Positions 1 to 61,255 of a stretch of DNA of 61,255 bases are shown here, piece after piece. The notes under the pieces were generated by a model that saw only the letters and a list, made by a program, of their open reading frames with translations, did not search any database and had not been told where the DNA came from. Numbering within the stretch: the stretch's first letter is position 1; each line of letters begins with the position of its first letter. Position numbers and translations under genes: made by a program. This stretch comes from Alphaproteobacteria bacterium (GTDB taxonomy: Bacteria > Pseudomonadota > Alphaproteobacteria > Thalassobaculales > Thalassobaculaceae). The stretch covers positions 1 to 61,255 of the forward strand of contig JABMNR010000159.1 in NCBI GenBank assembly GCA_013203465.1. The letters run 5' to 3'.

Positions 1-32
1 AGCGTGCGCAAGGTCATCATCTCGTCGGTCAT
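1..32 (-). CDS. Start of an IS256-type (mutator) transposase, cut by window edge
   Basis: On the minus strand an ATG at 30-32 opens a frame that runs off the left edge, preceded by a GGAAGGA ribosome-binding site. Only ten codons are visible (MTDEMMTLRT). This beginning resembles the N-terminus of IS256-family transposases, which commonly start MTDE and continue with an ALR-like stretch. The sequence at about 60-75 (GGTGTCAACAACCAGA) could be the outer end of such an element. The identification rests on very few residues and on the broken gene next door. Confidence 0.4.
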   Translation of the reverse strand, partial: MTDEMMTLRT

Positions 33-59
33 CGGTCGTCCTTCCGGTTCAGGTTGGTG

Positions 60-302
60 TCAACAACCAGACCCTACCGAAAAGCGCCGATGACCACCGC
101 GCCGTCCAGCTACACCACGCGGGGGGACGCGACAAAGGGGAGAGCCGAGAAGGTAGTCGGATGTCGAGTGAACTGCTTCGTCGCGTGCGGTTGAACGTGC
201 CACCTCGAATGTTTCGGCGTCGAATGTGCCGCGTCCGATCCACATCAGGGCCACCAAGTCGATCATGAGATCCACGGGCCCAAACTCCTTCATCAACGCC
301 AC
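60..302 (-). pseudogene. Broken DUF3775-family gene fragment
   Basis: The minus-strand frame contains DLVALMWIGRGTFDA and, further on, TSDYLLGSPL. Both resemble the central and C-terminal conserved parts of small DUF3775 proteins (unknown function). The N-terminal third is absent: an in-frame stop lies just upstream of the ATG. After SPL the reading frame turns into non-family sequence before stopping. The lost C-terminus sits next to the presumed IS256 end, so insertion or a frameshift probably inactivated the gene. The family assignment is by memory of the conserved stretch. Confidence 0.45.
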
Positions 303-342
303 GGCTGCATCTCATCGCAGCGACCCATACGACAAACCATGA

Positions 343-471
343 TGCTCAAGCATAGCGGCGCTGAACCAAGCCAAATTGTCACAGGTCAACATCGATGCGG
401 TGCTACGTCGCGTGAGGAAACCGACGCGGCCCAATGCCGAGAACACCCGCCGGGCCTACGAAGCGGCCTAG
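343..471 (+). pseudogene. Possible tyrosine-recombinase remnant
   Basis: A short open stretch without a start codon encodes LRRVRKPTRPNAENTRRAY followed by EAA and a stop. The NTRRAY-type motif preceded by a proline/arginine-rich linker is typical of the N-terminal core-binding region of phage-type integrases. Nothing of the catalytic domain follows. It is best read as decayed mobile-element sequence and could be chance similarity. The rest of 303-510 shows no recognisable gene. Confidence 0.28.
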
Positions 472-510
472 CGTACCTACATCTATCTAGATTCATGAAA
501 CAGCGTCAGC

Positions 511-1737
511 TCAAACGCCGAATGCGTGAATCGCGGCGAGCGCTTCGTCGATGTCGGACGGCATATGGTCTGCAGAAATCTGGAAACGGATCTCCTCATC
601 GCCTTGCGGCACTACCGGATAGCCGAGTCCGGTCGCGAGAACACCGCACTCGAACAGATGCGCGACCAGTTTTACCGTGCGTGGTGTATCGCGAACCATC
701 AGTGGCACGACGGGATGTTCGCCTGTAATCGTTTCGAGACCGAGATCCACGAGGCCCTGTCGGAACAGTTTCGTCATGCGGCGCAGGTGCGCCAATAGTT
801 CCGCACCACGTGGTCCGTCTAGAACGTCGAGCGCCGTCAGGGCGGCGGCGGCCTCGCCGGGTGTGATCGGGTTCGAATAAATGTAGAAAGGCGAGGTTTC
901 GCGCAGATAATCGATGAAGGCGCGGTCGCCGGTCACATAGCCACCATTCACGCCGAACGCCTTGCCGAGTGTCGCAACCAACAGGTCGGTGGCGCCGGAG
1001 GCCGTGTACTCTTCCGTGCCGCGACCGGCCATGCCGAATGCCCCAACGCCATGGGAATCGTCGACCACGACCAGCACGTTCTCCGGGAATTGCGGATCGT
1101 ACGCTCGGGCCAGCTCCATGATCCGATCGAGCGGTGCATGGTCACCGCGCATGCTGAAGATGCCATCGGTGACAATGACGGCGCGTCGGCAGGTCTCGCT
1201 CGCGGCCTGGAGGTGCCTCTCCAGATCATCCATTTCCAGATGGCGATAGATCTGCTTCTCGGCGGGTTCCGCCAACCGGATCGCGTTGATGATGCAATTG
1301 TGATTGAGTGCGTCGCTGATCACGGCGGTTTCTTTCGTGATCAGTTGCGGCAGCAGGCCCATCATCGTCGCATAGGCTGACGAAAAGATCATCGCGGCCT
1401 CGCGCCCGTGGAAGGCTGCAAGCCGCTTCTCGAGTTCGACATGCGGCGCCCAGGTGCCGCTGATGAAACGTACAGCCCCAGGCCCAGTCCCGAAGGCACG
1501 CACGGCCGCTTCTTCGGCGGCGATCATCTCGGCCTTGAACGACAGACCGAGATAGCTGTTGGCGTTCATGCGCAGATAGGGTTTGTCGCCGTGCCCCTCG
1601 AGCAGAAATCGCGGGCCTTTGCCGTCCGCTGCGGGCAGGACGGCACGGATGACTCGTTCATGGCCCTTCCTGGCGCGGGCCCCTTCCAACTCGTCGAGTT
1701 TGGCCGTTAGCAGCGTCGCCAATCGATCATGGGGCAT
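511..1737 (-). CDS. kbl: Glycine C-acetyltransferase-like (2-amino-3-ketobutyrate CoA ligase)
   Basis: A 408-residue alpha-oxoamine synthase, the length expected for KBL. These PLP enzymes cleave 2-amino-3-ketobutyrate with CoA to glycine and acetyl-CoA. Visible are DDSHG near residues 226-230 (cofactor aspartate and histidine) and TLGKAFG with the probable Schiff-base lysine at 259. The usual substrate-side motif CGTQDSHKELE is replaced by SGTWAPHVELE near residue 93, so substrate preference may differ from classical KBL. It lies 21 bp downstream of the threonine dehydrogenase gene on the same strand, which supports the threonine-to-glycine role. ATG at 1737 is the first sensible start. Confidence 0.82.
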   Translation of the reverse strand: MPHDRLATLLTAKLDELEGARARKGHERVIRAVLPAADGKGPRFLLEGHGDKPYLRMNANSYLGLSFKAEMIAAEEAAVRAFGTGPGAVRFISGTWAPHVELEKRLAAFHGREAAMIFSSAYATMMGLLPQLITKETAVISDALNHNCIINAIRLAEPAEKQIYRHLEMDDLERHLQAASETCRRAVIVTDGIFSMRGDHAPLDRIMELARAYDPQFPENVLVVVDDSHGVGAFGMAGRGTEEYTASGATDLLVATLGKAFGVNGGYVTGDRAFIDYLRETSPFYIYSNPITPGEAAAALTALDVLDGPRGAELLAHLRRMTKLFRQGLVDLGLETITGEHPVVPLMVRDTPRTVKLVAHLFECGVLATGLGYPVVPQGDEEIRFQISADHMPSDIDEALAAIHAFGV

Positions 1738-1758
1738 TTTGGACTTCCTTCCGACGGA

Positions 1759-2724
1759 TCAGGATTGCCTAGCCTGTTTCAGCCGAGCGCCAAGCTTGTC
1801 GATCATGTCCACGCACATGGCATCAAGATCATACCTTGGTGCCCACCCCCAATCGGCCCGCGCCGAGCTGTCGTCGAGCGAGCGCGGCCAGGACTCAGCG
1901 ATAGCCTGACGGACCGGGTCAATCTCGTAGTCAATCTCGAAGCTCGGAATCCGCTTTCGGATTGCCGCCGCCAGTTCTTCCGGTGTGATGCTCATCGCGG
2001 TGACGTTGTAGGCGTTGCGGTGGTTGAGCGCTGGGGGATCGATCTCCATCAACTCGACCATCGCCCGGATCGCGTCCGGCATGTACATCATGTCGAGCCG
2101 TGTATCGGCGGCGAGGAAGCAGGTGTAATGACGATAGCGGATCGCCTGATGGAAGATCTCCACCGCGTAATCAGTCGTGCCGCCACCGGGCGGTGCAGCA
2201 TAGGAGACCAATCCCGGCAGCCGCAATCCGCGTGTATCCACCCCGAAGCGTAGGGCATAGTAGTCGCACAGCAACTCACCCGAGACCTTGGTCACCCCGT
2301 ACATGGTCGTTGGGCGCTGGATTGTCGTCTGGGGCGTGCTGTCATGCGGTGTCGTCGGGCCGAAAGCACCGATCGAACTTGGGAAGAAGACGGCACACTC
2401 ATACTGCCGTGCTACTTCGAGCATGTTGTAGAGGCCACCCATGTTCACGGTCCAGGCAATCTGCGGCTTATCCTCGGCGACTGCCGATAGCAGGGCAGCT
2501 AAGTGATAGATTCTGCCGATGTCGAAGCGCCGCACCACCTCGTGAAGCTGATGCGGCCGGGTGCAGTCGACGTGTTCATACGGCCCTTCGACGGCGGCGC
2601 TATCCGCTTGCAGCATGCGGATATCGGTGGCGACAACGCGATCGGCCCCATAGTGCGCGCGTAGCGTGGGAACAAGTTCGCTGCCGATCTGGCCGAGGGC
2701 GCCTGTGACGAGAATATTGCGCAA
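1759..2724 (-). CDS. L-threonine 3-dehydrogenase, SDR/epimerase type
   Basis: An NAD-dependent short-chain dehydrogenase of the extended (UDP-galactose epimerase-like) class. It has the nucleotide motif GALGQIG at the very N-terminus, SSIGAFGP, and the catalytic YGVTK. This resembles the SDR-type threonine dehydrogenases that oxidise threonine to 2-amino-3-ketobutyrate, not the zinc-type Tdh. I place the start at a TTG codon (2724) with GAGG eight bases upstream, because family members begin a few residues before ILVTGALGQIG. An ATG at 2775 would add 17 unlikely residues and has no ribosome-binding site. It precedes kbl and supplies that enzyme's substrate. Confidence 0.82.
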   Translation of the reverse strand: MRNILVTGALGQIGSELVPTLRAHYGADRVVATDIRMLQADSAAVEGPYEHVDCTRPHQLHEVVRRFDIGRIYHLAALLSAVAEDKPQIAWTVNMGGLYNMLEVARQYECAVFFPSSIGAFGPTTPHDSTPQTTIQRPTTMYGVTKVSGELLCDYYALRFGVDTRGLRLPGLVSYAAPPGGGTTDYAVEIFHQAIRYRHYTCFLAADTRLDMMYMPDAIRAMVELMEIDPPALNHRNAYNVTAMSITPEELAAAIRKRIPSFEIDYEIDPVRQAIAESWPRSLDDSSARADWGWAPRYDLDAMCVDMIDKLGARLKQARQS

Positions 2725-2821
2725 TTTCGCCTCGCTCGCATCACTGCACGATGTCCAAGAATTGCACGAAATCATGTGGGCGCGTTTGATTCATGTCTAT
2801 GCGGCCCGACACGGAACATGA

Positions 2822-2832
2822 TTGAAATTCAA
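2822..2832. promoter_or_regulatory. TTGAAATTCAA palindrome before the AcoX-like gene
   Basis: A perfect 11-base palindrome ends two bases before the ATG of the AcoX-like gene, in the short divergent gap between tdh and that gene. No ribosome-binding site is visible there. It could be a repressor site or an AT-rich leader; the function is unproven. Confidence 0.25.
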
Positions 2833-2834
2833 CA

Positions 2835-3968
2835 ATGCGCATTGGTTTTCTCATCAATCCGATCGCCGGCATGGGTGGCCGGGTCGGCCTCAAAGGGACC
2901 GACAATGTGGTCGAGGAGGCCCTTCGTCGCGGTGCCGTGCCGGTGGCGTCCGGCCGGGCCGCCGAGACCTTGTATCTGTTACGCTCCGCCTTGGATCACA
3001 AATCCCAAGAAAAGAGCGTCGAGTGGCTGACCTGTTCGGGCGCGATGGGCGAAGAGGCCTTGCACGAGGCTGGATTCGGCGCGATCTCGATTGTTCATGA
3101 GGTCATCGGAACGCCGACGGCGTGTGACACCCTCGCCGCGACCCGGGCATTCATAAAAACCGGCGTCGACCTGATTCTGTTCTGCGGTGGCGATGGAACC
3201 GCACGGGACATCGCGAGCCTTACCAAGGAGGCGACACCCATCCTCGGCATCCCGTCCGGCGTCAAGATGTTCTCCGGAGTGTTCGGTGTCACGCCGGCGC
3301 GAACGGCGGAAATCTTCATCGGATTTCTCGCGGGCGATCTGCCGCTTGCGAGGGTGGATGTCCTTGATCTTGATGAAGAGCGGTATCGTGAGGGCGAGTG
3401 GGCGGTTCGGCTCTGCTGTTCGGCGCACACGCCCTACGAGCCGACCTATACGCAATCCGCCAAGGCGCTCATCGCCGAAAGCACGGACGCCGCCGTGAAG
3501 GCGGACATCGCCGAGTACCTGCAAGAAGAAATATGGGCGCGACCGCAGACGCTGTTCCTGTTCGGCCCCGGCAGCTCGGTGCAGGCCGTCGTCGAATCTC
3601 TCGGTTGCGACAAGACGCTTCTAGGGGTGGACGCGCTGTTCGCTGGCGAGATCGTCGGGCGGGATCTTAACGAGAAAGGAATCCTCCAACTCCTTGAGCG
3701 CCATCCGTCTGCCGAGTTGATCCTCAGCCCCATCGGTGCGCAGGGCTTTGTGCTCGGCCGCGGTAATCTCCAGATCAGCCCGGATGTCATCCGGCAGATC
3801 GGACCGGAAAATCTCACCGTGATCGCGACGCCGGCTAAGCTGAAACGCACACCCGTTCTCAGGTTTGACACCGGTGATCGCGCGCTGGATGCCGAATTGA
3901 CCAACCGCCGATACATCTCCGTAGTCACCGGCTATCGTCGCCGTCGGCTGACGTCGGTCATGCAGTGA
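2835..3968 (+). CDS. AcoX-like protein of the ATP-NAD kinase superfamily
   Basis: A 377-residue protein beginning MRIGFLINPIAGMGG and carrying FCGGDGTARD near residue 118, the GGDGT nucleotide-binding signature of NAD/diacylglycerol kinases. It then has GIPSGVKMFS, as in AcoX of acetoin catabolism operons. Its length is typical of the AcoX group rather than of housekeeping NAD kinase (about 290 residues). The biochemical substrate of AcoX proteins is not established. It is transcribed away from tdh-kbl and 74 bp ahead of gcvPA, so it is probably part of the glycine/threonine unit. No ribosome-binding site is evident before this ATG. Confidence 0.75.
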   Translation: MRIGFLINPIAGMGGRVGLKGTDNVVEEALRRGAVPVASGRAAETLYLLRSALDHKSQEKSVEWLTCSGAMGEEALHEAGFGAISIVHEVIGTPTACDTLAATRAFIKTGVDLILFCGGDGTARDIASLTKEATPILGIPSGVKMFSGVFGVTPARTAEIFIGFLAGDLPLARVDVLDLDEERYREGEWAVRLCCSAHTPYEPTYTQSAKALIAESTDAAVKADIAEYLQEEIWARPQTLFLFGPGSSVQAVVESLGCDKTLLGVDALFAGEIVGRDLNEKGILQLLERHPSAELILSPIGAQGFVLGRGNLQISPDVIRQIGPENLTVIATPAKLKRTPVLRFDTGDRALDAELTNRRYISVVTGYRRRRLTSVMQ

Positions 3969-4042
3969 TTTTGATGCATCGCAAAGCATGAGCCGGGCCG
4001 CCGCTGTTTCATTGGCAGTCCGGCACATCCGCAGGGTCGACG

Positions 4043-5395
4043 ATGATCTATACACCGCACACCGATGAAGAACGACGCCAGATGCTCGACGCGATCGGTG
4101 TCGGGACGCTGGAAGGGCTGTTCGACGACGTGCCCGAGCGCGTTCGCTTCCCACACCTCGACCTGCCTGCACCGCTGTCAGAAATGGCGCTTTCCACCGA
4201 GCTTCGGCGCCTGGCGGCACGCAATGTTAACCTCGAGGACACCCCTTGTTTCCTCGGCGCCGGCGCCTACCGCCACTTCATCCCGGCGACGGTCGACTAT
4301 GTCTTGCAGCGCGGCGAGTTCTACACCGCCTACACGCCCTACCAGCCCGAGATGAGCCAGGGGATGCTGCAGGCTATGTTCGAGTACCAGACCATGATCT
4401 GCCGGCTCACCGGCATGGAGGTCTCGAACGCCAGCCACTATGACGGTGCGACGTCACTGGCCGAGGCGGTGCTTCTGGCGATCGACGCGGCGAAGGGCGG
4501 ACGCAGGCGCATCGTCATGTCGCCATCCGTGCACCCGCATCATCGGGGCGTTGTCGAGACTTATCTGCAAGGCACCGATGCGACACTCCACGGGCCCGAC
4601 GATCCGGCCGTTTCCGCCGCGGATTTGATCCCACTCGTCGACACCGAGACCGCCGCGTTGGTAGTCCAGACGCCGAATGTCCTTGGCCGCCTGGAAGATC
4701 TCGACGGACTCGCCGATGTTGTGCACGAGCATGGTGCCCTGCTGATCGTGGCGGTCGACCCGATCTCACTCGGCTTGTTCAAACCCCCAGGTGCCTTCGG
4801 CGCTGATGTGGTGGTCGCCGACGGCCAACCGCTCGGTATCGCGCCGTCTTTTGGCGGACCGTCGCTTGGCATATTCGCCACGCGGCGGGCGTATATTCGG
4901 CGGCTGGTCGGCCGGCTGGTTGGCGAGACCGTCGATACGGAAGGTCGCCGTGGCTATGTGCTCACGCTCGCCACGCGTGAGCAGCACATCCGCCGCGCCA
5001 GGGCGACAAGCAACATCTGCACGAACGCCGCACTTGGTGCCCTGGCGGCGGCGACTTACCTCGCGACGGTCGGCAAGCAGGGATTCAGGCGTATCGCGGA
5101 GCTCTGCTGGCACAAGAGCCACTACGCGGCGGCGCGGATCAGCAATGTTGCCGGGTTGACCGTGAATTCCGATGCGCCCAATGCTCCATTCTTCAAGGAA
5201 TTCGTCGTCGATCTGCCGCGCCCGGTCCGAGAGGTAAACGCCATCCTGCGTGAGGAACATGGCCTCATTGGCGGATATGACCTCGGCCGCTTCTTCGTCG
5301 GACAAGAGAACCGGATGCTGATCGCCGTCACCGAAATGAATACCCGGGCGGAAATCGACCATCTTGCCGGTGCGCTGGGTCGGTTGGTGTCATGA
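4043..5395 (+). CDS. gcvPA: Glycine decarboxylase (P-protein) subunit 1
   Basis: A 450-residue N-terminal-half P-protein of the two-subunit type. With GcvPB it decarboxylates glycine and passes aminomethyl to lipoyl-H-protein. Recognisable family stretches are FLGAGAYRHFIPATV, YTPYQPEMSQG and NASHYDGATS near the N-terminus, and CTNAALGALAAATYLA further on. Its stop codon overlaps the start of gcvPB by four bases (ATGA), so the two are translationally coupled and made in equal amounts. No gcvT, gcvH or lpd is present in this window, so the rest of the cleavage system must be encoded elsewhere. Confidence 0.92.
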   Translation: MIYTPHTDEERRQMLDAIGVGTLEGLFDDVPERVRFPHLDLPAPLSEMALSTELRRLAARNVNLEDTPCFLGAGAYRHFIPATVDYVLQRGEFYTAYTPYQPEMSQGMLQAMFEYQTMICRLTGMEVSNASHYDGATSLAEAVLLAIDAAKGGRRRIVMSPSVHPHHRGVVETYLQGTDATLHGPDDPAVSAADLIPLVDTETAALVVQTPNVLGRLEDLDGLADVVHEHGALLIVAVDPISLGLFKPPGAFGADVVVADGQPLGIAPSFGGPSLGIFATRRAYIRRLVGRLVGETVDTEGRRGYVLTLATREQHIRRARATSNICTNAALGALAAATYLATVGKQGFRRIAELCWHKSHYAAARISNVAGLTVNSDAPNAPFFKEFVVDLPRPVREVNAILREEHGLIGGYDLGRFFVGQENRMLIAVTEMNTRAEIDHLAGALGRLVS

Positions 5396-6843
5396 TGGAG
5401 GAGCCGACCCTCTACGAACTCAGCGTTCCCGGCCGACTGGGAGTCGCCCCGCCGGAGTGCGACGTACCCGAAACAGTAATGCCAAGCGAACTGATACGAG
5501 CGGACAACGGGCTACCGGAGCTGTCGCAGCCGGAAGTGGTACGTCATTACCTCAACCTCTCGCAACGCAATTTTGGTGTCGATACGGGCTTCTATCCACT
5601 CGGCTCTTGCACCATGAAACACAATCCGAAGATCAACGAACAGCTTGCCCGACTCCCTGGCTTCGCGGCGATCCATCCACTGCAGGATGACGAAACGGTC
5701 CAGGGTGCGCTCGCGTTGATGCACGATCTGCAGGAATGGCTGAAGGAGATCGGCGGCTTTGCTGGTGTCTCGCTGCAGCCCGCCGCTGGTGCGCAGGGTG
5801 AGCTGACGGCGCTTCTGATGATGCGGGCTTATCACGCCGGCCATGGCGAGGCTGGCCGCAACGTGGTGCTGATCCCCGATTCCGCACACGGCACCAACCC
5901 GGCTTCGGCCACCATGGCCGGGTTCATTGCCGTCGAGGTTCCGTCGGATCGGCGCGGCAATGTCGATATCGAAGCGGTTCGCGCCGCCTGTGATGATAGG
6001 TTGGCCGGCGTCATGCTTACCAATCCGAACACACTCGGCCTGTTCGAGGAGCGGATCGAGGAACTGGTCGATCTTGTCCACGGCTCGGGCGGCCTCGTCT
6101 ATGGCGATGGCGCCAACATGAATGCGCTGACCGGGGTCGCCCGACCGGGCGATCTCGGCATCGATCTCATGCATTTCAACCTGCACAAGACCTTCGCAAC
6201 ACCACATGGTGGCGGCGGGCCGGGCTCCGGGCCGGTTGGGGCGAGCACGACACTCGCGCCTTATCTGCCAGGCCCAGTAGTCGTGTCGGTAGGTAAACGA
6301 GAGTACGCACTCGGGGCGCCGGAGAAAACGATCGGGCGCATGTGCGCCTTCCACGGCAATTTCGGCATGCTGGTCCGGGCCTACGCCTATATCCGCGCTC
6401 ACGGCGAGGCGGGGCTTAGGGGCAACGCGATACATGCGGTGCTGAACGCGAACTACGTGCGAGTGGGACTCAGCGATCGCTATCCGGTCCCGTTTGACCG
6501 GATGTGCATGCATGAATTCGTCTGCGAAGGGCGGCCCGACGGCGGCTCGGTTCGCGCGCTGGATGTCTGTAAGCGCTTGATGGATTTCGGCTTCCACCCA
6601 CCGACCAATTATTTTCCGCTGATCGTCCCGGAGGCGCTGATGATCGAGCCGACCGAGACGGAGACCAAAGCGACGCTTGATGCTTTCCTGGAAGCAATGC
6701 TGCAGATTGCCGACGAGGCACGCGATGCCCCGGAGTTGCTGCGCGAAGCCCCGCACCAAACGCCGGTGCGCCGCCTCGACGAGGTCAGAGCGGCGCGAGA
6801 ACTGATCGTCCAGGAGCCGAAGGCGTCCTCGCTAGGTGTTTGA
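5392..6843 (+). CDS. gcvPB: Glycine decarboxylase (P-protein) subunit 2
   Basis: A 483-residue C-terminal-half P-protein that carries the cofactor. The PLP lysine is K266 in FNLHKTFATPHGGGGPG, and LQPAAGAQGELT and HGTNPASA are also conserved. It reads through normal family length and ends 59 bp before the convergent guaD gene. Overlap with gcvPA fixes the start. Together with kbl and tdh, the block would turn threonine into glycine and acetyl-CoA and then glycine into CO2, ammonia and a one-carbon unit. Confidence 0.92.
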   Translation: MMEEPTLYELSVPGRLGVAPPECDVPETVMPSELIRADNGLPELSQPEVVRHYLNLSQRNFGVDTGFYPLGSCTMKHNPKINEQLARLPGFAAIHPLQDDETVQGALALMHDLQEWLKEIGGFAGVSLQPAAGAQGELTALLMMRAYHAGHGEAGRNVVLIPDSAHGTNPASATMAGFIAVEVPSDRRGNVDIEAVRAACDDRLAGVMLTNPNTLGLFEERIEELVDLVHGSGGLVYGDGANMNALTGVARPGDLGIDLMHFNLHKTFATPHGGGGPGSGPVGASTTLAPYLPGPVVVSVGKREYALGAPEKTIGRMCAFHGNFGMLVRAYAYIRAHGEAGLRGNAIHAVLNANYVRVGLSDRYPVPFDRMCMHEFVCEGRPDGGSVRALDVCKRLMDFGFHPPTNYFPLIVPEALMIEPTETETKATLDAFLEAMLQIADEARDAPELLREAPHQTPVRRLDEVRAARELIVQEPKASSLGV

Positions 6844-6902
6844 TCCCGGATTTTGATGGTGCGATTGTAACAAGACCACGCCGCCGCCCTGGCCGAATGG
6901 CG

Positions 6903-8246
6903 TCAGCTCGCGGCTTGAGAAATCCCGCTGCCATAAACCCTCTCCCCCCTGATATACGTCGCTTCGACCGCCCGGTCGTCGCCGAGCATCATCAGGGCGA
7001 AGAGCACGTCCTCCAAGGTTTCCGACAACTCATCGCGGGCCGCCAGCACCGGGGTCGCCGTCGGGTCGAGGACGACGATATCGGCCCAGGCGCCGGGGTC
7101 CAGCGTGCCGATTTCCGAAGCCAGGCCGAGGCCGCGGGCGTTGCCCAGCGTGGCGAGGTAGAAACCGTCGAACGCGTTAAAGGAGCGGCCGCCCAACATC
7201 GCCACCTTGTACGCCTCGGCCAGGGTCTGCAGCATCGAATAGCTGGTGCCTCCGGCGACATCGGTCGCGACGCCGATGTTGACCGGGCGCTTGGCGGCGC
7301 CCAGGTGGTCGATATCGAACAGGCCGGAACCGAGGAAATTGTTCGAGGTCGGACAATGCACGACCATGGACCCGGCCTCGTGCAGCGCCTGGCATTCCCG
7401 CTCCGAGAGGTGGATGCCATGGGCGAAGACCGCGGTGCCGCCCAGCAGCCCGAACCGCTCGTAGACGTCGGTGTAGTCCTTCGACCACGGGAACAGCTGC
7501 TTGACGAATGCGATCTCGCCGGCGCTCTCGGACAGGTGCGTGTGCATCAGACAGCTCGGATTGTCGGCATAAAGCTCGCCGGCCGCCCGTAGCTGGGCCT
7601 CGCTCGAGGTCACGGCGAAGCGCACGGTGATCGCATAGCGCAAGCGCTCGACCCCATGCCATCTGGCGATCAGCTCGGCGCTGTCGCGCGCGCCGGTCTC
7701 GGCGGTATCCAAGACGTTTTCGGGCGCGTTCCTGTCCATCATGGTCTTGCCGGTAACGAGGCAGAGCCCGCGCCGCTCGGCCGCCCGGAACAGGCAATCG
7801 GCCGCTTGGCCGTGGACCGAGGAAAACGCCAGCGCCGAGGTGGTTCCGTGAGTGATCAGCCGGTCGAGAAAGCTCTCCGCCGCCTCCTCGGCATGGTCGC
7901 GCGAGGCATAAAGCGCTTCCTCGTGGAAGGCGAACCGATCCAACCACTCGAGCAGGTCCTTCGCCGGTGCCGCGATCATGCGGTGCTGGGGAAAGTGCAC
8001 ATGGGCGTCGATCAATCCCGGCAGAATAATCCGATCGCCGAAATTCTCGATCGGAGCGTCGGCGTATCGCTCGGGCCGATCGGCGAAATCGCCATGCCAG
8101 AGAATGTGGCCATCGTCGGACAGAATTACCGCGCCGTCATCATGCGTGGTAACCGCGTCCGTAACGCCGACGAGCCGCGGATTGTCGGTGAAACTGACCG
8201 TGCGGCCGCGCAGAACGCGCGATACGATTTCGCTGGTTAGCGTCAT
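6903..8246 (-). CDS. guaD: Guanine deaminase
   Basis: A 447-residue zinc amidohydrolase that deaminates guanine to xanthine. Metal and substrate motifs are present: PGLIDAHVHFPQ (histidines 82 and 84), HTHLSE, HGIHLSE, HCPTSNNFLGSG and TDVAGGTS. Its ATG overlaps the uraD stop by four bases, so it is the last gene of the purine degradation operon. It feeds xanthine to the XdhAB enzyme encoded upstream. Length and motif order match the family throughout. Confidence 0.93.
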   Translation of the reverse strand: MTLTSEIVSRVLRGRTVSFTDNPRLVGVTDAVTTHDDGAVILSDDGHILWHGDFADRPERYADAPIENFGDRIILPGLIDAHVHFPQHRMIAAPAKDLLEWLDRFAFHEEALYASRDHAEEAAESFLDRLITHGTTSALAFSSVHGQAADCLFRAAERRGLCLVTGKTMMDRNAPENVLDTAETGARDSAELIARWHGVERLRYAITVRFAVTSSEAQLRAAGELYADNPSCLMHTHLSESAGEIAFVKQLFPWSKDYTDVYERFGLLGGTAVFAHGIHLSERECQALHEAGSMVVHCPTSNNFLGSGLFDIDHLGAAKRPVNIGVATDVAGGTSYSMLQTLAEAYKVAMLGGRSFNAFDGFYLATLGNARGLGLASEIGTLDPGAWADIVVLDPTATPVLAARDELSETLEDVLFALMMLGDDRAVEATYIRGERVYGSGISQAAS

Positions 8247-8755
8247 CCCTCGATCCGATCCTCAAGCCGAAACCGCAAGATGCGGCAAACATTGTCGATC
8301 GCAATCTCGATCTCGCGGGCCCGGTCGTTACCGACCCGTTCTTCGAACGACGCTAGGATCAAGTCCTTTGTGGCGCCCTTGACCGCGAAAATGAACGGTA
8401 TGCCGAAACGCTCTTTGTAGGTCTGGTTGAGGTGGGTGAAGCGCTCGAATTCCTCGCCGCTCAGTTGGTCGAGCCCGGCGCCAGCCTGTTCGCGCTTGGA
8501 ATCCTCGGTCAACTCGCCGGCGACGACGGCCTTCCCGGCCAGGTCCGGATGCGCGCGCAGGACCGCGAGTTGTTCCGCTTGCGAAGCCCGTCGCAGGGCA
8601 CCCGTGAAGGCATCGACGACATTCTCGCGACCGGCGAACGGGCGGGCCGTTGCCGCCCGTTCCGCCACCCAGGGCGAATGCTCCGCAATGTCGCCGAATG
8701 CCGCGACGAAATCGCCGGCCGTCATCCGGTTCAACGCGTCGATGGTTCTGATCAC
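8243..8755 (-). CDS. uraD: 2-oxo-4-hydroxy-4-carboxy-5-ureidoimidazoline decarboxylase
   Basis: A 170-residue OHCU decarboxylase, the last step from urate to S-allantoin. The catalytic histidine lies in EHSPWVAERA near residue 26, and the family stretch LRAHPDLAGKA follows. It stands alone rather than being fused to UraH, which is encoded at the other end of the operon. It is spaced 10 bp after puuD and overlaps guaD, giving tight operon packing. Confidence 0.92.
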   Translation of the reverse strand: MIRTIDALNRMTAGDFVAAFGDIAEHSPWVAERAATARPFAGRENVVDAFTGALRRASQAEQLAVLRAHPDLAGKAVVAGELTEDSKREQAGAGLDQLSGEEFERFTHLNQTYKERFGIPFIFAVKGATKDLILASFEERVGNDRAREIEIAIDNVCRILRFRLEDRIEG

Positions 8756-8765
8756 GCGCGCGGCC

Positions 8766-9944
8766 CTATTGGTCGTCGATCCAGGCGCCGAGGCGGCGGC
8801 GTTCTTCGTCGGTCATCCCGGTCTCGTTGCCGAGCGGCATGGCGCGGGTCAGCACGGAGAACTGCGCCACCTGTTTTGAATGGCGCCGCAATTGGTCGAT
8901 GTTCTCGAGCACCATGTTCTTCGGTGGCGCCTCGAAAGCGTCGTTCTTCGGCTTCGTCGCATGGCAGGCGATGCAGTGTTTTTGCACGATCGTCATGACC
9001 TGAACGTCCGACACGTCAAGATCCGAGGTATCGCGCTGTTGTGGCGAGGTCATCCAGATGGCCGCGAAGAGCGCCACCAGAATGACCGGCAGGGTCCAGC
9101 GGTAGCCGGAAAACGGCTCACCCACCTCGTGGCTGACCAGGGCATGACGCATACAGGCGCCGGCGATGATGATGAAAGCAACGATCAGCCAGGCCTGGGG
9201 GTGCGCCGACAGCATCGGGTAGTGGCCGCCGACCATGGTCACCAGGACCGGCAGGGTCAGATAGGTGTTGTGGGTTGAGCGCTGCTTGCCGATTTCGCCG
9301 TATTTCGGATCGGGCGGTTGCCCGGCCAACAGCGCCTCGGTGATCTTGCGCTGGTTCGGAATGATCACGGCGAACACATTGGCTGCCATGATCGTACCGA
9401 TGAAGGCGCCGACATGGATCAGCGCGGACCGGCCGGAGAAGACCTGGGTGTAGAAATAGGTCGCCGCCAGGATCCAGATGAAACCGATCACCACCAGCAG
9501 TGTCGTGCGTTCACCGATCAGTGACCGGCAGATCCCGTCATAAACGAACCAGCCGACCGCCAAGCTCGCGACCGAGATCGCGACCGCCTGCCAGGCTTCC
9601 AGCCGCATGACCATCGGATCGATCATCCAGGCGTCCGCGTCGAGGTAAAATTGTACGACCAGGAGCAGGAAGCCGGTCAGCCAAGTGAGATAGGCCTCCC
9701 ACTTGAACCATATCAGGTCGTCGGGCAGTTCCTTCGGTGCGACCGTGAACTTCTCGACATGATAGAAACCGCCGCCGTGAACCTCCCACGCGCTGCCCAT
9801 CACGCCGTCCTTCATCTTCTCGCGCCGCTTCAGCGACAGGTCGAGAGCGATGAAATAGAACGACGTGCCGATCCAGCCGATGCCGGCGATCATATGTCCC
9901 CAGCGGATCAGGAGATTGAGCCAGTCGGCAAGGAACGCGCTCAT
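8766..9944 (-). CDS. puuD: Urate hydroxylase PuuD (membrane, cytochrome c)
   Basis: A 392-residue membrane protein with about eight hydrophobic helices followed by a C-terminal cytochrome c domain with haem motif CIACH (C324, C327, H328). PuuD-type enzymes oxidise urate to 5-hydroxyisourate and pass electrons to the respiratory chain, replacing soluble uricase. The N-terminus RWGHMIAGIGWIGTSFYF is characteristic. It sits between the importer genes and uraD, so the urate-to-allantoin route in this window is complete: PuuD, UraH, UraD. Confidence 0.9.
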   Translation of the reverse strand: MSAFLADWLNLLIRWGHMIAGIGWIGTSFYFIALDLSLKRREKMKDGVMGSAWEVHGGGFYHVEKFTVAPKELPDDLIWFKWEAYLTWLTGFLLLVVQFYLDADAWMIDPMVMRLEAWQAVAISVASLAVGWFVYDGICRSLIGERTTLLVVIGFIWILAATYFYTQVFSGRSALIHVGAFIGTIMAANVFAVIIPNQRKITEALLAGQPPDPKYGEIGKQRSTHNTYLTLPVLVTMVGGHYPMLSAHPQAWLIVAFIIIAGACMRHALVSHEVGEPFSGYRWTLPVILVALFAAIWMTSPQQRDTSDLDVSDVQVMTIVQKHCIACHATKPKNDAFEAPPKNMVLENIDQLRRHSKQVAQFSVLTRAMPLGNETGMTDEERRRLGAWIDDQ

Positions 9945-9973
9945 TTAAGGACTCTCCATATGCCCGTGCCAGC

Positions 9974-10012
9974 CGGCGCGCGGACCCGGTGTGTCGTGGG
10001 GTCCGCGCGCCG
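9974..10012 (-). terminator. Strong hairpin between the binding-protein gene and puuD
   Basis: A perfect 14-bp inverted repeat (arms at 9974-9987 and 9999-10012, loop of 11) lies downstream of the BMP binding-protein gene and upstream of puuD, both on the minus strand. It lacks a U-tract, so it may be a partial terminator or an mRNA-stabilising structure that separates importer from enzyme expression. Confidence 0.55.
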
Positions 10013-10036
10013 ATAAACTGTGTCGTCGTCGGAGCG

Positions 10037-11107
10037 CTACTGCGGCAGCTTTCCATCAACACCCTTAACGTAGAAGTTCATGCTGGCGAGTGTGCCATCA
10101 TCAACGACTTTGCCAGCCGCCAGGAACTCGGTTCCATCCTGTTTTTGCAGCGGGCCCGTGAAGGGATGCAACGCACCTGACCTGATCTTGGCTTCCGTCT
10201 CCTTCGCGGCCTTGACGATATCGTCGGCGACATTGGCGTAAGGGGCCATTTCCACGGTGCCGGCGGACAGCCCGCCCCATGTGTCCTCTGATTTCCAGGT
10301 TCCGTTCAGGACCTCCTTGGTGCGTGCGACGTAGTATGGCGCCCAATTGTCGACGATCGACGTCAGCTGCGCTTTCGGAGCGAACTTGATCATATCGGAG
10401 GCCTGACCGAATCCGTGGACGCCCTTTTCGCCCGCGATCTGCAAGGGTGCGGTCGAGTCCGTGTGCTGAGTGATGATGTCGGCGCCCTGGCCGATCAACA
10501 CCTTGGCCGCGTCCGCTTCCTTACCCGGGTCGAACCACGAGTTCACCCAGACCACCTTCAGTTTGAAGTCGGGGTTGACCGTCTGTGCACCCAGGATGAA
10601 GGCGTTGATGCCCATCACCACTTCCGGAATTGGGAAGGACGCGATGTAACCGGCGACACCCGACTTCGAGACCTTGGCCGCGGCCTGGCCGATGATGTAG
10701 CGGCCCTCATAGAAGCGCGCATTATAGGTCGCGACGTTCTTCGAGCGCTTGAAGCCGGTCGCGTGCTCGAACTTCACATTCGGGAAGCGTTCGGCGACCT
10801 TGAGCGTCGGGTTCATGAAACCGAATGAGGTGGTGAAGATGAGCCCAGCACCTTGGCGCGCGAGCCGCTCGATGGCGCGTTCCGCATCCGGGCCCTCGGA
10901 CACCTTCTCCACATAGACGGTCTCGACCTTGTCGCCGAGCTCTTTCTCAATCGCAAGCCGGCCCTGGTCATGCTGGTAGGACCAGCCGTGGTCGCCGATA
11001 GGGCCGACATAGATGAAGCCGACCTTCAACTTTTCGGCGGCGTGCGGAACACCGATGGCGAGAACCATCGCCAGGGCGACGGCGGTCAAACCAATAAGTC
11101 TTTTCAT
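10037..11107 (-). CDS. BMP-family ABC transporter substrate-binding protein (purine/nucleoside type)
   Basis: A 356-residue periplasmic binding protein of the basic-membrane-protein (BMP/PnrA) family, which usually binds purine nucleosides or bases. The start is ATG 11107, with AGGAG upstream and a clear signal peptide (MKRLIGLTAVALAMVLAIG ending near HAA). No lipobox cysteine is seen, so it is soluble in the periplasm. The family-typical beginning of the mature part, VGFIYVGPIGDHGWS, is present. The longer frame from 11203 is an upstream extension without support. It follows the two permeases and the double ATPase of the same importer. Confidence 0.88.
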   Translation of the reverse strand: MKRLIGLTAVALAMVLAIGVPHAAEKLKVGFIYVGPIGDHGWSYQHDQGRLAIEKELGDKVETVYVEKVSEGPDAERAIERLARQGAGLIFTTSFGFMNPTLKVAERFPNVKFEHATGFKRSKNVATYNARFYEGRYIIGQAAAKVSKSGVAGYIASFPIPEVVMGINAFILGAQTVNPDFKLKVVWVNSWFDPGKEADAAKVLIGQGADIITQHTDSTAPLQIAGEKGVHGFGQASDMIKFAPKAQLTSIVDNWAPYYVARTKEVLNGTWKSEDTWGGLSAGTVEMAPYANVADDIVKAAKETEAKIRSGALHPFTGPLQKQDGTEFLAAGKVVDDGTLASMNFYVKGVDGKLPQ

Positions 11108-11203
11108 GTTTGCTCCTCTCTCTTCTCTCTTCAAACGTTGTCTTTGCGGTATTTGCTTGGATGCCTGCATCGTCGAGCACGAACGCTGGCGGCAATTTCT
11201 CAT

Positions 11204-12124
11204 CTACCTCTCCGGCGCGAACGGCTGGCCGATACAGGCCGGGGTGTTGATCCTGGTCAGGGTCTTGTTGCCGGAAATCATGACCAGCGCGACGATCGTC
11301 ACCAAATACGGCAGCGACGACAGCAACTGCGCCGGGATCGCGACGCCCATAGCCTGCACGTAGAGCCCCATGATCCAGACCGTGCCGAACAGATAGGCGC
11401 CGATCAAAACCCGCCGAGGCAACCAGCTGGAAAACACCACGAGCGCCAGCGCGATCCAGCCGCGGCCCGAGCTCATGTTTTCGATCCACTGCGGCGTATA
11501 GGCGAGCGACAGATAAGCCCCCGCCAGGCCGGAACACGCACCACCGAACGCGATGCAGGCATAACGCACCTTGACCACGTCGTAGCCCAATGCATGAGCC
11601 GAGTGATGATTGCCGCCGACCGCGTTGATGATCAGTCCGGTTCGGGTCCGGAACAGCACGTAGGTCACGATCGCGACCAGCGCGAAGGAGAAGTAGACCA
11701 GGATGTCCTGGCCGAACAGAATCGGCCCGATGAACGGAATGTCGGTCAGGAACGGGATGTCGATTGCGTTCAGTTTGATCCCCGGCAGACCGGTAAAGCT
11801 CTCGCCGATCAGTCCGGACAGGCCGAGACCCAACAAGGTCAGGGAGAGACCGGTCGCGACCTGGGAAGTCATCAGCGTCTGGGTCAGAAAGGCGAAGAGC
11901 AGGGACATGCCGACACCGCCCAACAGCCCGGCACCGACGCCGAGAAGCGGCGAGCCCGTGGTGTAGGCGATGGCGAACCCGCAGACCGCGCCCATGATCA
12001 TCATACCCTCGACGCCCAGGTTCAGAACCCCCGAACGCTCGGTGACGAGCTCGCCGATCGCCGCCAAGAGCAGGGGCGTCGAGGCGGTGATGATGGTCAG
12101 TATGACAGCTTCCAAGGCGCCCAT
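11204..12124 (-). CDS. ABC transporter permease (nucleoside/purine importer), second subunit
   Basis: A 306-residue, highly hydrophobic inner-membrane permease of the branched-chain/ribose/nucleoside importer class, with GVLNLGVEGMMIMGA near the N-terminus as in YufQ/NupQ proteins. It forms the heterodimeric channel with the product of the next upstream gene (10 bp gap). Position between permease 1 and the BMP binding protein matches the standard order for this importer type. Confidence 0.88.
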   Translation of the reverse strand: MGALEAVILTIITASTPLLLAAIGELVTERSGVLNLGVEGMMIMGAVCGFAIAYTTGSPLLGVGAGLLGGVGMSLLFAFLTQTLMTSQVATGLSLTLLGLGLSGLIGESFTGLPGIKLNAIDIPFLTDIPFIGPILFGQDILVYFSFALVAIVTYVLFRTRTGLIINAVGGNHHSAHALGYDVVKVRYACIAFGGACSGLAGAYLSLAYTPQWIENMSSGRGWIALALVVFSSWLPRRVLIGAYLFGTVWIMGLYVQAMGVAIPAQLLSSLPYLVTIVALVMISGNKTLTRINTPACIGQPFAPER

Positions 12125-12134
12125 CGTTCCCTCC

Positions 12135-13214
12135 TCAGACCTTTGCCGTCGCGGGCCGCCCGGAGACGATCTTGACGCGGTACAGGATCAACGTATCGCA
12201 GGCGAGAATGAAGAACAGCAGCATCCCCTGGAAGACTTGCGCGGTCTTGTCCGAAATTCCCAACTCCACCTGCGCCGCCTCGCCGCCGAGGTAGCTGATC
12301 GCCAACAGGATGCCGGCGAAGAGCACGCCGATCGGGTTCAGGCGGCCGAGGAAGGCGACGATGATCGCGGTAAAACCGTAACCGGGCGAAATATTCGGCT
12401 GCAATTCGCCGCTCGGGCCGGCGACTTCGCAGATGCCGGCCAATCCGGCCAACGCGCCCGACAGCAGGAATGAGAACCAGACCACGCGTTTCTGGTCGAA
12501 ACCGGCGAACGCGCCGGCGCGCGGCGAATTGCCGATCACGCGGATTTCGAATCCGCGCAGCGAACGCCCCATCATAATCGCCAATGCGATCACCGCGATG
12601 ACGGCGAAGATGGCGCCTATATGAACCCTGCCCTCGCCAAGCAAAGGCAGCAGCTGCCAGCCTTCGAACGGGACCGATTGCGGAAAATTGTAGCCCTTGG
12701 GATCGCGCCATGGCCCGCGCACCAGCCAATCGAGCAGAAGCTGCGCCACATAGACCAGCATCAGGCTGGTCAGGATCTCGTTGGCACCGAAGCGGTTCTT
12801 CAGGGCGGCGGGAATGGCCGCGAACAAAGCCCCGCCGACACCACCGAGCACCAGCATCAGAACAAGCGTCAGGGGCGATTGCCAGGTGGTGAAATAGACC
12901 GGGATCGCCGAGCCGAACAGCGCACCGATCGTCAGCTGCCCCTCGGCACCGATGTTCCAGACATTGGCGGAATAGCAGATCGCCAGACCGGCGCCGATCA
13001 GGACCAGGGGCGCCGCCTTGACGATCAGTTCCTCGATCGACCAAAGGGAGGTCACCGGTTCGACGAAATAGACGTGGAGCGCCTTGAAGGGATCGAGGCC
13101 GAGGCTGGCGAATATGATCCCACCGATCACAACGGTGATCGCGATCGCCAGCAACGGCGACAACAAGGCCATCGCCCGAGACTGTTCGCTGCGTTTTTCC
13201 AGGATGAGCTTCAT
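12135..13214 (-). CDS. ABC transporter permease (nucleoside/purine importer), first subunit
   Basis: A 359-residue inner-membrane permease of the YufP/NupP class. It has about nine hydrophobic segments, the motif NVWNIGAEGQLTIGA, and a C-terminal GYGFTAIIVAFLGRLNPIG typical of the family. It overlaps the ATPase gene by four bases and is followed 10 bp later by the second permease, so the three are co-expressed. The inferred substrate is a purine or purine nucleoside, from gene context. Confidence 0.88.
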   Translation of the reverse strand: MKLILEKRSEQSRAMALLSPLLAIAITVVIGGIIFASLGLDPFKALHVYFVEPVTSLWSIEELIVKAAPLVLIGAGLAICYSANVWNIGAEGQLTIGALFGSAIPVYFTTWQSPLTLVLMLVLGGVGGALFAAIPAALKNRFGANEILTSLMLVYVAQLLLDWLVRGPWRDPKGYNFPQSVPFEGWQLLPLLGEGRVHIGAIFAVIAVIALAIMMGRSLRGFEIRVIGNSPRAGAFAGFDQKRVVWFSFLLSGALAGLAGICEVAGPSGELQPNISPGYGFTAIIVAFLGRLNPIGVLFAGILLAISYLGGEAAQVELGISDKTAQVFQGMLLFFILACDTLILYRVKIVSGRPATAKV

Positions 13215-14794
13215 GCCGTCGTTGCCGTTTCGCCGACCTGATTGGCCTTTTCGTGCGCGCCCGCCATCAGCAATCCGATCCGCTCCAGGCTCATATCCTC
13301 CGCCGGGTCGGCTTCCGACAGCTCGCCCCGGGATATCACCGCGATGCGGTCGGCGATTTCGAAAATCTCATCCAGATCCTGACTGATCACCAGGACGGCG
13401 GACCCGCCGCGCACCAGATCGATCAGAGCTTGGCGGATGATCGCGGCGGCACCCGCGTCGACACCCCAGGTCGGCTGATTGACCACCAGGATCTTGGGTT
13501 GGAGAACGACTTCCCGGCCAACGACGAACTTCTGCAAGTTACCGCCGGACAGCGCGCGCGCCTCGGGATCGGGCGTGCCTTTGCGCACATCGAACATCTC
13601 GGTGATCTTGGCGTTGACGGCATGAGCCGCCAGCCGGTTGATCAAGCCGTTGCGCACCACGCCTTCACCGATCGCGTGATGTGTCAGCACCACGTTTTCC
13701 GACAAGGTGAAATTCGGCACCGCGCCGTGGCCGATGCGCTCCTCGGGAACGAAGGCGGCATTGCGCCGGCGACGCATGGTGATGTTTTCCCCGCCGCAAG
13801 CCTCGCCGGAAAGCCTCACCGCGCTTACGTCCGCCGTAACGCTCTCGCCCGAGATCGCGGCGAACAACTCACCCTGGCCGTTGCCCGCGACCCCAGCTAC
13901 CGCGACGATCTCGCCGGCACGAACGGTGAGGTTGATATTTTTCAGCGACATGCCGAACGGATCGTCCGTCGCCATGGAAAAATTAACGAGTTCCAACAAC
14001 GGCTCGCCCGGTGCCCTGCCCTTGGCCGTCTTGACCGCCGCCACCTCGCTTCCCACCATCAGATTGGCCAATGACGCGGCGGTTTCCTGTTGCGGGTCGA
14101 CCCGCGCCACAAGCTTTCCGTGGCGTAGAATTGTCGCGTCGTGACAGATCCGCTTCACCTCTTCCAGCCGGTGGGAAATATAGAGGACCCCACAACCTTC
14201 GCGGGCCAGACGTCCAAGCGTGACGAACAACTGGTCGGCCTCCTGCGGGGTCAGGACGGCGGTCGGCTCGTCCATGATCAGCAAGCGCGGCTCCTGCAGC
14301 AGGCAACGCACGATCTCGATGCGTTGACGCTCGCCAACCGACAGATCGGCGACCAGGGCGTCGGGTCGAAGCGGCAGACCGTAATCCGCCGACACCGTCT
14401 GGATCCGCGCGGCCAAATCGGCCATGTCCAGTCCCGGCGGCAGGGCGAGCGCGATATTCTCCGTCACCGTCAGCGCATCGAACAACGAGAAGTGCTGAAA
14501 CACCATGCCGATGCCCAGATCCCGCGCCGCCGCCGGATTGGCGACCGTCACCGGCTCGCCCTTCCAGTAGAGCTCACCCGAGGTTGGCTGCAGGGAGCCG
14601 TAGATGATCTTCACCAGGGTCGACTTGCCGGCTCCGTTCTCCCCCAACAGAGCGTGGATTTCGCCAGGCTTCAGCTTCAGCGTGACGTCGTCATTGGCCC
14701 GCAGCTCGCCGAAAATCTTGACGATATGTCGCGCCTCCAGAAGGGTACCGGCGGCGTTTTCGGACCCGGCCGGGCTCAATGCGCTCTCGTTCAC
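13211..14794 (-). CDS. ABC transporter ATPase, two nucleotide-binding domains (nucleoside/purine importer)
   Basis: A 527-residue tandem ATPase like RbsA/YufO. Domain 1 has Walker A LLGENGAGKSTLVK, signature LSVGERQRIE and Walker B LLIMDEP. Domain 2 has a degenerate Walker A (GVAGNGQGELFAA), signature LSGGNLQKFV, and NQPTWGVD where Walker B lies. Degeneracy of the second site is normal in this family. It overlaps xdhC by four bases upstream and the permease gene by four downstream, tying importer and xanthine dehydrogenase into one transcription unit. Confidence 0.9.
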   Translation of the reverse strand: MNESALSPAGSENAAGTLLEARHIVKIFGELRANDDVTLKLKPGEIHALLGENGAGKSTLVKIIYGSLQPTSGELYWKGEPVTVANPAAARDLGIGMVFQHFSLFDALTVTENIALALPPGLDMADLAARIQTVSADYGLPLRPDALVADLSVGERQRIEIVRCLLQEPRLLIMDEPTAVLTPQEADQLFVTLGRLAREGCGVLYISHRLEEVKRICHDATILRHGKLVARVDPQQETAASLANLMVGSEVAAVKTAKGRAPGEPLLELVNFSMATDDPFGMSLKNINLTVRAGEIVAVAGVAGNGQGELFAAISGESVTADVSAVRLSGEACGGENITMRRRRNAAFVPEERIGHGAVPNFTLSENVVLTHHAIGEGVVRNGLINRLAAHAVNAKITEMFDVRKGTPDPEARALSGGNLQKFVVGREVVLQPKILVVNQPTWGVDAGAAAIIRQALIDLVRGGSAVLVISQDLDEIFEIADRIAVISRGELSEADPAEDMSLERIGLLMAGAHEKANQVGETATTA

Positions 14795-15825
14795 TTGCTG
14801 GCCATCCCCCTGCCCGGCATCCCCTGCGCGACAATCCTGGGCGCTTTAGTTTTTTGATTTTTTCCGAACGTCAGAGCATCCATCCGAACCAACAAATCCG
14901 CAACCACCGACGCGGCGATGGCCGCCGGTTGCTTGGATTTGACGCCCTCGATACCGATCGGGCAGACCAGCTTATCGATATCTGTCTGCTCGACCCCCGC
15001 CTGCCGCAAGCGGTTCCGGAACCGGGTCCGTTTCGTCACGGAACCGATCAGGCCGACATAGGCAAAGCGTCTGGCCGACAGCGCCGCATGGACGACGTCG
15101 TAGTCCAGGGCGTGACTGTGCGTCATCACCAGCACGAACGCACCCTCCGGCAGCATCGGCAACTCCGCCGCCGGATCTCGGCTCCTGATCATCCGCACGT
15201 CACCGGGCATGGCGGGCGGGAAAGCACCATCGCGCGGATCGATCCACGCGGTGCTGAAATCGAGTGGCGCCAAGGCCAGAACCAGTGCCCGCCCGACATG
15301 GCCGGCGCCGAACAGCGCGAGCGGTTGCCTTCGGCGGCCAAACCGTTCGCGGAGACGCGAACCGTCGATCAATTCGGTATCGAAGTAACTGGATTCAGCG
15401 CCGTCGACGATCGTGCGTGTCACGTACTTGTCTTCGATCCGGCCCTCGGTGGTGAACGGACCCGCTGCCTCGGCCTTCGCCAACGCTTCAACCTCGCTCA
15501 GACGAGCCGGCTCGAACACTTCAAGCAGCAGGCGGACCATGCCGCCGCAGCACTGGCCGAGATCGGGCCCGAGCGCCTGTTGGATAATGCGCGGAGACGG
15601 AGCGCTTCGGTGCGTGACCGCGCCCGCGATCGCGGCCTGCGCGCCGGCGATGGCCCGCCACTCCAGGGCCCCGCCGCCGATCGTGCCGGTAAAGCCACCG
15701 TCGCACAGAACCACCATGCGGGCGCCCGCCTCGCGCGGGGCCGAGCCCTTGGCGTCCGCCACGCTTACAAGGGCGCAATACTCGTCGCGCGCGAGGGCTT
15801 TGTGGATCGTGAACCAAACGGGCAT
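14791..15825 (-). CDS. xdhC: Xanthine dehydrogenase accessory protein XdhC
   Basis: A 344-residue member of the XdhC/CoxI family, which receives the molybdenum cofactor, supports its sulfuration and delivers it to XdhB. Visible are GFTGTIGGGALEW in the N-terminal domain, a QCCGG motif, and the Rossmann motif ALFGAGHVGRALV in the C-terminal domain. I start at ATG 15825 because the frame extending to 16122 is low-complexity arginine-rich sequence inside xdhB. It begins four bases after the xdhB stop. Confidence 0.9.
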   Translation of the reverse strand: MPVWFTIHKALARDEYCALVSVADAKGSAPREAGARMVVLCDGGFTGTIGGGALEWRAIAGAQAAIAGAVTHRSAPSPRIIQQALGPDLGQCCGGMVRLLLEVFEPARLSEVEALAKAEAAGPFTTEGRIEDKYVTRTIVDGAESSYFDTELIDGSRLRERFGRRRQPLALFGAGHVGRALVLALAPLDFSTAWIDPRDGAFPPAMPGDVRMIRSRDPAAELPMLPEGAFVLVMTHSHALDYDVVHAALSARRFAYVGLIGSVTKRTRFRNRLRQAGVEQTDIDKLVCPIGIEGVKSKQPAAIAASVVADLLVRMDALTFGKNQKTKAPRIVAQGMPGRGMASK

Positions 15826-15829
15826 CGGG

Positions 15830-18163
15830 CTACGCTTCCCGCATGGATCGCACGGCGCGGGCGATCGCTTCCGGGGTCGCCGGCGCGTCGAGTTTGGGCA
15901 CTCGGCCCGGCCGCAGGCTCGCCACCGCGTCGGTGATCGCCGAGAATACGGAGATCGCCAGCATGATGGGCGGCTCGCCGACCGCCTTGGAGCGATAGAT
16001 CGTCGGCTCGCGATTGCCCTTGGAGTCCCAGAGCGTGACCCGGAAATCTTCCGGCACGTCGCTCGCGGTCGGGATCTTGTAGGTCGAGGGCGCGTGAGTA
16101 GCGAGGCGGCCGGACGCGTCATAGACCAGATCTTCGGTCGTCAGCCACCCCATGCCCTGAACGAAGCCACCCTCGATCTGGCCGATATCGATCGCCGGGT
16201 TGAGGGACTTGCCGACATCGTGCAACACATCCACCCGGTCGACCCGCATCTCGCCGGTCAGGGTATCGATGGTGACCTCCGAACAGGCGGCGCCATAGGC
16301 GAAATAGAGGAACGGTTGCCCGCTCGTCGTTTCCCGGTCCCAGGTGATCTTGGGCGTGGCGAAATACCCGGTCGAGGAGAGCGAAACCCGCTCGAGGAAA
16401 CAGGTCCTGGCCAGTTCGGCGAACGGAATTTCCCGCTCGCCCACCCGGACCATGTTGCCGGCGAAACCGACGTCGGACGTGGTGGCCTGATGCAGCCGGG
16501 CGGCCACCTCCGCCATCCGGTTCCGGATGATCTCGGCGGCGCGCTTGGCCGCCATGCCGTTCAAATCCGAGCCGGACGATGCCGCGGTCGGCGTGGTGTT
16601 CGGCACCTTGTCGGTTGTGGTCGCGGTGATCTTCACCCGATCGAAATCGATCCCGAATTCCTCGGCCACGACTTGCGCCACCTTGGTGTGGAGGCCCTGG
16701 CCCATTTCGGTGCCGCCGTGGTTCACCTGCACCGAGCCGTCGGTATAGACATGCACCAAGGCGCCGGCCTGGTTCAGGTGTTTGAGGGTGAAGGCGATAC
16801 CGAATTTGACCGGCGTCAGGGCGAGGCCCTTCTTCAGGAAACGGTTCTGGCGGTTGAACGCCTTGACCGCCTTGCGCCGCTGTCTGTAGTCGCTGGTCTT
16901 CTCCAGCTCGCGGATCAGCCGGGGCGCGATGTTGTCCGCCACCTTCATGCCGAACGGCGTCACGTCGCGGCCACGGCCATAGAAATTGCGCTTGCGCACA
17001 TCCAGCGGATCGATACCGAGCCGAATGGCGATCTCGTCCATCATCCGCTCGGCGAACACCATGCCCTGGGGACCGCCGAACCCACGAAAGGCGGTGTTCG
17101 AGACCGTATCGGTCTTCACCCGGCGAGAGTGGATGCGCACGTTCGGATAGTAGTAGGCGTTGTCGGTATGGAACATCGTGCGGTCGCAAACGCCGAGCGA
17201 CAGATCCGCGGAATAGCCGCACCGCATGTTGAATTCCACGACGACGGCCGCGAGCCGGCCCTTGTCGTCGTGGGCGTAGGTATAGTCGACGCGGACGTCG
17301 TGGCGCTTGCCGGTCATGATCATGTCGTCGTCGCGGTCGAGCCGTAGTTTGGCGGCGCGCCCGGTGACGCTGGCCGCCAGAGCCGCGATACAGCCCCATT
17401 GCGAAGCCTGGCTTTCCTTGCCGCCGAAACCGCCTCCCATCCGCCGGCATTCACAGACGATCTCGGCTTCCGGCTTGCCCAGCATGTTGGCCACCAGATG
17501 CTGGACCTCCGAGGGGTGCTGGGTCGAGGAATAGACATGGATCTCGCCACCCTCGCCCGGCAGGGCCATGGCGACCTGACCCTCCAGATAAAAATGCTCC
17601 TGGCCGCCGACCCGGAGCGAGCCAGAGACGACATTCGCCGCGCCGTCCTTGGCCCGCGCCGGGTCGCCGCGCAGAAACTGGTAGTCGGGCAGAACCGTTT
17701 CACCTGACGCGAGCCCGTCCTCGACCGTCACCGCCGGGGTTTCCGCCTCCACGTCGATCTTCGCCAATCGAGCGGCCTTGCGCGCCTGCTCGCGGGTTCG
17801 CGCGGCGACGGCGAAAACCACCTGGCCGTGAAACTCGACCCGGCCGTCGGCGAAAATGGGATCGCCGCCAAAGGACGGGCTGCAATCGTTCTTGCCCGGA
17901 ATGTCGGTCGAGGTCAGCACCGCGACGACGCCGGGCGCCGCGCGCACGGCATCAAGGTCGAGCCGGGTGATCCTGCCCTTGGCGGCACCCGTGGCATAAC
18001 CCGGCGCGACATGCACGAGGTTCGCCGCTTCTGGCATATCGTCGATGTATTGCGCGGAACCCCGGATTTGCCCGGCGGCACTGTCATGGGCGATGGCACT
18101 GCCGACGGAAACACCGTCGTCGGCAGGCGGTATCTGGGTGCGTCGACGCGCGCTATGCCACAT
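15830..18163 (-). CDS. xdhB: Xanthine dehydrogenase molybdopterin-binding subunit
   Basis: A 777-residue large subunit that hydroxylates hypoxanthine/xanthine to urate at a Mo centre. Motifs in order: MGGGFGGKESQ, AFRGFGGPQG, GQGLHTKVAQ, and the catalytic-glutamate region KAVGEPPIMLA near the C-terminus. The start is ATG 18163, which overlaps the xdhA 3' end by 11 bases and gives the normal family length. The frame open to 18679 is the shadow of xdhA. Upstream xdhA and downstream xdhC complete the enzyme. Confidence 0.93.
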   Translation of the reverse strand: MWHSARRRTQIPPADDGVSVGSAIAHDSAAGQIRGSAQYIDDMPEAANLVHVAPGYATGAAKGRITRLDLDAVRAAPGVVAVLTSTDIPGKNDCSPSFGGDPIFADGRVEFHGQVVFAVAARTREQARKAARLAKIDVEAETPAVTVEDGLASGETVLPDYQFLRGDPARAKDGAANVVSGSLRVGGQEHFYLEGQVAMALPGEGGEIHVYSSTQHPSEVQHLVANMLGKPEAEIVCECRRMGGGFGGKESQASQWGCIAALAASVTGRAAKLRLDRDDDMIMTGKRHDVRVDYTYAHDDKGRLAAVVVEFNMRCGYSADLSLGVCDRTMFHTDNAYYYPNVRIHSRRVKTDTVSNTAFRGFGGPQGMVFAERMMDEIAIRLGIDPLDVRKRNFYGRGRDVTPFGMKVADNIAPRLIRELEKTSDYRQRRKAVKAFNRQNRFLKKGLALTPVKFGIAFTLKHLNQAGALVHVYTDGSVQVNHGGTEMGQGLHTKVAQVVAEEFGIDFDRVKITATTTDKVPNTTPTAASSGSDLNGMAAKRAAEIIRNRMAEVAARLHQATTSDVGFAGNMVRVGEREIPFAELARTCFLERVSLSSTGYFATPKITWDRETTSGQPFLYFAYGAACSEVTIDTLTGEMRVDRVDVLHDVGKSLNPAIDIGQIEGGFVQGMGWLTTEDLVYDASGRLATHAPSTYKIPTASDVPEDFRVTLWDSKGNREPTIYRSKAVGEPPIMLAISVFSAITDAVASLRPGRVPKLDAPATPEAIARAVRSMREA

Positions 18164-19637
18164 GGCCGCGCTCCCCCGTCCGTACCCCAACCACGCGGGT
18201 AGCGGCGCTGGCCTCGCCTCCCGCCTCGTGCAGGACTTTCTCAAGCAAGGCGCGCGCGGTTTGCAACCGATAGCCGGCGCTGGCGCGCACATCGTCGATC
18301 GGCCGGAAATCCTCGCCCAGAGCGGCCAAGGCCGCCGCCCAGTCGCGCTCGTTGGAGAGCTTCCCGCCGATGATCGCGGCTTCCGCTCTCGCTGCCCGCT
18401 TCGGTGTCGCCGCCATGCCGCCAAAGGCGATCCGCGCGTCCGCGACCCGTCCGTCCTCGATCGTGAACTTGAAGGCGCCGAGCAAGGCGGAAATATCCTG
18501 GTCGAAACGCTTCGAGATCTTGTAGCAGCGAAACACCTCACCGGGCCCAAGGTGCGGAACATCGACGCCGGTGACGAACTCGCCGGGGCCGCGATCTTGG
18601 CGGCCGTAGTCGATGAAGAACTCCTCCAGCGGCATTGTCCGCGCGGTAGCACCCCGCCGCAGATGCAACTCGGCGCCAAGCGCGATCAAGGCCGGCGGGG
18701 TGTCGCCGATCGGCGAGCCATTGGCGATGTTGCCGCCGACCGTACCGGCGGCCCGCACCTGTTTCGCTCCGATACGGCGCAACAATTCGCCGAGATCGGG
18801 GTCGATCCGGGAGAGCGCCGGTTCCGCCTGGGCGTAGGTCGTGCCGGCACCAATATGCACCCCGTTATCGGTCTCCCGGATGTCCGACAACCCGGCGACT
18901 CGGCCGAGATGGATGATCTTCGGCAGAACGCGCAATTGCTTGGTGATCCAAAGCCCGACATCGGTCGCGCCGGACACCAGCGTGGCGTCCGGGTGGCGGG
19001 CGCAAAGCTCGGCCAGCGCCTCGATCGTGGCCGGTGCCGCGAAGAACGAGGCCTCGTCGCCGATCAGGACATCCTCGCCGTCGACCAAACCCGCCAGAGT
19101 GTCGACGGTCGCGGCCATGCCCGCGGAGAACCGGTCATTCGGCGCGCCGGAGCACGCGTCCCGCGCGGCATCGACGATCGGGCGATAGCCGGTGCAGCGG
19201 CAGAGGTTTCCGGCCAGGTAATCGTTGACCACGCCCCGATCCGGCGAGGTTTCGCCGTGGTAGAGCGTGAACAAGCTCATCACGATGCCCGGCGTGCAGA
19301 ACCCGCACTGGCTGCCGTGATGGCGCAGCATCGCGTCCTGAACCGGGTGAAGTCGGGCGTCGTCGGCGCTCAGATCCTCGACGGTGATCAACTCCTTGCC
19401 GTCGATCATTCCCAAGAGCTGGATGCAGCTGTTGACCGGCTCGTAGGCGAGCGCGCTGTCGCGCAGGGTTCCGATGGCAACCGTGCAGGCGCCGCAGTCA
19501 CCCTCGGCGCAACCTTCCTTGGTGCCGCACGCCCCCCGGTCCAGGCGCAACCAATCGAGCAGGGTATCGTTCGGCCCGACATTCGAAAGCTCGACGACGC
19601 CGCCACGATACAGAAATTTTATCGATCCCCGCGCCAC
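18153..19637 (-). CDS. xdhA: Xanthine dehydrogenase FeS/FAD subunit
   Basis: A 494-residue small subunit of the two-subunit bacterial enzyme. The N-terminal plant-type 2Fe-2S domain has CGTKEGCAEGDCGAC. The second 2Fe-2S domain has CGFCTPG and NLCRCTGYRP. The FAD domain has VGGNIANGSPIGDTPPA. It carries electrons from the Mo site on XdhB to NAD. It begins three bases after the uraH stop, placing it second in the purine operon. Confidence 0.93.
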   Translation of the reverse strand: MARGSIKFLYRGGVVELSNVGPNDTLLDWLRLDRGACGTKEGCAEGDCGACTVAIGTLRDSALAYEPVNSCIQLLGMIDGKELITVEDLSADDARLHPVQDAMLRHHGSQCGFCTPGIVMSLFTLYHGETSPDRGVVNDYLAGNLCRCTGYRPIVDAARDACSGAPNDRFSAGMAATVDTLAGLVDGEDVLIGDEASFFAAPATIEALAELCARHPDATLVSGATDVGLWITKQLRVLPKIIHLGRVAGLSDIRETDNGVHIGAGTTYAQAEPALSRIDPDLGELLRRIGAKQVRAAGTVGGNIANGSPIGDTPPALIALGAELHLRRGATARTMPLEEFFIDYGRQDRGPGEFVTGVDVPHLGPGEVFRCYKISKRFDQDISALLGAFKFTIEDGRVADARIAFGGMAATPKRAARAEAAIIGGKLSNERDWAAALAALGEDFRPIDDVRASAGYRLQTARALLEKVLHEAGGEASAATRVVGVRTGERGHVA

Positions 19638-19640
19638 GGT

Positions 19641-19994
19641 CTAACTGCCCCGATACGTCGAGTAACCGAACTTCGAGAGCAGCAACGGCACATGATAGTG
19701 GCTGTCGGGGTCGGCGATGCCAAAGCGGATCGGTACTACGTCCAGGAACAACGGTTCCGCCAGGCCGCCGTCTTGGTTCTTCAGATAGTCGCCGGCCATG
19801 AAGCGGAGCTCATAGACCCCGGCGGCGAATTCCTCGCCCTCCAGCAGGGGCGCGTCGACCCGGCCGTCATCATTGGTCCGGTTGGACTTCAGGCGTTCCG
19901 CCGCCTCACCGTCGAGACGCCACAGCTCGATGACCAGCCCCGACGCGGGTATTCCGGCCCCCAAGTCGAGCACATGTGTGGTCAGTCGCCCCAT
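19641..19994 (-). CDS. uraH: 5-Hydroxyisourate hydrolase
   Basis: A 117-residue transthyretin-like HIUase that hydrolyses 5-hydroxyisourate to OHCU. The N-terminal [16 protein letters not shown], the internal [19 protein letters not shown] region and the C-terminal YRGS tetrapeptide are diagnostic. It is the first gene of the minus-strand purine operon, with the promoter expected in the roughly 215-bp gap upstream. It has no signal peptide, so it acts in the cytoplasm. Confidence 0.94.
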
Positions 19995-20210
19995 CTACCC
20001 CGCTCCGTGCGCCATCGGCTGGTGTTTCTCGTTCGTCCTTTTTGACATGACATCACTATCTTCCAATTCGACAACCCGAAAAAGATTGTTGATCGGCCGA
20101 ATAGCGCCAGCTTGCGGTTGAGAAACCTCGGTCAATGCCCTTCCGAGACTGCTTCGCATTAGCCTGACTGCACCGTGTGAGCACGAGCGGATGAGTGCAA
20201 GCGCCTACCT
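19995..20210. other. Intergenic region upstream of the purine operon
   Basis: About 215 bases between the aldolase gene and uraH, AT-richer than the flanks around 20035-20095. It should hold the purine operon promoter, but I see no clear -35/-10 pair or convincing operator. Confidence 0.4.
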
Positions 20211-20933
20211 CTAACCCTCGTTCATCACTTTGTCGGCCCGCTTGGGATAGATGATCGCCTCGGCGTGCTGGTGCATGAGTGCGATCTCCGCGTCGCCTCG
20301 ATAGAGCGGCGTGGTGCCCTTGATGGCTGCCAGGTGCTCGGCCGCGATGTTGCGACGAACCTCTGAGGTGAATGAGTTTAGGCGATGATAGGCCTCCGAG
20401 ACGGTCCGGCCGAGTGCGGTGATACCGTGCCCTAAAAGTACAACAAGATTGGTGCCGGCTATGAAGTCTTTGACCGGCCCGACGTCGGCCTCCACGTCTA
20501 CGTTTGCGGGCAGATAGTATGGGGGCTTACCGAGGATGAAGGGCATGTCGAGGGAGATCACCTTGACCTCACGGAAGGCACCCGACCCGAAAAAGGCGAT
20601 CGTTGCGTCATCGTGGACATGGATAACCGCGCCGATGTCTGGGCGCAGCCGAAGAATCTCGCGGCTGAGATTATGGCCGACGCTTGTCGTGCGCGAGCCA
20701 TAGAGCAGCCGGCTGGTGGGAATGTCAGTGATGACGATGTTCTCGATTCCCATCTCCTCGAGTGAAATCTCGGCATGCTTGGTGTAGGCGACGCCATGCG
20801 GGTGATCCGGATGGGCTGCCCGTACCACTATGTTGCCCAGCGTATTGTGGATGTAGCCGCGACCGGCGACGAGGCGCGCATAACGTAAGAACTCCGCACC
20901 GATCTTGGAGTCGAAATGCATCTGAGCTTCCAT
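20211..20933 (-). CDS. Class II aldolase/adducin-domain protein
   Basis: A 240-residue class II aldolase/adducin fold protein; these use a zinc ion held by histidines to cleave or isomerise sugar phosphates and related acids. The metal region is seen as GAVIHVHDDATIAFF and the later VLLGHGITALGRTVSEAYHR. The start at 20933 is well supported by GAGGAGG seven bases upstream. The substrate is unknown; it has no kinase or dehydrogenase partner nearby and is separated from the purine operon and from the IS6 element by short gaps. It could be part of an insertion together with the element. Confidence 0.75.
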   Translation of the reverse strand: MEAQMHFDSKIGAEFLRYARLVAGRGYIHNTLGNIVVRAAHPDHPHGVAYTKHAEISLEEMGIENIVITDIPTSRLLYGSRTTSVGHNLSREILRLRPDIGAVIHVHDDATIAFFGSGAFREVKVISLDMPFILGKPPYYLPANVDVEADVGPVKDFIAGTNLVVLLGHGITALGRTVSEAYHRLNSFTSEVRRNIAAEHLAAIKGTTPLYRGDAEIALMHQHAEAIIYPKRADKVMNEG

Positions 20934-21007
20934 GACGCGTCCTCCTCGACAAAAAACACGACGAGCGCATACGAACGACCGTCAACTGGCGGCGGTCAAC
21001 CAAATAC

Positions 21008-21813
21008 GGCACTATCAAACTAATTCGCATAGGCAAGGGAACCGCTCGAGCTATTGGAATCTCAGGCCGCGAGTTCGCGCCATCGGCCAGGGCGGCGGCG
21101 CGGTCCTGTTTGAACACTTCACGGCGGTTGAGGTGGCGTTCGTGATTGAAAAAGTTGTGGATCGAGGCGTGGACGGAGGCGAATTTCTGCAGGGTGCCAG
21201 TGTTCCTGAACGTCGACATCGCTTTCTCCCGTCGTCGGAGTGGCTGCTGCGAGTTCTCGGCCCGATTGTTAAGCCGACCGCCGCATTCTTGGTCTGCGGC
21301 GTTGCCGATCACACTCATCGCCGCGCGGTATGAACGAAGGCGGTCCGTGACGATGATCTTGGGCTGACCATAGCGTTTCATCGTGCGCTTCAGAAATTTT
21401 AGTGCGGCCTTGCGATCACGGCGTTTCGTGACAAAGGCCTCAAGAACCTCGCCTTCGTGGTCGACGGCCCGCCAGAGGTAATGTATCTCGCCATTTATCC
21501 GAACGAACACCTCGTCCAGGTGCCAGCGCCAATTCGAATATGACCGGTGACGAGTTCGGCGTTTTCGGATCTCCGCCGCGAACATCGGACCGAACCGGTC
21601 CCACCAAAACCTCACCGTTTCGTGGTTGATATCGATGCCGCGTTCGAACAGAAGATCTTCGACCTGACGGAGCGACAGTGGATACCGGACGTACATCATC
21701 ACAGCCAAGCGGATGATCTCGGGCGAACTGTTGAAATATCGGAAGGGATTTCGCATCCGTCGAATCTATGAACAACGGCCTCCCACCTCAAGTCGATTTG
21801 GTCAGGCAGTGCC
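21008..21813 (-). mobile_element. IS6-family insertion sequence, about 806 bp
   Basis: Both ends carry an imperfect inverted repeat starting GGCACT (outer ends at 21008 and 21813), matching at about 14 of 20 positions. They enclose a single DDE transposase gene read on the minus strand. Length and repeat start are typical of the IS6/IS26 family. The 8 bases flanking each end differ (CCAAATAC versus CCGCCGGG), so no target duplication remains. This fits an old insertion or a cointegrate/deletion product. The transposase is frameshifted. Confidence 0.8.
21062..21756 (-). pseudogene. IS6-family transposase, frameshifted near its C-terminus
   Basis: The frame starts MRNPFRYFNSSPEIIRLAV and contains an intact DDE core: WHLDEVFVRING, IVTDRLRSY and NNRAENSQQPLRRREKAM. 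Near 21082 the coding strand reads GCC-GATGGCGCGAACTC where a family C-terminus AEWRELAA-stop would need GAGTGG. One missing G throws the frame, and the original stop (21062-21064) lies in the shifted frame. As it stands the protein reads on for over 100 foreign residues to 20725, into the aldolase gene. The catalytic core is whole, so the element may only recently have decayed or may still be partly active. Confidence 0.8.
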
Positions 21814-21885
21814 CCGCCGGGCCGTGCTCCGGATGGCCTTCAAGACCCATCTGCGATACGCCTGAAACCGAGGCTATAGAACGCC

Positions 21886-21919
21886 AAAAACCACCTTACC
21901 CTTCAGGGTGTTAGGTGGT
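21886..21919 (-). terminator. Intrinsic terminator after tRNA-Arg
   Basis: Read on the minus strand, a stem (ACCACCT pairing with AGGTGGT, extended by ACCCT/AGGGT, small loop) is followed by a run of T residues. It lies 22 bases past the tRNA-Arg 3' end and closes the tRNA-Pro/NDUFS4-like/tRNA-Arg unit. Confidence 0.75.
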
Positions 21920-21941
21920 CTCGGCGGCTCAAATGAGAAGA

Positions 21942-22018
21942 TGGTGCGCCCGGCAGGACTCGAACCTGCAACCGTCCGCTTAGAAGGCGGATGCTCTATC
22001 CAGTTGAGCTACGGGCGC
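21942..22018 (-). tRNA. tRNA-Arg (UCU anticodon)
   Basis: A 77-base cloverleaf with acceptor arms GCGCCCG/CGGGCGC, a D-arm, an anticodon stem TCCGC/GCGGA around loop CTTCTAA (anticodon TCT), a T-arm with GGTTCGAGTCC, and an encoded CCA end. It lies 28 bases after the stop of the NDUFS4-like gene, on the same strand. Confidence 0.93.
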
Positions 22019-22046
22019 CCGCTGGTACCGCCACGATGATAACGGA

Positions 22047-22352
22047 TCAGTGGGTCCAGTTCTGCTTGCGAGCGAAGGCGAAGTTATCGGCGTAGGCCTT
22101 GGGGGTCGGTCGCCGGTTACGGGTTTCCTGCACGGTGTAGGCGAAGCCGTGTTTTTTGGCGAAGGCGACCGCCTCCTCCCGGCTGTCGAACGGAATCCGC
22201 ACCTGATTGGTGGTATCGCCCGCCGACACCCAACCCATCAGCGGCTCCGGCACCCGGCGGCTCTCCGCCCGGTATTCCAGTATCCAGTCCTTGATCTTGG
22301 CGCGACCCGACTGCATGGCGGTCTTGGTCGGCTGGTAGATACGAACCATCAT
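22047..22352 (-). CDS. NDUFS4-like accessory subunit of respiratory complex I
   Basis: A 101-residue protein of the ETC complex I conserved-region family, the bacterial relative of mitochondrial NDUFS4 (18 kDa/AQDQ subunit), found mainly in alphaproteobacteria. Visible are VRIYQPTKTAMQSGRAK at the start, and PLMGWVSAGDTTNQVRIPF, FAKKHGFAYTV and the C-terminal YADNFAFARKQNWTH. The start is one of the two adjacent ATGs at 22352/22349, with GAAGGA upstream. The longer frame to 22502 runs through tRNA-Pro and is not coding. It is probably co-transcribed with the two tRNAs. Confidence 0.9.
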   Translation of the reverse strand: MMVRIYQPTKTAMQSGRAKIKDWILEYRAESRRVPEPLMGWVSAGDTTNQVRIPFDSREEAVAFAKKHGFAYTVQETRNRRPTPKAYADNFAFARKQNWTH

Positions 22353-22416
22353 CGCGCTCGTTCCTTCGTTCGGCCCACGATCCAAGCATGGGTGCAACCC
22401 AAGCATGGTCGGCGGT

Positions 22417-22493
22417 TGGTCGGGGTGGACGGATTCGAACCGCCGGCCCTCTGCTCCCAAAGCAGATGCGCTACCAGGCTGCGCTACACCCCG
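22417..22493 (-). tRNA. tRNA-Pro (UGG anticodon)
   Basis: A 77-base cloverleaf with acceptor CGGGGTG/CACCCCG, D-arm AGCGCAGCCTGGTAGCGC, anticodon stem TCTGC/GCAGA around loop TTTGGGA (anticodon TGG), T-arm GGTTCGAATCC and an encoded CCA. It lies 64 bases ahead of the NDUFS4-like gene on the same strand, with no terminator between them. Confidence 0.95.
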
Positions 22494-22623
22494 ACACGTC
22501 ACAACGCCGCAATTTTCTAGGCGTTAAGGCCCAAAGGTTCAAGCGGGGTTCGTGGTACGACGACAAATTGCCACGATGGGCACCCTGTCCAGTAGACTGC
22601 GCGCGCCGCCCGAAGGAGTTTCC

Positions 22624-23286
22624 ATGTCGTCTCGCACGCTCACCCTCGACGATCCGCTCTACGCCTATGTCCTCGATCATGGCGGCCGGGAACCGGAGAT
22701 CGCCCGCCGCTTGCGCGAACGCACGGCGTCGATGCCGGAATCCGGCATGCAGATCTCGCCCGAGCAAGGCAATTTCATGGCGTTGCTGGTGGAATTGCTG
22801 GGTGTGCGCCTCGCGGTCGAGGTCGGCACCTTCACCGGCTACTCCGCCCTGCGCACCGCCCTCGCCATGCCGCCGGAGGGGCGCTTGATCTGCTGTGACA
22901 TCAGCGAAACCTACACCGGCGTCGGCCGCCCGTTCTGGGAGGAAGCCGGCGTCGCCGACCGGATCGAGCTGCAGATCGGCCCGGCGACCGAGACCCTGGA
23001 CACGCTGATCGCCGAGGGTGCGGCCGGCACGGTCGATTTCGTGTTCATCGACGCCGACAAATCCAACTACGACGCCTATTACGAGAGAGCGCTGACGCTG
23101 CTGCGGCCGGGTGGGCTGATCGCGGTCGACAACGTGCTGTGGTCCGGCGCGGTGATCAACCCCGACGACACCAGCGCCGATACCGAGGCGATCCGCGCGC
23201 TCAATAGCAAAATCCACGGCGACGAGCGGGTAACCATGGCGCTGCTGCCGATCGGCGACGGCCTGACCCTCGCGCGGAAGCGCTGA
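22624..23286 (+). CDS. SAM-dependent O-methyltransferase, class I (caffeoyl-CoA OMT-like)
   Basis: A 220-residue small-molecule O-methyltransferase of family 3. The SAM-binding motif is VEVGTFTGYSALRTA. FVFIDADKSNYDAYY and GGLIAVDNVLWSGAV supply the metal and catalytic region. I place the start at ATG 22624, with AAGGAG six bases upstream; the frame extending to 22552 adds unlikely residues. Substrates in bacteria are usually catechol-like compounds, but nothing nearby identifies one. It converges with the DUF192 gene. Confidence 0.9.
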   Translation: MSSRTLTLDDPLYAYVLDHGGREPEIARRLRERTASMPESGMQISPEQGNFMALLVELLGVRLAVEVGTFTGYSALRTALAMPPEGRLICCDISETYTGVGRPFWEEAGVADRIELQIGPATETLDTLIAEGAAGTVDFVFIDADKSNYDAYYERALTLLRPGGLIAVDNVLWSGAVINPDDTSADTEAIRALNSKIHGDERVTMALLPIGDGLTLARKR

Positions 23287-23301
23287 GCCAAACCCGCGCT
23301 C

Positions 23302-23748
23302 TCAGGACCCGCTCCCGATCGCGTCTGCTTTGACCCGATCGCCCCGGGCGATGCCCAGCCGGTCGACCGTGCCGCCGACCACCTCCAGCACGAACTTGGC
23401 GCGGCGCCGGGCGGCGATGGTGTCGGTCGAAAACGGCACCGCGCGCTCGTACAGATCGACGACGCGGCCGTCGCGGTCGAGAAACAGCATATCCAGCGGC
23501 AGCGGAGTGTTCTGCATCCACATGGTGATCCGGCGCGGCCGGTCGAACACGAACAGCATGCCCTCCTCCGGCGCCATGGTCTCGCGGTACATCAGGCCTT
23601 GGGCGCGCTCTTGGTCGTCATCGGCGATTTCCACCTGGAAGGCATGGCGCGCGCCAGCCGCCGTCTCGATCACCAGCGGCACCCTTTCCTGTGCCGAAGC
23701 AACCGACGCAAAAAACAGACAAGCCAAAAAAATCAACGTTCTCATCAT
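23302..23748 (-). CDS. Exported DUF192 protein
   Basis: A 148-residue protein with a signal peptide (MMRTLIFLACLFFASVASA, cut before QER) followed by a DUF192 domain with LMYRETMAPEEGMLFVF, MWMQNTPLPLDMLFLD and FVLEVVGGTVDRLGI. Function is unknown; many family members are small periplasmic proteins. The start at 23748 overlaps the stop of the deacetylase-like gene by four bases, so the two are translationally coupled. Confidence 0.88.
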   Translation of the reverse strand: MMRTLIFLACLFFASVASAQERVPLVIETAAGARHAFQVEIADDDQERAQGLMYRETMAPEEGMLFVFDRPRRITMWMQNTPLPLDMLFLDRDGRVVDLYERAVPFSTDTIAARRRAKFVLEVVGGTVDRLGIARGDRVKADAIGSGS

Positions 23749-24974
23749 GCCGTCACCGCCTCCACGATCCGGTGAATGTCGTCGCGTACCGGCCCCGGAT
23801 TGGGCGCGTCGGCCAAGCGGGTGAACCAGTGTTCCGGCGGGTTTCGTCCCCGGCTGTGGTTCCATTCCAGACGCCGCAGCACCGCCTCGGCCTCACCGTC
23901 CAGCGGCACGTCCGGGTCGATGCCGTTCAGCACCGCCCAGATCCCGGCCCAGGCGCGGGCCACCGACCAGGGGTTGTAGCCGCCGCCGCCAACCACCAGA
24001 ACCCGCGGCGCCAAGGGCAGCAAGGCACCTACCGCCGCCCACAACGCCCGATTGGACAACTCCAGTTTGGCCTGGGGATCATCGGCCAAGCCATCGGCGC
24101 CGGTCTGGATCACCAACGCGTCGGGAAAGAACCGGTTGACCAGCGGGGTCACGGCGTCCGCGATCAACACCGCCAACTCGCTGTCGTTCAGACCGGCGGG
24201 CACCGCCAGATTGCGCGCCATCCCGCCGGCCCGATCCTCGGTCGCCCCGGTGCGCGGCCAGCGGTCGGCCTCGTGGATCGAGATGGTCAGCACCCGGTCG
24301 TCGTCGTGAAAGGCATCCTGCACACCGTCGCCGTGATGGGCGTCGAGATCGACATAGGCCACCCGCTCCAACCCATGGTCCAGCATCGCCAGGATGCCCA
24401 ACACCGGGTCGTTGAAGAAACAAAAGCCCCACGCCTGGTCCCTCCGGCCGTGGTGGGTGCCGCCGGCCAGCGAGTGGATCACCCCGCGCTCGACCGAGGC
24501 CAAGGCCGAGCCGGCCAGGATCGACGCGCCCGAGGCGGTCGCCGGACGGCGAAAGATCTCGGCGAACACCGGATTGCCGTTGCGCCCGATATTATAGCGC
24601 GCCTTCACCGCCTCGGAGACGTGGCGGGTGCGTTCGGCCTCGACGATGGCGGCGACATAGTCGGGGTCATGGAACCGCGCGAGCTGATCTGGTGTGGCGT
24701 GCGGGCTCTCGAGGTACCGTGTGTCATCGAGCCAACCGAGCGCCCGGACAATGTCGACCGGCGGAGTCACCCGTTGGATCGACAGCGGATGCCGGCGGCC
24801 ATAGACCGAGTGGCGGTAGATTTCGCTGGCGATCAGGATCGGCCGCGCGCCGAACGCCGCCGGCAACCGCCCGGAGCCAAAGCCAGTCCATGCCGGATCG
24901 CGCCGGGCAACCACATGGCCGGGCACACGGTAGGCAGCCGCCGAGGCGGCGGGGGAACGTTCTCCATCCATCAC
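23745..24974 (-). CDS. Histone-deacetylase-family (AcuC/acetylpolyamine amidohydrolase-like) enzyme
   Basis: A 409-residue zinc deacetylase of the class II HDAC/AcuC superfamily. Active-site motifs: SLAGGTHHGRRDQAWGFCFF, YVDLDAHHGDGVQDAF (metal aspartate and histidine), IQTGADGLADDP, and GGGGYN near the C-terminus. In bacteria these remove acetyl groups from lysines, polyamines or related amides; the actual substrate here is not known. It is transcribed away from the TPP riboswitch region and coupled to DUF192. Confidence 0.88.
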   Translation of the reverse strand: MMDGERSPAASAAAYRVPGHVVARRDPAWTGFGSGRLPAAFGARPILIASEIYRHSVYGRRHPLSIQRVTPPVDIVRALGWLDDTRYLESPHATPDQLARFHDPDYVAAIVEAERTRHVSEAVKARYNIGRNGNPVFAEIFRRPATASGASILAGSALASVERGVIHSLAGGTHHGRRDQAWGFCFFNDPVLGILAMLDHGLERVAYVDLDAHHGDGVQDAFHDDDRVLTISIHEADRWPRTGATEDRAGGMARNLAVPAGLNDSELAVLIADAVTPLVNRFFPDALVIQTGADGLADDPQAKLELSNRALWAAVGALLPLAPRVLVVGGGGYNPWSVARAWAGIWAVLNGIDPDVPLDGEAEAVLRRLEWNHSRGRNPPEHWFTRLADAPNPGPVRDDIHRIVEAVTA

Positions 24975-25040
24975 ACCCAGAAACCTGCGTCACCGACCTC
25001 CACTTGCCAAGCCCCCATGACCAGCCCATGATCCGCGCGC

Positions 25041-25135
25041 CACTTCGGGGGAGCCGCATGGTGCGGCTGAGAGGTCCGGTTAACGGACGACCCCACGAAC
25101 CTGATCCGGATCACGCCGGCGGAGGGAGCAAGGGG
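25041..25135 (+). promoter_or_regulatory. TPP (thiamine pyrophosphate) riboswitch
   Basis: The sequence carries both conserved THI-element blocks: GTGCGGCTGAGAGGTCC (the CUGAGA pyrimidine sensor) and GAACCTGATCCGGATCACG followed by CCGGCGGAGGGA. Spacing and order match TPP aptamers. It precedes a ThiX/ThiY-type importer, as expected for thiamine-precursor salvage. In Gram-negative bacteria such switches mostly block ribosome access when TPP is bound. The AGGGGG just after the aptamer, which serves the leader ORF at 25141, is the likely controlled site. Confidence 0.92.
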
Positions 25136-25140
25136 GCCGA

Positions 25141-25212
25141 ATGCGCGTCCGCACGAAACGATTGACCGTTCATCAACGTCCTAGGCTCAACCGGGCTCGT
25201 TCTCGCCGATGA
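25141..25212 (+). CDS. Possible 23-residue arginine-rich leader peptide
   Basis: An ATG at 25141 follows AGGGGG by four bases and opens 23 codons, nine of them arginine, ending in a TGA that overlaps the permease ATG (25209) as ATGA. The permease has no ribosome-binding site of its own. The leader could therefore load ribosomes under riboswitch control and pass them on by coupling. It is too short to judge by composition and may simply be the translated leader. Confidence 0.4.
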   Translation: MRVRTKRLTVHQRPRLNRARSRR

Positions 25213-25973
25213 ACGCGTTTGTCCCTCTGTTGCGCCCGCTGACGATCGCCGCCGGCCTGCTGATGCTGTGGCAGACCGTTGTCTGGATCAGCGGCGCGCC
25301 GCCGTACATCCTGCCGGACCCGGTGCGTGTGGCCGTCGTCTGGTGGGAACGGGCGCCGGTGATCCTGTCGCACGCGGGTGTCACGGTGCTGGAGATCGTG
25401 CTCGGTCTGGCGTTGGGCACGGCGGTGGGCCTCGCCGCCGCGACTACCCTGGCGATGGCGCGCGGCATCCGTCCCTGGCTGCTGCCGGTTCTGGTGATCA
25501 GCCAGGCGATACCGGTGTTCGCCTTGGCACCGTTGTTGGTGCTGTGGCTCGGCTTCGGCTTGGCCAGCAAGGTCGCCATGGCGGCGTTGATCATCTTCTT
25601 TCCGGTCACCGCCGCGTTCTATGACGGGTTGCGGCGGGTCGATCCGTTGTGGCTCGACGCCGCCCGCGCGCTCGGCTGCCGAGGACCCAGCCTGTTTCGC
25701 CGGGTCCGCCTGCCCGCCGCCCTGCCCGCCCTTGCCTCCGGCCTGCGGGTGGCGACCGCGACCGCGCCGATCGGCGCCGTGGTCGGCGAATGGGTCGGCT
25801 CCTCGGCCGGGCTTGGCTATCTGATGCTGCACGCCAACGGCCGGGTGCAGACCGACCTGATGTTCGCCGCCCTGTTCACCCTGGCGGTCCTGTCGGTCGC
25901 CCTCTACGCCGCCATGGACGCGGGGTTGCGCCGGTTGGTTGCCTGGCAACCCGGTGAAATGATTGAAACCTGA
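25209..25973 (+). CDS. thiX: ABC transporter permease, ThiX-like (thiamine-precursor import)
   Basis: A 254-residue inner-membrane permease of the SsuC/TauC/ThiX class with about six helices and the EAA loop DAARALGCRGPSLFRRVRLP. The upstream TPP riboswitch and downstream NMT1-like binding protein point to uptake of a pyrimidine such as formyl-aminopyrimidine or HMP. The start at 25209 is set by family length; no Shine-Dalgarno sequence precedes it, but the leader ORF ends on it. The cognate ATPase gene is not adjacent. Confidence 0.82.
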   Translation: MNAFVPLLRPLTIAAGLLMLWQTVVWISGAPPYILPDPVRVAVVWWERAPVILSHAGVTVLEIVLGLALGTAVGLAAATTLAMARGIRPWLLPVLVISQAIPVFALAPLLVLWLGFGLASKVAMAALIIFFPVTAAFYDGLRRVDPLWLDAARALGCRGPSLFRRVRLPAALPALASGLRVATATAPIGAVVGEWVGSSAGLGYLMLHANGRVQTDLMFAALFTLAVLSVALYAAMDAGLRRLVAWQPGEMIET

Positions 25974-25989
25974 CGCAACGGAGAGACTA

Positions 25990-26940
25990 ATGATCGTGCG
26001 TGCCCTGCCCATTCTGTTCGCCATCGCCTTGGCCTTGTCGCACGGCGTCGCCCCGGCCAAGGCGACGGAAAAATTGATCGTCCTGCTGGATTGGTTCGTG
26101 AATCCGGACCACGGACCGTTGATCGTCGCCGATGAGCTGGGACTGTTCGCCGATCAGGGCCTGGAGGTCGAGCTGATCGCCCCGGCCGATCCCAGCGCGC
26201 CGCCGAAGCTGGTCGCCGCCGGTCAGGGCGATGTCGCCGTGTCCTACCAACCGCAGTTGCATTTGCAGGTCGACCAGGGCCTGCCGCTGACCCGCATCGG
26301 CACGCTGGTCGCCACGCCGCTCAACACCCTCACCGTGCTGGCCGACGGCCCGATCCGGTCGCTCACGGATTTGAAGGGCCGCAAGGTCGGCTATTCAGTC
26401 AGCGGCACCGAGGAGGCGATCCTGGGCGCGATGCTGCGCACCGTGGGGTTGGGCATGGCCGACGTCGAGCTGATCAACGTCAACTTCTCGCTGTCGCCGT
26501 CGCTGATCTCGGGCCAGGTGGACGCGGTGATCGGCGCCTACCGAAATTTCGAGTTGAACCAGATGGACATCATCGGCCGACCGGGCCGCGCCTTCTTCGT
26601 CGAGGAGCATGGTGTGCCGCCCTATGACGAGTTGATCTACGTCGCCCGCAACGACGCGCTCGACGATCCGCGCCTGGGCAAGCTGCTCGACGCCACCGAG
26701 CGGGCGGTGCAGTACATGGTCAACCATCCCGACGACGCCTGGGCGCTGTTCGTGCGCAACCACCCGGATGTGGACGACGAGTTGAACCGCCGTGCCTGGC
26801 GCGACACCCTGCCCCGCTTCGCGCTGCGCCCGGCCGCCCTCGATGTCCGCCGCTACGAGCGGATGGCGGCGTTCATGAAGCAGGCCGGGCTGATCGCGTC
26901 GATCCCGCCGGTGGCAAGCTACGCCGCCACCGTGCGCTGA
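25990..26940 (+). CDS. thiY: ABC transporter substrate-binding protein, ThiY/NMT1-like
   Basis: A 316-residue NMT1/THI5-like periplasmic binding protein with a signal peptide (MIVRALPILFAIALALSHG to about KATE) and the family start LDWFVNPDHGPLIVADELGLF. The start is ATG 25990, with GGAGAG nine bases before it, rather than the in-frame ATG at 25963 inside thiX. It delivers the pyrimidine precursor to ThiX. Its 3' end overlaps the convergent aminotransferase gene by 22 bases. Confidence 0.85.
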   Translation: MIVRALPILFAIALALSHGVAPAKATEKLIVLLDWFVNPDHGPLIVADELGLFADQGLEVELIAPADPSAPPKLVAAGQGDVAVSYQPQLHLQVDQGLPLTRIGTLVATPLNTLTVLADGPIRSLTDLKGRKVGYSVSGTEEAILGAMLRTVGLGMADVELINVNFSLSPSLISGQVDAVIGAYRNFELNQMDIIGRPGRAFFVEEHGVPPYDELIYVARNDALDDPRLGKLLDATERAVQYMVNHPDDAWALFVRNHPDVDDELNRRAWRDTLPRFALRPAALDVRRYERMAAFMKQAGLIASIPPVASYAATVR

Positions 26941-27794
26941 TCCTCCATCGAGACAATTCGACAGGTCTCGATGAACTCGGCATACAACGCATGAGCCCGG
27001 GCGAAGATCGGCCCGGGCGCCAATGCCCGGTCCTCATAGCCGGTGACGGTCTGTACCTTGCCGGCGTTGCCGGTCATGAAGATTTCGTCGGCCGTCGCCA
27101 AATCCGCAGGCGTTAACGTCCGCTGCTCGACCGTAATGCCGTCGGCGCCCAGCAATCCGATGACGCGGTTCTTGGTGATGCCGTCGAGGAAGGTGCCGTT
27201 CGGTGCCGGGGTGACCGCCACCCCATCCTTGGCGAACCACAAATTGGCGTGGCTGAACTCGGCGACATGCCCCTCGTGATCCAACACCACGGCAAGCTGG
27301 AACCCTCGCGCCATCGCCTCGCGCCGTGCCCGCTGCGAATTCGGATAGAGACATCCCGTCTTGCTGTCGGTCGGTGCCTGGTCCGGCGCGGGCCGGCGAA
27401 ACGGCGAAAGCGTCGCCCGCCCGGCGTTGGCTGGCGGCATCGGCATTTCGAACACCGCCAGCGTGAACAGGGTCTCTCCGGTTTCCGGCAGGATGCTACC
27501 GCCCCGGCAAAAGAACATCGGCCGAACGTAATATGCCCGGTCGGCCGGTAACCGCCGAACCGCCTCAAGACACAGGCCGTGCACCGCCCCGTCGCTCAGC
27601 TCCGGTTGCAGGCCAAGAGCCTTGGCCGACCGAATCAGCCGCGCGCAATGTTTTTCCAAATCGGGGGCGCACCCTCCGATGGCCCGCGCGCCATCGAAAA
27701 CCGAACTCGCCGACCAGAACCCCAGATCCGTCGGACCCGCCACCATCGGCGGTTCGTTACGCCAACTTCCCTCGTAAAAGTACAGACCGTTCAT
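26919..27794 (-). CDS. Class IV aminotransferase (branched-chain aminotransferase-like)
   Basis: A 291-residue PLP enzyme of fold type IV. SKTGCLYPNSQRA carries the probable PLP lysine. AEFSHANLWFAKDG, TPAPNGTFLDGITKNRVI and the later IFMTGNAGKVQTVTGYEDR fit the ilvE/dat/pabC family. The motif set looks closest to branched-chain or D-amino-acid aminotransferases, and specificity cannot be assigned. AGGAGG lies upstream of its ATG. It overlaps thiY tail to tail. Confidence 0.82.
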   Translation of the reverse strand: MNGLYFYEGSWRNEPPMVAGPTDLGFWSASSVFDGARAIGGCAPDLEKHCARLIRSAKALGLQPELSDGAVHGLCLEAVRRLPADRAYYVRPMFFCRGGSILPETGETLFTLAVFEMPMPPANAGRATLSPFRRPAPDQAPTDSKTGCLYPNSQRARREAMARGFQLAVVLDHEGHVAEFSHANLWFAKDGVAVTPAPNGTFLDGITKNRVIGLLGADGITVEQRTLTPADLATADEIFMTGNAGKVQTVTGYEDRALAPGPIFARAHALYAEFIETCRIVSMEDQRTVAA

Positions 27795-28062
27795 AACAGC
27801 CTCCTAAAATGAACGATTGTTACTAGGACAGCTTTTTTGACGTATTTTAGGTCAGTAATCCATACCTATTTTTGCAAAGCCCTTTGCGCTCACTCAGTGT
27901 CACCGCGACATTCGGCCCACCGGCCGGCGGCCGCGACCATCGGTCCTTGATCGCACGCCGTTGGCTCGGCGGGGTTGGCGTGCACGCCGGACCTGTGGCA
28001 TGAATCGATACTCCGACGCGCCTGGCGTCGGTTGGGCGACGACCGGAGGGGAAGGCGGGGGG

Positions 28063-28539
28063 ATGCTTCACGCGTTGGTCATGGGAACGAGTCTCGCCGT
28101 TTTCTGGCTCCTGCTGTCGGGCTATTTCACATCATCTCTGCTGCTGTCGCTCGGCGCGCTTTCCGTGGTCGTGACCGTGTATCTGGCGTTGCGTGCCGAC
28201 AAGCACGACGGCGAGCGTGTGGCGTTGCGGGTCGACCCGCCGCTCGTGCGGTACTGGATCTGGCTGGTGATCGAGATCGTCAAAGCCAACATCGACGTCG
28301 CCAAGCTGATCCTGTCGCCGACCATGGCGCTGAGCCCACGGATGGTGCGGGTCAAAGCGACGCAGCCGACCGACGTCGGCGTCGTGATCTACGCCAATTC
28401 AATCACCCTCACGCCCGGGACCGTCACCGTCGACATCGACGACGACGAATTCGTGGTTCACGCCATCACGCAGGCGATGGCCGACGGGCTGACCGACGGC
28501 GACATGGGCGACCGCGTCACCGCCTTGGGCGCGCGTTGA
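28063..28539 (+). CDS. mrpE: Mrp-type cation/proton antiporter subunit E
   Basis: A 158-residue MrpE/MnhE-like protein with two N-terminal membrane helices and then a soluble domain with the family stretch ANIDVAKLILSP and NSITLTPGTVTVDID. I start at ATG 28063, immediately before the first helix and behind a G-rich GGAGG region; in-frame upstream ATGs (27961, 28000) add residues with no family likeness. Its TGA is directly followed by the mrpF ATG. It opens the antiporter operon. Confidence 0.88.
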   Translation: MLHALVMGTSLAVFWLLLSGYFTSSLLLSLGALSVVVTVYLALRADKHDGERVALRVDPPLVRYWIWLVIEIVKANIDVAKLILSPTMALSPRMVRVKATQPTDVGVVIYANSITLTPGTVTVDIDDDEFVVHAITQAMADGLTDGDMGDRVTALGAR

Positions 28540-28851
28540 ATGGACTACGCCCAAATGATGCTCGCCGCGGCGACCGTGGGCCTTCTGGTTGCCATGCTTA
28601 TCGTGCTCGCCCGCGCCATCGCCGGCCCTAGCCTGTACGACCGTGTGCTCGCGGTGAACAGCTTCGGGACCAAGATCGTGCTGCTGCTCGCGGCTATGGG
28701 CTTCCTCTCCGGGCGGCCGGATTTTCTCGACATCGCCCTGCTCTATGCCCTGATCAACTTCATCGGGACGCTGGCCGTGCTGAAATTTTTCCGCTATCGG
28801 CACCTTGGCGTCGCAAGCCCAAGTGACGGCAAGGCGGAGACCACACGATGA
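28540..28851 (+). CDS. mrpF: Mrp-type antiporter subunit F
   Basis: A 103-residue, three-helix MrpF/MnhF protein with the recognisable stretch RAIAGPSLYDRVLAVNSFGT and a C-terminal LLYALINFIGTLAVLKF. It is required for assembly of the Mrp complex in the inner membrane. It abuts mrpE and overlaps mrpG by four bases. Confidence 0.9.
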   Translation: MDYAQMMLAAATVGLLVAMLIVLARAIAGPSLYDRVLAVNSFGTKIVLLLAAMGFLSGRPDFLDIALLYALINFIGTLAVLKFFRYRHLGVASPSDGKAETTR

Positions 28852-29180
28852 GCCTGCTCGCCGCCATCCTGGCCGGCATGTTCCTGGCGGCCGGAGCGAT
28901 CTTCGTCTTGATCGGCTCGTTCGGCCTGTGGCGTTTGCCCGACTTCTACACCCGGCTGCACGCTGCCGGGATCACGGACACTCTTGGCCTGTCGCTCATG
29001 CTTGTCGGCATGATGTTCCTCGGTGGCTGGACCTTGGTCACGGTCAAGCTGGTGTTCATCATGTTGCTGATCCTGCTGACCAGTCCGACGGCGACGCACG
29101 CCGTCGCTAACGCCGCCTACACCGTTGGGCTGCGCCCGTTCGGTGTCCCGCCCGAGGACCTTGCCGAGAAGGACCGCTGA
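28848..29180 (+). CDS. mrpG: Mrp-type antiporter subunit G
   Basis: A 110-residue MrpG/MnhG protein with three helices. LWRLPDFYTRLHAAGITDT is the family hallmark, followed by LLILLTSPTATHAVANAAY. The start overlaps the mrpF stop (ATGA). The next gene begins three bases after its stop. Confidence 0.9.
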   Translation: MSLLAAILAGMFLAAGAIFVLIGSFGLWRLPDFYTRLHAAGITDTLGLSLMLVGMMFLGGWTLVTVKLVFIMLLILLTSPTATHAVANAAYTVGLRPFGVPPEDLAEKDR

Positions 29181-29183
29181 GCG

Positions 29184-29750
29184 ATGGAGTTGCTGATCAA
29201 CACCGTCCTGCTCGGCCTGCTCGGCATCACGGCGATCGCCATTCTGATGACCCGCCATCTGTTCGTCGCCACCATGCTGTCGGGCGGCTACAGCCTGACG
29301 TCGGCGGCGCTGCTGGTAAGCCTTGACGCGGTCGACGTCGCGTTCACCGAAGCGGCGGTGGGGGCCGGCGTCTCCACCGTGCTGATGCTCGGCACCCTGA
29401 CCCTGACCCGGCGTCGCGAGAAGGTGCAGAAGGAGTTCCGCTGGAGCCCGCTCCTGGTGGTGACGGTGACCGGGGCGCTGCTGATCTACGGCACCGTCGA
29501 TATGCCGGCGTTCGGTGATCCGAACGCGCCCGCGTTGCTGCACATCGTCCCCGAATACATCGCCGGCACACGTGACGACATCCAGATACCGAACATCGTC
29601 ACCGCCATCCTGGCGAGCTACCGCGGCTATGACACCCTCGGCGAGACGGCGGTGATCTTCACCGCCGGGGTCGGCGTTCTGCTGCTTCTGGGGCGACGGC
29701 GCGAGGAAGACGAAGAGGCCGGAACGCGCCGGCCGGAGCGTGACGCATGA
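29184..29750 (+). CDS. MrpA C-terminal-like subunit (DUF4040/MbhD plus MbhE regions)
   Basis: A 188-residue membrane protein that matches the last third of MrpA standing alone. The N-terminal half carries SLDAVDVAFTEAAVGAGV (DUF4040/MbhD-like). The C-terminal half carries PNIVTAILASYRGYDTLGE, which in full-length MrpA lies close to the C-terminus (MbhE-like). Split versions like this are known from archaeal-type Mbh/Mrp modules. The antiporter-like N-terminal part of MrpA is not fused here; its role may be taken by one of the extra D-type subunits. It overlaps mrpB by four bases. Confidence 0.83.
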   Translation: MELLINTVLLGLLGITAIAILMTRHLFVATMLSGGYSLTSAALLVSLDAVDVAFTEAAVGAGVSTVLMLGTLTLTRRREKVQKEFRWSPLLVVTVTGALLIYGTVDMPAFGDPNAPALLHIVPEYIAGTRDDIQIPNIVTAILASYRGYDTLGETAVIFTAGVGVLLLLGRRREEDEEAGTRRPERDA

Positions 29751-30184
29751 GGCACCATCTCGTCCTGCGCGTCGTCTCCAAGCTGCTGATCCCGTTCATC
29801 ATCCTGTACGGGCTTTACGTCCAGTTCCACGGCGATTTCAGCCCGGGTGGCGGCTTCCAGGCCGGTGTCATCGTGGCGGCCGCCATCATTCTGTACGCCC
29901 TGATTTTCGGAACCGATCGGGCGAAGCAGGTATTCAAGCCGCGGATCCTGATGGTTATGGCCCCTCTCGGTGTCATGCTCTTCGCGTTGACTGGCTATGC
30001 GGCCCTGGCCCTGGGCGGCAACTACCTGGATTACGACTGGCTGGCTCAAAACGATACCGCCGGCCAGCATATAGGCATCCTGACCGTCGAGTTCGGCGTC
30101 TTCCTGACGGTGGTCTCGGTCATGGCCCTGATCTTCCTGGCCTTTGCCGGCCGGACCCACGAAATTCACGACGACGATTGGTGA
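29747..30184 (+). CDS. mrpB: Mrp-type antiporter subunit B
   Basis: A 145-residue MrpB/MnhB protein with four helices. GLYVQFHGDFSPGGGFQAG is the family signature, and GILTVEFGVFLTVVSVMALIF is a late helix. It starts on the ATGA overlap with the MrpA-C-like gene and ends next to mrpC. Confidence 0.9.
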   Translation: MRHHLVLRVVSKLLIPFIILYGLYVQFHGDFSPGGGFQAGVIVAAAIILYALIFGTDRAKQVFKPRILMVMAPLGVMLFALTGYAALALGGNYLDYDWLAQNDTAGQHIGILTVEFGVFLTVVSVMALIFLAFAGRTHEIHDDDW

Positions 30185-30186
30185 CG

Positions 30187-30576
30187 ATGCTCGAATTATT
30201 CCTCGCCAAGTACAACTACTGGATCGTCATTCTGCTGATGATGATCGGTCTCTACGTCGTCGTGGCGCGGGGCAACCTGGTCAAGAAGATCATCGGGCTG
30301 AACGTGTTCCAGACCTCGGTGTTCGTGATGTACATCTCGTTGGGCAAGGTCGCCGGAGGTACCGCGCCGGTCCTGACCGGCAAGAACGAACTATTCTCCA
30401 ACCCGCTCCCGCACGTGCTGATCCTGACCGCGATCGTCGTCGGGGTCGCGACCACCGCTCTCGGCCTTGCCATCGTGGTGCGGGTCCGCGAGGCGTACGG
30501 AACCATAGAAGACGATGAGATCGAAGAGATCGAGCGCCAGGACATGGCGGGCGATCTCGAAGGGCGCCGACGATGA
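30187..30576 (+). CDS. mrpC: Mrp-type antiporter subunit C (NuoK-like)
   Basis: A 129-residue, three-helix protein homologous to NuoK of complex I, with IGLYVVVARGNLVKKIIGLN and the conserved PHVLILTAIVVGVATTALGLA. An in-frame GTG at 30181 overlapping the mrpB stop is an alternative start; I prefer the ATG at 30187. The charged C-terminal tail is rich in Glu and Asp. It overlaps the following mrpD by four bases. Confidence 0.88.
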   Translation: MLELFLAKYNYWIVILLMMIGLYVVVARGNLVKKIIGLNVFQTSVFVMYISLGKVAGGTAPVLTGKNELFSNPLPHVLILTAIVVGVATTALGLAIVVRVREAYGTIEDDEIEEIERQDMAGDLEGRRR

Positions 30577-32078
30577 CCGGGTCCGCCCTGTCCGGAATCA
30601 TGCCGCACCTGCCGGCTCTCCAAGTCGTCGTCCCGCTGCTGTCAGCGCCGATCTGCTTCCTGTTGCGTCGCGGGCTGGTCAGCTGGGCCTTCGCGACGGT
30701 CATCAGCTGGGCCGCCTTCGCCACCGCCCTCCTGCTGCTGCAGGCGGTGCTGACGGACGGCACAATCCGTTACGAGATCGGCGGCTGGGCCGCGCCTTGG
30801 GGCATCGAGTACGTGATCGACGCCACCAACGCGATCGTCCTGGTCATCGTGGCCGGAATCGGCGCGGTGGTGATGCCCTACGCGCGGCGGAGCGTCGCGG
30901 CGGAGGTGCCGGCCAACCAGCATAGCCTGTACTACACGGCCTATCTGCTGTGCCTCGCCGGCCTGCTCGGCGTGTCGATCACCGGCGATGCCTTCAACGT
31001 CTTCGTGTTCCTGGAGATCACGTCGCTGTCGTCATATATCCTGATATCGGCGGGGGCCGGAATGGATCGGCGGGCGTTGACCGCCGCGTACAACTATCTG
31101 GTGTTGGGCACGGTCGGGGCGACGTTCTTCGTGATCGGCGTCGGGCTGCTGTACATGGTGACCGGCACGCTGAACATCATCGACCTCAGCGCGCGCGTCC
31201 CCGCGCTTCAGGACAACCGAACGATCCACGTCGCGTTCGCCTTCATCGTCGTGGGCATGGGCCTGAAGCTGGCGCTGTTCCCGCTGCACACCTGGCTGCC
31301 GAACGCCTACACCTACGCCCCCTCCACAAGCACGGCGTTCCTGGCGGCGACGGCGACCAAGGTATCGGTCTATGTCCTGATGCGGTTCCTGTTCGTGGTG
31401 TTCGCGCCGACCTATGGGTTCATGGCGCTGACCCTCAACTACGTCCTGCTGCCGCTGGCGCTGATCGCCATGGTCGCGGCGACCATCGCCGCCATCTACC
31501 AATACAACCTTAAACGTTTGCTGGCGTTTTCGAGCGTGGCGCAGCTCGGCTACATGGTGCTCGGCATCGCCTACGGCAGCGTGCAAGGTCTAACGGCGAC
31601 GCTCCTGCACCTGTTCAATCACGCCCTGATGAAAGGTGCGCTTTTCCTCGCCGTCGGCTGCATCATGTTGCGGGTTGGCGACGTGACCATGCTGGGCGTT
31701 CGCGGCCTCGGCCGGCAGATGCCCTGGACCATGGCCGCCTTTGTCGTCGGCGGCCTTAGCTTGATCGGCGTGCCGCTGACGGTCGGCTTTATCAGCAAAT
31801 GGTATCTGGTTACCGCCGCGCTGAGCGACGGCCGCTGGCCGATCGCCGCGGTGATCCTCGCCAGCTCGCTGCTCGCGGTGATCTACGTCTGGAAAGTGGT
31901 CGAAGCGGCCTACTTCAAAGAGCCGCCGGCGGGCAGGGTCGTCCGCGAGGCACCGCTGTCGATGTTGGTTCCGACCTGGATTCTGGTGCTGGCCAACGTC
32001 GGGTTCGGCATCAACGCCGAGTTCACCGTCGACGTCGCCCAGACCGCCGCCATGGGCCTGTTGGGGATCGTCCCATGA
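30573..32078 (+). CDS. mrpD: Mrp-type antiporter subunit D (first antiporter-like subunit)
   Basis: A 501-residue proton-translocating subunit of the MrpD/NuoL/M/N superfamily with about 14 helices. The ion-path residues are visible: glutamate in NVFVFLEITSLSSYIL, lysine in GMGLKLALFPLHTWLP, and lysine in AATATKVSVYVLMRF. A proton_antipo_M domain covers the centre. Overlaps at both ends tie it to mrpC and to the second D-like gene. Of the three D-like proteins this one looks most like canonical MrpD. Confidence 0.9.
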   Translation: MTGSALSGIMPHLPALQVVVPLLSAPICFLLRRGLVSWAFATVISWAAFATALLLLQAVLTDGTIRYEIGGWAAPWGIEYVIDATNAIVLVIVAGIGAVVMPYARRSVAAEVPANQHSLYYTAYLLCLAGLLGVSITGDAFNVFVFLEITSLSSYILISAGAGMDRRALTAAYNYLVLGTVGATFFVIGVGLLYMVTGTLNIIDLSARVPALQDNRTIHVAFAFIVVGMGLKLALFPLHTWLPNAYTYAPSTSTAFLAATATKVSVYVLMRFLFVVFAPTYGFMALTLNYVLLPLALIAMVAATIAAIYQYNLKRLLAFSSVAQLGYMVLGIAYGSVQGLTATLLHLFNHALMKGALFLAVGCIMLRVGDVTMLGVRGLGRQMPWTMAAFVVGGLSLIGVPLTVGFISKWYLVTAALSDGRWPIAAVILASSLLAVIYVWKVVEAAYFKEPPAGRVVREAPLSMLVPTWILVLANVGFGINAEFTVDVAQTAAMGLLGIVP

Positions 32079-33565
32079 CCCCGTCCTCCCTGCTGCTCGC
32101 CACGCTTCTGCTGCCGCTGGTCGGCTCGGTGCTGATCGCTCTCACCGGCGGCCGGCCGAATCTGCGCGAGGCGGTCACATTGGTGACCGCCGGGCTGCTG
32201 GCGATCACGGTTTACGCCCTGCTCCAGGATGTTCTGGCCGGTGGACAGCCCGCCGTGACGTTGATCGAGGTAGCGCCCGGCCTGCCGCTGGTGCTGGAGA
32301 TCGAACCGCTCGGCATGCTGTTCGCTTGCGTCGCCAGCGGGCTGTGGATCATCAACTCGTTGTACTCGATCGGCTACATGCGCGGGAACGGCGAACAGCA
32401 TCAGACCCGGTTCTACATCTGCTTTGCGATCGCGATCGCCAGCACGATGGGCATCGCTTTCGCCGGCAACATGTTCACCCTCTTCATCTTCTACGAAATC
32501 CTGACGCTGTCGACCTACCCGCTGGTCGCGCACAAGGGGACCGAGGACGCCAAACGGGGCGCTCGGGTCTATCTTGGCCTGCTGATCGGCACCTCGATCG
32601 GTTTCCAGATGGTGGCGATCATCTGGACCTGGATCGCCGCCGGAACCCTGGATTTCACCGCCGGCGGTATCCTGCGCGACAAAATCAACCCGACCCTGCT
32701 GCCGATCCTGCTCGCGCTCTACATGTTCGGAATCGGCAAGGCGGCACTGATGCCGTTCCACCGCTGGCTGCCGTCGGCGATGGTCGCGCCGACACCGGTC
32801 AGCGCGCTGTTGCACGCGGTGGCCGTGGTCAAGGCCGGCGTGTTCACGGTGTTGAAGGTGGTGATCTACATCTTCGGCATCGACCTGTTGGCCGAGACCG
32901 GGGCGTCGCAGTGGCTGATCGCGGTCGCCGCCTTCACGTTGCTGTCGGCTTCGCTGGTTGCCATGACCAAGGACAATCTGAAGGCTCGGCTCGCCTATTC
33001 GACCATCAGTCAGCTCTCCTACATCGTGCTCGGCGCGGCGCTCGCCACGTCTTACGGCGTGCTCGGCGGAGCGCTGCACATCGCCACCCACGCGCTCGGC
33101 AAGATCACGCTGTTCATGTGCGCCGGCGCGATCTACGTGGCGGCCCACAAGACCGAGATCAGCGACATGGACGGGCTCGGCCGCAAGATGCCGTTCACCT
33201 ACGCCGCCTTCCTTATCGGCGCGCTCAGCATCATCGGCCTGCCGCCGCTCGCCGGGGTGTGGAGCAAGTGGTATCTGGCCATGGGCGCGGTCGACACCGG
33301 GATGTGGATCGTGGTCGCGATCTACATGATCAGCTCGCTGCTGAACGTCGCCTACCTGATCCCGATCGTGGCGCGCGGCTTCTTCCGCCCATCAGCGGCG
33401 TTGGTTCCGCAGTCGGTCGGAGCGGCGGCGGCGCCCGCGACCAACGGGCTGCGAGAGGCGCCGCTGCTCTGCGTGCTGCCGCCGTGTCTGACCGCGCTCG
33501 GATGCGTCGTTCTGTTCTTCTACGCGGACGAGGTGATCGCCCTCCTCCGCCCGATCGTGTCCTGA
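32075..33565 (+). CDS. Second MrpD/NuoM-like antiporter subunit
   Basis: A 496-residue member of the same superfamily with glutamate in LFIFYEILTLSTYPLV and lysines in GKAALMPFHRWLPSAM and AVAVVKAGVFTVLKV. The motif HRWLPSAMVAPTPVSALLHA is closer to NuoL/NuoM and MrpA N-termini than to MrpD. It may therefore stand in for the missing MrpA antiporter half. The start at 32075 overlaps the mrpD stop (ATGA); the frame open to 31799 is a shadow of mrpD. Confidence 0.87.
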   Translation: MTPSSLLLATLLLPLVGSVLIALTGGRPNLREAVTLVTAGLLAITVYALLQDVLAGGQPAVTLIEVAPGLPLVLEIEPLGMLFACVASGLWIINSLYSIGYMRGNGEQHQTRFYICFAIAIASTMGIAFAGNMFTLFIFYEILTLSTYPLVAHKGTEDAKRGARVYLGLLIGTSIGFQMVAIIWTWIAAGTLDFTAGGILRDKINPTLLPILLALYMFGIGKAALMPFHRWLPSAMVAPTPVSALLHAVAVVKAGVFTVLKVVIYIFGIDLLAETGASQWLIAVAAFTLLSASLVAMTKDNLKARLAYSTISQLSYIVLGAALATSYGVLGGALHIATHALGKITLFMCAGAIYVAAHKTEISDMDGLGRKMPFTYAAFLIGALSIIGLPPLAGVWSKWYLAMGAVDTGMWIVVAIYMISSLLNVAYLIPIVARGFFRPSAALVPQSVGAAAAPATNGLREAPLLCVLPPCLTALGCVVLFFYADEVIALLRPIVS

Positions 33566-33580
33566 CGCTGGGAGGCAACG

Positions 33581-33859
33581 ATGGCGGAACACCCTTCATC
33601 TCCCATTCCCGGTGAGAAGCCTCGCTGGCTCGATCAGCCGCGCAACGTCACCAAGGTCGTGTGGGCGCTGGTGGCGGTTTGTGCGCTGCTGTTCCTGTCC
33701 GACGTATTGTACGAGAAGCACCCGACCTTCGCCGTTGAGTATCTGTTTGGCTTCTATGCCATTTACGGCTTCATCGGTTCAGTGGGGCTTGTTCTCGCAG
33801 CCAAGTGGATGCGGACGATCCTGATGCGCGAAGAGGATTATTATGACCGCGATCGCTGA
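33581..33859 (+). CDS. Small two-helix membrane protein of the antiporter operon
   Basis: A 92-residue protein I do not recognise as a named family. A polar N-terminus (about 25 residues) is followed by two hydrophobic segments, VVWALVAVCALLFLSDVLY and YAIYGFIGSVGLVLAAKWM, and a charged tail ending EEDYYDRDR. GGGAGG lies upstream of the ATG. Its 3' end overlaps the next D-like gene by 17 bases. Placement between two antiporter subunits suggests an accessory or assembly role in the complex. Confidence 0.75.
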   Translation: MAEHPSSPIPGEKPRWLDQPRNVTKVVWALVAVCALLFLSDVLYEKHPTFAVEYLFGFYAIYGFIGSVGLVLAAKWMRTILMREEDYYDRDR

Positions 33860-35558
33860 GCTGGCGATGCCTATCAGCCCCGGCCTGATCGTTATCCTGG
33901 GCGGATTGCTGGTTCCTTTCCTGACCGCAGGGATCGCGCGGGTTTACGTGTTATTGCTCAGCGCGGCGACGCTCGTTTACGTGTTGGGACTGCCGAGCGG
34001 TGAGCACGCCGCGTTCACGTTCATGGATCTGGACCTGCAGCTTTTGCGGGTCGACAAGCTCAGTACCATATTTGGAACCATCTTCCTGATCGCCTTGTTT
34101 CTTGGGAATCTGTATGCTTGGCACGAGCGTGATCGGATGCAGCGCACGGCGGCCCAGATCTATGCCGGCAGCGCGATTGCCGCCGCCTACGTCGGCGATC
34201 TGGTTTCGTTGTTCGTGTTTTGGGAGCTGACGGCAATCGCCTCGGTCTTCCTGATTTGGGCCGCCGGTACCGATCGTTCGTTCCGCGCTGGCATGCGCTA
34301 CCTGATCATTCAGGTCGGGTCCGGCGTCATCCTGCTCGCCGGTGTTCTGTTCCACGTCCACGAGACAGGTTCGATCACGTTCGGGCACATCGGGCTGGGG
34401 TCGATTGGTGGCACGTTGATTCTACTGGCGTTCGGGATCAAGTGCGCGTTCCCGCTGCTGCACAATTGGCTTCAGGATTCATATCCAGAGGCGACGGTCA
34501 CCGGAACCGTCATTCTGTCGGCCTTCACCACCAAATTGGCGGTCTACGCGCTGGCCCGTTCGTATGCCGGGACCGAGATGCTGATCTGGATCGGTGCGAC
34601 CATGACCGCCTTCCCGATCTTTTACGCGGTGATCGAGAATGACCTGCGTCGGGTGCTTGCCTACAGCCTGAACAACCAGCTTGGCTTCATGGTCGTCGGA
34701 GTCGGAATCGGGACCGAACTGGCGCTGAATGGCACAGCGGCCCACGCCTTTTCGCACATCCTCTACAAAGCGCTTCTGTTCATGTCGATAGGTGCTGTGT
34801 TGTTCCGGACGGGTACCTGCAAGGGGTCCGAACTCGGCGGCCTCTATAAGACCATGCCGTGGACAACCGGCTTCTGCATCGTTGGTGCTGCCTCGATCTC
34901 GGCCTTTCCGCTCTTTTCAGGATTCATTTCAAAGTCGATGATCCTGAGCGCCGCTGGCGAGGAAGGCCACTTCATCACTTGGGCGATATTACTGTTCGCC
35001 TCGGCCGGCGTGTTCCACCATTCCGGCATCAAGGTGCCGTTCTTTGCCTTCTTCGCCCATGATAGCGGACGGCGACCGAAGGAAGCGCCGTGGAACATGC
35101 TGCTCGCCATGGCTGTCACAGCGGGGCTGTGCATCGGTATCGGGATCTGGCCGGAACCATTGTACGCGATGCTACCGTTCCCGGTTGACTATGTTCCGTA
35201 TACCGCCGTTCACGTCATTACCCAGCTCCAGCTCCTGCTGTTCGCCGCCCTCGCCTTCACCTTTCTGATGCGCACGGGGCTGTACCCGCCTGAGTTGAGG
35301 TCGACCAATCTCGATATCGATTGGATCTACCGACGGGCGTTGCCGGCGATCATCCGTGGCCTCGGCAGCGGGATCGGCGTGGTATGGGACAGCCTCATCG
35401 GTGGTGGACGGATGCTGGTATCCGCGACCATCGATGGCGCGGCGCGCAATTTCGGCCCTTACGGCCTCATCGGCCGGACGGTGCGCGTCGGCAACGGCGT
35501 CGCCTGGGTGGCAACTCTGCTGCTGGTCACCCTGCTGATCGCCTACTCCGCCGGCTGA
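33843..35558 (+). CDS. Third MrpD/NuoL-like antiporter subunit
   Basis: A 571-residue antiporter-like subunit with glutamate in LFVFWELTAIASVFLIW, lysine in FGIKCAFPLLHNWLQDSYPEA and lysine in AFTTKLAVYALARSY. It is longer than the other two, with extra C-terminal helices (residues about 470-570). Codon use is a little less GC-biased than in the first two D genes, so it may have joined the operon separately. It closes the antiporter operon; coxG follows after 92 bases. Confidence 0.87.
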   Translation: MTAIAELAMPISPGLIVILGGLLVPFLTAGIARVYVLLLSAATLVYVLGLPSGEHAAFTFMDLDLQLLRVDKLSTIFGTIFLIALFLGNLYAWHERDRMQRTAAQIYAGSAIAAAYVGDLVSLFVFWELTAIASVFLIWAAGTDRSFRAGMRYLIIQVGSGVILLAGVLFHVHETGSITFGHIGLGSIGGTLILLAFGIKCAFPLLHNWLQDSYPEATVTGTVILSAFTTKLAVYALARSYAGTEMLIWIGATMTAFPIFYAVIENDLRRVLAYSLNNQLGFMVVGVGIGTELALNGTAAHAFSHILYKALLFMSIGAVLFRTGTCKGSELGGLYKTMPWTTGFCIVGAASISAFPLFSGFISKSMILSAAGEEGHFITWAILLFASAGVFHHSGIKVPFFAFFAHDSGRRPKEAPWNMLLAMAVTAGLCIGIGIWPEPLYAMLPFPVDYVPYTAVHVITQLQLLLFAALAFTFLMRTGLYPPELRSTNLDIDWIYRRALPAIIRGLGSGIGVVWDSLIGGGRMLVSATIDGAARNFGPYGLIGRTVRVGNGVAWVATLLLVTLLIAYSAG

Positions 35559-35650
35559 CACGGTCGCGCACCACGGGTTCTGGCGGTTAGCAGCCAAATT
35601 TGATAAGCGATGTCCGATCCACGGAGTCGCCCGATGAGAGGTTTCTTGCA

Positions 35651-36337
35651 ATGGACATGACCGGCGAACACACGATCCCGGCCCCCCGTCAGACGGTGTG
35701 GGAAGCCTTGAACGACCCCGAGGTGCTGAAGCAGTGCATTCCCGGGTGCGAGGAGATCGTTCCCACCTCCGACCACGGGTTCACCGCCAAGGTCGCGGTC
35801 AAGGTCGGGCCGGTCAAGGCGCGGTTCAGCGGCGTGGTCGACCTTCAGGACCTGAACCCGCCGGAGAGTTACACCATCAGTGGCGAAGGCAAGGGTGGGG
35901 CCGCCGGCTTCGCCAAGGGCGGCGCCAAGGTCCATCTGGCGGAGGCCGACGGCGGCAGCGCCACCGTGCTGAAATACGAGGTGAATGCCTCGGTCGGCGG
36001 CAAGCTGGCGCAGATCGGCGCCCGGCTGATCGATTCGACCGCCAAGAAGTACGCTAACGACTTTTTCGCGACCTTCAGCGACATCGCCGCCCAACGCGCC
36101 GGCGGCCCGGCGGCCGCCACGGCGGCCGTGCCCACCGAACCCAAACAGGAGGAGACCCACGTGACCAGCACCAACCCCAAGGCCGAGGAGATGAAGCGGC
36201 TCGGCATCCCGGAAGAGAACGTCTACGAAGGCCTGCACTGGGCTGCCATCATCAGTTTGAGCTGTATGGCGGGGGCCGTGGTTCTGTACGCGATCTTCCT
36301 CACTGACTTGCCTAAGTACCTCGGTTTACTTCAGTAA
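35651..36337 (+). CDS. coxG: CoxG-like protein (carbon monoxide dehydrogenase subunit G family)
   Basis: A 228-residue SRPBCC-fold CoxG protein starting MDMTGEHTIPAPRQTVWEAL, with PGCEEIVPT and YEVNASVGGKLAQIGARLID. A linker and one C-terminal membrane helix (AAIISLSCMAGAVVLYAIF) follow, which would anchor it and recruit the hydroxylase to the membrane, as proposed for CoxG. I start at 35651 with GAGAGG upstream; the frame from 35600 adds 17 unsupported residues. It heads the cluster leading to coxSLM. Confidence 0.88.
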   Translation: MDMTGEHTIPAPRQTVWEALNDPEVLKQCIPGCEEIVPTSDHGFTAKVAVKVGPVKARFSGVVDLQDLNPPESYTISGEGKGGAAGFAKGGAKVHLAEADGGSATVLKYEVNASVGGKLAQIGARLIDSTAKKYANDFFATFSDIAAQRAGGPAAATAAVPTEPKQEETHVTSTNPKAEEMKRLGIPEENVYEGLHWAAIISLSCMAGAVVLYAIFLTDLPKYLGLLQ

Positions 36338-36377
36338 CGAGTAACCGGCCCGACGTGGACTGAAGGAGGAAACCGCC

Positions 36378-37487
<1,110 letters not shown>

Positions 37488-37691
37488 TCCGCAGCGTCGT
37501 CCGGTACGGGAGCGACGTCGGTTGCCCCTCCGGTACGCCATCCGGCCCTCGCCGCTTGACCTCGGACGGGTGGGGAAAGAGACTGTGCCTTGAACGGGGT
37601 GACGGGCCACGCGGGGTGAGGTCGGATTGCGGTCACACTGGCATCAAAAACGAAGCTTCAGGCCGATAAAGGCAGACGAGGGAGATAGGGT
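37488..37691. other. Intergenic gap before coxS
   Basis: About 200 bases of GC-rich sequence without an open frame I can support. It may contain a coxSLM promoter, but no recognisable sigma-70 or sigma-54 site is evident. GGGAGA before the coxS ATG serves as its ribosome-binding site. Confidence 0.35.
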
Positions 37692-38153
37692 ATGCCCACG
37701 GTTTCCATGACAGTGAACGGCAAACAGGTGTCGGGCGAGGTCGAGGGGCGTACGCTTCTCGTCGAGTTTCTGCGCGAGAACCTGCGTTTGACCGGCACAC
37801 ACGTCGGCTGCGACACCAGCCAATGCGGCGCCTGCGTGGTGCATATAGACGGCAACAGCGCCAAATCCTGCAGCATGCTGGCGATCCAGGCCAATGGCAC
37901 CAAGGTCACCACCATCGAGGGGTTGGCCAACGGCGACGAACTGCATCCGATGCAGGCCGCGTTCAAGGAGCACCATGGCCTGCAGTGCGGTTTCTGTACC
38001 CCCGGCATGGTGATGAGCGCCGTCGATCTGGTGAAGAAGAAACCCAAGGCCAGCGAGCACGAGATTCGCGAATGGCTGGAAGGCAACATCTGCCGTTGCA
38101 CCGGCTACCACAACATTGTGAAAGCCATTCAGCACGCCCAACAAACGATGTGA
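37692..38153 (+). CDS. coxS: CO dehydrogenase-type small subunit, 2Fe-2S
   Basis: A 153-residue iron-sulfur subunit of a molybdenum hydroxylase. The first cluster is bound by [16 protein letters not shown], and the second by QCGFCTPG and [10 protein letters not shown]. It passes electrons from the Mo subunit to the FAD subunit encoded further on. Gene order S-L-M is that of form II (BMS-type) enzymes rather than the M-S-L order of true CO dehydrogenases. Confidence 0.92.
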
Positions 38154-38209
38154 CCGAGTCCCACCGATAAGAGCAGCAAGCCACGGGACCGGCGAACAGG
38201 GAGCGAGAC

Positions 38210-40585
38210 ATGCCCGAGGGAGGCACTGGTATTGGCGCGGCCGTCAAGCGCGTCGAAGACCAACGGTTTTTAACCGGCCGGGGAAACTACACCGACGACC
38301 TTAACCGGTACGGCCAAACCTACGCGTACATCCTGCGCAGCCCACACGCGCACGCCACCATCAACCGGATCGACACCGCCGCCGCGAAAAGCGCGCCGGG
38401 CGTGCTCGCGGTGTTCACCGGCGAGGACATGGAGGTCGGCTCCCTGCCCTGCGGCTGGCAAGTGCATTCCAAGGACGGCACGCCGATGCAGGAGCCGGGG
38501 CACCCGCCCCTGGCCCGGGGCAAGGTGCGGCATGTCGGCGATCAGGTCGCGGTGGTGATTGCCGAGACCTACGCCCAGGCCAAGGACGCAGCGGAGAAAA
38601 TCACCGTCGACTACGGCCCGTTGCCGGCGGTCATCAACATGAACAAGGCGCTCGCCGGTGGCGCGCTGGTGCATGACGAGATTGGAACCAATCTCTGCTA
38701 CGACTGGGAGATCGGTGACGAGGCCGAGGTCGACGCGGTGTTCGCCAAGGCCGCCCACGTCACTGAGATCGACATCGTCAACAACCGCCTGATCCCCAAC
38801 GCGATGGAGCCACGGGCGGCGGTCGGCGAGTTCGACCAGGCGACCGGCGAGTACACGCTCTACACCACCAGCCAGAACCCGCATGTGATCCGGCTGTTGA
38901 TGGGCGCCTTCGTGCTGTCGATCCCCGAGCACAAGCTGCGGGTGGTGGCCCCGGATGTCGGCGGCGGGTTCGGTTCGAAGATCTACCATTACGCCGAGGA
39001 GGCGATCGTCACCTGGGCCGCGCCCAAGGTCGGACGGCCGATCAAGTGGACGGCGGAACGATCGGAGTCGTTCATCAGCGACGCCCACGGCCGCGACCAC
39101 ATCACCCACGCCAAGATGGCGATGGACGCGGACGGCAAGTTCCTGGCGCTCAAGGTCGCGACCAAGGCCAACATGGGCGCCTATCTCTCGACCTTCGCGC
39201 CCTGCGTGCCGACCTATCTGTACGCCACGCTGCTGGCCGGCGTGTACACGACGCCGATCATCCACTGCAACGTGAAGGCGGTGTTCACCAACACCGTCCC
39301 GGTCGATGCCTATCGCGGCGCCGGCCGGCCGGAGGCGACCTATCTGCTGGAGCGGCTGGTCGCCAAATGCGCCCGCGAGATGGGGCTCAGCCAAGTCGAC
39401 ATCCGCCGCAAGAACTTCATCCCGTCGGATGCCTTCCCCTACCAGACACCGGTGGCGCTGCAGTACGACAGCGGCGACTACACCGCGACGCTGAACGCCG
39501 CCCTCAAGGCCGCCGATGTCGACGGCTTCGACGCCCGGCGCAAGGCGGCCGAGGCGCGCGGCAAGCGGCGCGGTCTCGGCTTCTCGACCTATCTTGAGGC
39601 CTGCGGCATCGCGCCATCGGCGGTGGTCGGCTCGCTCGGCGCCCGTGCCGGCCTCTATGAGTCGGCCGAGGTCCGGGTGCATCCGACCGGCTCGGTGACG
39701 GTGTTCACCGGCTCGCACAGCCACGGCCAGGGTCATGAGACGACCTTCGCCCAGCTGGTGTCGGATAGGCTCGGCCTGCCGCTCGAAAACATCGAGATCA
39801 GCCACGGCGACACCAACAAGGTGCAGTTCGGCATGGGCACCTATGGCTCACGCTCGCTCGCCGTCGGTGGCGAGGCCATCGTCAAGGCGATGAACAAGGT
39901 GGTCACCAAGGCCACCAAGATCGCCGCCCACATCATGGAGGCCTCGGAAAGCGACATCGAGTTCAAGGACGGCCAGTTCACCGTGGCCGGCACCGACAAA
40001 TCGATGGCGTTCGGCGAGGTCGCGCTGTCGGCCTACGTGCCGCACAACTTCCCGCACGAGGAGCTGGAACCGGGGCTGGACGAGACCGCGTTCTACGACC
40101 CGCTCAACTTCACCTATCCGGGCGGCTGCCACATCTGCGAGGTCGAGATCGACCCGGACACCGGTGTGACCACGGTTGAACGCATGACGGCGGTCGACGA
40201 TGTCGGCCGGGTGATCAACCCGATGATCGTCGCCGGTCAGATCCATGGCGGCATTGCTCAGGGCATTGGTCAGGCATTGCTGGAAGGCTGCGTCTACGAC
40301 GACAATGGCCAGTTGTTGACCGGCTCGTACATGGACTACACCATGCCGCGCGCCGACAATCTGCCCAGCTTCACGGTCGGCACCGAGGTCACACTCTGCA
40401 CCCATAATTCACTGGGTGTGAAAGGTTGTGGCGAGGTTGGCGCCATCGGATCACCGCCGGCGGTGATCAACGCCGTCGTCGACGCACTCTGGGATCTGGG
40501 CGTCCACGACATGCCCATGCCTGCCACGCCGCAAACCGTCTGGGCCGCCATTCAAGCCGCTCGGCCGGCCGCCGCGGCTGAATGA
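38210..40585 (+). CDS. coxL: CO dehydrogenase-type large subunit, form II molybdenum hydroxylase
   Basis: A 791-residue Mo-cofactor subunit with [36 protein letters not shown] and the catalytic glutamate region [15 protein letters not shown]. The active-site loop reads AYRGAGR, the form II signature, not the AYXCSFR of proven aerobic CO dehydrogenases. The enzyme may therefore oxidise an aldehyde, heterocycle or other substrate, and CO oxidation should not be assumed. It is flanked by coxS and coxM on the same strand. Confidence 0.9.
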
Positions 40586-40616
40586 ACACGGACGAGGAAT
40601 AGAGGAGCGTTCTACG

Positions 40617-41414
40617 ATGTATGATTTCGCCTATCACAAGCCGTCGTCCGTGGCGGACGCCATGGCGGCACTCAAGGCAGCCGATGACGGCAAGTTCCTG
40701 GCCGGCGGCATGACCATGATCCCGACGTTGAAACAGCGTCTCGCACAGCCCTCCGATCTGATCGATCTGAGCGGCGTCGGCGATCTGGTCGGCATCACCG
40801 TGTCAGGCGGCGCGGTCACCATCGGTGCCATGACCACCCACGCGGCGGTCGCGACGTCGACCGATGTGCAATCGGCGATCCCGGCCCTGGCGGCACTCGC
40901 CGGCGGGATCGGCGACCCGCAGGTCCGCAATCGCGGCACCATCGGCGGGTCGGTCGCCAACAACGATCCGGCGGCCGATTACCCGGCGGCGTGTCTCGCC
41001 TTGGGCGCCACCATCAAGACCGACCGCCGCGAGATGGCGGCCGACGACTTCTTCACCGACCTGTTCGAGACCGCGCTGGCGGACGACGAGATCATTCTCT
41101 CGGTCTCCTTCCCGAAGCCGAGCAAGGCGGCGTATCAGAAGTTCGACAACCCGGCCTCGCGCTACGCGCTGGTCGGTGTGTTCGTCGCCCAGACCGCCGG
41201 CGGCCCTCGGGTCGCCGTGACCGGCTCGGGCCAGAACGGTGTGTTCCGGGTGCCCGGCATGGAAAGCGCCCTGGCCTCCAGTTGGTCGGCCGACGCGGTC
41301 AAGGGCATGGCGGTCGACGCCGGCACGCTCAATTCCGACATTCACGCCAGCGCCGAGTACCGGGCGCATCTGATCGGCGTGATGGCTGGCCGGGCGGTCA
41401 CCGCCGCTGGCTGA
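40617..41414 (+). CDS. coxM: CO dehydrogenase-type medium subunit, FAD
   Basis: A 265-residue FAD-binding subunit with KFLAGGMTMIPTLKQRLA near the N-terminus and TIGGSVANNDPAADYPAACL, the two flavin motifs of this family. It completes the S-L-M trio and would hand electrons to quinone or another acceptor. GGAG lies upstream of the ATG, 31 bases after coxL. Confidence 0.92.
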   Translation: MYDFAYHKPSSVADAMAALKAADDGKFLAGGMTMIPTLKQRLAQPSDLIDLSGVGDLVGITVSGGAVTIGAMTTHAAVATSTDVQSAIPALAALAGGIGDPQVRNRGTIGGSVANNDPAADYPAACLALGATIKTDRREMAADDFFTDLFETALADDEIILSVSFPKPSKAAYQKFDNPASRYALVGVFVAQTAGGPRVAVTGSGQNGVFRVPGMESALASSWSADAVKGMAVDAGTLNSDIHASAEYRAHLIGVMAGRAVTAAG

Positions 41415-41438
41415 TTGACAGACCTCGCGATACACGGT

Positions 41439-41465
41439 CGGGCCGGTCCTTCGGGGGCCGGCCCG
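41439..41465 (+). terminator. GC-rich hairpin after coxM
   Basis: A perfect stem CGGGCCGG/CCGGCCCG extended by TCC/GGG around a small TTCGG loop starts 24 bases past the coxM stop. There is no U-run, so it may act as a Rho-aided or partial terminator closing the cox cluster. Confidence 0.6.
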
Positions 41466-41537
41466 TGTCGTTTCGAAGCCCCGCTTGTGGTGCTAGAGTG
41501 TGGGAATGGGAGAACCCCAAACACCCGGGAGAAACCG

Positions 41538-42023
41538 ATGACCGTCCGTCTGACCACTGCCCTTGCCTTGGCCACGGCGTTAACACTCGGCGCCACTGGC
41601 ATAGCGATAGCCAAATCCGAAAAACCCAAGGGCGGCGCCCCCGCCAAGGTCGAGACCACGCTCAAAAGTAAAGGCAAGGCCACGGGGTCCTTGGGCGGCA
41701 GCGACGCCGCCGCGGCCACGGCCACGGCTGGTGCTACCCTGGCTGGCATCCTGCTCTCGGACCAGGACAAGGCGACAATTTCCCAATATTTTCAACAACA
41801 CCCACAATCAACCAAGGGCCTGCCGCCCGGCATCGCCAAGAATGTCGCGCGCGGCAAACCACTGCCACCGGGCATCGCCAAGCGCGGAGTCCCCAGCGCC
41901 CTCGCTTCAAAGCTTTCGATCCCCAAGGGCTACGACCTTCAGACGGTCGGCACCGACGTGGTGCTGATCGAGGCCGGCACGCGGATCATCGCCGACGTGC
42001 TGAAGGGCGTGCTGCAAAAATAG
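41538..42023 (+). CDS. Exported CigR-like protein
   Basis: A 161-residue exported protein with a signal peptide (MTVRLTTALALATALTLGA ending near AIAK), an alanine/lysine-rich low-complexity stretch, the repeated LPPGIAK motif (twice, about 16 residues apart), and a C-terminal YDLQTVGTDVVLIEAGTRI. This last pattern resembles the CigR/RcnB-type periplasmic proteins (CigR is an anti-virulence regulator in Salmonella). The actual role is unknown. I start at ATG 41538; the frame from 41415 crosses the coxM hairpin and is not convincing. Confidence 0.7.
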   Translation: MTVRLTTALALATALTLGATGIAIAKSEKPKGGAPAKVETTLKSKGKATGSLGGSDAAAATATAGATLAGILLSDQDKATISQYFQQHPQSTKGLPPGIAKNVARGKPLPPGIAKRGVPSALASKLSIPKGYDLQTVGTDVVLIEAGTRIIADVLKGVLQK

Positions 42024-42089
42024 GCTTTGTCGCCCGTCGCAATCAGTTTATGTTGCACCGCAGCATAAACATGTGAACGGAACCCCGCC

Positions 42090-42629
42090 ATGATCGTCGA
42101 CCGCATTCCGATCGGGGAAAATCCACCTTACGACGTCAACGTCATAATCGAGGTCGGGCTCGGCTCCGACCCGGTGAAGTACGAACTCGACAAGGCGTCC
42201 GGCGCGCTCTACGTCGACCGCTTCCTGCACACCGCCATGAGCTATCCGTGCAACTACGGCTTCATCCCGCACACCCTGGCCGACGACGGCGATCCGGTGG
42301 ACGTGATGGTGGCGGGGCGGGTGCCGATCCTGCCCAAGGCGGTGGTGCGGGTGCGGCCGGTCGGCGTGCTGATCATGGAGGACGAGGCCGGATTGGACGA
42401 GAAGATCCTCTCGGTGCCGGTCGACAAGCTGCACCCCTACTACACCGATGTTTCTTCGTGGCGCGACCTGCCGAAAATCCTGACCGACCAAATTCGGCAT
42501 TTCTTCACCCATTACAAGGATTTGGAGTCCGGCAAATGGGTCAAGGTGCAGCGCTGGGGCGAGGCCGAGGAGGCGATGGAGCTGATCCGCGCCGGCATCA
42601 AGGCGGGTGTGGAAAAACCGGACGGGTGA
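42090..42629 (+). CDS. ppa: Inorganic pyrophosphatase (family I)
   Basis: A 179-residue soluble pyrophosphatase that hydrolyses PPi to phosphate. Mg-binding and active-site motifs are present: VDRFLHTAMSYPCNYGFIPH and DDGDPVDVMV, followed by DEAGLDEKILSVP. Length matches bacterial hexameric enzymes. It appears as a single gene in the middle of a catabolic region; PPi removal would help acyl-CoA-forming reactions, but the link is only positional. Confidence 0.95.
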   Translation: MIVDRIPIGENPPYDVNVIIEVGLGSDPVKYELDKASGALYVDRFLHTAMSYPCNYGFIPHTLADDGDPVDVMVAGRVPILPKAVVRVRPVGVLIMEDEAGLDEKILSVPVDKLHPYYTDVSSWRDLPKILTDQIRHFFTHYKDLESGKWVKVQRWGEAEEAMELIRAGIKAGVEKPDG

Positions 42630-42722
42630 TTTAGCGGGCCGTCTGCGTTCCCTCGCCTTGTCGCTCCCCGGCCGGTGGTCTAAAACGCCCTCAAAGAATG
42701 AAAACCTGAGGGAGAACGCCCC

Positions 42723-43892
42723 ATGGCCGCGGACGGCACCCACGCCCGCACCGGCCCGCTTGCCGGTATTACCGTCGTCGATGTCAGCCGCATCCTGGCC
42801 GGCCCCTACTGCACGCTGCTGATGGCGGAGTTGGGCGCCCGGGTGATCAAGGTCGAGGCTCCGGAAACCGGCGACGATGCCCGGCATTTCGGCCCGTTCG
42901 TCAACGGCAAGTCGGCTTATTTCCAGTCGATCAACCGCGGCAAGGAGAGCATCGCCCTCAACCTCAAGCAGGAGGCCGACAAGGCGATCTTCGAGAAGCT
43001 GCTCGCCACCGCCGACGTGGTGGTCGAGAACTTCCGCCCCGGCACCATGGAGAAACTCGGCTTTGGCTGGGACACGCTGCACGCCAAATATCCCAAGCTG
43101 ATCTATGCCGCGGCATCCGGTTTCGGTCATTCCGGCCCGGATATGGAGCGCCCGGCCTACGACATGGTGGTCCAGGGCATGGGCGGGATCATGAGCATCA
43201 CCGGCCATCCGGGCAGCCCGCCGACCCGCATCGGCATGTCGATCGGCGACATCGGTTCGGGCTTGTATGCCGCCACCGGCGTGATGTCGGCGCTGTACCA
43301 CCGGGCGATGACCGGCGAGGCGACCAAGGTCGACATCGGTATGTTCGACTGCCAGCTCGCGCTGCTGGAGAACGCGGCGGTGCGCTACTTCACCTCCGGC
43401 AAGGCTCCAGGCCCGCTGGGCGCGCGCCACCCGTCGATCACCCCGTTTCAGGCGTTCAAAACCCAGGATGGCTATGTCATCATCGCCGCCGGCAATGACG
43501 CGCTGTTCAAGAAGCTGGCCGATGCCATCGGCAAGCCGGACTGGAAGAACGACCCGCGCTTCATCACGAACGATCTGCGGTCGCAACACGCGGCCACGCT
43601 GGAATCCGAGATCGAGGCGATCCTAACGACCGAACCGACCGAGCATTGGGTGGGTATGATGGACGCCGCCGGCATTCCCGCCGGCCCGATCAACGACATC
43701 GGCCAAGCGGTCAGCTACCCCCAGGCGACAGCGCGCAACATGGTGGTCGAGGTCGATGACCCGATCACCGGGCCGGTGAAGGTCATCGGCAATCCCATCA
43801 AGATCTCGGGCTTTCCCGACCCCACGACGCGGCCGCCGGCTCCGAACCTGGACCAGGACCGCGCGGCCATTCTGAAGGAGATCGAGCAATGA
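42723..43892 (+). CDS. Class III (CaiB/BaiF-type) CoA-transferase
   Basis: A 389-residue family III CoA-transferase, which moves CoA between carboxylic acids. The N-terminus GITVVDVSRILAGPYCTLLMAE is typical. The catalytic aspartate is probably D147 in RPAYDMVVQGMGG. LGARHPSITPFQAF is the conserved later motif. Substrates cannot be told. It overlaps the aldehyde dehydrogenase gene by four bases, suggesting that the dehydrogenase makes an acid that this enzyme activates. Confidence 0.9.
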   Translation: MAADGTHARTGPLAGITVVDVSRILAGPYCTLLMAELGARVIKVEAPETGDDARHFGPFVNGKSAYFQSINRGKESIALNLKQEADKAIFEKLLATADVVVENFRPGTMEKLGFGWDTLHAKYPKLIYAAASGFGHSGPDMERPAYDMVVQGMGGIMSITGHPGSPPTRIGMSIGDIGSGLYAATGVMSALYHRAMTGEATKVDIGMFDCQLALLENAAVRYFTSGKAPGPLGARHPSITPFQAFKTQDGYVIIAAGNDALFKKLADAIGKPDWKNDPRFITNDLRSQHAATLESEIEAILTTEPTEHWVGMMDAAGIPAGPINDIGQAVSYPQATARNMVVEVDDPITGPVKVIGNPIKISGFPDPTTRPPAPNLDQDRAAILKEIEQ

Positions 43893-45418
43893 ACCTGATG
43901 GTAAGCGATCTCGACTACGGCCATGAGCCGTCGCTCGAGCCCAATCTCGACCCCTATGCGCTGGCCAAGGCGCTGTCCGGCCGCCATCTGATCGGCGGCA
44001 AGCTGGTCGCCGCCGCCTCGGGTAAGACCTTCGAGGTGATCTATCCGGCGACCGGCGAGATCATCGGCTTCGGCGCCGATGGCGATGCCGAGGACGTGGA
44101 CATCGCCGTGCGCGACGCCGCCAAGGCGCAGAAGGCGTGGGGAGCGATGCGCGCCCGTGACCGCGGCAAGCTGCTGTACAAATGCGCTGAGGCCCTGGAA
44201 GCGCATGTCGAGGAGCTGGGCCGCTTGATCGCCCTGGAAACCGGCAAGGCGTTACGCACCGAAAGCCGGGTCGAGGCGTCGATCCTGGCCGATGCGTTCC
44301 ATTTCCACGCCGGGCTCGGTTCCGAGTTGAAGGGCGAGACCGTGCCGCACCACCCGGACATGCTAACCATCACGGTACGCGAGCCGATCGGCGTGGTCGG
44401 CGCCATCATCCCATGGAACGTGCCGTTGCTGCTGATGGCGCTGAAGATCGCGCCGGCCATGCTGGCGGGCAACGCGGTGGTGGTGAAATCGGCCGAGGAA
44501 GCGCCGCTCACCGTGCTGCGGGTGTGCCAGATCTTGAACGCGGTGCTGCCGGCCGGTGTGTTCAACATGCTGTCCGGTTTCGGGCCGGAATGCGGCGCGC
44601 CGCTGGTCGAGCACCCGCTGGTTGGCAAGGTCACGTTCACCGGCTCGGTCGAGACCGGCAAGATCGTCTACAAGACCGCCGCCGAAAAGTTGATCCCGGT
44701 GACGTTGGAACTCGGCGGCAAGTCGCCGATGATCGTCATGGCCGACGCCAATCTGGACAAGGCGATCGCCGGGGCGGTGATCGGCATGCGGTTCACCCGC
44801 CAGGGCCAGTCCTGCACGGCGGCGAGCCGCATCTTCGTGCATGACAGCCTATATGACGCCTTCGTCGAGAAGCTGCGCGCCAAGGTCGACGCCATGGTGA
44901 TGGGTGATCCGCTCGACGAGAAAACCGACATCGGCACCATCATCTCGCCGCAGCAGTTTGAGAAGGTGAACAGCTACATCGCCCACGGCAAGAACGAGCC
45001 GGGGGCCAAACCGATCGAATGCTCGGCGATGCCGACGGACCCGAAGTTCAAGGACGGCTTGTTCGTGCGGCCGGTGATGTTCACCGAGATGACCAACGAC
45101 AGCAAACTCTCGCGCGAGGAGATTTTCGGCCCGGTCACCTGCCTGATCCGCTGGACCGATCAGGACGAGGTGCTGGCCGCCGCCAACGACACCGAGTACG
45201 GGCTGGCCGCGACGCTGTGGACCAACGACTTGAAGGCGGCGCTGACCATGACCGAGAAGCTGGAGGCCGGCTTCGTGCAGGTGAACCAGAATCTGGTCGT
45301 GCAGCCGGGCCTGAGTTATGGCGGCGTGAAGAACTCCGGCCTCGGCAAGGAGGCGACGCTGGAGTCCATGCTGGAGCACTTCACCCACAAGAAGACGATG
45401 ATCTTCAACAAGACCTGA
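43889..45418 (+). CDS. NAD(P)-dependent aldehyde dehydrogenase
   Basis: A 509-residue aldehyde dehydrogenase with the catalytic cysteine at 309 in RQGQSCTAASRIF and the general-base glutamate at 274 in TLELGGKSP. VGAIIPWNVPLLLMALKIAPA is the cofactor region. It oxidises an unidentified aldehyde to an acid. The gene is coupled to the CoA-transferase (ATGA overlap), giving a plausible aldehyde to acid to acyl-CoA step. Confidence 0.92.
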   Translation: MNLMVSDLDYGHEPSLEPNLDPYALAKALSGRHLIGGKLVAAASGKTFEVIYPATGEIIGFGADGDAEDVDIAVRDAAKAQKAWGAMRARDRGKLLYKCAEALEAHVEELGRLIALETGKALRTESRVEASILADAFHFHAGLGSELKGETVPHHPDMLTITVREPIGVVGAIIPWNVPLLLMALKIAPAMLAGNAVVVKSAEEAPLTVLRVCQILNAVLPAGVFNMLSGFGPECGAPLVEHPLVGKVTFTGSVETGKIVYKTAAEKLIPVTLELGGKSPMIVMADANLDKAIAGAVIGMRFTRQGQSCTAASRIFVHDSLYDAFVEKLRAKVDAMVMGDPLDEKTDIGTIISPQQFEKVNSYIAHGKNEPGAKPIECSAMPTDPKFKDGLFVRPVMFTEMTNDSKLSREEIFGPVTCLIRWTDQDEVLAAANDTEYGLAATLWTNDLKAALTMTEKLEAGFVQVNQNLVVQPGLSYGGVKNSGLGKEATLESMLEHFTHKKTMIFNKT

Positions 45419-45466
45419 GCGTAGCAGGATCACGACGAACCGCGCTCGGTGCCAACGGTGTCGCCC

Positions 45467-47866
45467 ATGACATCGCGTCTGGCGCGCCGCGCGGCCATCG
45501 GCGCGGTTCTTGTCGTTCTGGGGTTGAATGTCCTGGCGGCCCTCGGCTTGTTGTGGCTGCGCGGATCGTTGCCGACGCTAGATGGCGAAGTGCCCGGCCT
45601 CGCGGCGCTCACGGCCCCGGTCACGATCGACCGGGACGCCCGCGGCGTGGTCTGGATCGACGCCGCGACCACCGTCGACGCCGCCTATGCCCTTGGCTGG
45701 GTGCATGCCCAGGACCGGTTGTGGCAGATGGAGATGATCCGGCGGATCGGCGCCGGACGGCTGTCCGAGGTGGTGGGCGAGAAGGCCCTGGGCATCGATC
45801 GCTTCATGCGGACCCTCGGACTCTACCGATTGGCGGCGGGAAACTACGCCCGCTTACCCGTCGCCGCCCGCGCCGAGATCGATGCCTACGCCGCCGGGGT
45901 CAACGCTCAACTGGAGCGCCGGTCCGGCCCGCTGCCGCCGGAGTTCGTGCTGCTGGGCCACGCGCCGGAACCCTGGCGGCCGGCCGACAGTCTGGTCTGG
46001 GGCCGGTTGATGGCGCTGCAGCTTTCGGGCAACTGGGCGGCCGAGGCGACCCGGGCCCGTCTGCTTGCCGCCGGGCTGACAGCCGCCGATCTTGAGACGC
46101 TCTACGCCCGGCTGGACACCGACGACCCGCCACTCATCACCGCCGATCGTGCCGCCACACCCTCGATCACCACTGAGCGATGGAGCGCGTTGCTTACCGC
46201 CGTGCCCCCGGTCGTCGCCCCTCGCCTCGCCTCGAACGCCTGGGTCGTGTCGGGGAGCCGAACGGCGACCGGCAAGCCGATCCTGGCCGGCGACCCGCAT
46301 CTCGGATTCTCCTTCCCCAGCCTGTGGCATCTGGCGCGGGTCAAGACCCCCGACAGCCTGCGCGTCGGCGCCTTCGTGCCCGGCGTGCCGTTCCTGGTGC
46401 TGGGCCACAACGGCCATCTGGCCTGGAGCCTAACCACCACCACCTCGGACACCCATGATCTGTTCGTCGAGACCGTCGATCCGACGTCGCCCGAGCGCTA
46501 CCTGACCCCCGAGGGCGCGCGGCCGTTCATGACCCGCCGCGAGATCATCGGCGTCGGTGACGACGAGACGGTGGCGCATCAGGTTCGCTGGACCCGCCAC
46601 GGTCCGGTTTTGTCCGATGTCAGCGACGACGCCAAGGCCGCCGCCACCGAGGGCACGGTGTTGGCGCTCGCCTCACCGATCCTGGCCGAGGACGACGGCA
46701 CCGCCGAGGCGCTATGGCGCATGGCGCGCGCGACCGGCGCCGACGCCTTCCTTGATGCTCTGCGGCTGTTTCACGCCCCACACCAGAACGTGTTCTTCGC
46801 CGATAGCACCGGTCGCTTTGGCATGATCAGCGCCGGCCGCGTTCCGATCCGCCGGGCGGGCGACGGCTGGCTGCCGGCCGACGGCGCCAGCGGGAGGCGG
46901 GACTGGGTCGGCTGGGCCGATTTCGAGGCCCTGCCCGGCGTCGTCGATCCCAAAGCCGGGACGCTCCTGAACGCCAACAACCGGGTGATCGGCCGTGATC
47001 CGTCTCTCTGGCTCGGGCGTGAATTCGACGCCCCCTACCGCGCCGAGGTAATCACCGACCAGTTGGCCGAGTTCGGGAGCGACATCACGGTTGACGACAT
47101 GCGCGCGCTGCAACGCGACAGCCGCTCCCGCTTCGCCAAGACCCTGGTTCCGCGCCTGCTCGCCGCCGTCGAAGGCGCCGCATTGGCGGATCCGGTCGAG
47201 ATCGCGGCGGTCGCTAAACTGCGTGCCTGGGACCACCGCATGATCAAGGAGGACGCCGCGCCGCTGATCTTCGCCGCCTGGGCCCGGCATCTCCATCGGG
47301 TGATCCTGGTCGACGAGCCCGGCAACCCGGCCGACGCCATTCACCGGGTTCGGCCGGGCCCGCTGTTCCGCATTCTCGATACGGACTCGCGCTGGTGTGA
47401 CGATCGCGGCACGAATGGTGTCGAAACTTGTCCAACAGCGATCCGCCAGGCCTTGGCCGACGCGACGCGCGAGTTGGCGCGGCGGTACGGCACCAACGTA
47501 AGTGCCTGGCGTTGGGGCGACGCTCACCAAGCCACCTTCGCTCATCGCGTTCTCGGCCAGCTACCGCTCATCGGTGAGTGGCTGACGCCAACCGCGGCGA
47601 CCGATGGTGGCGATTTCACGGTATCGCGTGGCAGTTTTCGTGGACCAGCCAACGATCCCTACCGGCACATCCACGGCGCCGGCTTTAGCGCGGTCTATGA
47701 TCTCGCGTCGCTTGACGATTCACGCTTTTCGGCGGCTCTTGGCGCCTCAGGCAATCCGCTGTCGCCACTGGCCACGATCTGGCACGAGGATTGGGCGGCC
47801 GGCCGCGATCACGTCATCGGGCCAACACCGACGGTCCGTGCGCATCGGCTGACGTTGACGCCGTGA
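45467..47866 (+). CDS. Penicillin acylase family amide hydrolase
   Basis: About 799 residues of an S45-family N-terminal nucleophile hydrolase. An N-terminal membrane/signal segment (IGAVLVVLGLNVLAALGLLW) targets it to the periplasm. The alpha part has GWVHAQDRLWQMEMIRR. The autoproteolytic nucleophile is the serine at residue 256 in SNAWVVSGSRTATG, followed by GDPHLGFSFP. Enzymes of this class cleave penicillins, acyl-homoserine lactones or other amides; the substrate is unknown. ATG 45467 is preferred over the in-frame GTG at 45449, as neither has a strong ribosome-binding site. Confidence 0.87.
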   Translation: MTSRLARRAAIGAVLVVLGLNVLAALGLLWLRGSLPTLDGEVPGLAALTAPVTIDRDARGVVWIDAATTVDAAYALGWVHAQDRLWQMEMIRRIGAGRLSEVVGEKALGIDRFMRTLGLYRLAAGNYARLPVAARAEIDAYAAGVNAQLERRSGPLPPEFVLLGHAPEPWRPADSLVWGRLMALQLSGNWAAEATRARLLAAGLTAADLETLYARLDTDDPPLITADRAATPSITTERWSALLTAVPPVVAPRLASNAWVVSGSRTATGKPILAGDPHLGFSFPSLWHLARVKTPDSLRVGAFVPGVPFLVLGHNGHLAWSLTTTTSDTHDLFVETVDPTSPERYLTPEGARPFMTRREIIGVGDDETVAHQVRWTRHGPVLSDVSDDAKAAATEGTVLALASPILAEDDGTAEALWRMARATGADAFLDALRLFHAPHQNVFFADSTGRFGMISAGRVPIRRAGDGWLPADGASGRRDWVGWADFEALPGVVDPKAGTLLNANNRVIGRDPSLWLGREFDAPYRAEVITDQLAEFGSDITVDDMRALQRDSRSRFAKTLVPRLLAAVEGAALADPVEIAAVAKLRAWDHRMIKEDAAPLIFAAWARHLHRVILVDEPGNPADAIHRVRPGPLFRILDTDSRWCDDRGTNGVETCPTAIRQALADATRELARRYGTNVSAWRWGDAHQATFAHRVLGQLPLIGEWLTPTAATDGGDFTVSRGSFRGPANDPYRHIHGAGFSAVYDLASLDDSRFSAALGASGNPLSPLATIWHEDWAAGRDHVIGPTPTVRAHRLTLTP

Positions 47867-47888
47867 GACCGTCCAACGATGGGAGCGA

Positions 47889-48485
47889 TCAGAACCGAAT
47901 CTTCGCCCCGAGCATGAATTTCTGTGACATCTCGGACTCGCCAAGACGGCCATCGAGTTCGGTCGCCCCGCGATAGAACGCTCGGTATTCGGCCGTGAAG
48001 TCCCAGGAACTGCCCATCTCGAAATCCGCCCCGAGACCAAGTTGCAGTGTCGGCGCCACATCATCGCGTGGACCGGCCGCCGCCGTCCGGTCGCTCGGCT
48101 TCCCTTGCTGATCCAAATAACTGAAGCCGACCCCCGCCATGACGCGCGGCGTGACGATCGACCCGGTCCGCCAGTCATAGGCGCCGCCGACCAGGAAGCT
48201 GTAGTCGTTGGTCTCGTCCACGATTCCCGCGCCCGGCGATGACGTCACCGCAAGGAATTCGGTACCCGCCGTATTGGAATACGTCAGGCCAAGCTGAACC
48301 CGACGCGTCAACGCGTCGGCGGTCAAACGGTCTTCGCCAGGAACCGATCCACTGATCCGGTCGCCAACGATATACCAGGAGGAATCCGAGAGTGCCGTGT
48401 CATCGGCGGCCCACGCCGATCCGGCGCAAGAGGCTGCTATCACGACACTTCCAAGGAAAACCCGTAGACGCCATTCTGCCGTCAT
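47889..48485 (-). CDS. Outer-membrane beta-barrel protein, uncharacterised
   Basis: A 198-residue exported protein with a signal peptide (VFLGSVVIAASCAGSAWA, cut before ADD). Alternating strands rich in Tyr, Gly and Asp follow, such as YSFLVGGAYDWRTGS, TPRVMAGVGFSYLDQQG and WDFTAEYRAFYRG, and it ends SQKFMLGAKIRF with a terminal Phe. This fits an OmpW/OmpA-like small barrel of eight or so strands. The start is ATG 48485, with AAGAAGG upstream; the frame to 48587 lacks support. It is convergent with the penicillin acylase gene at 22 bases. Confidence 0.75.
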   Translation of the reverse strand: MTAEWRLRVFLGSVVIAASCAGSAWAADDTALSDSSWYIVGDRISGSVPGEDRLTADALTRRVQLGLTYSNTAGTEFLAVTSSPGAGIVDETNDYSFLVGGAYDWRTGSIVTPRVMAGVGFSYLDQQGKPSDRTAAAGPRDDVAPTLQLGLGADFEMGSSWDFTAEYRAFYRGATELDGRLGESEMSQKFMLGAKIRF

Positions 48486-48690
48486 CTGCCACCTTCTTGC
48501 CGGTGGTAAGCGGGTACGCTGAGCGCCCAACGCCAACCGACGTATCGCTCCCCACGATTTTTTAGCACGAGTCTGGTCGAAAGCCAACTCGACTCCGCCG
48601 ACATCGGGATAGACCCATCACTCCCGCCGCGCGACAGTACCGACGACCCACGTCGTTCGAGCATCCGTTTTTGCTGTACAAGGCCACGCC

Positions 48691-49926
48691 ATGGTCCATC
48701 CCGTCACCCCCGCCTCGATACGCGAGGCCGCCGCGTTGATGCACGGCTCGGTGTTGCGAACGCCGCTGGTCGAGGCACCACGTTTGGCCGAGGAGATCGG
48801 CTGCCGTCTATTCCTTAAGCTAGAGAATCTGCAACTCACCAGTTCCTTCAAGGCCCGGGGCGCGTTCATAAAGCTACAGAGTTTGAGTGACAATGAGCGT
48901 CAGCGCGGCGTAATCGCCATGTCGGCGGGCAACCATGCCCAGGGCGTCGCTTACCACGCCGCGCGTCTCGGCATTCCGGCGACCATTGTCATGCCGGCCA
49001 CCACCCCATTTTCCAAGGTCGAACGCACTCGCTCCCATGGTGCACGCATCGTGCTCGAGGGCCGCACGCTGGCGGACTGCCGGCCGGCGGTGGACCGCCT
49101 GATCGAGGAGCAAAAATTAGTCTTGGTGCATCCCTATGACGATCCGGACATCGTGCGCGGCCAGGGCACCATCGGCCTTGAAATCCTTGAGGACGTCGAT
49201 AACCTCGACGACATCATCGTGCCGATCGGTGGCGGTGGGCTGATGAGCGGAATCGCTATCGCGATCAAGGATGCCCGGCCGGACATCCGATTGATCGGTG
49301 TTCAAGTCGACAGCTTTCCCGCCATGTACCGGACCTTGAAGGGGTTACCGCCGCGATTTGGCGGCTCCACGCTTGCCGAAGGCATTGCCGTCAAGGAACC
49401 CGGCGGCATCACCAAGGAGATCATCGCCGATCTGGTGGACGATATCGTCCTGGTCCCCGAGCACATGATCGAGCGGGCGGTGCAACTGCTGATCGAGCAG
49501 CAACGTCAGGTGGTCGAAGGCGCGGGAGCCGCCGGGATTGCCGCGTTGCTCAACGATCCAGGCCGGTTCGCCGGTCGCTCCGTGGCCACGGTTCTATGCG
49601 GCGGAAATATTGACTCCCGAGTGTTGGCCTCGGTGATGATGCGCGGATTGGTGCGCGACGGCCGGATGGTGCGGCTGCGCATCGAGATCTCGGACGAGCC
49701 GGGGGTGCTGTCCACCGTCACCAAGCTGATCGGCGACGCCGGCGGCAACATCGTCGAGGTCTATCACCAGCGCCTATTCCAGGACGTGCCGGTCAAACAA
49801 GCCGAGTTGGATGCGGTGATTGAGACCCGGAACGCCGACCATGTTCGCGAGATCATGGCCCGGTTCGCCGAGCATGGCATGCGCGCCCGGCTGTTGAGCA
49901 CGAACACGCTGGACGGGCCGAGCTAG
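48691..49926 (+). CDS. ilvA: Threonine ammonia-lyase (threonine dehydratase) with ACT domain
   Basis: A 411-residue PLP enzyme converting threonine to 2-oxobutyrate and ammonia. The PLP lysine is K54 in TSSFKARGAF. SAGNHAQGVAYHAARLG and IVPIGGGGLMSGIA are cofactor motifs. The C-terminal domain has IEISDEPGVLSTVTKLIGD, an ACT fold for amino acid sensing. This single-ACT, 400-residue form occurs as biosynthetic or catabolic enzyme, so ilvA versus tdcB cannot be settled. It offers a second threonine route in this window besides tdh-kbl. Confidence 0.9.
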   Translation: MVHPVTPASIREAAALMHGSVLRTPLVEAPRLAEEIGCRLFLKLENLQLTSSFKARGAFIKLQSLSDNERQRGVIAMSAGNHAQGVAYHAARLGIPATIVMPATTPFSKVERTRSHGARIVLEGRTLADCRPAVDRLIEEQKLVLVHPYDDPDIVRGQGTIGLEILEDVDNLDDIIVPIGGGGLMSGIAIAIKDARPDIRLIGVQVDSFPAMYRTLKGLPPRFGGSTLAEGIAVKEPGGITKEIIADLVDDIVLVPEHMIERAVQLLIEQQRQVVEGAGAAGIAALLNDPGRFAGRSVATVLCGGNIDSRVLASVMMRGLVRDGRMVRLRIEISDEPGVLSTVTKLIGDAGGNIVEVYHQRLFQDVPVKQAELDAVIETRNADHVREIMARFAEHGMRARLLSTNTLDGPS

Positions 49927-49952
49927 TGGTCTGACGCAGCTCGACGGGCCAC

Positions 49953-50438
49953 TCACACCCCGGGTGCGAGTTGGCGGTAAGCGCCACACCAGTAGAGTAG
50001 TGGATCGTCATGAGTGCGAAGCTGGAGGTCCAGCACCCGACCAATCAGGATAACATGATCACCGCCGTCGTGGCGCGCATGCACGGTGCAATCCAGCGCC
50101 GCCAGGGCCTCCGACAGGATCGGTGCGCCGGAGCCCCAGGTCTCGATCGGCTCATCGGCAAACCGCTTGGCGGCCGGGTCGGCAAACCGGCTGGAAATTC
50201 CAGATTGATCAGCGCGCAAGATGTTGACCGCGAAGCCTTGGGCGCTCTCGAACGCCGCGAAACTGCCGGCGGCGCGGTCGAGGCAAAACAACACCAGCGG
50301 CGGGTCGAGAGAGACCGAGGTAAAGCTGTTCACGGTCAGCCCGTATGGCGTTCCGTCGGCGTCACGCGTGGTGACGACCGTCACACCGGTGGCATACCGG
50401 CCCAGGACGGCGCGAAACGCCTCAGGATCGATGGACAT
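49953..50438 (-). CDS. Flavin reductase-like, FMN-binding domain protein
   Basis: A 161-residue flavin reductase-like protein beginning FRAVLGRYATGVTVVTTRD, with PYGLTVNSFTSVSLDPPLV (FMN binding) and HVILIGRVLDL near the C-terminus. Such proteins reduce FMN/FAD with NADH to feed a two-component monooxygenase, but no oxygenase gene lies beside it. The start is ATG 50438, behind GAGG. The frame to 50549 is a longer, unsupported extension. Confidence 0.87.
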   Translation of the reverse strand: MSIDPEAFRAVLGRYATGVTVVTTRDADGTPYGLTVNSFTSVSLDPPLVLFCLDRAAGSFAAFESAQGFAVNILRADQSGISSRFADPAAKRFADEPIETWGSGAPILSEALAALDCTVHARHDGGDHVILIGRVLDLQLRTHDDPLLYWCGAYRQLAPGV

Positions 50439-50662
50439 GGACAGCCTCGCGAGGACGGGTCGAGCCGGAAAGACCCCGAAAGACATAGCGCATCGGCTCC
50501 GCGATTCACAGTGACGGCGCGCGACATATCGATGAATCCGACCGGCCAAATCCTGAGCATCCCCAAGACATTGACCGAAAACCTTGGCAAACCGAACGAA
50601 TTAACCGATCATAAAGAATTATAAGGCTATGGTGACGACGCGGTACCGACGGAGAATCAAAC
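50439..50662. other. Intergenic region upstream of motA
   Basis: About 225 bases between the divergent flavin reductase and motA, clearly AT-rich at 50570-50630. It should hold the motA promoter, but I cannot pick out a firm -35/-10 or a sigma-28 site. Confidence 0.35.
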
Positions 50663-51523
50663 ATGATCGTGATCATCGGCTGGCTGGTTGTCATCGTCAG
50701 CGTGATCGGTGGCTACATGGCCATGGGCGGCAAGCTAGGGCCGTTGTGGCAGCCGTTCGAGTTGGTGATCATCGGCGGTGCCGGCATCGGCGCGTTCCTT
50801 GTCGCCAACCCCAAATTCGTGTTGGCCAGAACGGGCTACGCCTTCAAGGCCGCGCTTAGAGGGCCAAAATACAACAAGGACGATTATCTCGAACTGCTCT
50901 CCCTACTTTATGCGATCTTCAAGCTCGCCAAGACCAAGGGCATGCTGGCGATCGAATCCCATATCGAAAGGCCGGAGGAAAGCAGCCTTTTCCAGGCGTT
51001 CCCGAAATTCTCCGCCGACCACCACGCACTGGAGTTCCTGTGCGACTACCTCCGCATGATGACGCTGGGAACCGACAACCCGCATGAATTAGCCGATCTG
51101 CTCGACGAAGAGTTGGAAACCCACCACGCCGAGGATGGCCAAATCCAAACCGCCTTCCAAACAATGGGTGACGGGTTCCCGGCGCTTGGGATCGTTGCCG
51201 CCGTGTTGGGCATTATCAAAACCATGAGTTCGATCACCGAGCCGCCGGAAGTGCTCGGTAAGCTGATCGGTGGCGCGTTGGTCGGCACGTTCTTGGGGAT
51301 TTTCCTGGCCTACGGTTTCGTCAGCCCACTCGCGGTGGCCATGGGCAATGTCTTCGCGGCCGACGCTAAGTACATGGGTTGCATCCGCGCTGGCTTGCTC
51401 GCCCATGTGTCCGGCTATGCGCCGGCGGTGTCGGTTGAATTCGCGCGTAAGGCCTTGATGGCCAAGGATCGTCCGTCGTTCTTCGAGGTCGAGGAGGCGG
51501 TGGCCGCCCTGCCGCCAGTGTGA
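50663..51523 (+). CDS. motA: Flagellar motor stator protein MotA
   Basis: A 286-residue stator subunit with four membrane helices. It starts MIVIIGWLVVIVSVIGGYM and has the MotA/TolQ/ExbB domain including GDGFPALGIVAAVLGIIKTM and ALVGTFLGIFLAYGFVSPLA. It couples proton flow through MotB to torque on the flagellar rotor. motB follows after 111 bases. Other flagellar genes are absent from the window, so this is a detached mot pair. Confidence 0.94.
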   Translation: MIVIIGWLVVIVSVIGGYMAMGGKLGPLWQPFELVIIGGAGIGAFLVANPKFVLARTGYAFKAALRGPKYNKDDYLELLSLLYAIFKLAKTKGMLAIESHIERPEESSLFQAFPKFSADHHALEFLCDYLRMMTLGTDNPHELADLLDEELETHHAEDGQIQTAFQTMGDGFPALGIVAAVLGIIKTMSSITEPPEVLGKLIGGALVGTFLGIFLAYGFVSPLAVAMGNVFAADAKYMGCIRAGLLAHVSGYAPAVSVEFARKALMAKDRPSFFEVEEAVAALPPV

Positions 51524-51634
51524 TCGGCGCGGGTCGCGCCTATTGCACACAACGGCCGTTTGAAACATCCCGGCGTGGCCCCGACTTTGCAAGGGTCTGG
51601 GTGATCACGAACACCGTCTAAGGGAACGCATCCG

Positions 51635-52729
51635 GTGGATAATCACGCCGAAGTCATCATCAAGAAGGTTAAGAAGGGGGGACATGCCGCCCACCATGGC
51701 GGCGCCTGGAAGGTGGCGTACGCCGATTTCGTGACCGCCATGATGGCGTTCTTTCTGCTGCTCTGGTTGCTGAACGCGACCACCGAGGAGCAGAAGATGG
51801 GTATTTCCAACTACTTCGACCCGACGGCGATCAGCCGCGCGACCCGCTCGGGCTCCGGCGGCGTGCTGGGCGGCACCTCGATCACCGTGCCCGGTTCGCT
51901 AAAGTCGCCCAGCTCTCCGCCGATGATCAGCACCCCACAGGTCGCGCGTCCGCAAGCCGAGCGCACGGAATCCCTCGATCCCGATTCCGACGACCCGGAG
52001 AACATCGAATCCCGCCTCGGCTCAAAGCAGGACGAGGAAGGCGCGATGAACCAAGAGGTGTTCGAGCAGCTGCTGCGCGAACGTGAACAACAGCAATTCG
52101 AGGATGCCGAGGCGGCACTGCGCGAAGCCATCGAGCAGACGCCCGAATTGTCCGAGTCCGGCGAGGCGCTGCATATCGACGCCACCCCCAACGGACTGCG
52201 GATTCAGCTCGTTGACCAGGAAAAGATCGCGCTGTTCCCCAACGGCAGCGCCGCCATGTACGAGCAGACCCGGATTCTCATCGAGAAGGTCGCCGAGGTG
52301 ATCTCCAAGCTGCCGAACCAGATCGAAATCAGCGGTCATACGGATTCGAAGCAATTCTCGCCCGGCTCAACCTATACCAACTGGGATTTGTCGACCGATC
52401 GTGCCAACGCCTCCCGCCGGGTCCTGATGGCCAACGGTATCGCCGAAAACCGCATTTCCGAGGTGACCGGCAAGGCCGACAAGGAACCGTTCATCGAGGA
52501 CAATCCCGCCGACCCGGCCAACAGACGGATCAGCATCGTGCTGAAACACCTGTCGACCGATGATGCCGAGGGCCTGAAGATCGCCGAGGATGAAGCGCGC
52601 AAACGCGCCGAGCAAGCCGCGGGCACACCGACTTTAGAGGGTGGCGGCCCCGCTCCGGCCGCGAATGATGGCGGCGCGCCGGGGGGCGATAGCGGCGCCC
52701 CCCTCGCCCCCGCCCGCGTCGGCGGCTGA
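51635..52729 (+). CDS. motB: Flagellar motor stator protein MotB
   Basis: A 364-residue stator subunit that starts at GTG 51635. One N-terminal helix carries the proton-binding aspartate D31 in VAYADFVTAMMAFFLLLWLL. An OmpA-type peptidoglycan-binding domain lies in the C-terminal half (IEISGHTDSKQFSPG, DRANASRRVLMANGI). A basic N-tail (KKVKKGGHAAHHGG) is typical. The last 40 residues are Gly/Pro/Ala-rich and probably disordered. The proton-type aspartate is intact. Confidence 0.94.
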   Translation: MDNHAEVIIKKVKKGGHAAHHGGAWKVAYADFVTAMMAFFLLLWLLNATTEEQKMGISNYFDPTAISRATRSGSGGVLGGTSITVPGSLKSPSSPPMISTPQVARPQAERTESLDPDSDDPENIESRLGSKQDEEGAMNQEVFEQLLREREQQQFEDAEAALREAIEQTPELSESGEALHIDATPNGLRIQLVDQEKIALFPNGSAAMYEQTRILIEKVAEVISKLPNQIEISGHTDSKQFSPGSTYTNWDLSTDRANASRRVLMANGIAENRISEVTGKADKEPFIEDNPADPANRRISIVLKHLSTDDAEGLKIAEDEARKRAEQAAGTPTLEGGGPAPAANDGGAPGGDSGAPLAPARVGG

Positions 52730-52921
52730 TCATCGCGATCCTTCCGACCGGCATTCATACACCGGTGTTTTCCTTCCGGCCCGCGCCAAGCGTCTGGAAG
52801 CATACGGTCCTTTCCGTCATTCACGATCCGCTTTAGGCTGAACACCATTGGACACGCGCCCGGGCAATCCTAGTCGCCCGGAGCGTGAAAGCGCCGATCG
52901 TGAGAGGGCCTTGGTTCGACG

Positions 52922-54370
52922 ATGAATGACGGCGACGATCTTCTGTCGACCTATCAACGCGGCCACCATTGGTGCGAGATGTTTGGCGGTGACAGCGCCG
53001 CCGCCGACCACACCGCCGCCGTCCGACAGCGCCTCGGCCACTTATCGCTGAGCGACCTGATCCGGCGCGCCGAGATCGCGGAGCGCGAGCTGTACAACCT
53101 CGGCATCACCTTCACGGTATATTCCGAGCGCGACGTCATCGACCGCATTCTGCCGTTCGACGTCATTCCGCGTCTGCTGTCTCCTGGCGATTGGGGCGTC
53201 ATCGACCACGGTTCCCGCCAACGGGTGACCGCGATGAACATGTTCCTGCAAGACGTCTATCACGACGGCAAGATCCTCAAGGACGGCGTGGTGCCGGCGG
53301 AACTGGTGCTCGGCAATGAGTACTACCGCGAACAGATGCGCGGTGTCGCGGTGCCGCACGGGGCCTATGTGAACATCTGCGGTGTCGATCTGGTGCGCGA
53401 TCATCGGGGCCGTTTCATGGTGCTGGAGGACAACGCCCGCACACCGTCGGGAGTGTCCTACGTGGTGGAAAACCGCCACATGATGCAGCGGACCTTCCCA
53501 GACCTGATGGACGAGATCGGCATCCGGCCGGTCAGCAATTACGGCCAGAAACTCCTTGAGGCGGTATCCGAGCTGGCGCCCGAGCACGTTGCCGACCCGC
53601 AGGTCGTGCTGCTGTCACCCGGGGTATTCAACTCGGCCTATTTCGAGCATGTGTTCCTGGCCCGCGAGATGGGGGTGCCGCTGGTTGAGGGCTCCGATCT
53701 GTTCGTCGAGGATGACAAGGTTTGGATGCGGACCACCGCCGGCCCGGCCCCGGTGCACGCGATCTACCGCCGGCTCGACGACGCGTTTCTCGACCCCGAG
53801 GCGTTCAACCCCGACAGCTTGTTGGGGGTGCCAGGATTGTTCGGTGCCTACGCCAAGGGCAATGTCGGCTTGGCCAACGCCGTCGGTACCGGCTGCGCCG
53901 ACGACAAGGCGGTCTACGCCTACATGCCGCGCATCATCCGCTACTACTTGGACGAAGAACCGATCCTGGACAATGTCGAGACCCATATTTGCGGCGAGCC
54001 GGAGGGATTGGCCTACACCCTCGGTCATCTGGCGGAGCTGGTGGTCAAGCCGGTCGGCGAGTCCGGCGGTTATGGCATCGTGATCGGCCCCCGCGCGACC
54101 GCCGAGGAATTGGCTGAGGTTCGCGCCAAGATCAAGGCTGATCCGTCCAACTTCATCAGCCAGCCAATGATCGACCTCTCGGTCTGTCCAACCCTGATCG
54201 ACGGCATGATCGAGCCGCGCCACGTGGATCTACGGCCGTTCGTGGTAACCGGCAAGGACAGCTGGGTGTTGCCGGGCGGGTTGACGCGCGTCGCTTTGCG
54301 GCGCGGCTCGTTGATCGTCAACTCAAGCCAGGGCGGCGGCTCCAAGGACACCTGGGTGCTCGAAGCATGA
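52922..54370 (+). CDS. Circularly permuted ATP-grasp protein
   Basis: A 482-residue circularly permuted ATP-grasp protein. The core has GVDLVRDHRGRFMVLEDNAR followed by TPSGVSYVVENR, and LVVKPVGESGGYGIVIGP supplies nucleotide contacts. These are predicted peptide-bond ligases commonly encoded with alpha-E proteins and transglutaminase-like peptidases. The alpha-E gene overlaps by four bases here, but the transglutaminase-like partner is absent. The peptide they make is unknown. Confidence 0.88.
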   Translation: MNDGDDLLSTYQRGHHWCEMFGGDSAAADHTAAVRQRLGHLSLSDLIRRAEIAERELYNLGITFTVYSERDVIDRILPFDVIPRLLSPGDWGVIDHGSRQRVTAMNMFLQDVYHDGKILKDGVVPAELVLGNEYYREQMRGVAVPHGAYVNICGVDLVRDHRGRFMVLEDNARTPSGVSYVVENRHMMQRTFPDLMDEIGIRPVSNYGQKLLEAVSELAPEHVADPQVVLLSPGVFNSAYFEHVFLAREMGVPLVEGSDLFVEDDKVWMRTTAGPAPVHAIYRRLDDAFLDPEAFNPDSLLGVPGLFGAYAKGNVGLANAVGTGCADDKAVYAYMPRIIRYYLDEEPILDNVETHICGEPEGLAYTLGHLAELVVKPVGESGGYGIVIGPRATAEELAEVRAKIKADPSNFISQPMIDLSVCPTLIDGMIEPRHVDLRPFVVTGKDSWVLPGGLTRVALRRGSLIVNSSQGGGSKDTWVLEA

Positions 54371-55344
54371 CGTTCACGAGCAATCGTCTACTGGCGCGCT
54401 ACGCCGACTGCATCTACTGGCTTGGCCGCTATATTGAGCGGGCGGAGAACCTCGCCCGCATCCTCGACGTCAACCTCCACTACTCACGGGATTCCCGCGG
54501 CAATCAGAACTGGCGCTCGATCGTACAGCTGTTCGCCGACGAAGAGCAGTTCGACGCGGTCTACGATGTCGCGTCCTACGGCAACGTGGTGCAGTTCTAC
54601 GTGTTGGATCGGGACAACCCCTCGTCGATCGCCACCTGTGTGTTGGCGGCGAAGCAAATTGCTCGCACCCTACGTCCGTTGATTTCGACGGAGATGTGGA
54701 CACACATCAACATCCTGAACAACACAGTGTCCACATGGACCGCCGAAGACATAAAGCCGAGCGAGTTGTCGCGCATTTGCACAATCGTGAAACAAGAGTG
54801 CCAGACCCATACCGGGATTACCGAGGGCACCTTCTTTCGCGATCAATCCTGGCACTTCAATCTGATCGGCCGAATGCTCGAACGCGAGGATCAGACAACA
54901 CGCCTGCTCGACATGAAATACCACCTGCTTCTGCCACCTGATCAGACGGTGGGCAGCGCCGTCGACATCAGCCAATGGAACGCGCTTCTTCGTTCGGTCG
55001 CGGGCTACCACGCCTTCCGCCGCGAGCACCCACGCGGCATGAGCCCCGAGGCGGTGGCCGGCTTTCTGCTGTTCAACACCAGCTTCCCGAGCTCCTTCGC
55101 GATCTGCATCGAGGAGATCGACGAGAACCTCGGCAGGCTCAGAAGCCGCTATGGCCTCCGCGCCGGCACCGGGGCGATGGAACTCTTGGACGAAACCCGC
55201 GCGGCTCTGGACAGCCACACACCGCAGAGCGTCGTGGCATTCGGCCTGCATCAGTTCGCCGATTACCTGCAACGGCAGTTGATCTCCGTCAACACGGAGA
55301 TCCGTCGTGACTTCTGCGGCGCGCTCCCCACCGAAACCATGTGA
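54367..55344 (+). CDS. Alpha-E domain protein (DUF403)
   Basis: A 325-residue, mainly helical alpha-E protein. The typical beginning LLARYADCIYWLGRYIERAEN is present, with FFRDQSWHFNLIGRMLERED in the middle and HQFADYLQRQLISVNTEIRR near the end. Family members travel with circularly permuted ATP-grasp enzymes and are thought to support their reaction; the mechanism is not known. Coupled to the preceding gene (ATGA). Confidence 0.88.
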   Translation: MTFTSNRLLARYADCIYWLGRYIERAENLARILDVNLHYSRDSRGNQNWRSIVQLFADEEQFDAVYDVASYGNVVQFYVLDRDNPSSIATCVLAAKQIARTLRPLISTEMWTHINILNNTVSTWTAEDIKPSELSRICTIVKQECQTHTGITEGTFFRDQSWHFNLIGRMLEREDQTTRLLDMKYHLLLPPDQTVGSAVDISQWNALLRSVAGYHAFRREHPRGMSPEAVAGFLLFNTSFPSSFAICIEEIDENLGRLRSRYGLRAGTGAMELLDETRAALDSHTPQSVVAFGLHQFADYLQRQLISVNTEIRRDFCGALPTETM

Positions 55345-55363
55345 TAGAGGCGGGATTCGACAC

Positions 55364-56113
55364 ATGCATGACGCCACCCTCGCCCCGCCGCTGGGTTTCT
55401 TTCATACCCTGCCGATGCCATGCCCTTATCTGGAGAACCGGGTCGAGCGGCGCCTGGTTTGTGATCTGTCGACCCGGCGCGGCCGTCTCGCTCATGATAC
55501 CCTGGCTCGCTGCGGGTTTCGCCGCACCCAGCATCTGGCGTACCGCCCGGCCTGCGCCAGTTGCAACGCCTGCGTCCCGGTGCGTCTGCGGACCAACGGC
55601 TTTCGCTGGAGCAAGAGCCATCGCCGGGTCATGAAAGCCAATTCCGACCTGATCGGCGAGGTGGTGCCGAACGAAGCGACGCGCGAGCAATACGAGCTGT
55701 TCCTCCGCTACCAAGCCGGTCGCCATGGCGATGGCGAGATGGCGTTGATGGACTATGCCGACTACGCCGCGATGATCGAACGTTCACCGATCGAGACCGA
55801 AGTGATCGAGTACCGGGATGGACGCGGCGTGCTTTGGTCGGCGATTCTGCTCGACCGACAGGATGATGGGCTTTCGGCGGTCTACAGCTTCTTCGAACCC
55901 GGCGCCGACAAACGGGCGCTCGGCCGCTTCATGATCCTTGATCTGGTCACGCGGGCGACACAAACGACATTGCCCTACGTCTACCTCGGCTATTGGATCG
56001 AGGGATGCCGTAAGATGGATTACAAGACCCGGTTCCAACCGGTCGAGCTGCTTGGCCCAGACGGCTGGCGCGAGGCCGCACCGGGCACGGGGATCCAAGG
56101 ATTAGGCGGATGA
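55364..56113 (+). CDS. bpt: Aspartate/glutamate leucyltransferase (N-end rule)
   Basis: A 249-residue Bpt/Ate1-type aminoacyl-tRNA-protein transferase. It adds leucine to proteins that start with Asp or Glu, marking them for ClpAP. It has CPYLENRVERRLVCDLS, FRRTQHLAYRPACASCNAC (the cysteine pair), and YVYLGYWIEGCRKMDYKTRF plus QPVELLGPDGW near the C-terminus. I start at ATG 55364, with GAGG upstream; the frame to 55307 is an extension inside the alpha-E gene. Confidence 0.92.
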   Translation: MHDATLAPPLGFFHTLPMPCPYLENRVERRLVCDLSTRRGRLAHDTLARCGFRRTQHLAYRPACASCNACVPVRLRTNGFRWSKSHRRVMKANSDLIGEVVPNEATREQYELFLRYQAGRHGDGEMALMDYADYAAMIERSPIETEVIEYRDGRGVLWSAILLDRQDDGLSAVYSFFEPGADKRALGRFMILDLVTRATQTTLPYVYLGYWIEGCRKMDYKTRFQPVELLGPDGWREAAPGTGIQGLGG

Positions 56114-56309
56114 GGCGCCCTCTGTCGGCCCGATTGGCCGTGGACACCTGAACCGCGCGACACCCGCGATTGAGAACAGGCTTCCAGTTGCGCGGCCATT
56201 TTGTATCTCTATAATCCGCGTAACTCGCGGGATATGTAATCGCGTAACCGCCGAACTCAATGGTCCGGCACACGATAATTCAGGGAGCATGACCGGTTGT
56301 CGTTGACAC

Positions 56310-56321
56310 TGGTTGAAACCA
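56310..56321. promoter_or_regulatory. TGGTTGAAACCA palindrome upstream of the TRAP operon
   Basis: A palindrome with five-base arms TGGTT/AACCA lies 19 bases ahead of the binding-protein ATG, close to a TTGACA box at 56303. It is a candidate operator for a local regulator; no canonical -10 at proper spacing is seen. Confidence 0.3.
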
Positions 56322-56340
56322 TAAAATCTGGGAGACAAAC

Positions 56341-57435
56341 ATGAAGCGTCGTGACTTCATCAAAACCGCCGGAGCCGTTGGGCTTGGCGGTGCCGCGGCC
56401 AGCACGCTCGCCGCGCCTGCAATCGCGCAACAGCGGATCGAGATGGTCATGGTCTCGTCCTGGGGACGGGATTTTCCCGGCCTCGGCACCGGTGCCCAGC
56501 GTCTGGCGCAAAAGATCCAGGACACCTCCGGGGGGCGGATTCAGGTTCAGTATTTCGCCGCCGGTGAGCGTGTCGGCGCCTTCGACGCGTTCGACGAAGT
56601 CGCTTCGGGCAACGCGCAGGCCTATCACTCGGCCGATTACTATTGGAAGGGCAAGCATCCCGGTTGGGCTTTTTTCACATCGGTTCCGTTCGGGTTGACC
56701 GAGAACGAAATGGGCGCTTGGATTGAATTCATGGGCGGCCAACAGCTCTGGGATGAGTTGGCGGGCGATTTTGGTCTGAAGTGTCTACCGGCTGGCAACA
56801 CCGGTGTGCAGATGGGCGGATGGTTCAACAAGAATATCGATTCGGCCAACGATCTCAAAGGCTTGAAGATGCGCATCCCGGGCCTTGGCGGCGATGTCAT
56901 GGCCAAGCTTGGTGCCTCGCCCGTGTCCCTTCCGGGTGGTCAAATCTACGAAAACCTGGTCTCCGGCGCCATTGACGCGACCGAGTGGGTCGGCCCCTGG
57001 AACGACTACTTCATGAAGTTCTACGAGGCGGCCAAGATCTATTACTACCCGGGCATGCACGAGCCGGGCGGACCGAACTCGCTCGGCATGAACAAGTCCT
57101 GGTGGGAAGGTCTATCGCGCTCCGATCAGATGATCATCGAAGCCTGCGCGCATCAGGCGAACCACTTAGCCATGGCCGAGTACAACGCCAACAACGGCAC
57201 CTATCTGCGTAAGCTGATCGACGAGCATGGTGTGGTCGTCAAGGAGTTCAACGACGACGTCTATGATGCGTTCGGCAAGGCGGCGGCGGAAGTCTATGAA
57301 GAAACCCAAGCGCACAGCGATCTGGCCAAGCGTATTTACGACAGCTTCGCGGCGGCCCGCGCGGATGTTGGCGCCTGGATGAAGTTGTCCGAAGGCGCCT
57401 ATTACAGTCAGCGCAACCGCGTGCTCGGTCTGTAA
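56341..57435 (+). CDS. TRAP transporter substrate-binding protein (DctP family)
   Basis: A 364-residue periplasmic binding protein of a TRAP transporter. It has a Tat-type signal (MKRRDFIKTAGAVGLGGAA with RRDFIK), cut near AIAQQ. The mature part has SGAIDATEWVGPWNDYF and the ligand-region stretch LKMRIPGLGGDVMAKLGA. Its likeness is to the branch that binds organic or keto acids; the ligand is unknown. GGGAG precedes the ATG. It is followed by a strong hairpin and two oversized permease genes. Confidence 0.9.
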   Translation: MKRRDFIKTAGAVGLGGAAASTLAAPAIAQQRIEMVMVSSWGRDFPGLGTGAQRLAQKIQDTSGGRIQVQYFAAGERVGAFDAFDEVASGNAQAYHSADYYWKGKHPGWAFFTSVPFGLTENEMGAWIEFMGGQQLWDELAGDFGLKCLPAGNTGVQMGGWFNKNIDSANDLKGLKMRIPGLGGDVMAKLGASPVSLPGGQIYENLVSGAIDATEWVGPWNDYFMKFYEAAKIYYYPGMHEPGGPNSLGMNKSWWEGLSRSDQMIIEACAHQANHLAMAEYNANNGTYLRKLIDEHGVVVKEFNDDVYDAFGKAAAEVYEETQAHSDLAKRIYDSFAAARADVGAWMKLSEGAYYSQRNRVLGL

Positions 57436-57460
57436 ACAGACCACCATCACGGCTAATTGA

Positions 57461-57495
57461 CGGAGACGGGATGTCACGATCCCGTCTCCGGTTTT
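57461..57495 (+). terminator. Strong hairpin between the binding-protein gene and the permeases
   Basis: A perfect 12-bp stem (57461-57472 with 57479-57490, six-base loop) followed by GTTTT lies after the binding-protein stop. It resembles an intrinsic terminator and probably gives partial readthrough, so that the binding protein is made in excess over the membrane subunits. Confidence 0.7.
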
Positions 57496-57518
57496 GATCT
57501 TTTTCAAGGCCTGATGAC

Positions 57519-58535
57519 ATGAGCGTTTCCGACCAGCCACGCGAACCTGTGGGCATTCTGGCTTACTCTGGCGCGACTATCGCCGTGCGTGCGTTTAGTT
57601 GGTCCTTGGTCGCCTTGACCTTCACGTTCCTTCTGAACGTTTATCTCGTGTTGTGGCTCGGCTGGCCGACGATCATTGAAGGCCTTTTTAACGGTACGGC
57701 GACAGAGGGCAGTCTGTTCGCCATCATCCAGATTGGTTTGTACCTGCTCGCTCTGGGCGGTCCGATTGGCTTCGCCATGCTGCGCCCCGATCGTGCTCTC
57801 CGCCAGGACGCAGCCGCTATCATGGGGTTGTCGACCTATATTATCCGGGCGTCGTTCTGGGCGATCCTGTTGATCGGGACGGTCGATGGAATTATTTCGT
57901 TCCTACGGGTGGAGGAGCTGTTGTCTTCGGTGGTCGGCAATGACCTGACAACCGAACTCGGACGCTCCCGGTTTCGCGGCCCCTACATACACATGCCCCT
58001 GATCGTGCTCTCCTTGGTGATCGCCGCACGGTCAAAGTCGCTCGGCTTCCATTGGTTGGCCCTGATGGTGGTCATTGCCGAGCTGCTCATCGTGCTGAGC
58101 CGTTTCGTGTTCTCCTACGAGCAAGCCTTCCAGGGTGATCTCGTGCGGTTCTGGTACGCTGGCCTGTTTCTGTTCGCCAGCGCCTATACGCTGTACGAGG
58201 ACGGCCATGTTCGGGTTGACGTGCTGTACTCCGGGTTCTCCGAACGCGCCAAAGGGGCGGTTAACGTGATCGGCTCGATCGTCCTGGGACTATCCCTGTG
58301 CTGGGTGATCCTGGGGCTCGGCATGTGGGACAAGACCAGCATTATCACCAGCCCACTGATCAATATCGAGGTTTCGCAATCCGGCTTCGGTATGTATGTG
58401 AAGTATCTGATGGGCGGTTTCCTGGCGATCTTCGCGATCACCATGACCATCCAATTCGCCAGTTACATCCTCGACAGCGTGGCCGATTTCCGCGGAGAAC
58501 CGGGGCGCCACGACGCCGAACATTCCATCACCTGA
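57519..58535 (+). CDS. TRAP transporter small permease with extra N-terminal membrane half
   Basis: A 338-residue membrane protein. The C-terminal half (from about residue 185) matches DctQ, with RFWYAGLFLFASAYTLYEDG followed by HVRVDVLYSGF. Ordinary DctQ proteins are only about 160-200 residues. The N-terminal roughly 180 residues add about four further hydrophobic segments (for example FTFLLNVYLVLWLGWP and IIQIGLYLLALGGPIGFAML) that I do not recognise. The gene is 25 bases ahead of the large permease. It may belong to a TRAP subgroup with enlarged small subunits. Confidence 0.8.
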   Translation: MSVSDQPREPVGILAYSGATIAVRAFSWSLVALTFTFLLNVYLVLWLGWPTIIEGLFNGTATEGSLFAIIQIGLYLLALGGPIGFAMLRPDRALRQDAAAIMGLSTYIIRASFWAILLIGTVDGIISFLRVEELLSSVVGNDLTTELGRSRFRGPYIHMPLIVLSLVIAARSKSLGFHWLALMVVIAELLIVLSRFVFSYEQAFQGDLVRFWYAGLFLFASAYTLYEDGHVRVDVLYSGFSERAKGAVNVIGSIVLGLSLCWVILGLGMWDKTSIITSPLINIEVSQSGFGMYVKYLMGGFLAIFAITMTIQFASYILDSVADFRGEPGRHDAEHSIT

Positions 58536-58560
58536 CACTCACTGAGGGCGATTCCCCGTC

Positions 58561-61221
58561 ATGGAGCTTTTCTTTCTCGCCCTGCTCGTGATCTTGATGG
58601 CCACAGCCCTCGGATCCGGGTTCCCGGTTGCTTTTGCCTTGCCCGGATCCGCCATCCTCACGATCGGGCTGGCGGCGCTGGCTGGGTTTCTCGTCGAGGG
58701 CGCCCCCGACGCCTATTTCGCCCAGGGCGGGCCGCTGAACTGGCTCAGCGCCGGCGTGACCAACTTTCGCGGCATCTATTGGGAGGTCGAGCGCGATACC
58801 CTGATCGCGATCCCCTTGTTCGTGTTCATGGGGATCATGCTTCAGCGCTCGAAGATCGCCGAGGACCTGCTGGTCTCCATGGCCCAGTTGTTCGGGCCGG
58901 TTCGGGGCGGCCTCGGCATTTCCGTGGTGTTCGTCGGTGGCCTGCTCGCGGCCACGACAGGTATCCTGGGCGCGACGGTGGTGGCCATGGGCCTGATCTC
59001 GCTCCCGGCGATGCTGCGCAACCACTACTCGCCATCCTTGGCCACCGGCACCATTGCCGCGGCGGGCACCTTGGGCCAGATCATACCGCCATCGATCGTG
59101 CTGATCATTCTTGCCGATCAGCTGTCGAGCGCGGTCGACCAAGCCAGCACACAGCGCCTAGGCTACTATAAGGAAACCACCGGCGAATTCAGCATGCCGA
59201 GCGAGTTCGGCGTGGTGTCGACCAGCGCCGGCGACATGTTCATGGGCGCCCTGTTGCCCGGCCTGGTTTTGGTCGGCTTGTACATGCTGTACATCCTGGT
59301 CCTGTCTTTTCTCCGACCGCAATCAGCGCCGGCCATGCCTTTCAAGGGTGCCTTCGATCGGGCGTTCGTGGCACGTGTCGTGTTATCGCTGGTTCCGCCT
59401 TTGACGCTCATTTTCGTCGTCTTGGGGTCGATCATTACCGGCATCGCGACCGTGAATCAGGCCGGCGCCATCGGCGCGGCCGGCGCCACGATCATGGCGG
59501 GCTATCGGTTATGGGGCGATCGACCCCGCACCTTCTCGCCAGCGATCATCACGATCGCCTCGATCACGTTGATCCTGATCACGATCAATATCAGCCCGGT
59601 CAACATCCGCCAAATCGACACCGGCGCCGATCAAATCGCGCTGATCGTGGCCGCGATCGGCGTGCTGGGCTTTCTCTGGGGGCTCGGCTGGAGTCTGTGG
59701 CGCACGCTGGTCATCGAGGACACCCTGCGCGGCGTGATGCTGGAGACGGCGAAGACCACCTCGCTGGTGTTCATCATCCTTCTCGGCGCCGCCATGCTGA
59801 CCGCCGCGTTCCGGGCGTTCGGCGGCGAGGATCTGGTGCGGGAGTTCCTGACCAGTCTGCCAGGCGGATTCTGGTCCCAGTTCATCATTGTCATGGCCGT
59901 GATCTTCTTCCTCGGTTTCTTCCTCGACTTTATTGAAATCGCCGTGGTCGTGGTGCCGATCGTCTCACCGATCCTGTTGGCCGATCCTGGCGCCAACGTC
60001 ACCGCCGTGTGGCTCGGCGTGATGATCGGCCTGAACATCCAGACGTCATTCCTGACCCCGCCTTTCGGTTTCGCGCTGTTCTATCTGCGCGGTGTGGCGC
60101 CAGCCGTGGTCAAAACGATCTCAATGTACAAGGGTGTCGTGCCGTACATCGCCCTGCAACTGTTCGCCTTGGTGATTGTCGGCAACTTTCCGGCCTTGGT
60201 GAACTACATCCCGACCCGGGTATCGCTTACCGCGACCACCGCCCCGCCGCCGAAGAACCCTCGACTGCAGTCCTGCATCGAGGATTACATCGTGGCCTAC
60301 AACCTCGAGAACGGCGAGCGTATCCGCGGCCTTATCGTCAACGCACGGCAATGGGACATGACCGGCGTTCCGACCGGCGTCGCGAACGGCGTGCGCAAGG
60401 GCCTGGAGCAGGCCGACGCGACCTTCGACTTGCTTGAAGCGGCCTTCGCCACCGGAGCGATCGTGGACACGGCCGCCATCGACTACCGCCCCCTGCATGA
60501 GCATGTCCGCGCCATGCAGCGCACGATCAACAGTGACCTGGCAGACATTAAACGGCTAAAGAAGCAAATAACCACGACCAAGCGCTTCAGCTCGGAGCGG
60601 ACCGATCTGATTGACCGCGACGAGGACCACATCGCCACCCTCACCGCTGACGTGGCCGCACTCCAAGCCGCCATACCAAGCGAGTGGGGGGAAAGGCGCA
60701 AGACGTTTACGAAGCTTCTGGCGGAGCAGAAAAAGGCCCGTCTGGCCTACCGCCGCGCCACCGACGGCGCCTATGAGCCGGTGAAGACATTCCTCGACGT
60801 TCTGCGGACCGCGGACGCCTTGGCCGCGCTGGAAAGCGACGTGCGCGCGCTTGATCAGGTTGTGCGAAGCGACGAGCCGATTGAAGCCCGCGAGAGTGCG
60901 ATCCAGGCGATCGAGAAGCGTATCAGCGATCAGGTCGCGGAAGCCGGCGACATCAATTCCGCCATCGCCAAAGTCCGCCGCGCCATCAAACGCGCACCGG
61001 ATGAGGCGATGGCGCTTTACGCCGACGCCATAGCCACGATGACCGGTGAAATTGCCTGGCGGACCGCCGCGCGCGACCGTCTGCTTACCAAAGTCGCGGA
61101 CTATGAGGCGGCGATCCGCGACACCATCGGCTTGCGCGCGCAAACGAAGATGCCAAGGACCGTCGCCCTTGAGGTTGTCGCCTGCCGCTCCCACCACGAG
61201 GACATCTCGCTGCACTTCTAG
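58561..61221 (+). CDS. TRAP transporter large permease (DctM) with long C-terminal soluble extension
   Basis: An 886-residue protein. Residues 1 to about 550 form a DctM/SiaM-type large permease, with IPLFVFMGIMLQRSKIAEDL, ATTGILGATVVAMGLISLPA, GTLGQIIPPSIVLIILADQL and TSFLTPPFGFALFYLRGVA. A middle insertion makes even this part longer than the usual 430. From about residue 556 to the end there are no membrane helices. This tail is rich in Ala, Arg, Glu, Asp and Lys, with heptad-like coiled-coil stretches (LADIKRLKKQITTTKR, IATLTADVAALQAAI). The tail is unlike standard DctM. No terminator is seen in the last 34 bases of the window. Confidence 0.82.
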   Translation: MELFFLALLVILMATALGSGFPVAFALPGSAILTIGLAALAGFLVEGAPDAYFAQGGPLNWLSAGVTNFRGIYWEVERDTLIAIPLFVFMGIMLQRSKIAEDLLVSMAQLFGPVRGGLGISVVFVGGLLAATTGILGATVVAMGLISLPAMLRNHYSPSLATGTIAAAGTLGQIIPPSIVLIILADQLSSAVDQASTQRLGYYKETTGEFSMPSEFGVVSTSAGDMFMGALLPGLVLVGLYMLYILVLSFLRPQSAPAMPFKGAFDRAFVARVVLSLVPPLTLIFVVLGSIITGIATVNQAGAIGAAGATIMAGYRLWGDRPRTFSPAIITIASITLILITINISPVNIRQIDTGADQIALIVAAIGVLGFLWGLGWSLWRTLVIEDTLRGVMLETAKTTSLVFIILLGAAMLTAAFRAFGGEDLVREFLTSLPGGFWSQFIIVMAVIFFLGFFLDFIEIAVVVVPIVSPILLADPGANVTAVWLGVMIGLNIQTSFLTPPFGFALFYLRGVAPAVVKTISMYKGVVPYIALQLFALVIVGNFPALVNYIPTRVSLTATTAPPPKNPRLQSCIEDYIVAYNLENGERIRGLIVNARQWDMTGVPTGVANGVRKGLEQADATFDLLEAAFATGAIVDTAAIDYRPLHEHVRAMQRTINSDLADIKRLKKQITTTKRFSSERTDLIDRDEDHIATLTADVAALQAAIPSEWGERRKTFTKLLAEQKKARLAYRRATDGAYEPVKTFLDVLRTADALAALESDVRALDQVVRSDEPIEARESAIQAIEKRISDQVAEAGDINSAIAKVRRAIKRAPDEAMALYADAIATMTGEIAWRTAARDRLLTKVADYEAAIRDTIGLRAQTKMPRTVALEVVACRSHHEDISLHF

Positions 61222-61255
61222 AGCAACTTTAGCGAACACCGAATCATAAAAGGGG

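Follow-up and report, generated by a model that had tools for sequence, protein, structure and literature searches.

The best explanation we can offer for this locus is a keto-acid TRAP transporter with linked additions to its two permease subunits, DctQ and DctM, in which a periplasmic, disulfide-closed tower on DctM would dock or retain a TakP-type binding protein. We give this reading as a whole a probability of roughly 45%. The two additions themselves are conserved and co-inherited. The preliminary description of this DNA proposed an unusual transporter complex, and we agree: the accessory module is conserved, belongs to one clade and is always paired with an enlarged DctQ. The tailed TRAP variant is undescribed within the searchable literature; our search, which covered few subscription papers, found nothing on TRAP or DctM proteins with a coiled coil.

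The window is the whole stretch of DNA analysed, 61,255 nucleotides, and is also the whole contig. Three genes lie at its end in the order binding protein, DctQ, DctM, all on the + strand, with Q and M as separate genes. The TakP-like, DctP-family binding protein (56341..57435, +) has 364 amino acids and a Tat-type signal (PF03480, E 5e-53). The small permease DctQ (57519..58535, +) has 338 amino acids, with PF04290 matching residues 190-311 at E 6e-11. The large permease DctM (58561..61221, +) has 886 amino acids, and its Pfam match falls in the membrane part (PF06808, E 4e-60). All three matches exceed the gathering cutoff, which puts DctM, DctQ and DctP-family proteins in one cluster. Judged by sequence, this cluster is a DctP-type TRAP importer.

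The C-terminal helical (coiled-coil) tail of DctM covers residues 557-886 (60229..61218, +). The preliminary description gave the large permease 886 residues and a heptad-like, soluble portion after about residue 556, and it named two things that could undo its claim: a frameshift that had fused two genes, or a tail that was already a named domain. The length and the boundary are both correct, since reading frame 58561-61221 gives exactly 886 amino acids, and neither of the two objections applies. Scanning one genome per species turned up 304 encoding relatives, and every one of the 80 that were kept matched through query residue 886. With further relatives from whole-genome searches included, 115 distinct tails, the window's among them, could be aligned, and all 115 are co-linear. 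The tail varies little in length (327-335 residues in 81 sequences), there is a conserved motif at the very C-terminus of DctM, and the tail contains no transmembrane segment. Identity to the window is 70-84% in the core versus 29-45% in the tail.

Wherever the tail is found it is fused to DctM, and no free-standing copy was seen in our genome samples (397 across the phylum and 387 alphaproteobacterial). Weak tail matches in shorter frames of two genomes, G047 and G439, look like chance coiled-coil matches. Searches of Pfam and NCBIfam with the window tail returned nothing above cutoff, only sub-threshold coiled-coil matches, and among profile families compared with 37 tails none matches more than 3 of them at E 0.01. 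These matches are weak and inconsistent, some of them SMC-type, so we reject the idea that the tail is a known domain. No internal repeat was seen in it either (hhalign probability 1.2). In two small genomes the tail profile matched in separated pieces only (G563:C1, about 152150-153061, and G478:C167, about 20544-21251); the frames there are 882 and 838 amino acids, and their tails may have changed or lost a part.

The preliminary description also called DctM enlarged relative to a normal one. The tail is indeed extra, but the excess in the core is largely common to tailless cousins. The core has 556 residues versus 427 for SiaM, about 125 more, and tailless cousins with a DctM of about 515-541 amino acids have most of this extra length. 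Only the tail and the added half of DctQ are therefore special.

AF2 models residues 567-852 of the tail with pLDDT mostly above 90 and nearly all as helix. The predicted helices are 605-676 (72 residues), 681-704, 709-749, 774-791, 796-811 and 813-852, and we read their order as a probable antiparallel helical bundle. Hydrophobicity averaged over the alignment peaks at 3.45-3.55 residues in the three longest helical stretches (0 of 1000 shuffles as strong), which bears out the heptad-like repeat; the periodicity is not significant in the tail's two shorter helices. In the Foldseek list, residues 749-840 look like helical bundles of GPCR entries; we take these to be the fused BRIL bundle, and the likeness to be one of generic arrangement rather than homology. 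The membrane core is modelled poorly (pLDDT blocks of 40-90), for which a shallow alignment is the probable reason, and the model therefore does not fix where the tail stands on the core. DctM residues 56-562 nevertheless align to SiaM (7qha_B, Z 25.1, 388 residues), a SiaM/DASS-like elevator fold.

Which side of the membrane the tail lies on can be argued from three kinds of data. In the solved PpSiaM both the N- and the C-terminus are outside, and TM10-12 are part of the transport domain, which moves (PMC9971032). In the window DctM the tail begins directly after the stretch that aligns with the end of SiaM. Lys and Arg together average 3.2 in the loop leading into the last helix, versus 1.0 in the 18 residues that follow this helix. 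Each tail contains two cysteines and no more, Cys572 at its start (codon 60274..60276, +) and Cys875 at its end (codon 61183..61185, +), both invariant in 115 of 115 tails, and no other position in DctM has a conserved cysteine among 64 full-length proteins. Because of this invariant lone pair, the C-out topology of SiaM and the Lys/Arg asymmetry, we infer that the tail is very probably periplasmic, carried on the last transmembrane helix of the transport domain, and, with good support, that a Cys572-Cys875 disulfide closes its two ends. The two cysteines lie near opposite ends of the tail, and an even number of antiparallel helices would bring those ends together. A conserved disulfide from the tail to the binding protein or to Q is unlikely, because none of the cysteines of the window's binding protein is conserved and the only conserved one in Q lies in a predicted membrane helix.

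The addition to DctQ is N-terminal, at about residues 1-172 (57519..58034, +), and lies outside the Pfam DctQ match. The extra membrane half that the preliminary description saw in the small permease is this region, with four long predicted helices (AF2: 18-46, 62-88, 94-131 and 150-171; mean pLDDT for the whole DctQ 84). The DctQ frames of the relatives are at least 319 residues throughout, and DctQ was aligned over 65 sequences. The idea that the extension is an internal duplication of DctQ has no support (hhalign probability 0.4), and the DctQ model found no significant match in the PDB.

The tail occurs in 39 of 387 alphaproteobacterial genomes sampled evenly (one further weak match was set aside as chance) and in 8 of 397 genomes sampled evenly across the phylum (one weak match set aside). 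Metagenome-assembled genomes labelled Gammaproteobacteria and SAR324 carry it too. In the 397-genome sample a profile of the N-terminal half of DctQ matched exactly the 8 tail-bearing genomes, in 9 of 9 operons, and nothing else. Tailless cousins have a DctQ of about 166-192 amino acids and a DctM of about 463-541, and their binding proteins are, where tested, 37-43% identical to the window's. In a maximum-likelihood tree the 24 tailed DctM cores form one clade (100/100), nested among tailless DctMs, and the state of the tail requires one change (none of 500 shuffles gave so few). The long-branch warnings for this tree fall on distant rows without the tail.

The same tree and the relatives' loci hold several further observations. 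A genome of the same family (G001:C4, loci L014/L104) has a second, divergent tailed operon whose core is about 63% identical to that of the window, and this operon branches first within the tailed clade. One sequence (L018, CP051228.1), titled Mesoflavibacter (Bacteroidota), clusters with alphaproteobacterial DctMs and looks mislabelled or contaminated. At that locus and three others (L028, L038, L048) a short DctQ and a tailless DctM lie directly 3' of the tailed P-Q-M genes. Of the 67 relatives for which 2.5 kb or more of downstream sequence is available, 4 have such a second Q-M pair, with no further binding-protein match in between, and both permeases might share one binding protein.

Among solved structures, TakP of Rhodobacter sphaeroides is the best match to the binding protein (2hzk, E 2e-74). 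TakP binds Na+-pyruvate and forms a helix-swapped dimer (PMC1839085). The alignment reaches residue 354, across the C-terminal region that contains TakP's dimer-swap helix. The six ligands of Na+-pyruvate in TakP (Tyr100, Gln156, Arg177, Glu214, Trp215 and Glu240) are all identical in the window and invariant among 63 binding-protein sequences. A small 2-oxo acid, something like pyruvate, is therefore the likely substrate.

The genes around the cluster do not indicate a functional partner. At 18 loci the relatives' upstream neighbour is an arginyl-tRNA-protein-transferase-type gene, so named by its likeness to window 55307-56113, which matches PF04376/PF04377. Their downstream neighbour, at 17 loci, is a candidate parC, named from the appearance of its sequence only. 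Neighbours that look like housekeeping genes suggest a stable chromosomal position. Further upstream in the window a circularly permuted ATP-grasp gene is followed by an Alpha-E domain gene (52922-55344), and a MotA/MotB-like pair (50663-52729) adjoins them.

The weaker part of our reading is what the tower does. We suggest it would be an arm on which the TakP-type binding protein docks and is retained. Such an arm might raise the local concentration of that protein or hold it through the elevator stroke, and the extra helices of DctQ might enlarge the fixed scaffold. We favor this function because VcGluQM has a claw in an analogous position, a periplasmic C-terminal domain on the transport domain, which has been modelled against its binding protein (PMC11574862). 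This is an analogy of position and not homology. In modelling of HiSiaQM, docking of a TakP-like dimer was noted to be possible if its second monomer points upwards (PMC9352664); sterically, a tall arm next to such a dimer would therefore be reasonable. Two facts count against a docking arm. The Q and M encoded next to the R. sphaeroides TakP dimer match neither addition, and dimerisation of the binding protein alone therefore does not call for them. The tail is also much less conserved than the core. One can go further and argue for a distinct class of DctP-type TRAPs, in which a disulfide-closed arm on the elevator would couple to the opening of the binding protein, mechanical coupling would take the place of diffusive encounters, and both additions would have been gained together. 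We regard this stronger version as possible but on balance doubtful.

The main rival holds that the tail serves for oligomerisation, alone or together with the DctQ extension: periplasmic coiled coils would pair two QM units, so that both could be served by one binding-protein dimer. The coiled-coil-like periodicity fits this idea, TakP-type binding proteins are dimers (PMC1839085), and HiSiaQM can dimerise via Q (PMC10942642), the subunit that is enlarged here. However, AF2 makes a confident intramolecular helical bundle from a single chain, and the sole cysteine pair looks placed for closing one chain, so we think oligomerisation rather unlikely. Tethering to the envelope is a lesser rival. 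A predicted helix of 72 residues would be about 108 Angstrom long and the protein ends in a conserved motif, as a spacer reaching for peptidoglycan, an outer-membrane channel or another periplasmic protein might. That motif would be expected at the base of the bundle rather than at its tip, though, and no conserved envelope partner gene lies nearby, the recurrent neighbours being of housekeeping appearance; this makes a tether improbable.

The preliminary description left open whether the tail was cytoplasmic or periplasmic and offered sensing as a role. The periplasmic option is strongly favored by the cysteines, the SiaM topology and the Lys/Arg counts, and the same data make the cytoplasmic one unlikely. 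Of the roles it named, scaffolding or partner binding, with partner binding preferred, is the most plausible, whereas sensing has no support. Apart from the preliminary proposal, a cytoplasmic sensory or regulatory module can call on nothing but weak SMC-type coiled-coil matches. It would have to place the C-terminus on the wrong side for a SiaM-like M subunit and keep a lone cysteine pair invariant in 115 of 115 tails, and neither a sensory or output domain (in Pfam and NCBIfam searches) nor a linked regulator was seen, so we hold it to be very improbable. That the long DctM is an artefact of a frameshift, a gene fusion error or the contig end has next to no chance: the stop codon is in the window with only 34 bases left before the contig ends, but sequences from more than 100 other genomes have equal length and the conserved C-terminal motif, and co-linear relatives matched to residue 886 rule the artefact out.

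The proposed docking arm can now be set against known systems. TakPQM of R. sphaeroides (TakP, 2hzk/2hzl) is alike in the family of its binding protein, in the six ligands and in having related Q and M genes; in the R. sphaeroides-type locus that we compared, whose TakP is 100% identical, Q and M are the ones that show no match to the DctQ extension or the DctM tail. SiaQM (PpSiaQM 7qha, HiSiaQM 8thi/7qe5) is alike in the fold of the DctM core and is an elevator-type permease, but its M of 427 residues is tailless and there are four transmembrane helices in its Q. The VcGluQM claw (DUF3394, in a TAXI-TRAP) comes nearest as a precedent; it is a C-terminal periplasmic addition to the transport domain with a proposed contact to the binding protein. 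The claw is mainly beta-sheet and is part of a loop flanked by added transmembrane helices, whereas the window tail is all-helical and terminal; VcGluQM is a fused TAXI-type QM, whereas the window system has a DctP-family binding protein and separate Q and M. DUF3394 matches neither DctM nor its tail, and the folds of the two modules are unrelated. The authors of the VcGluQM work state that no such extension had been reported for DctP-type TRAPs (PMC11574862). The window family would be a counter-example, with a conserved C-terminal and very probably periplasmic module on a TRAP of just that type. The family bears on the question of how a TRAP elevator and its binding protein are coupled. Should both modules make contact with the binding protein, M subunits would have evolved the ability to capture it two times or more.
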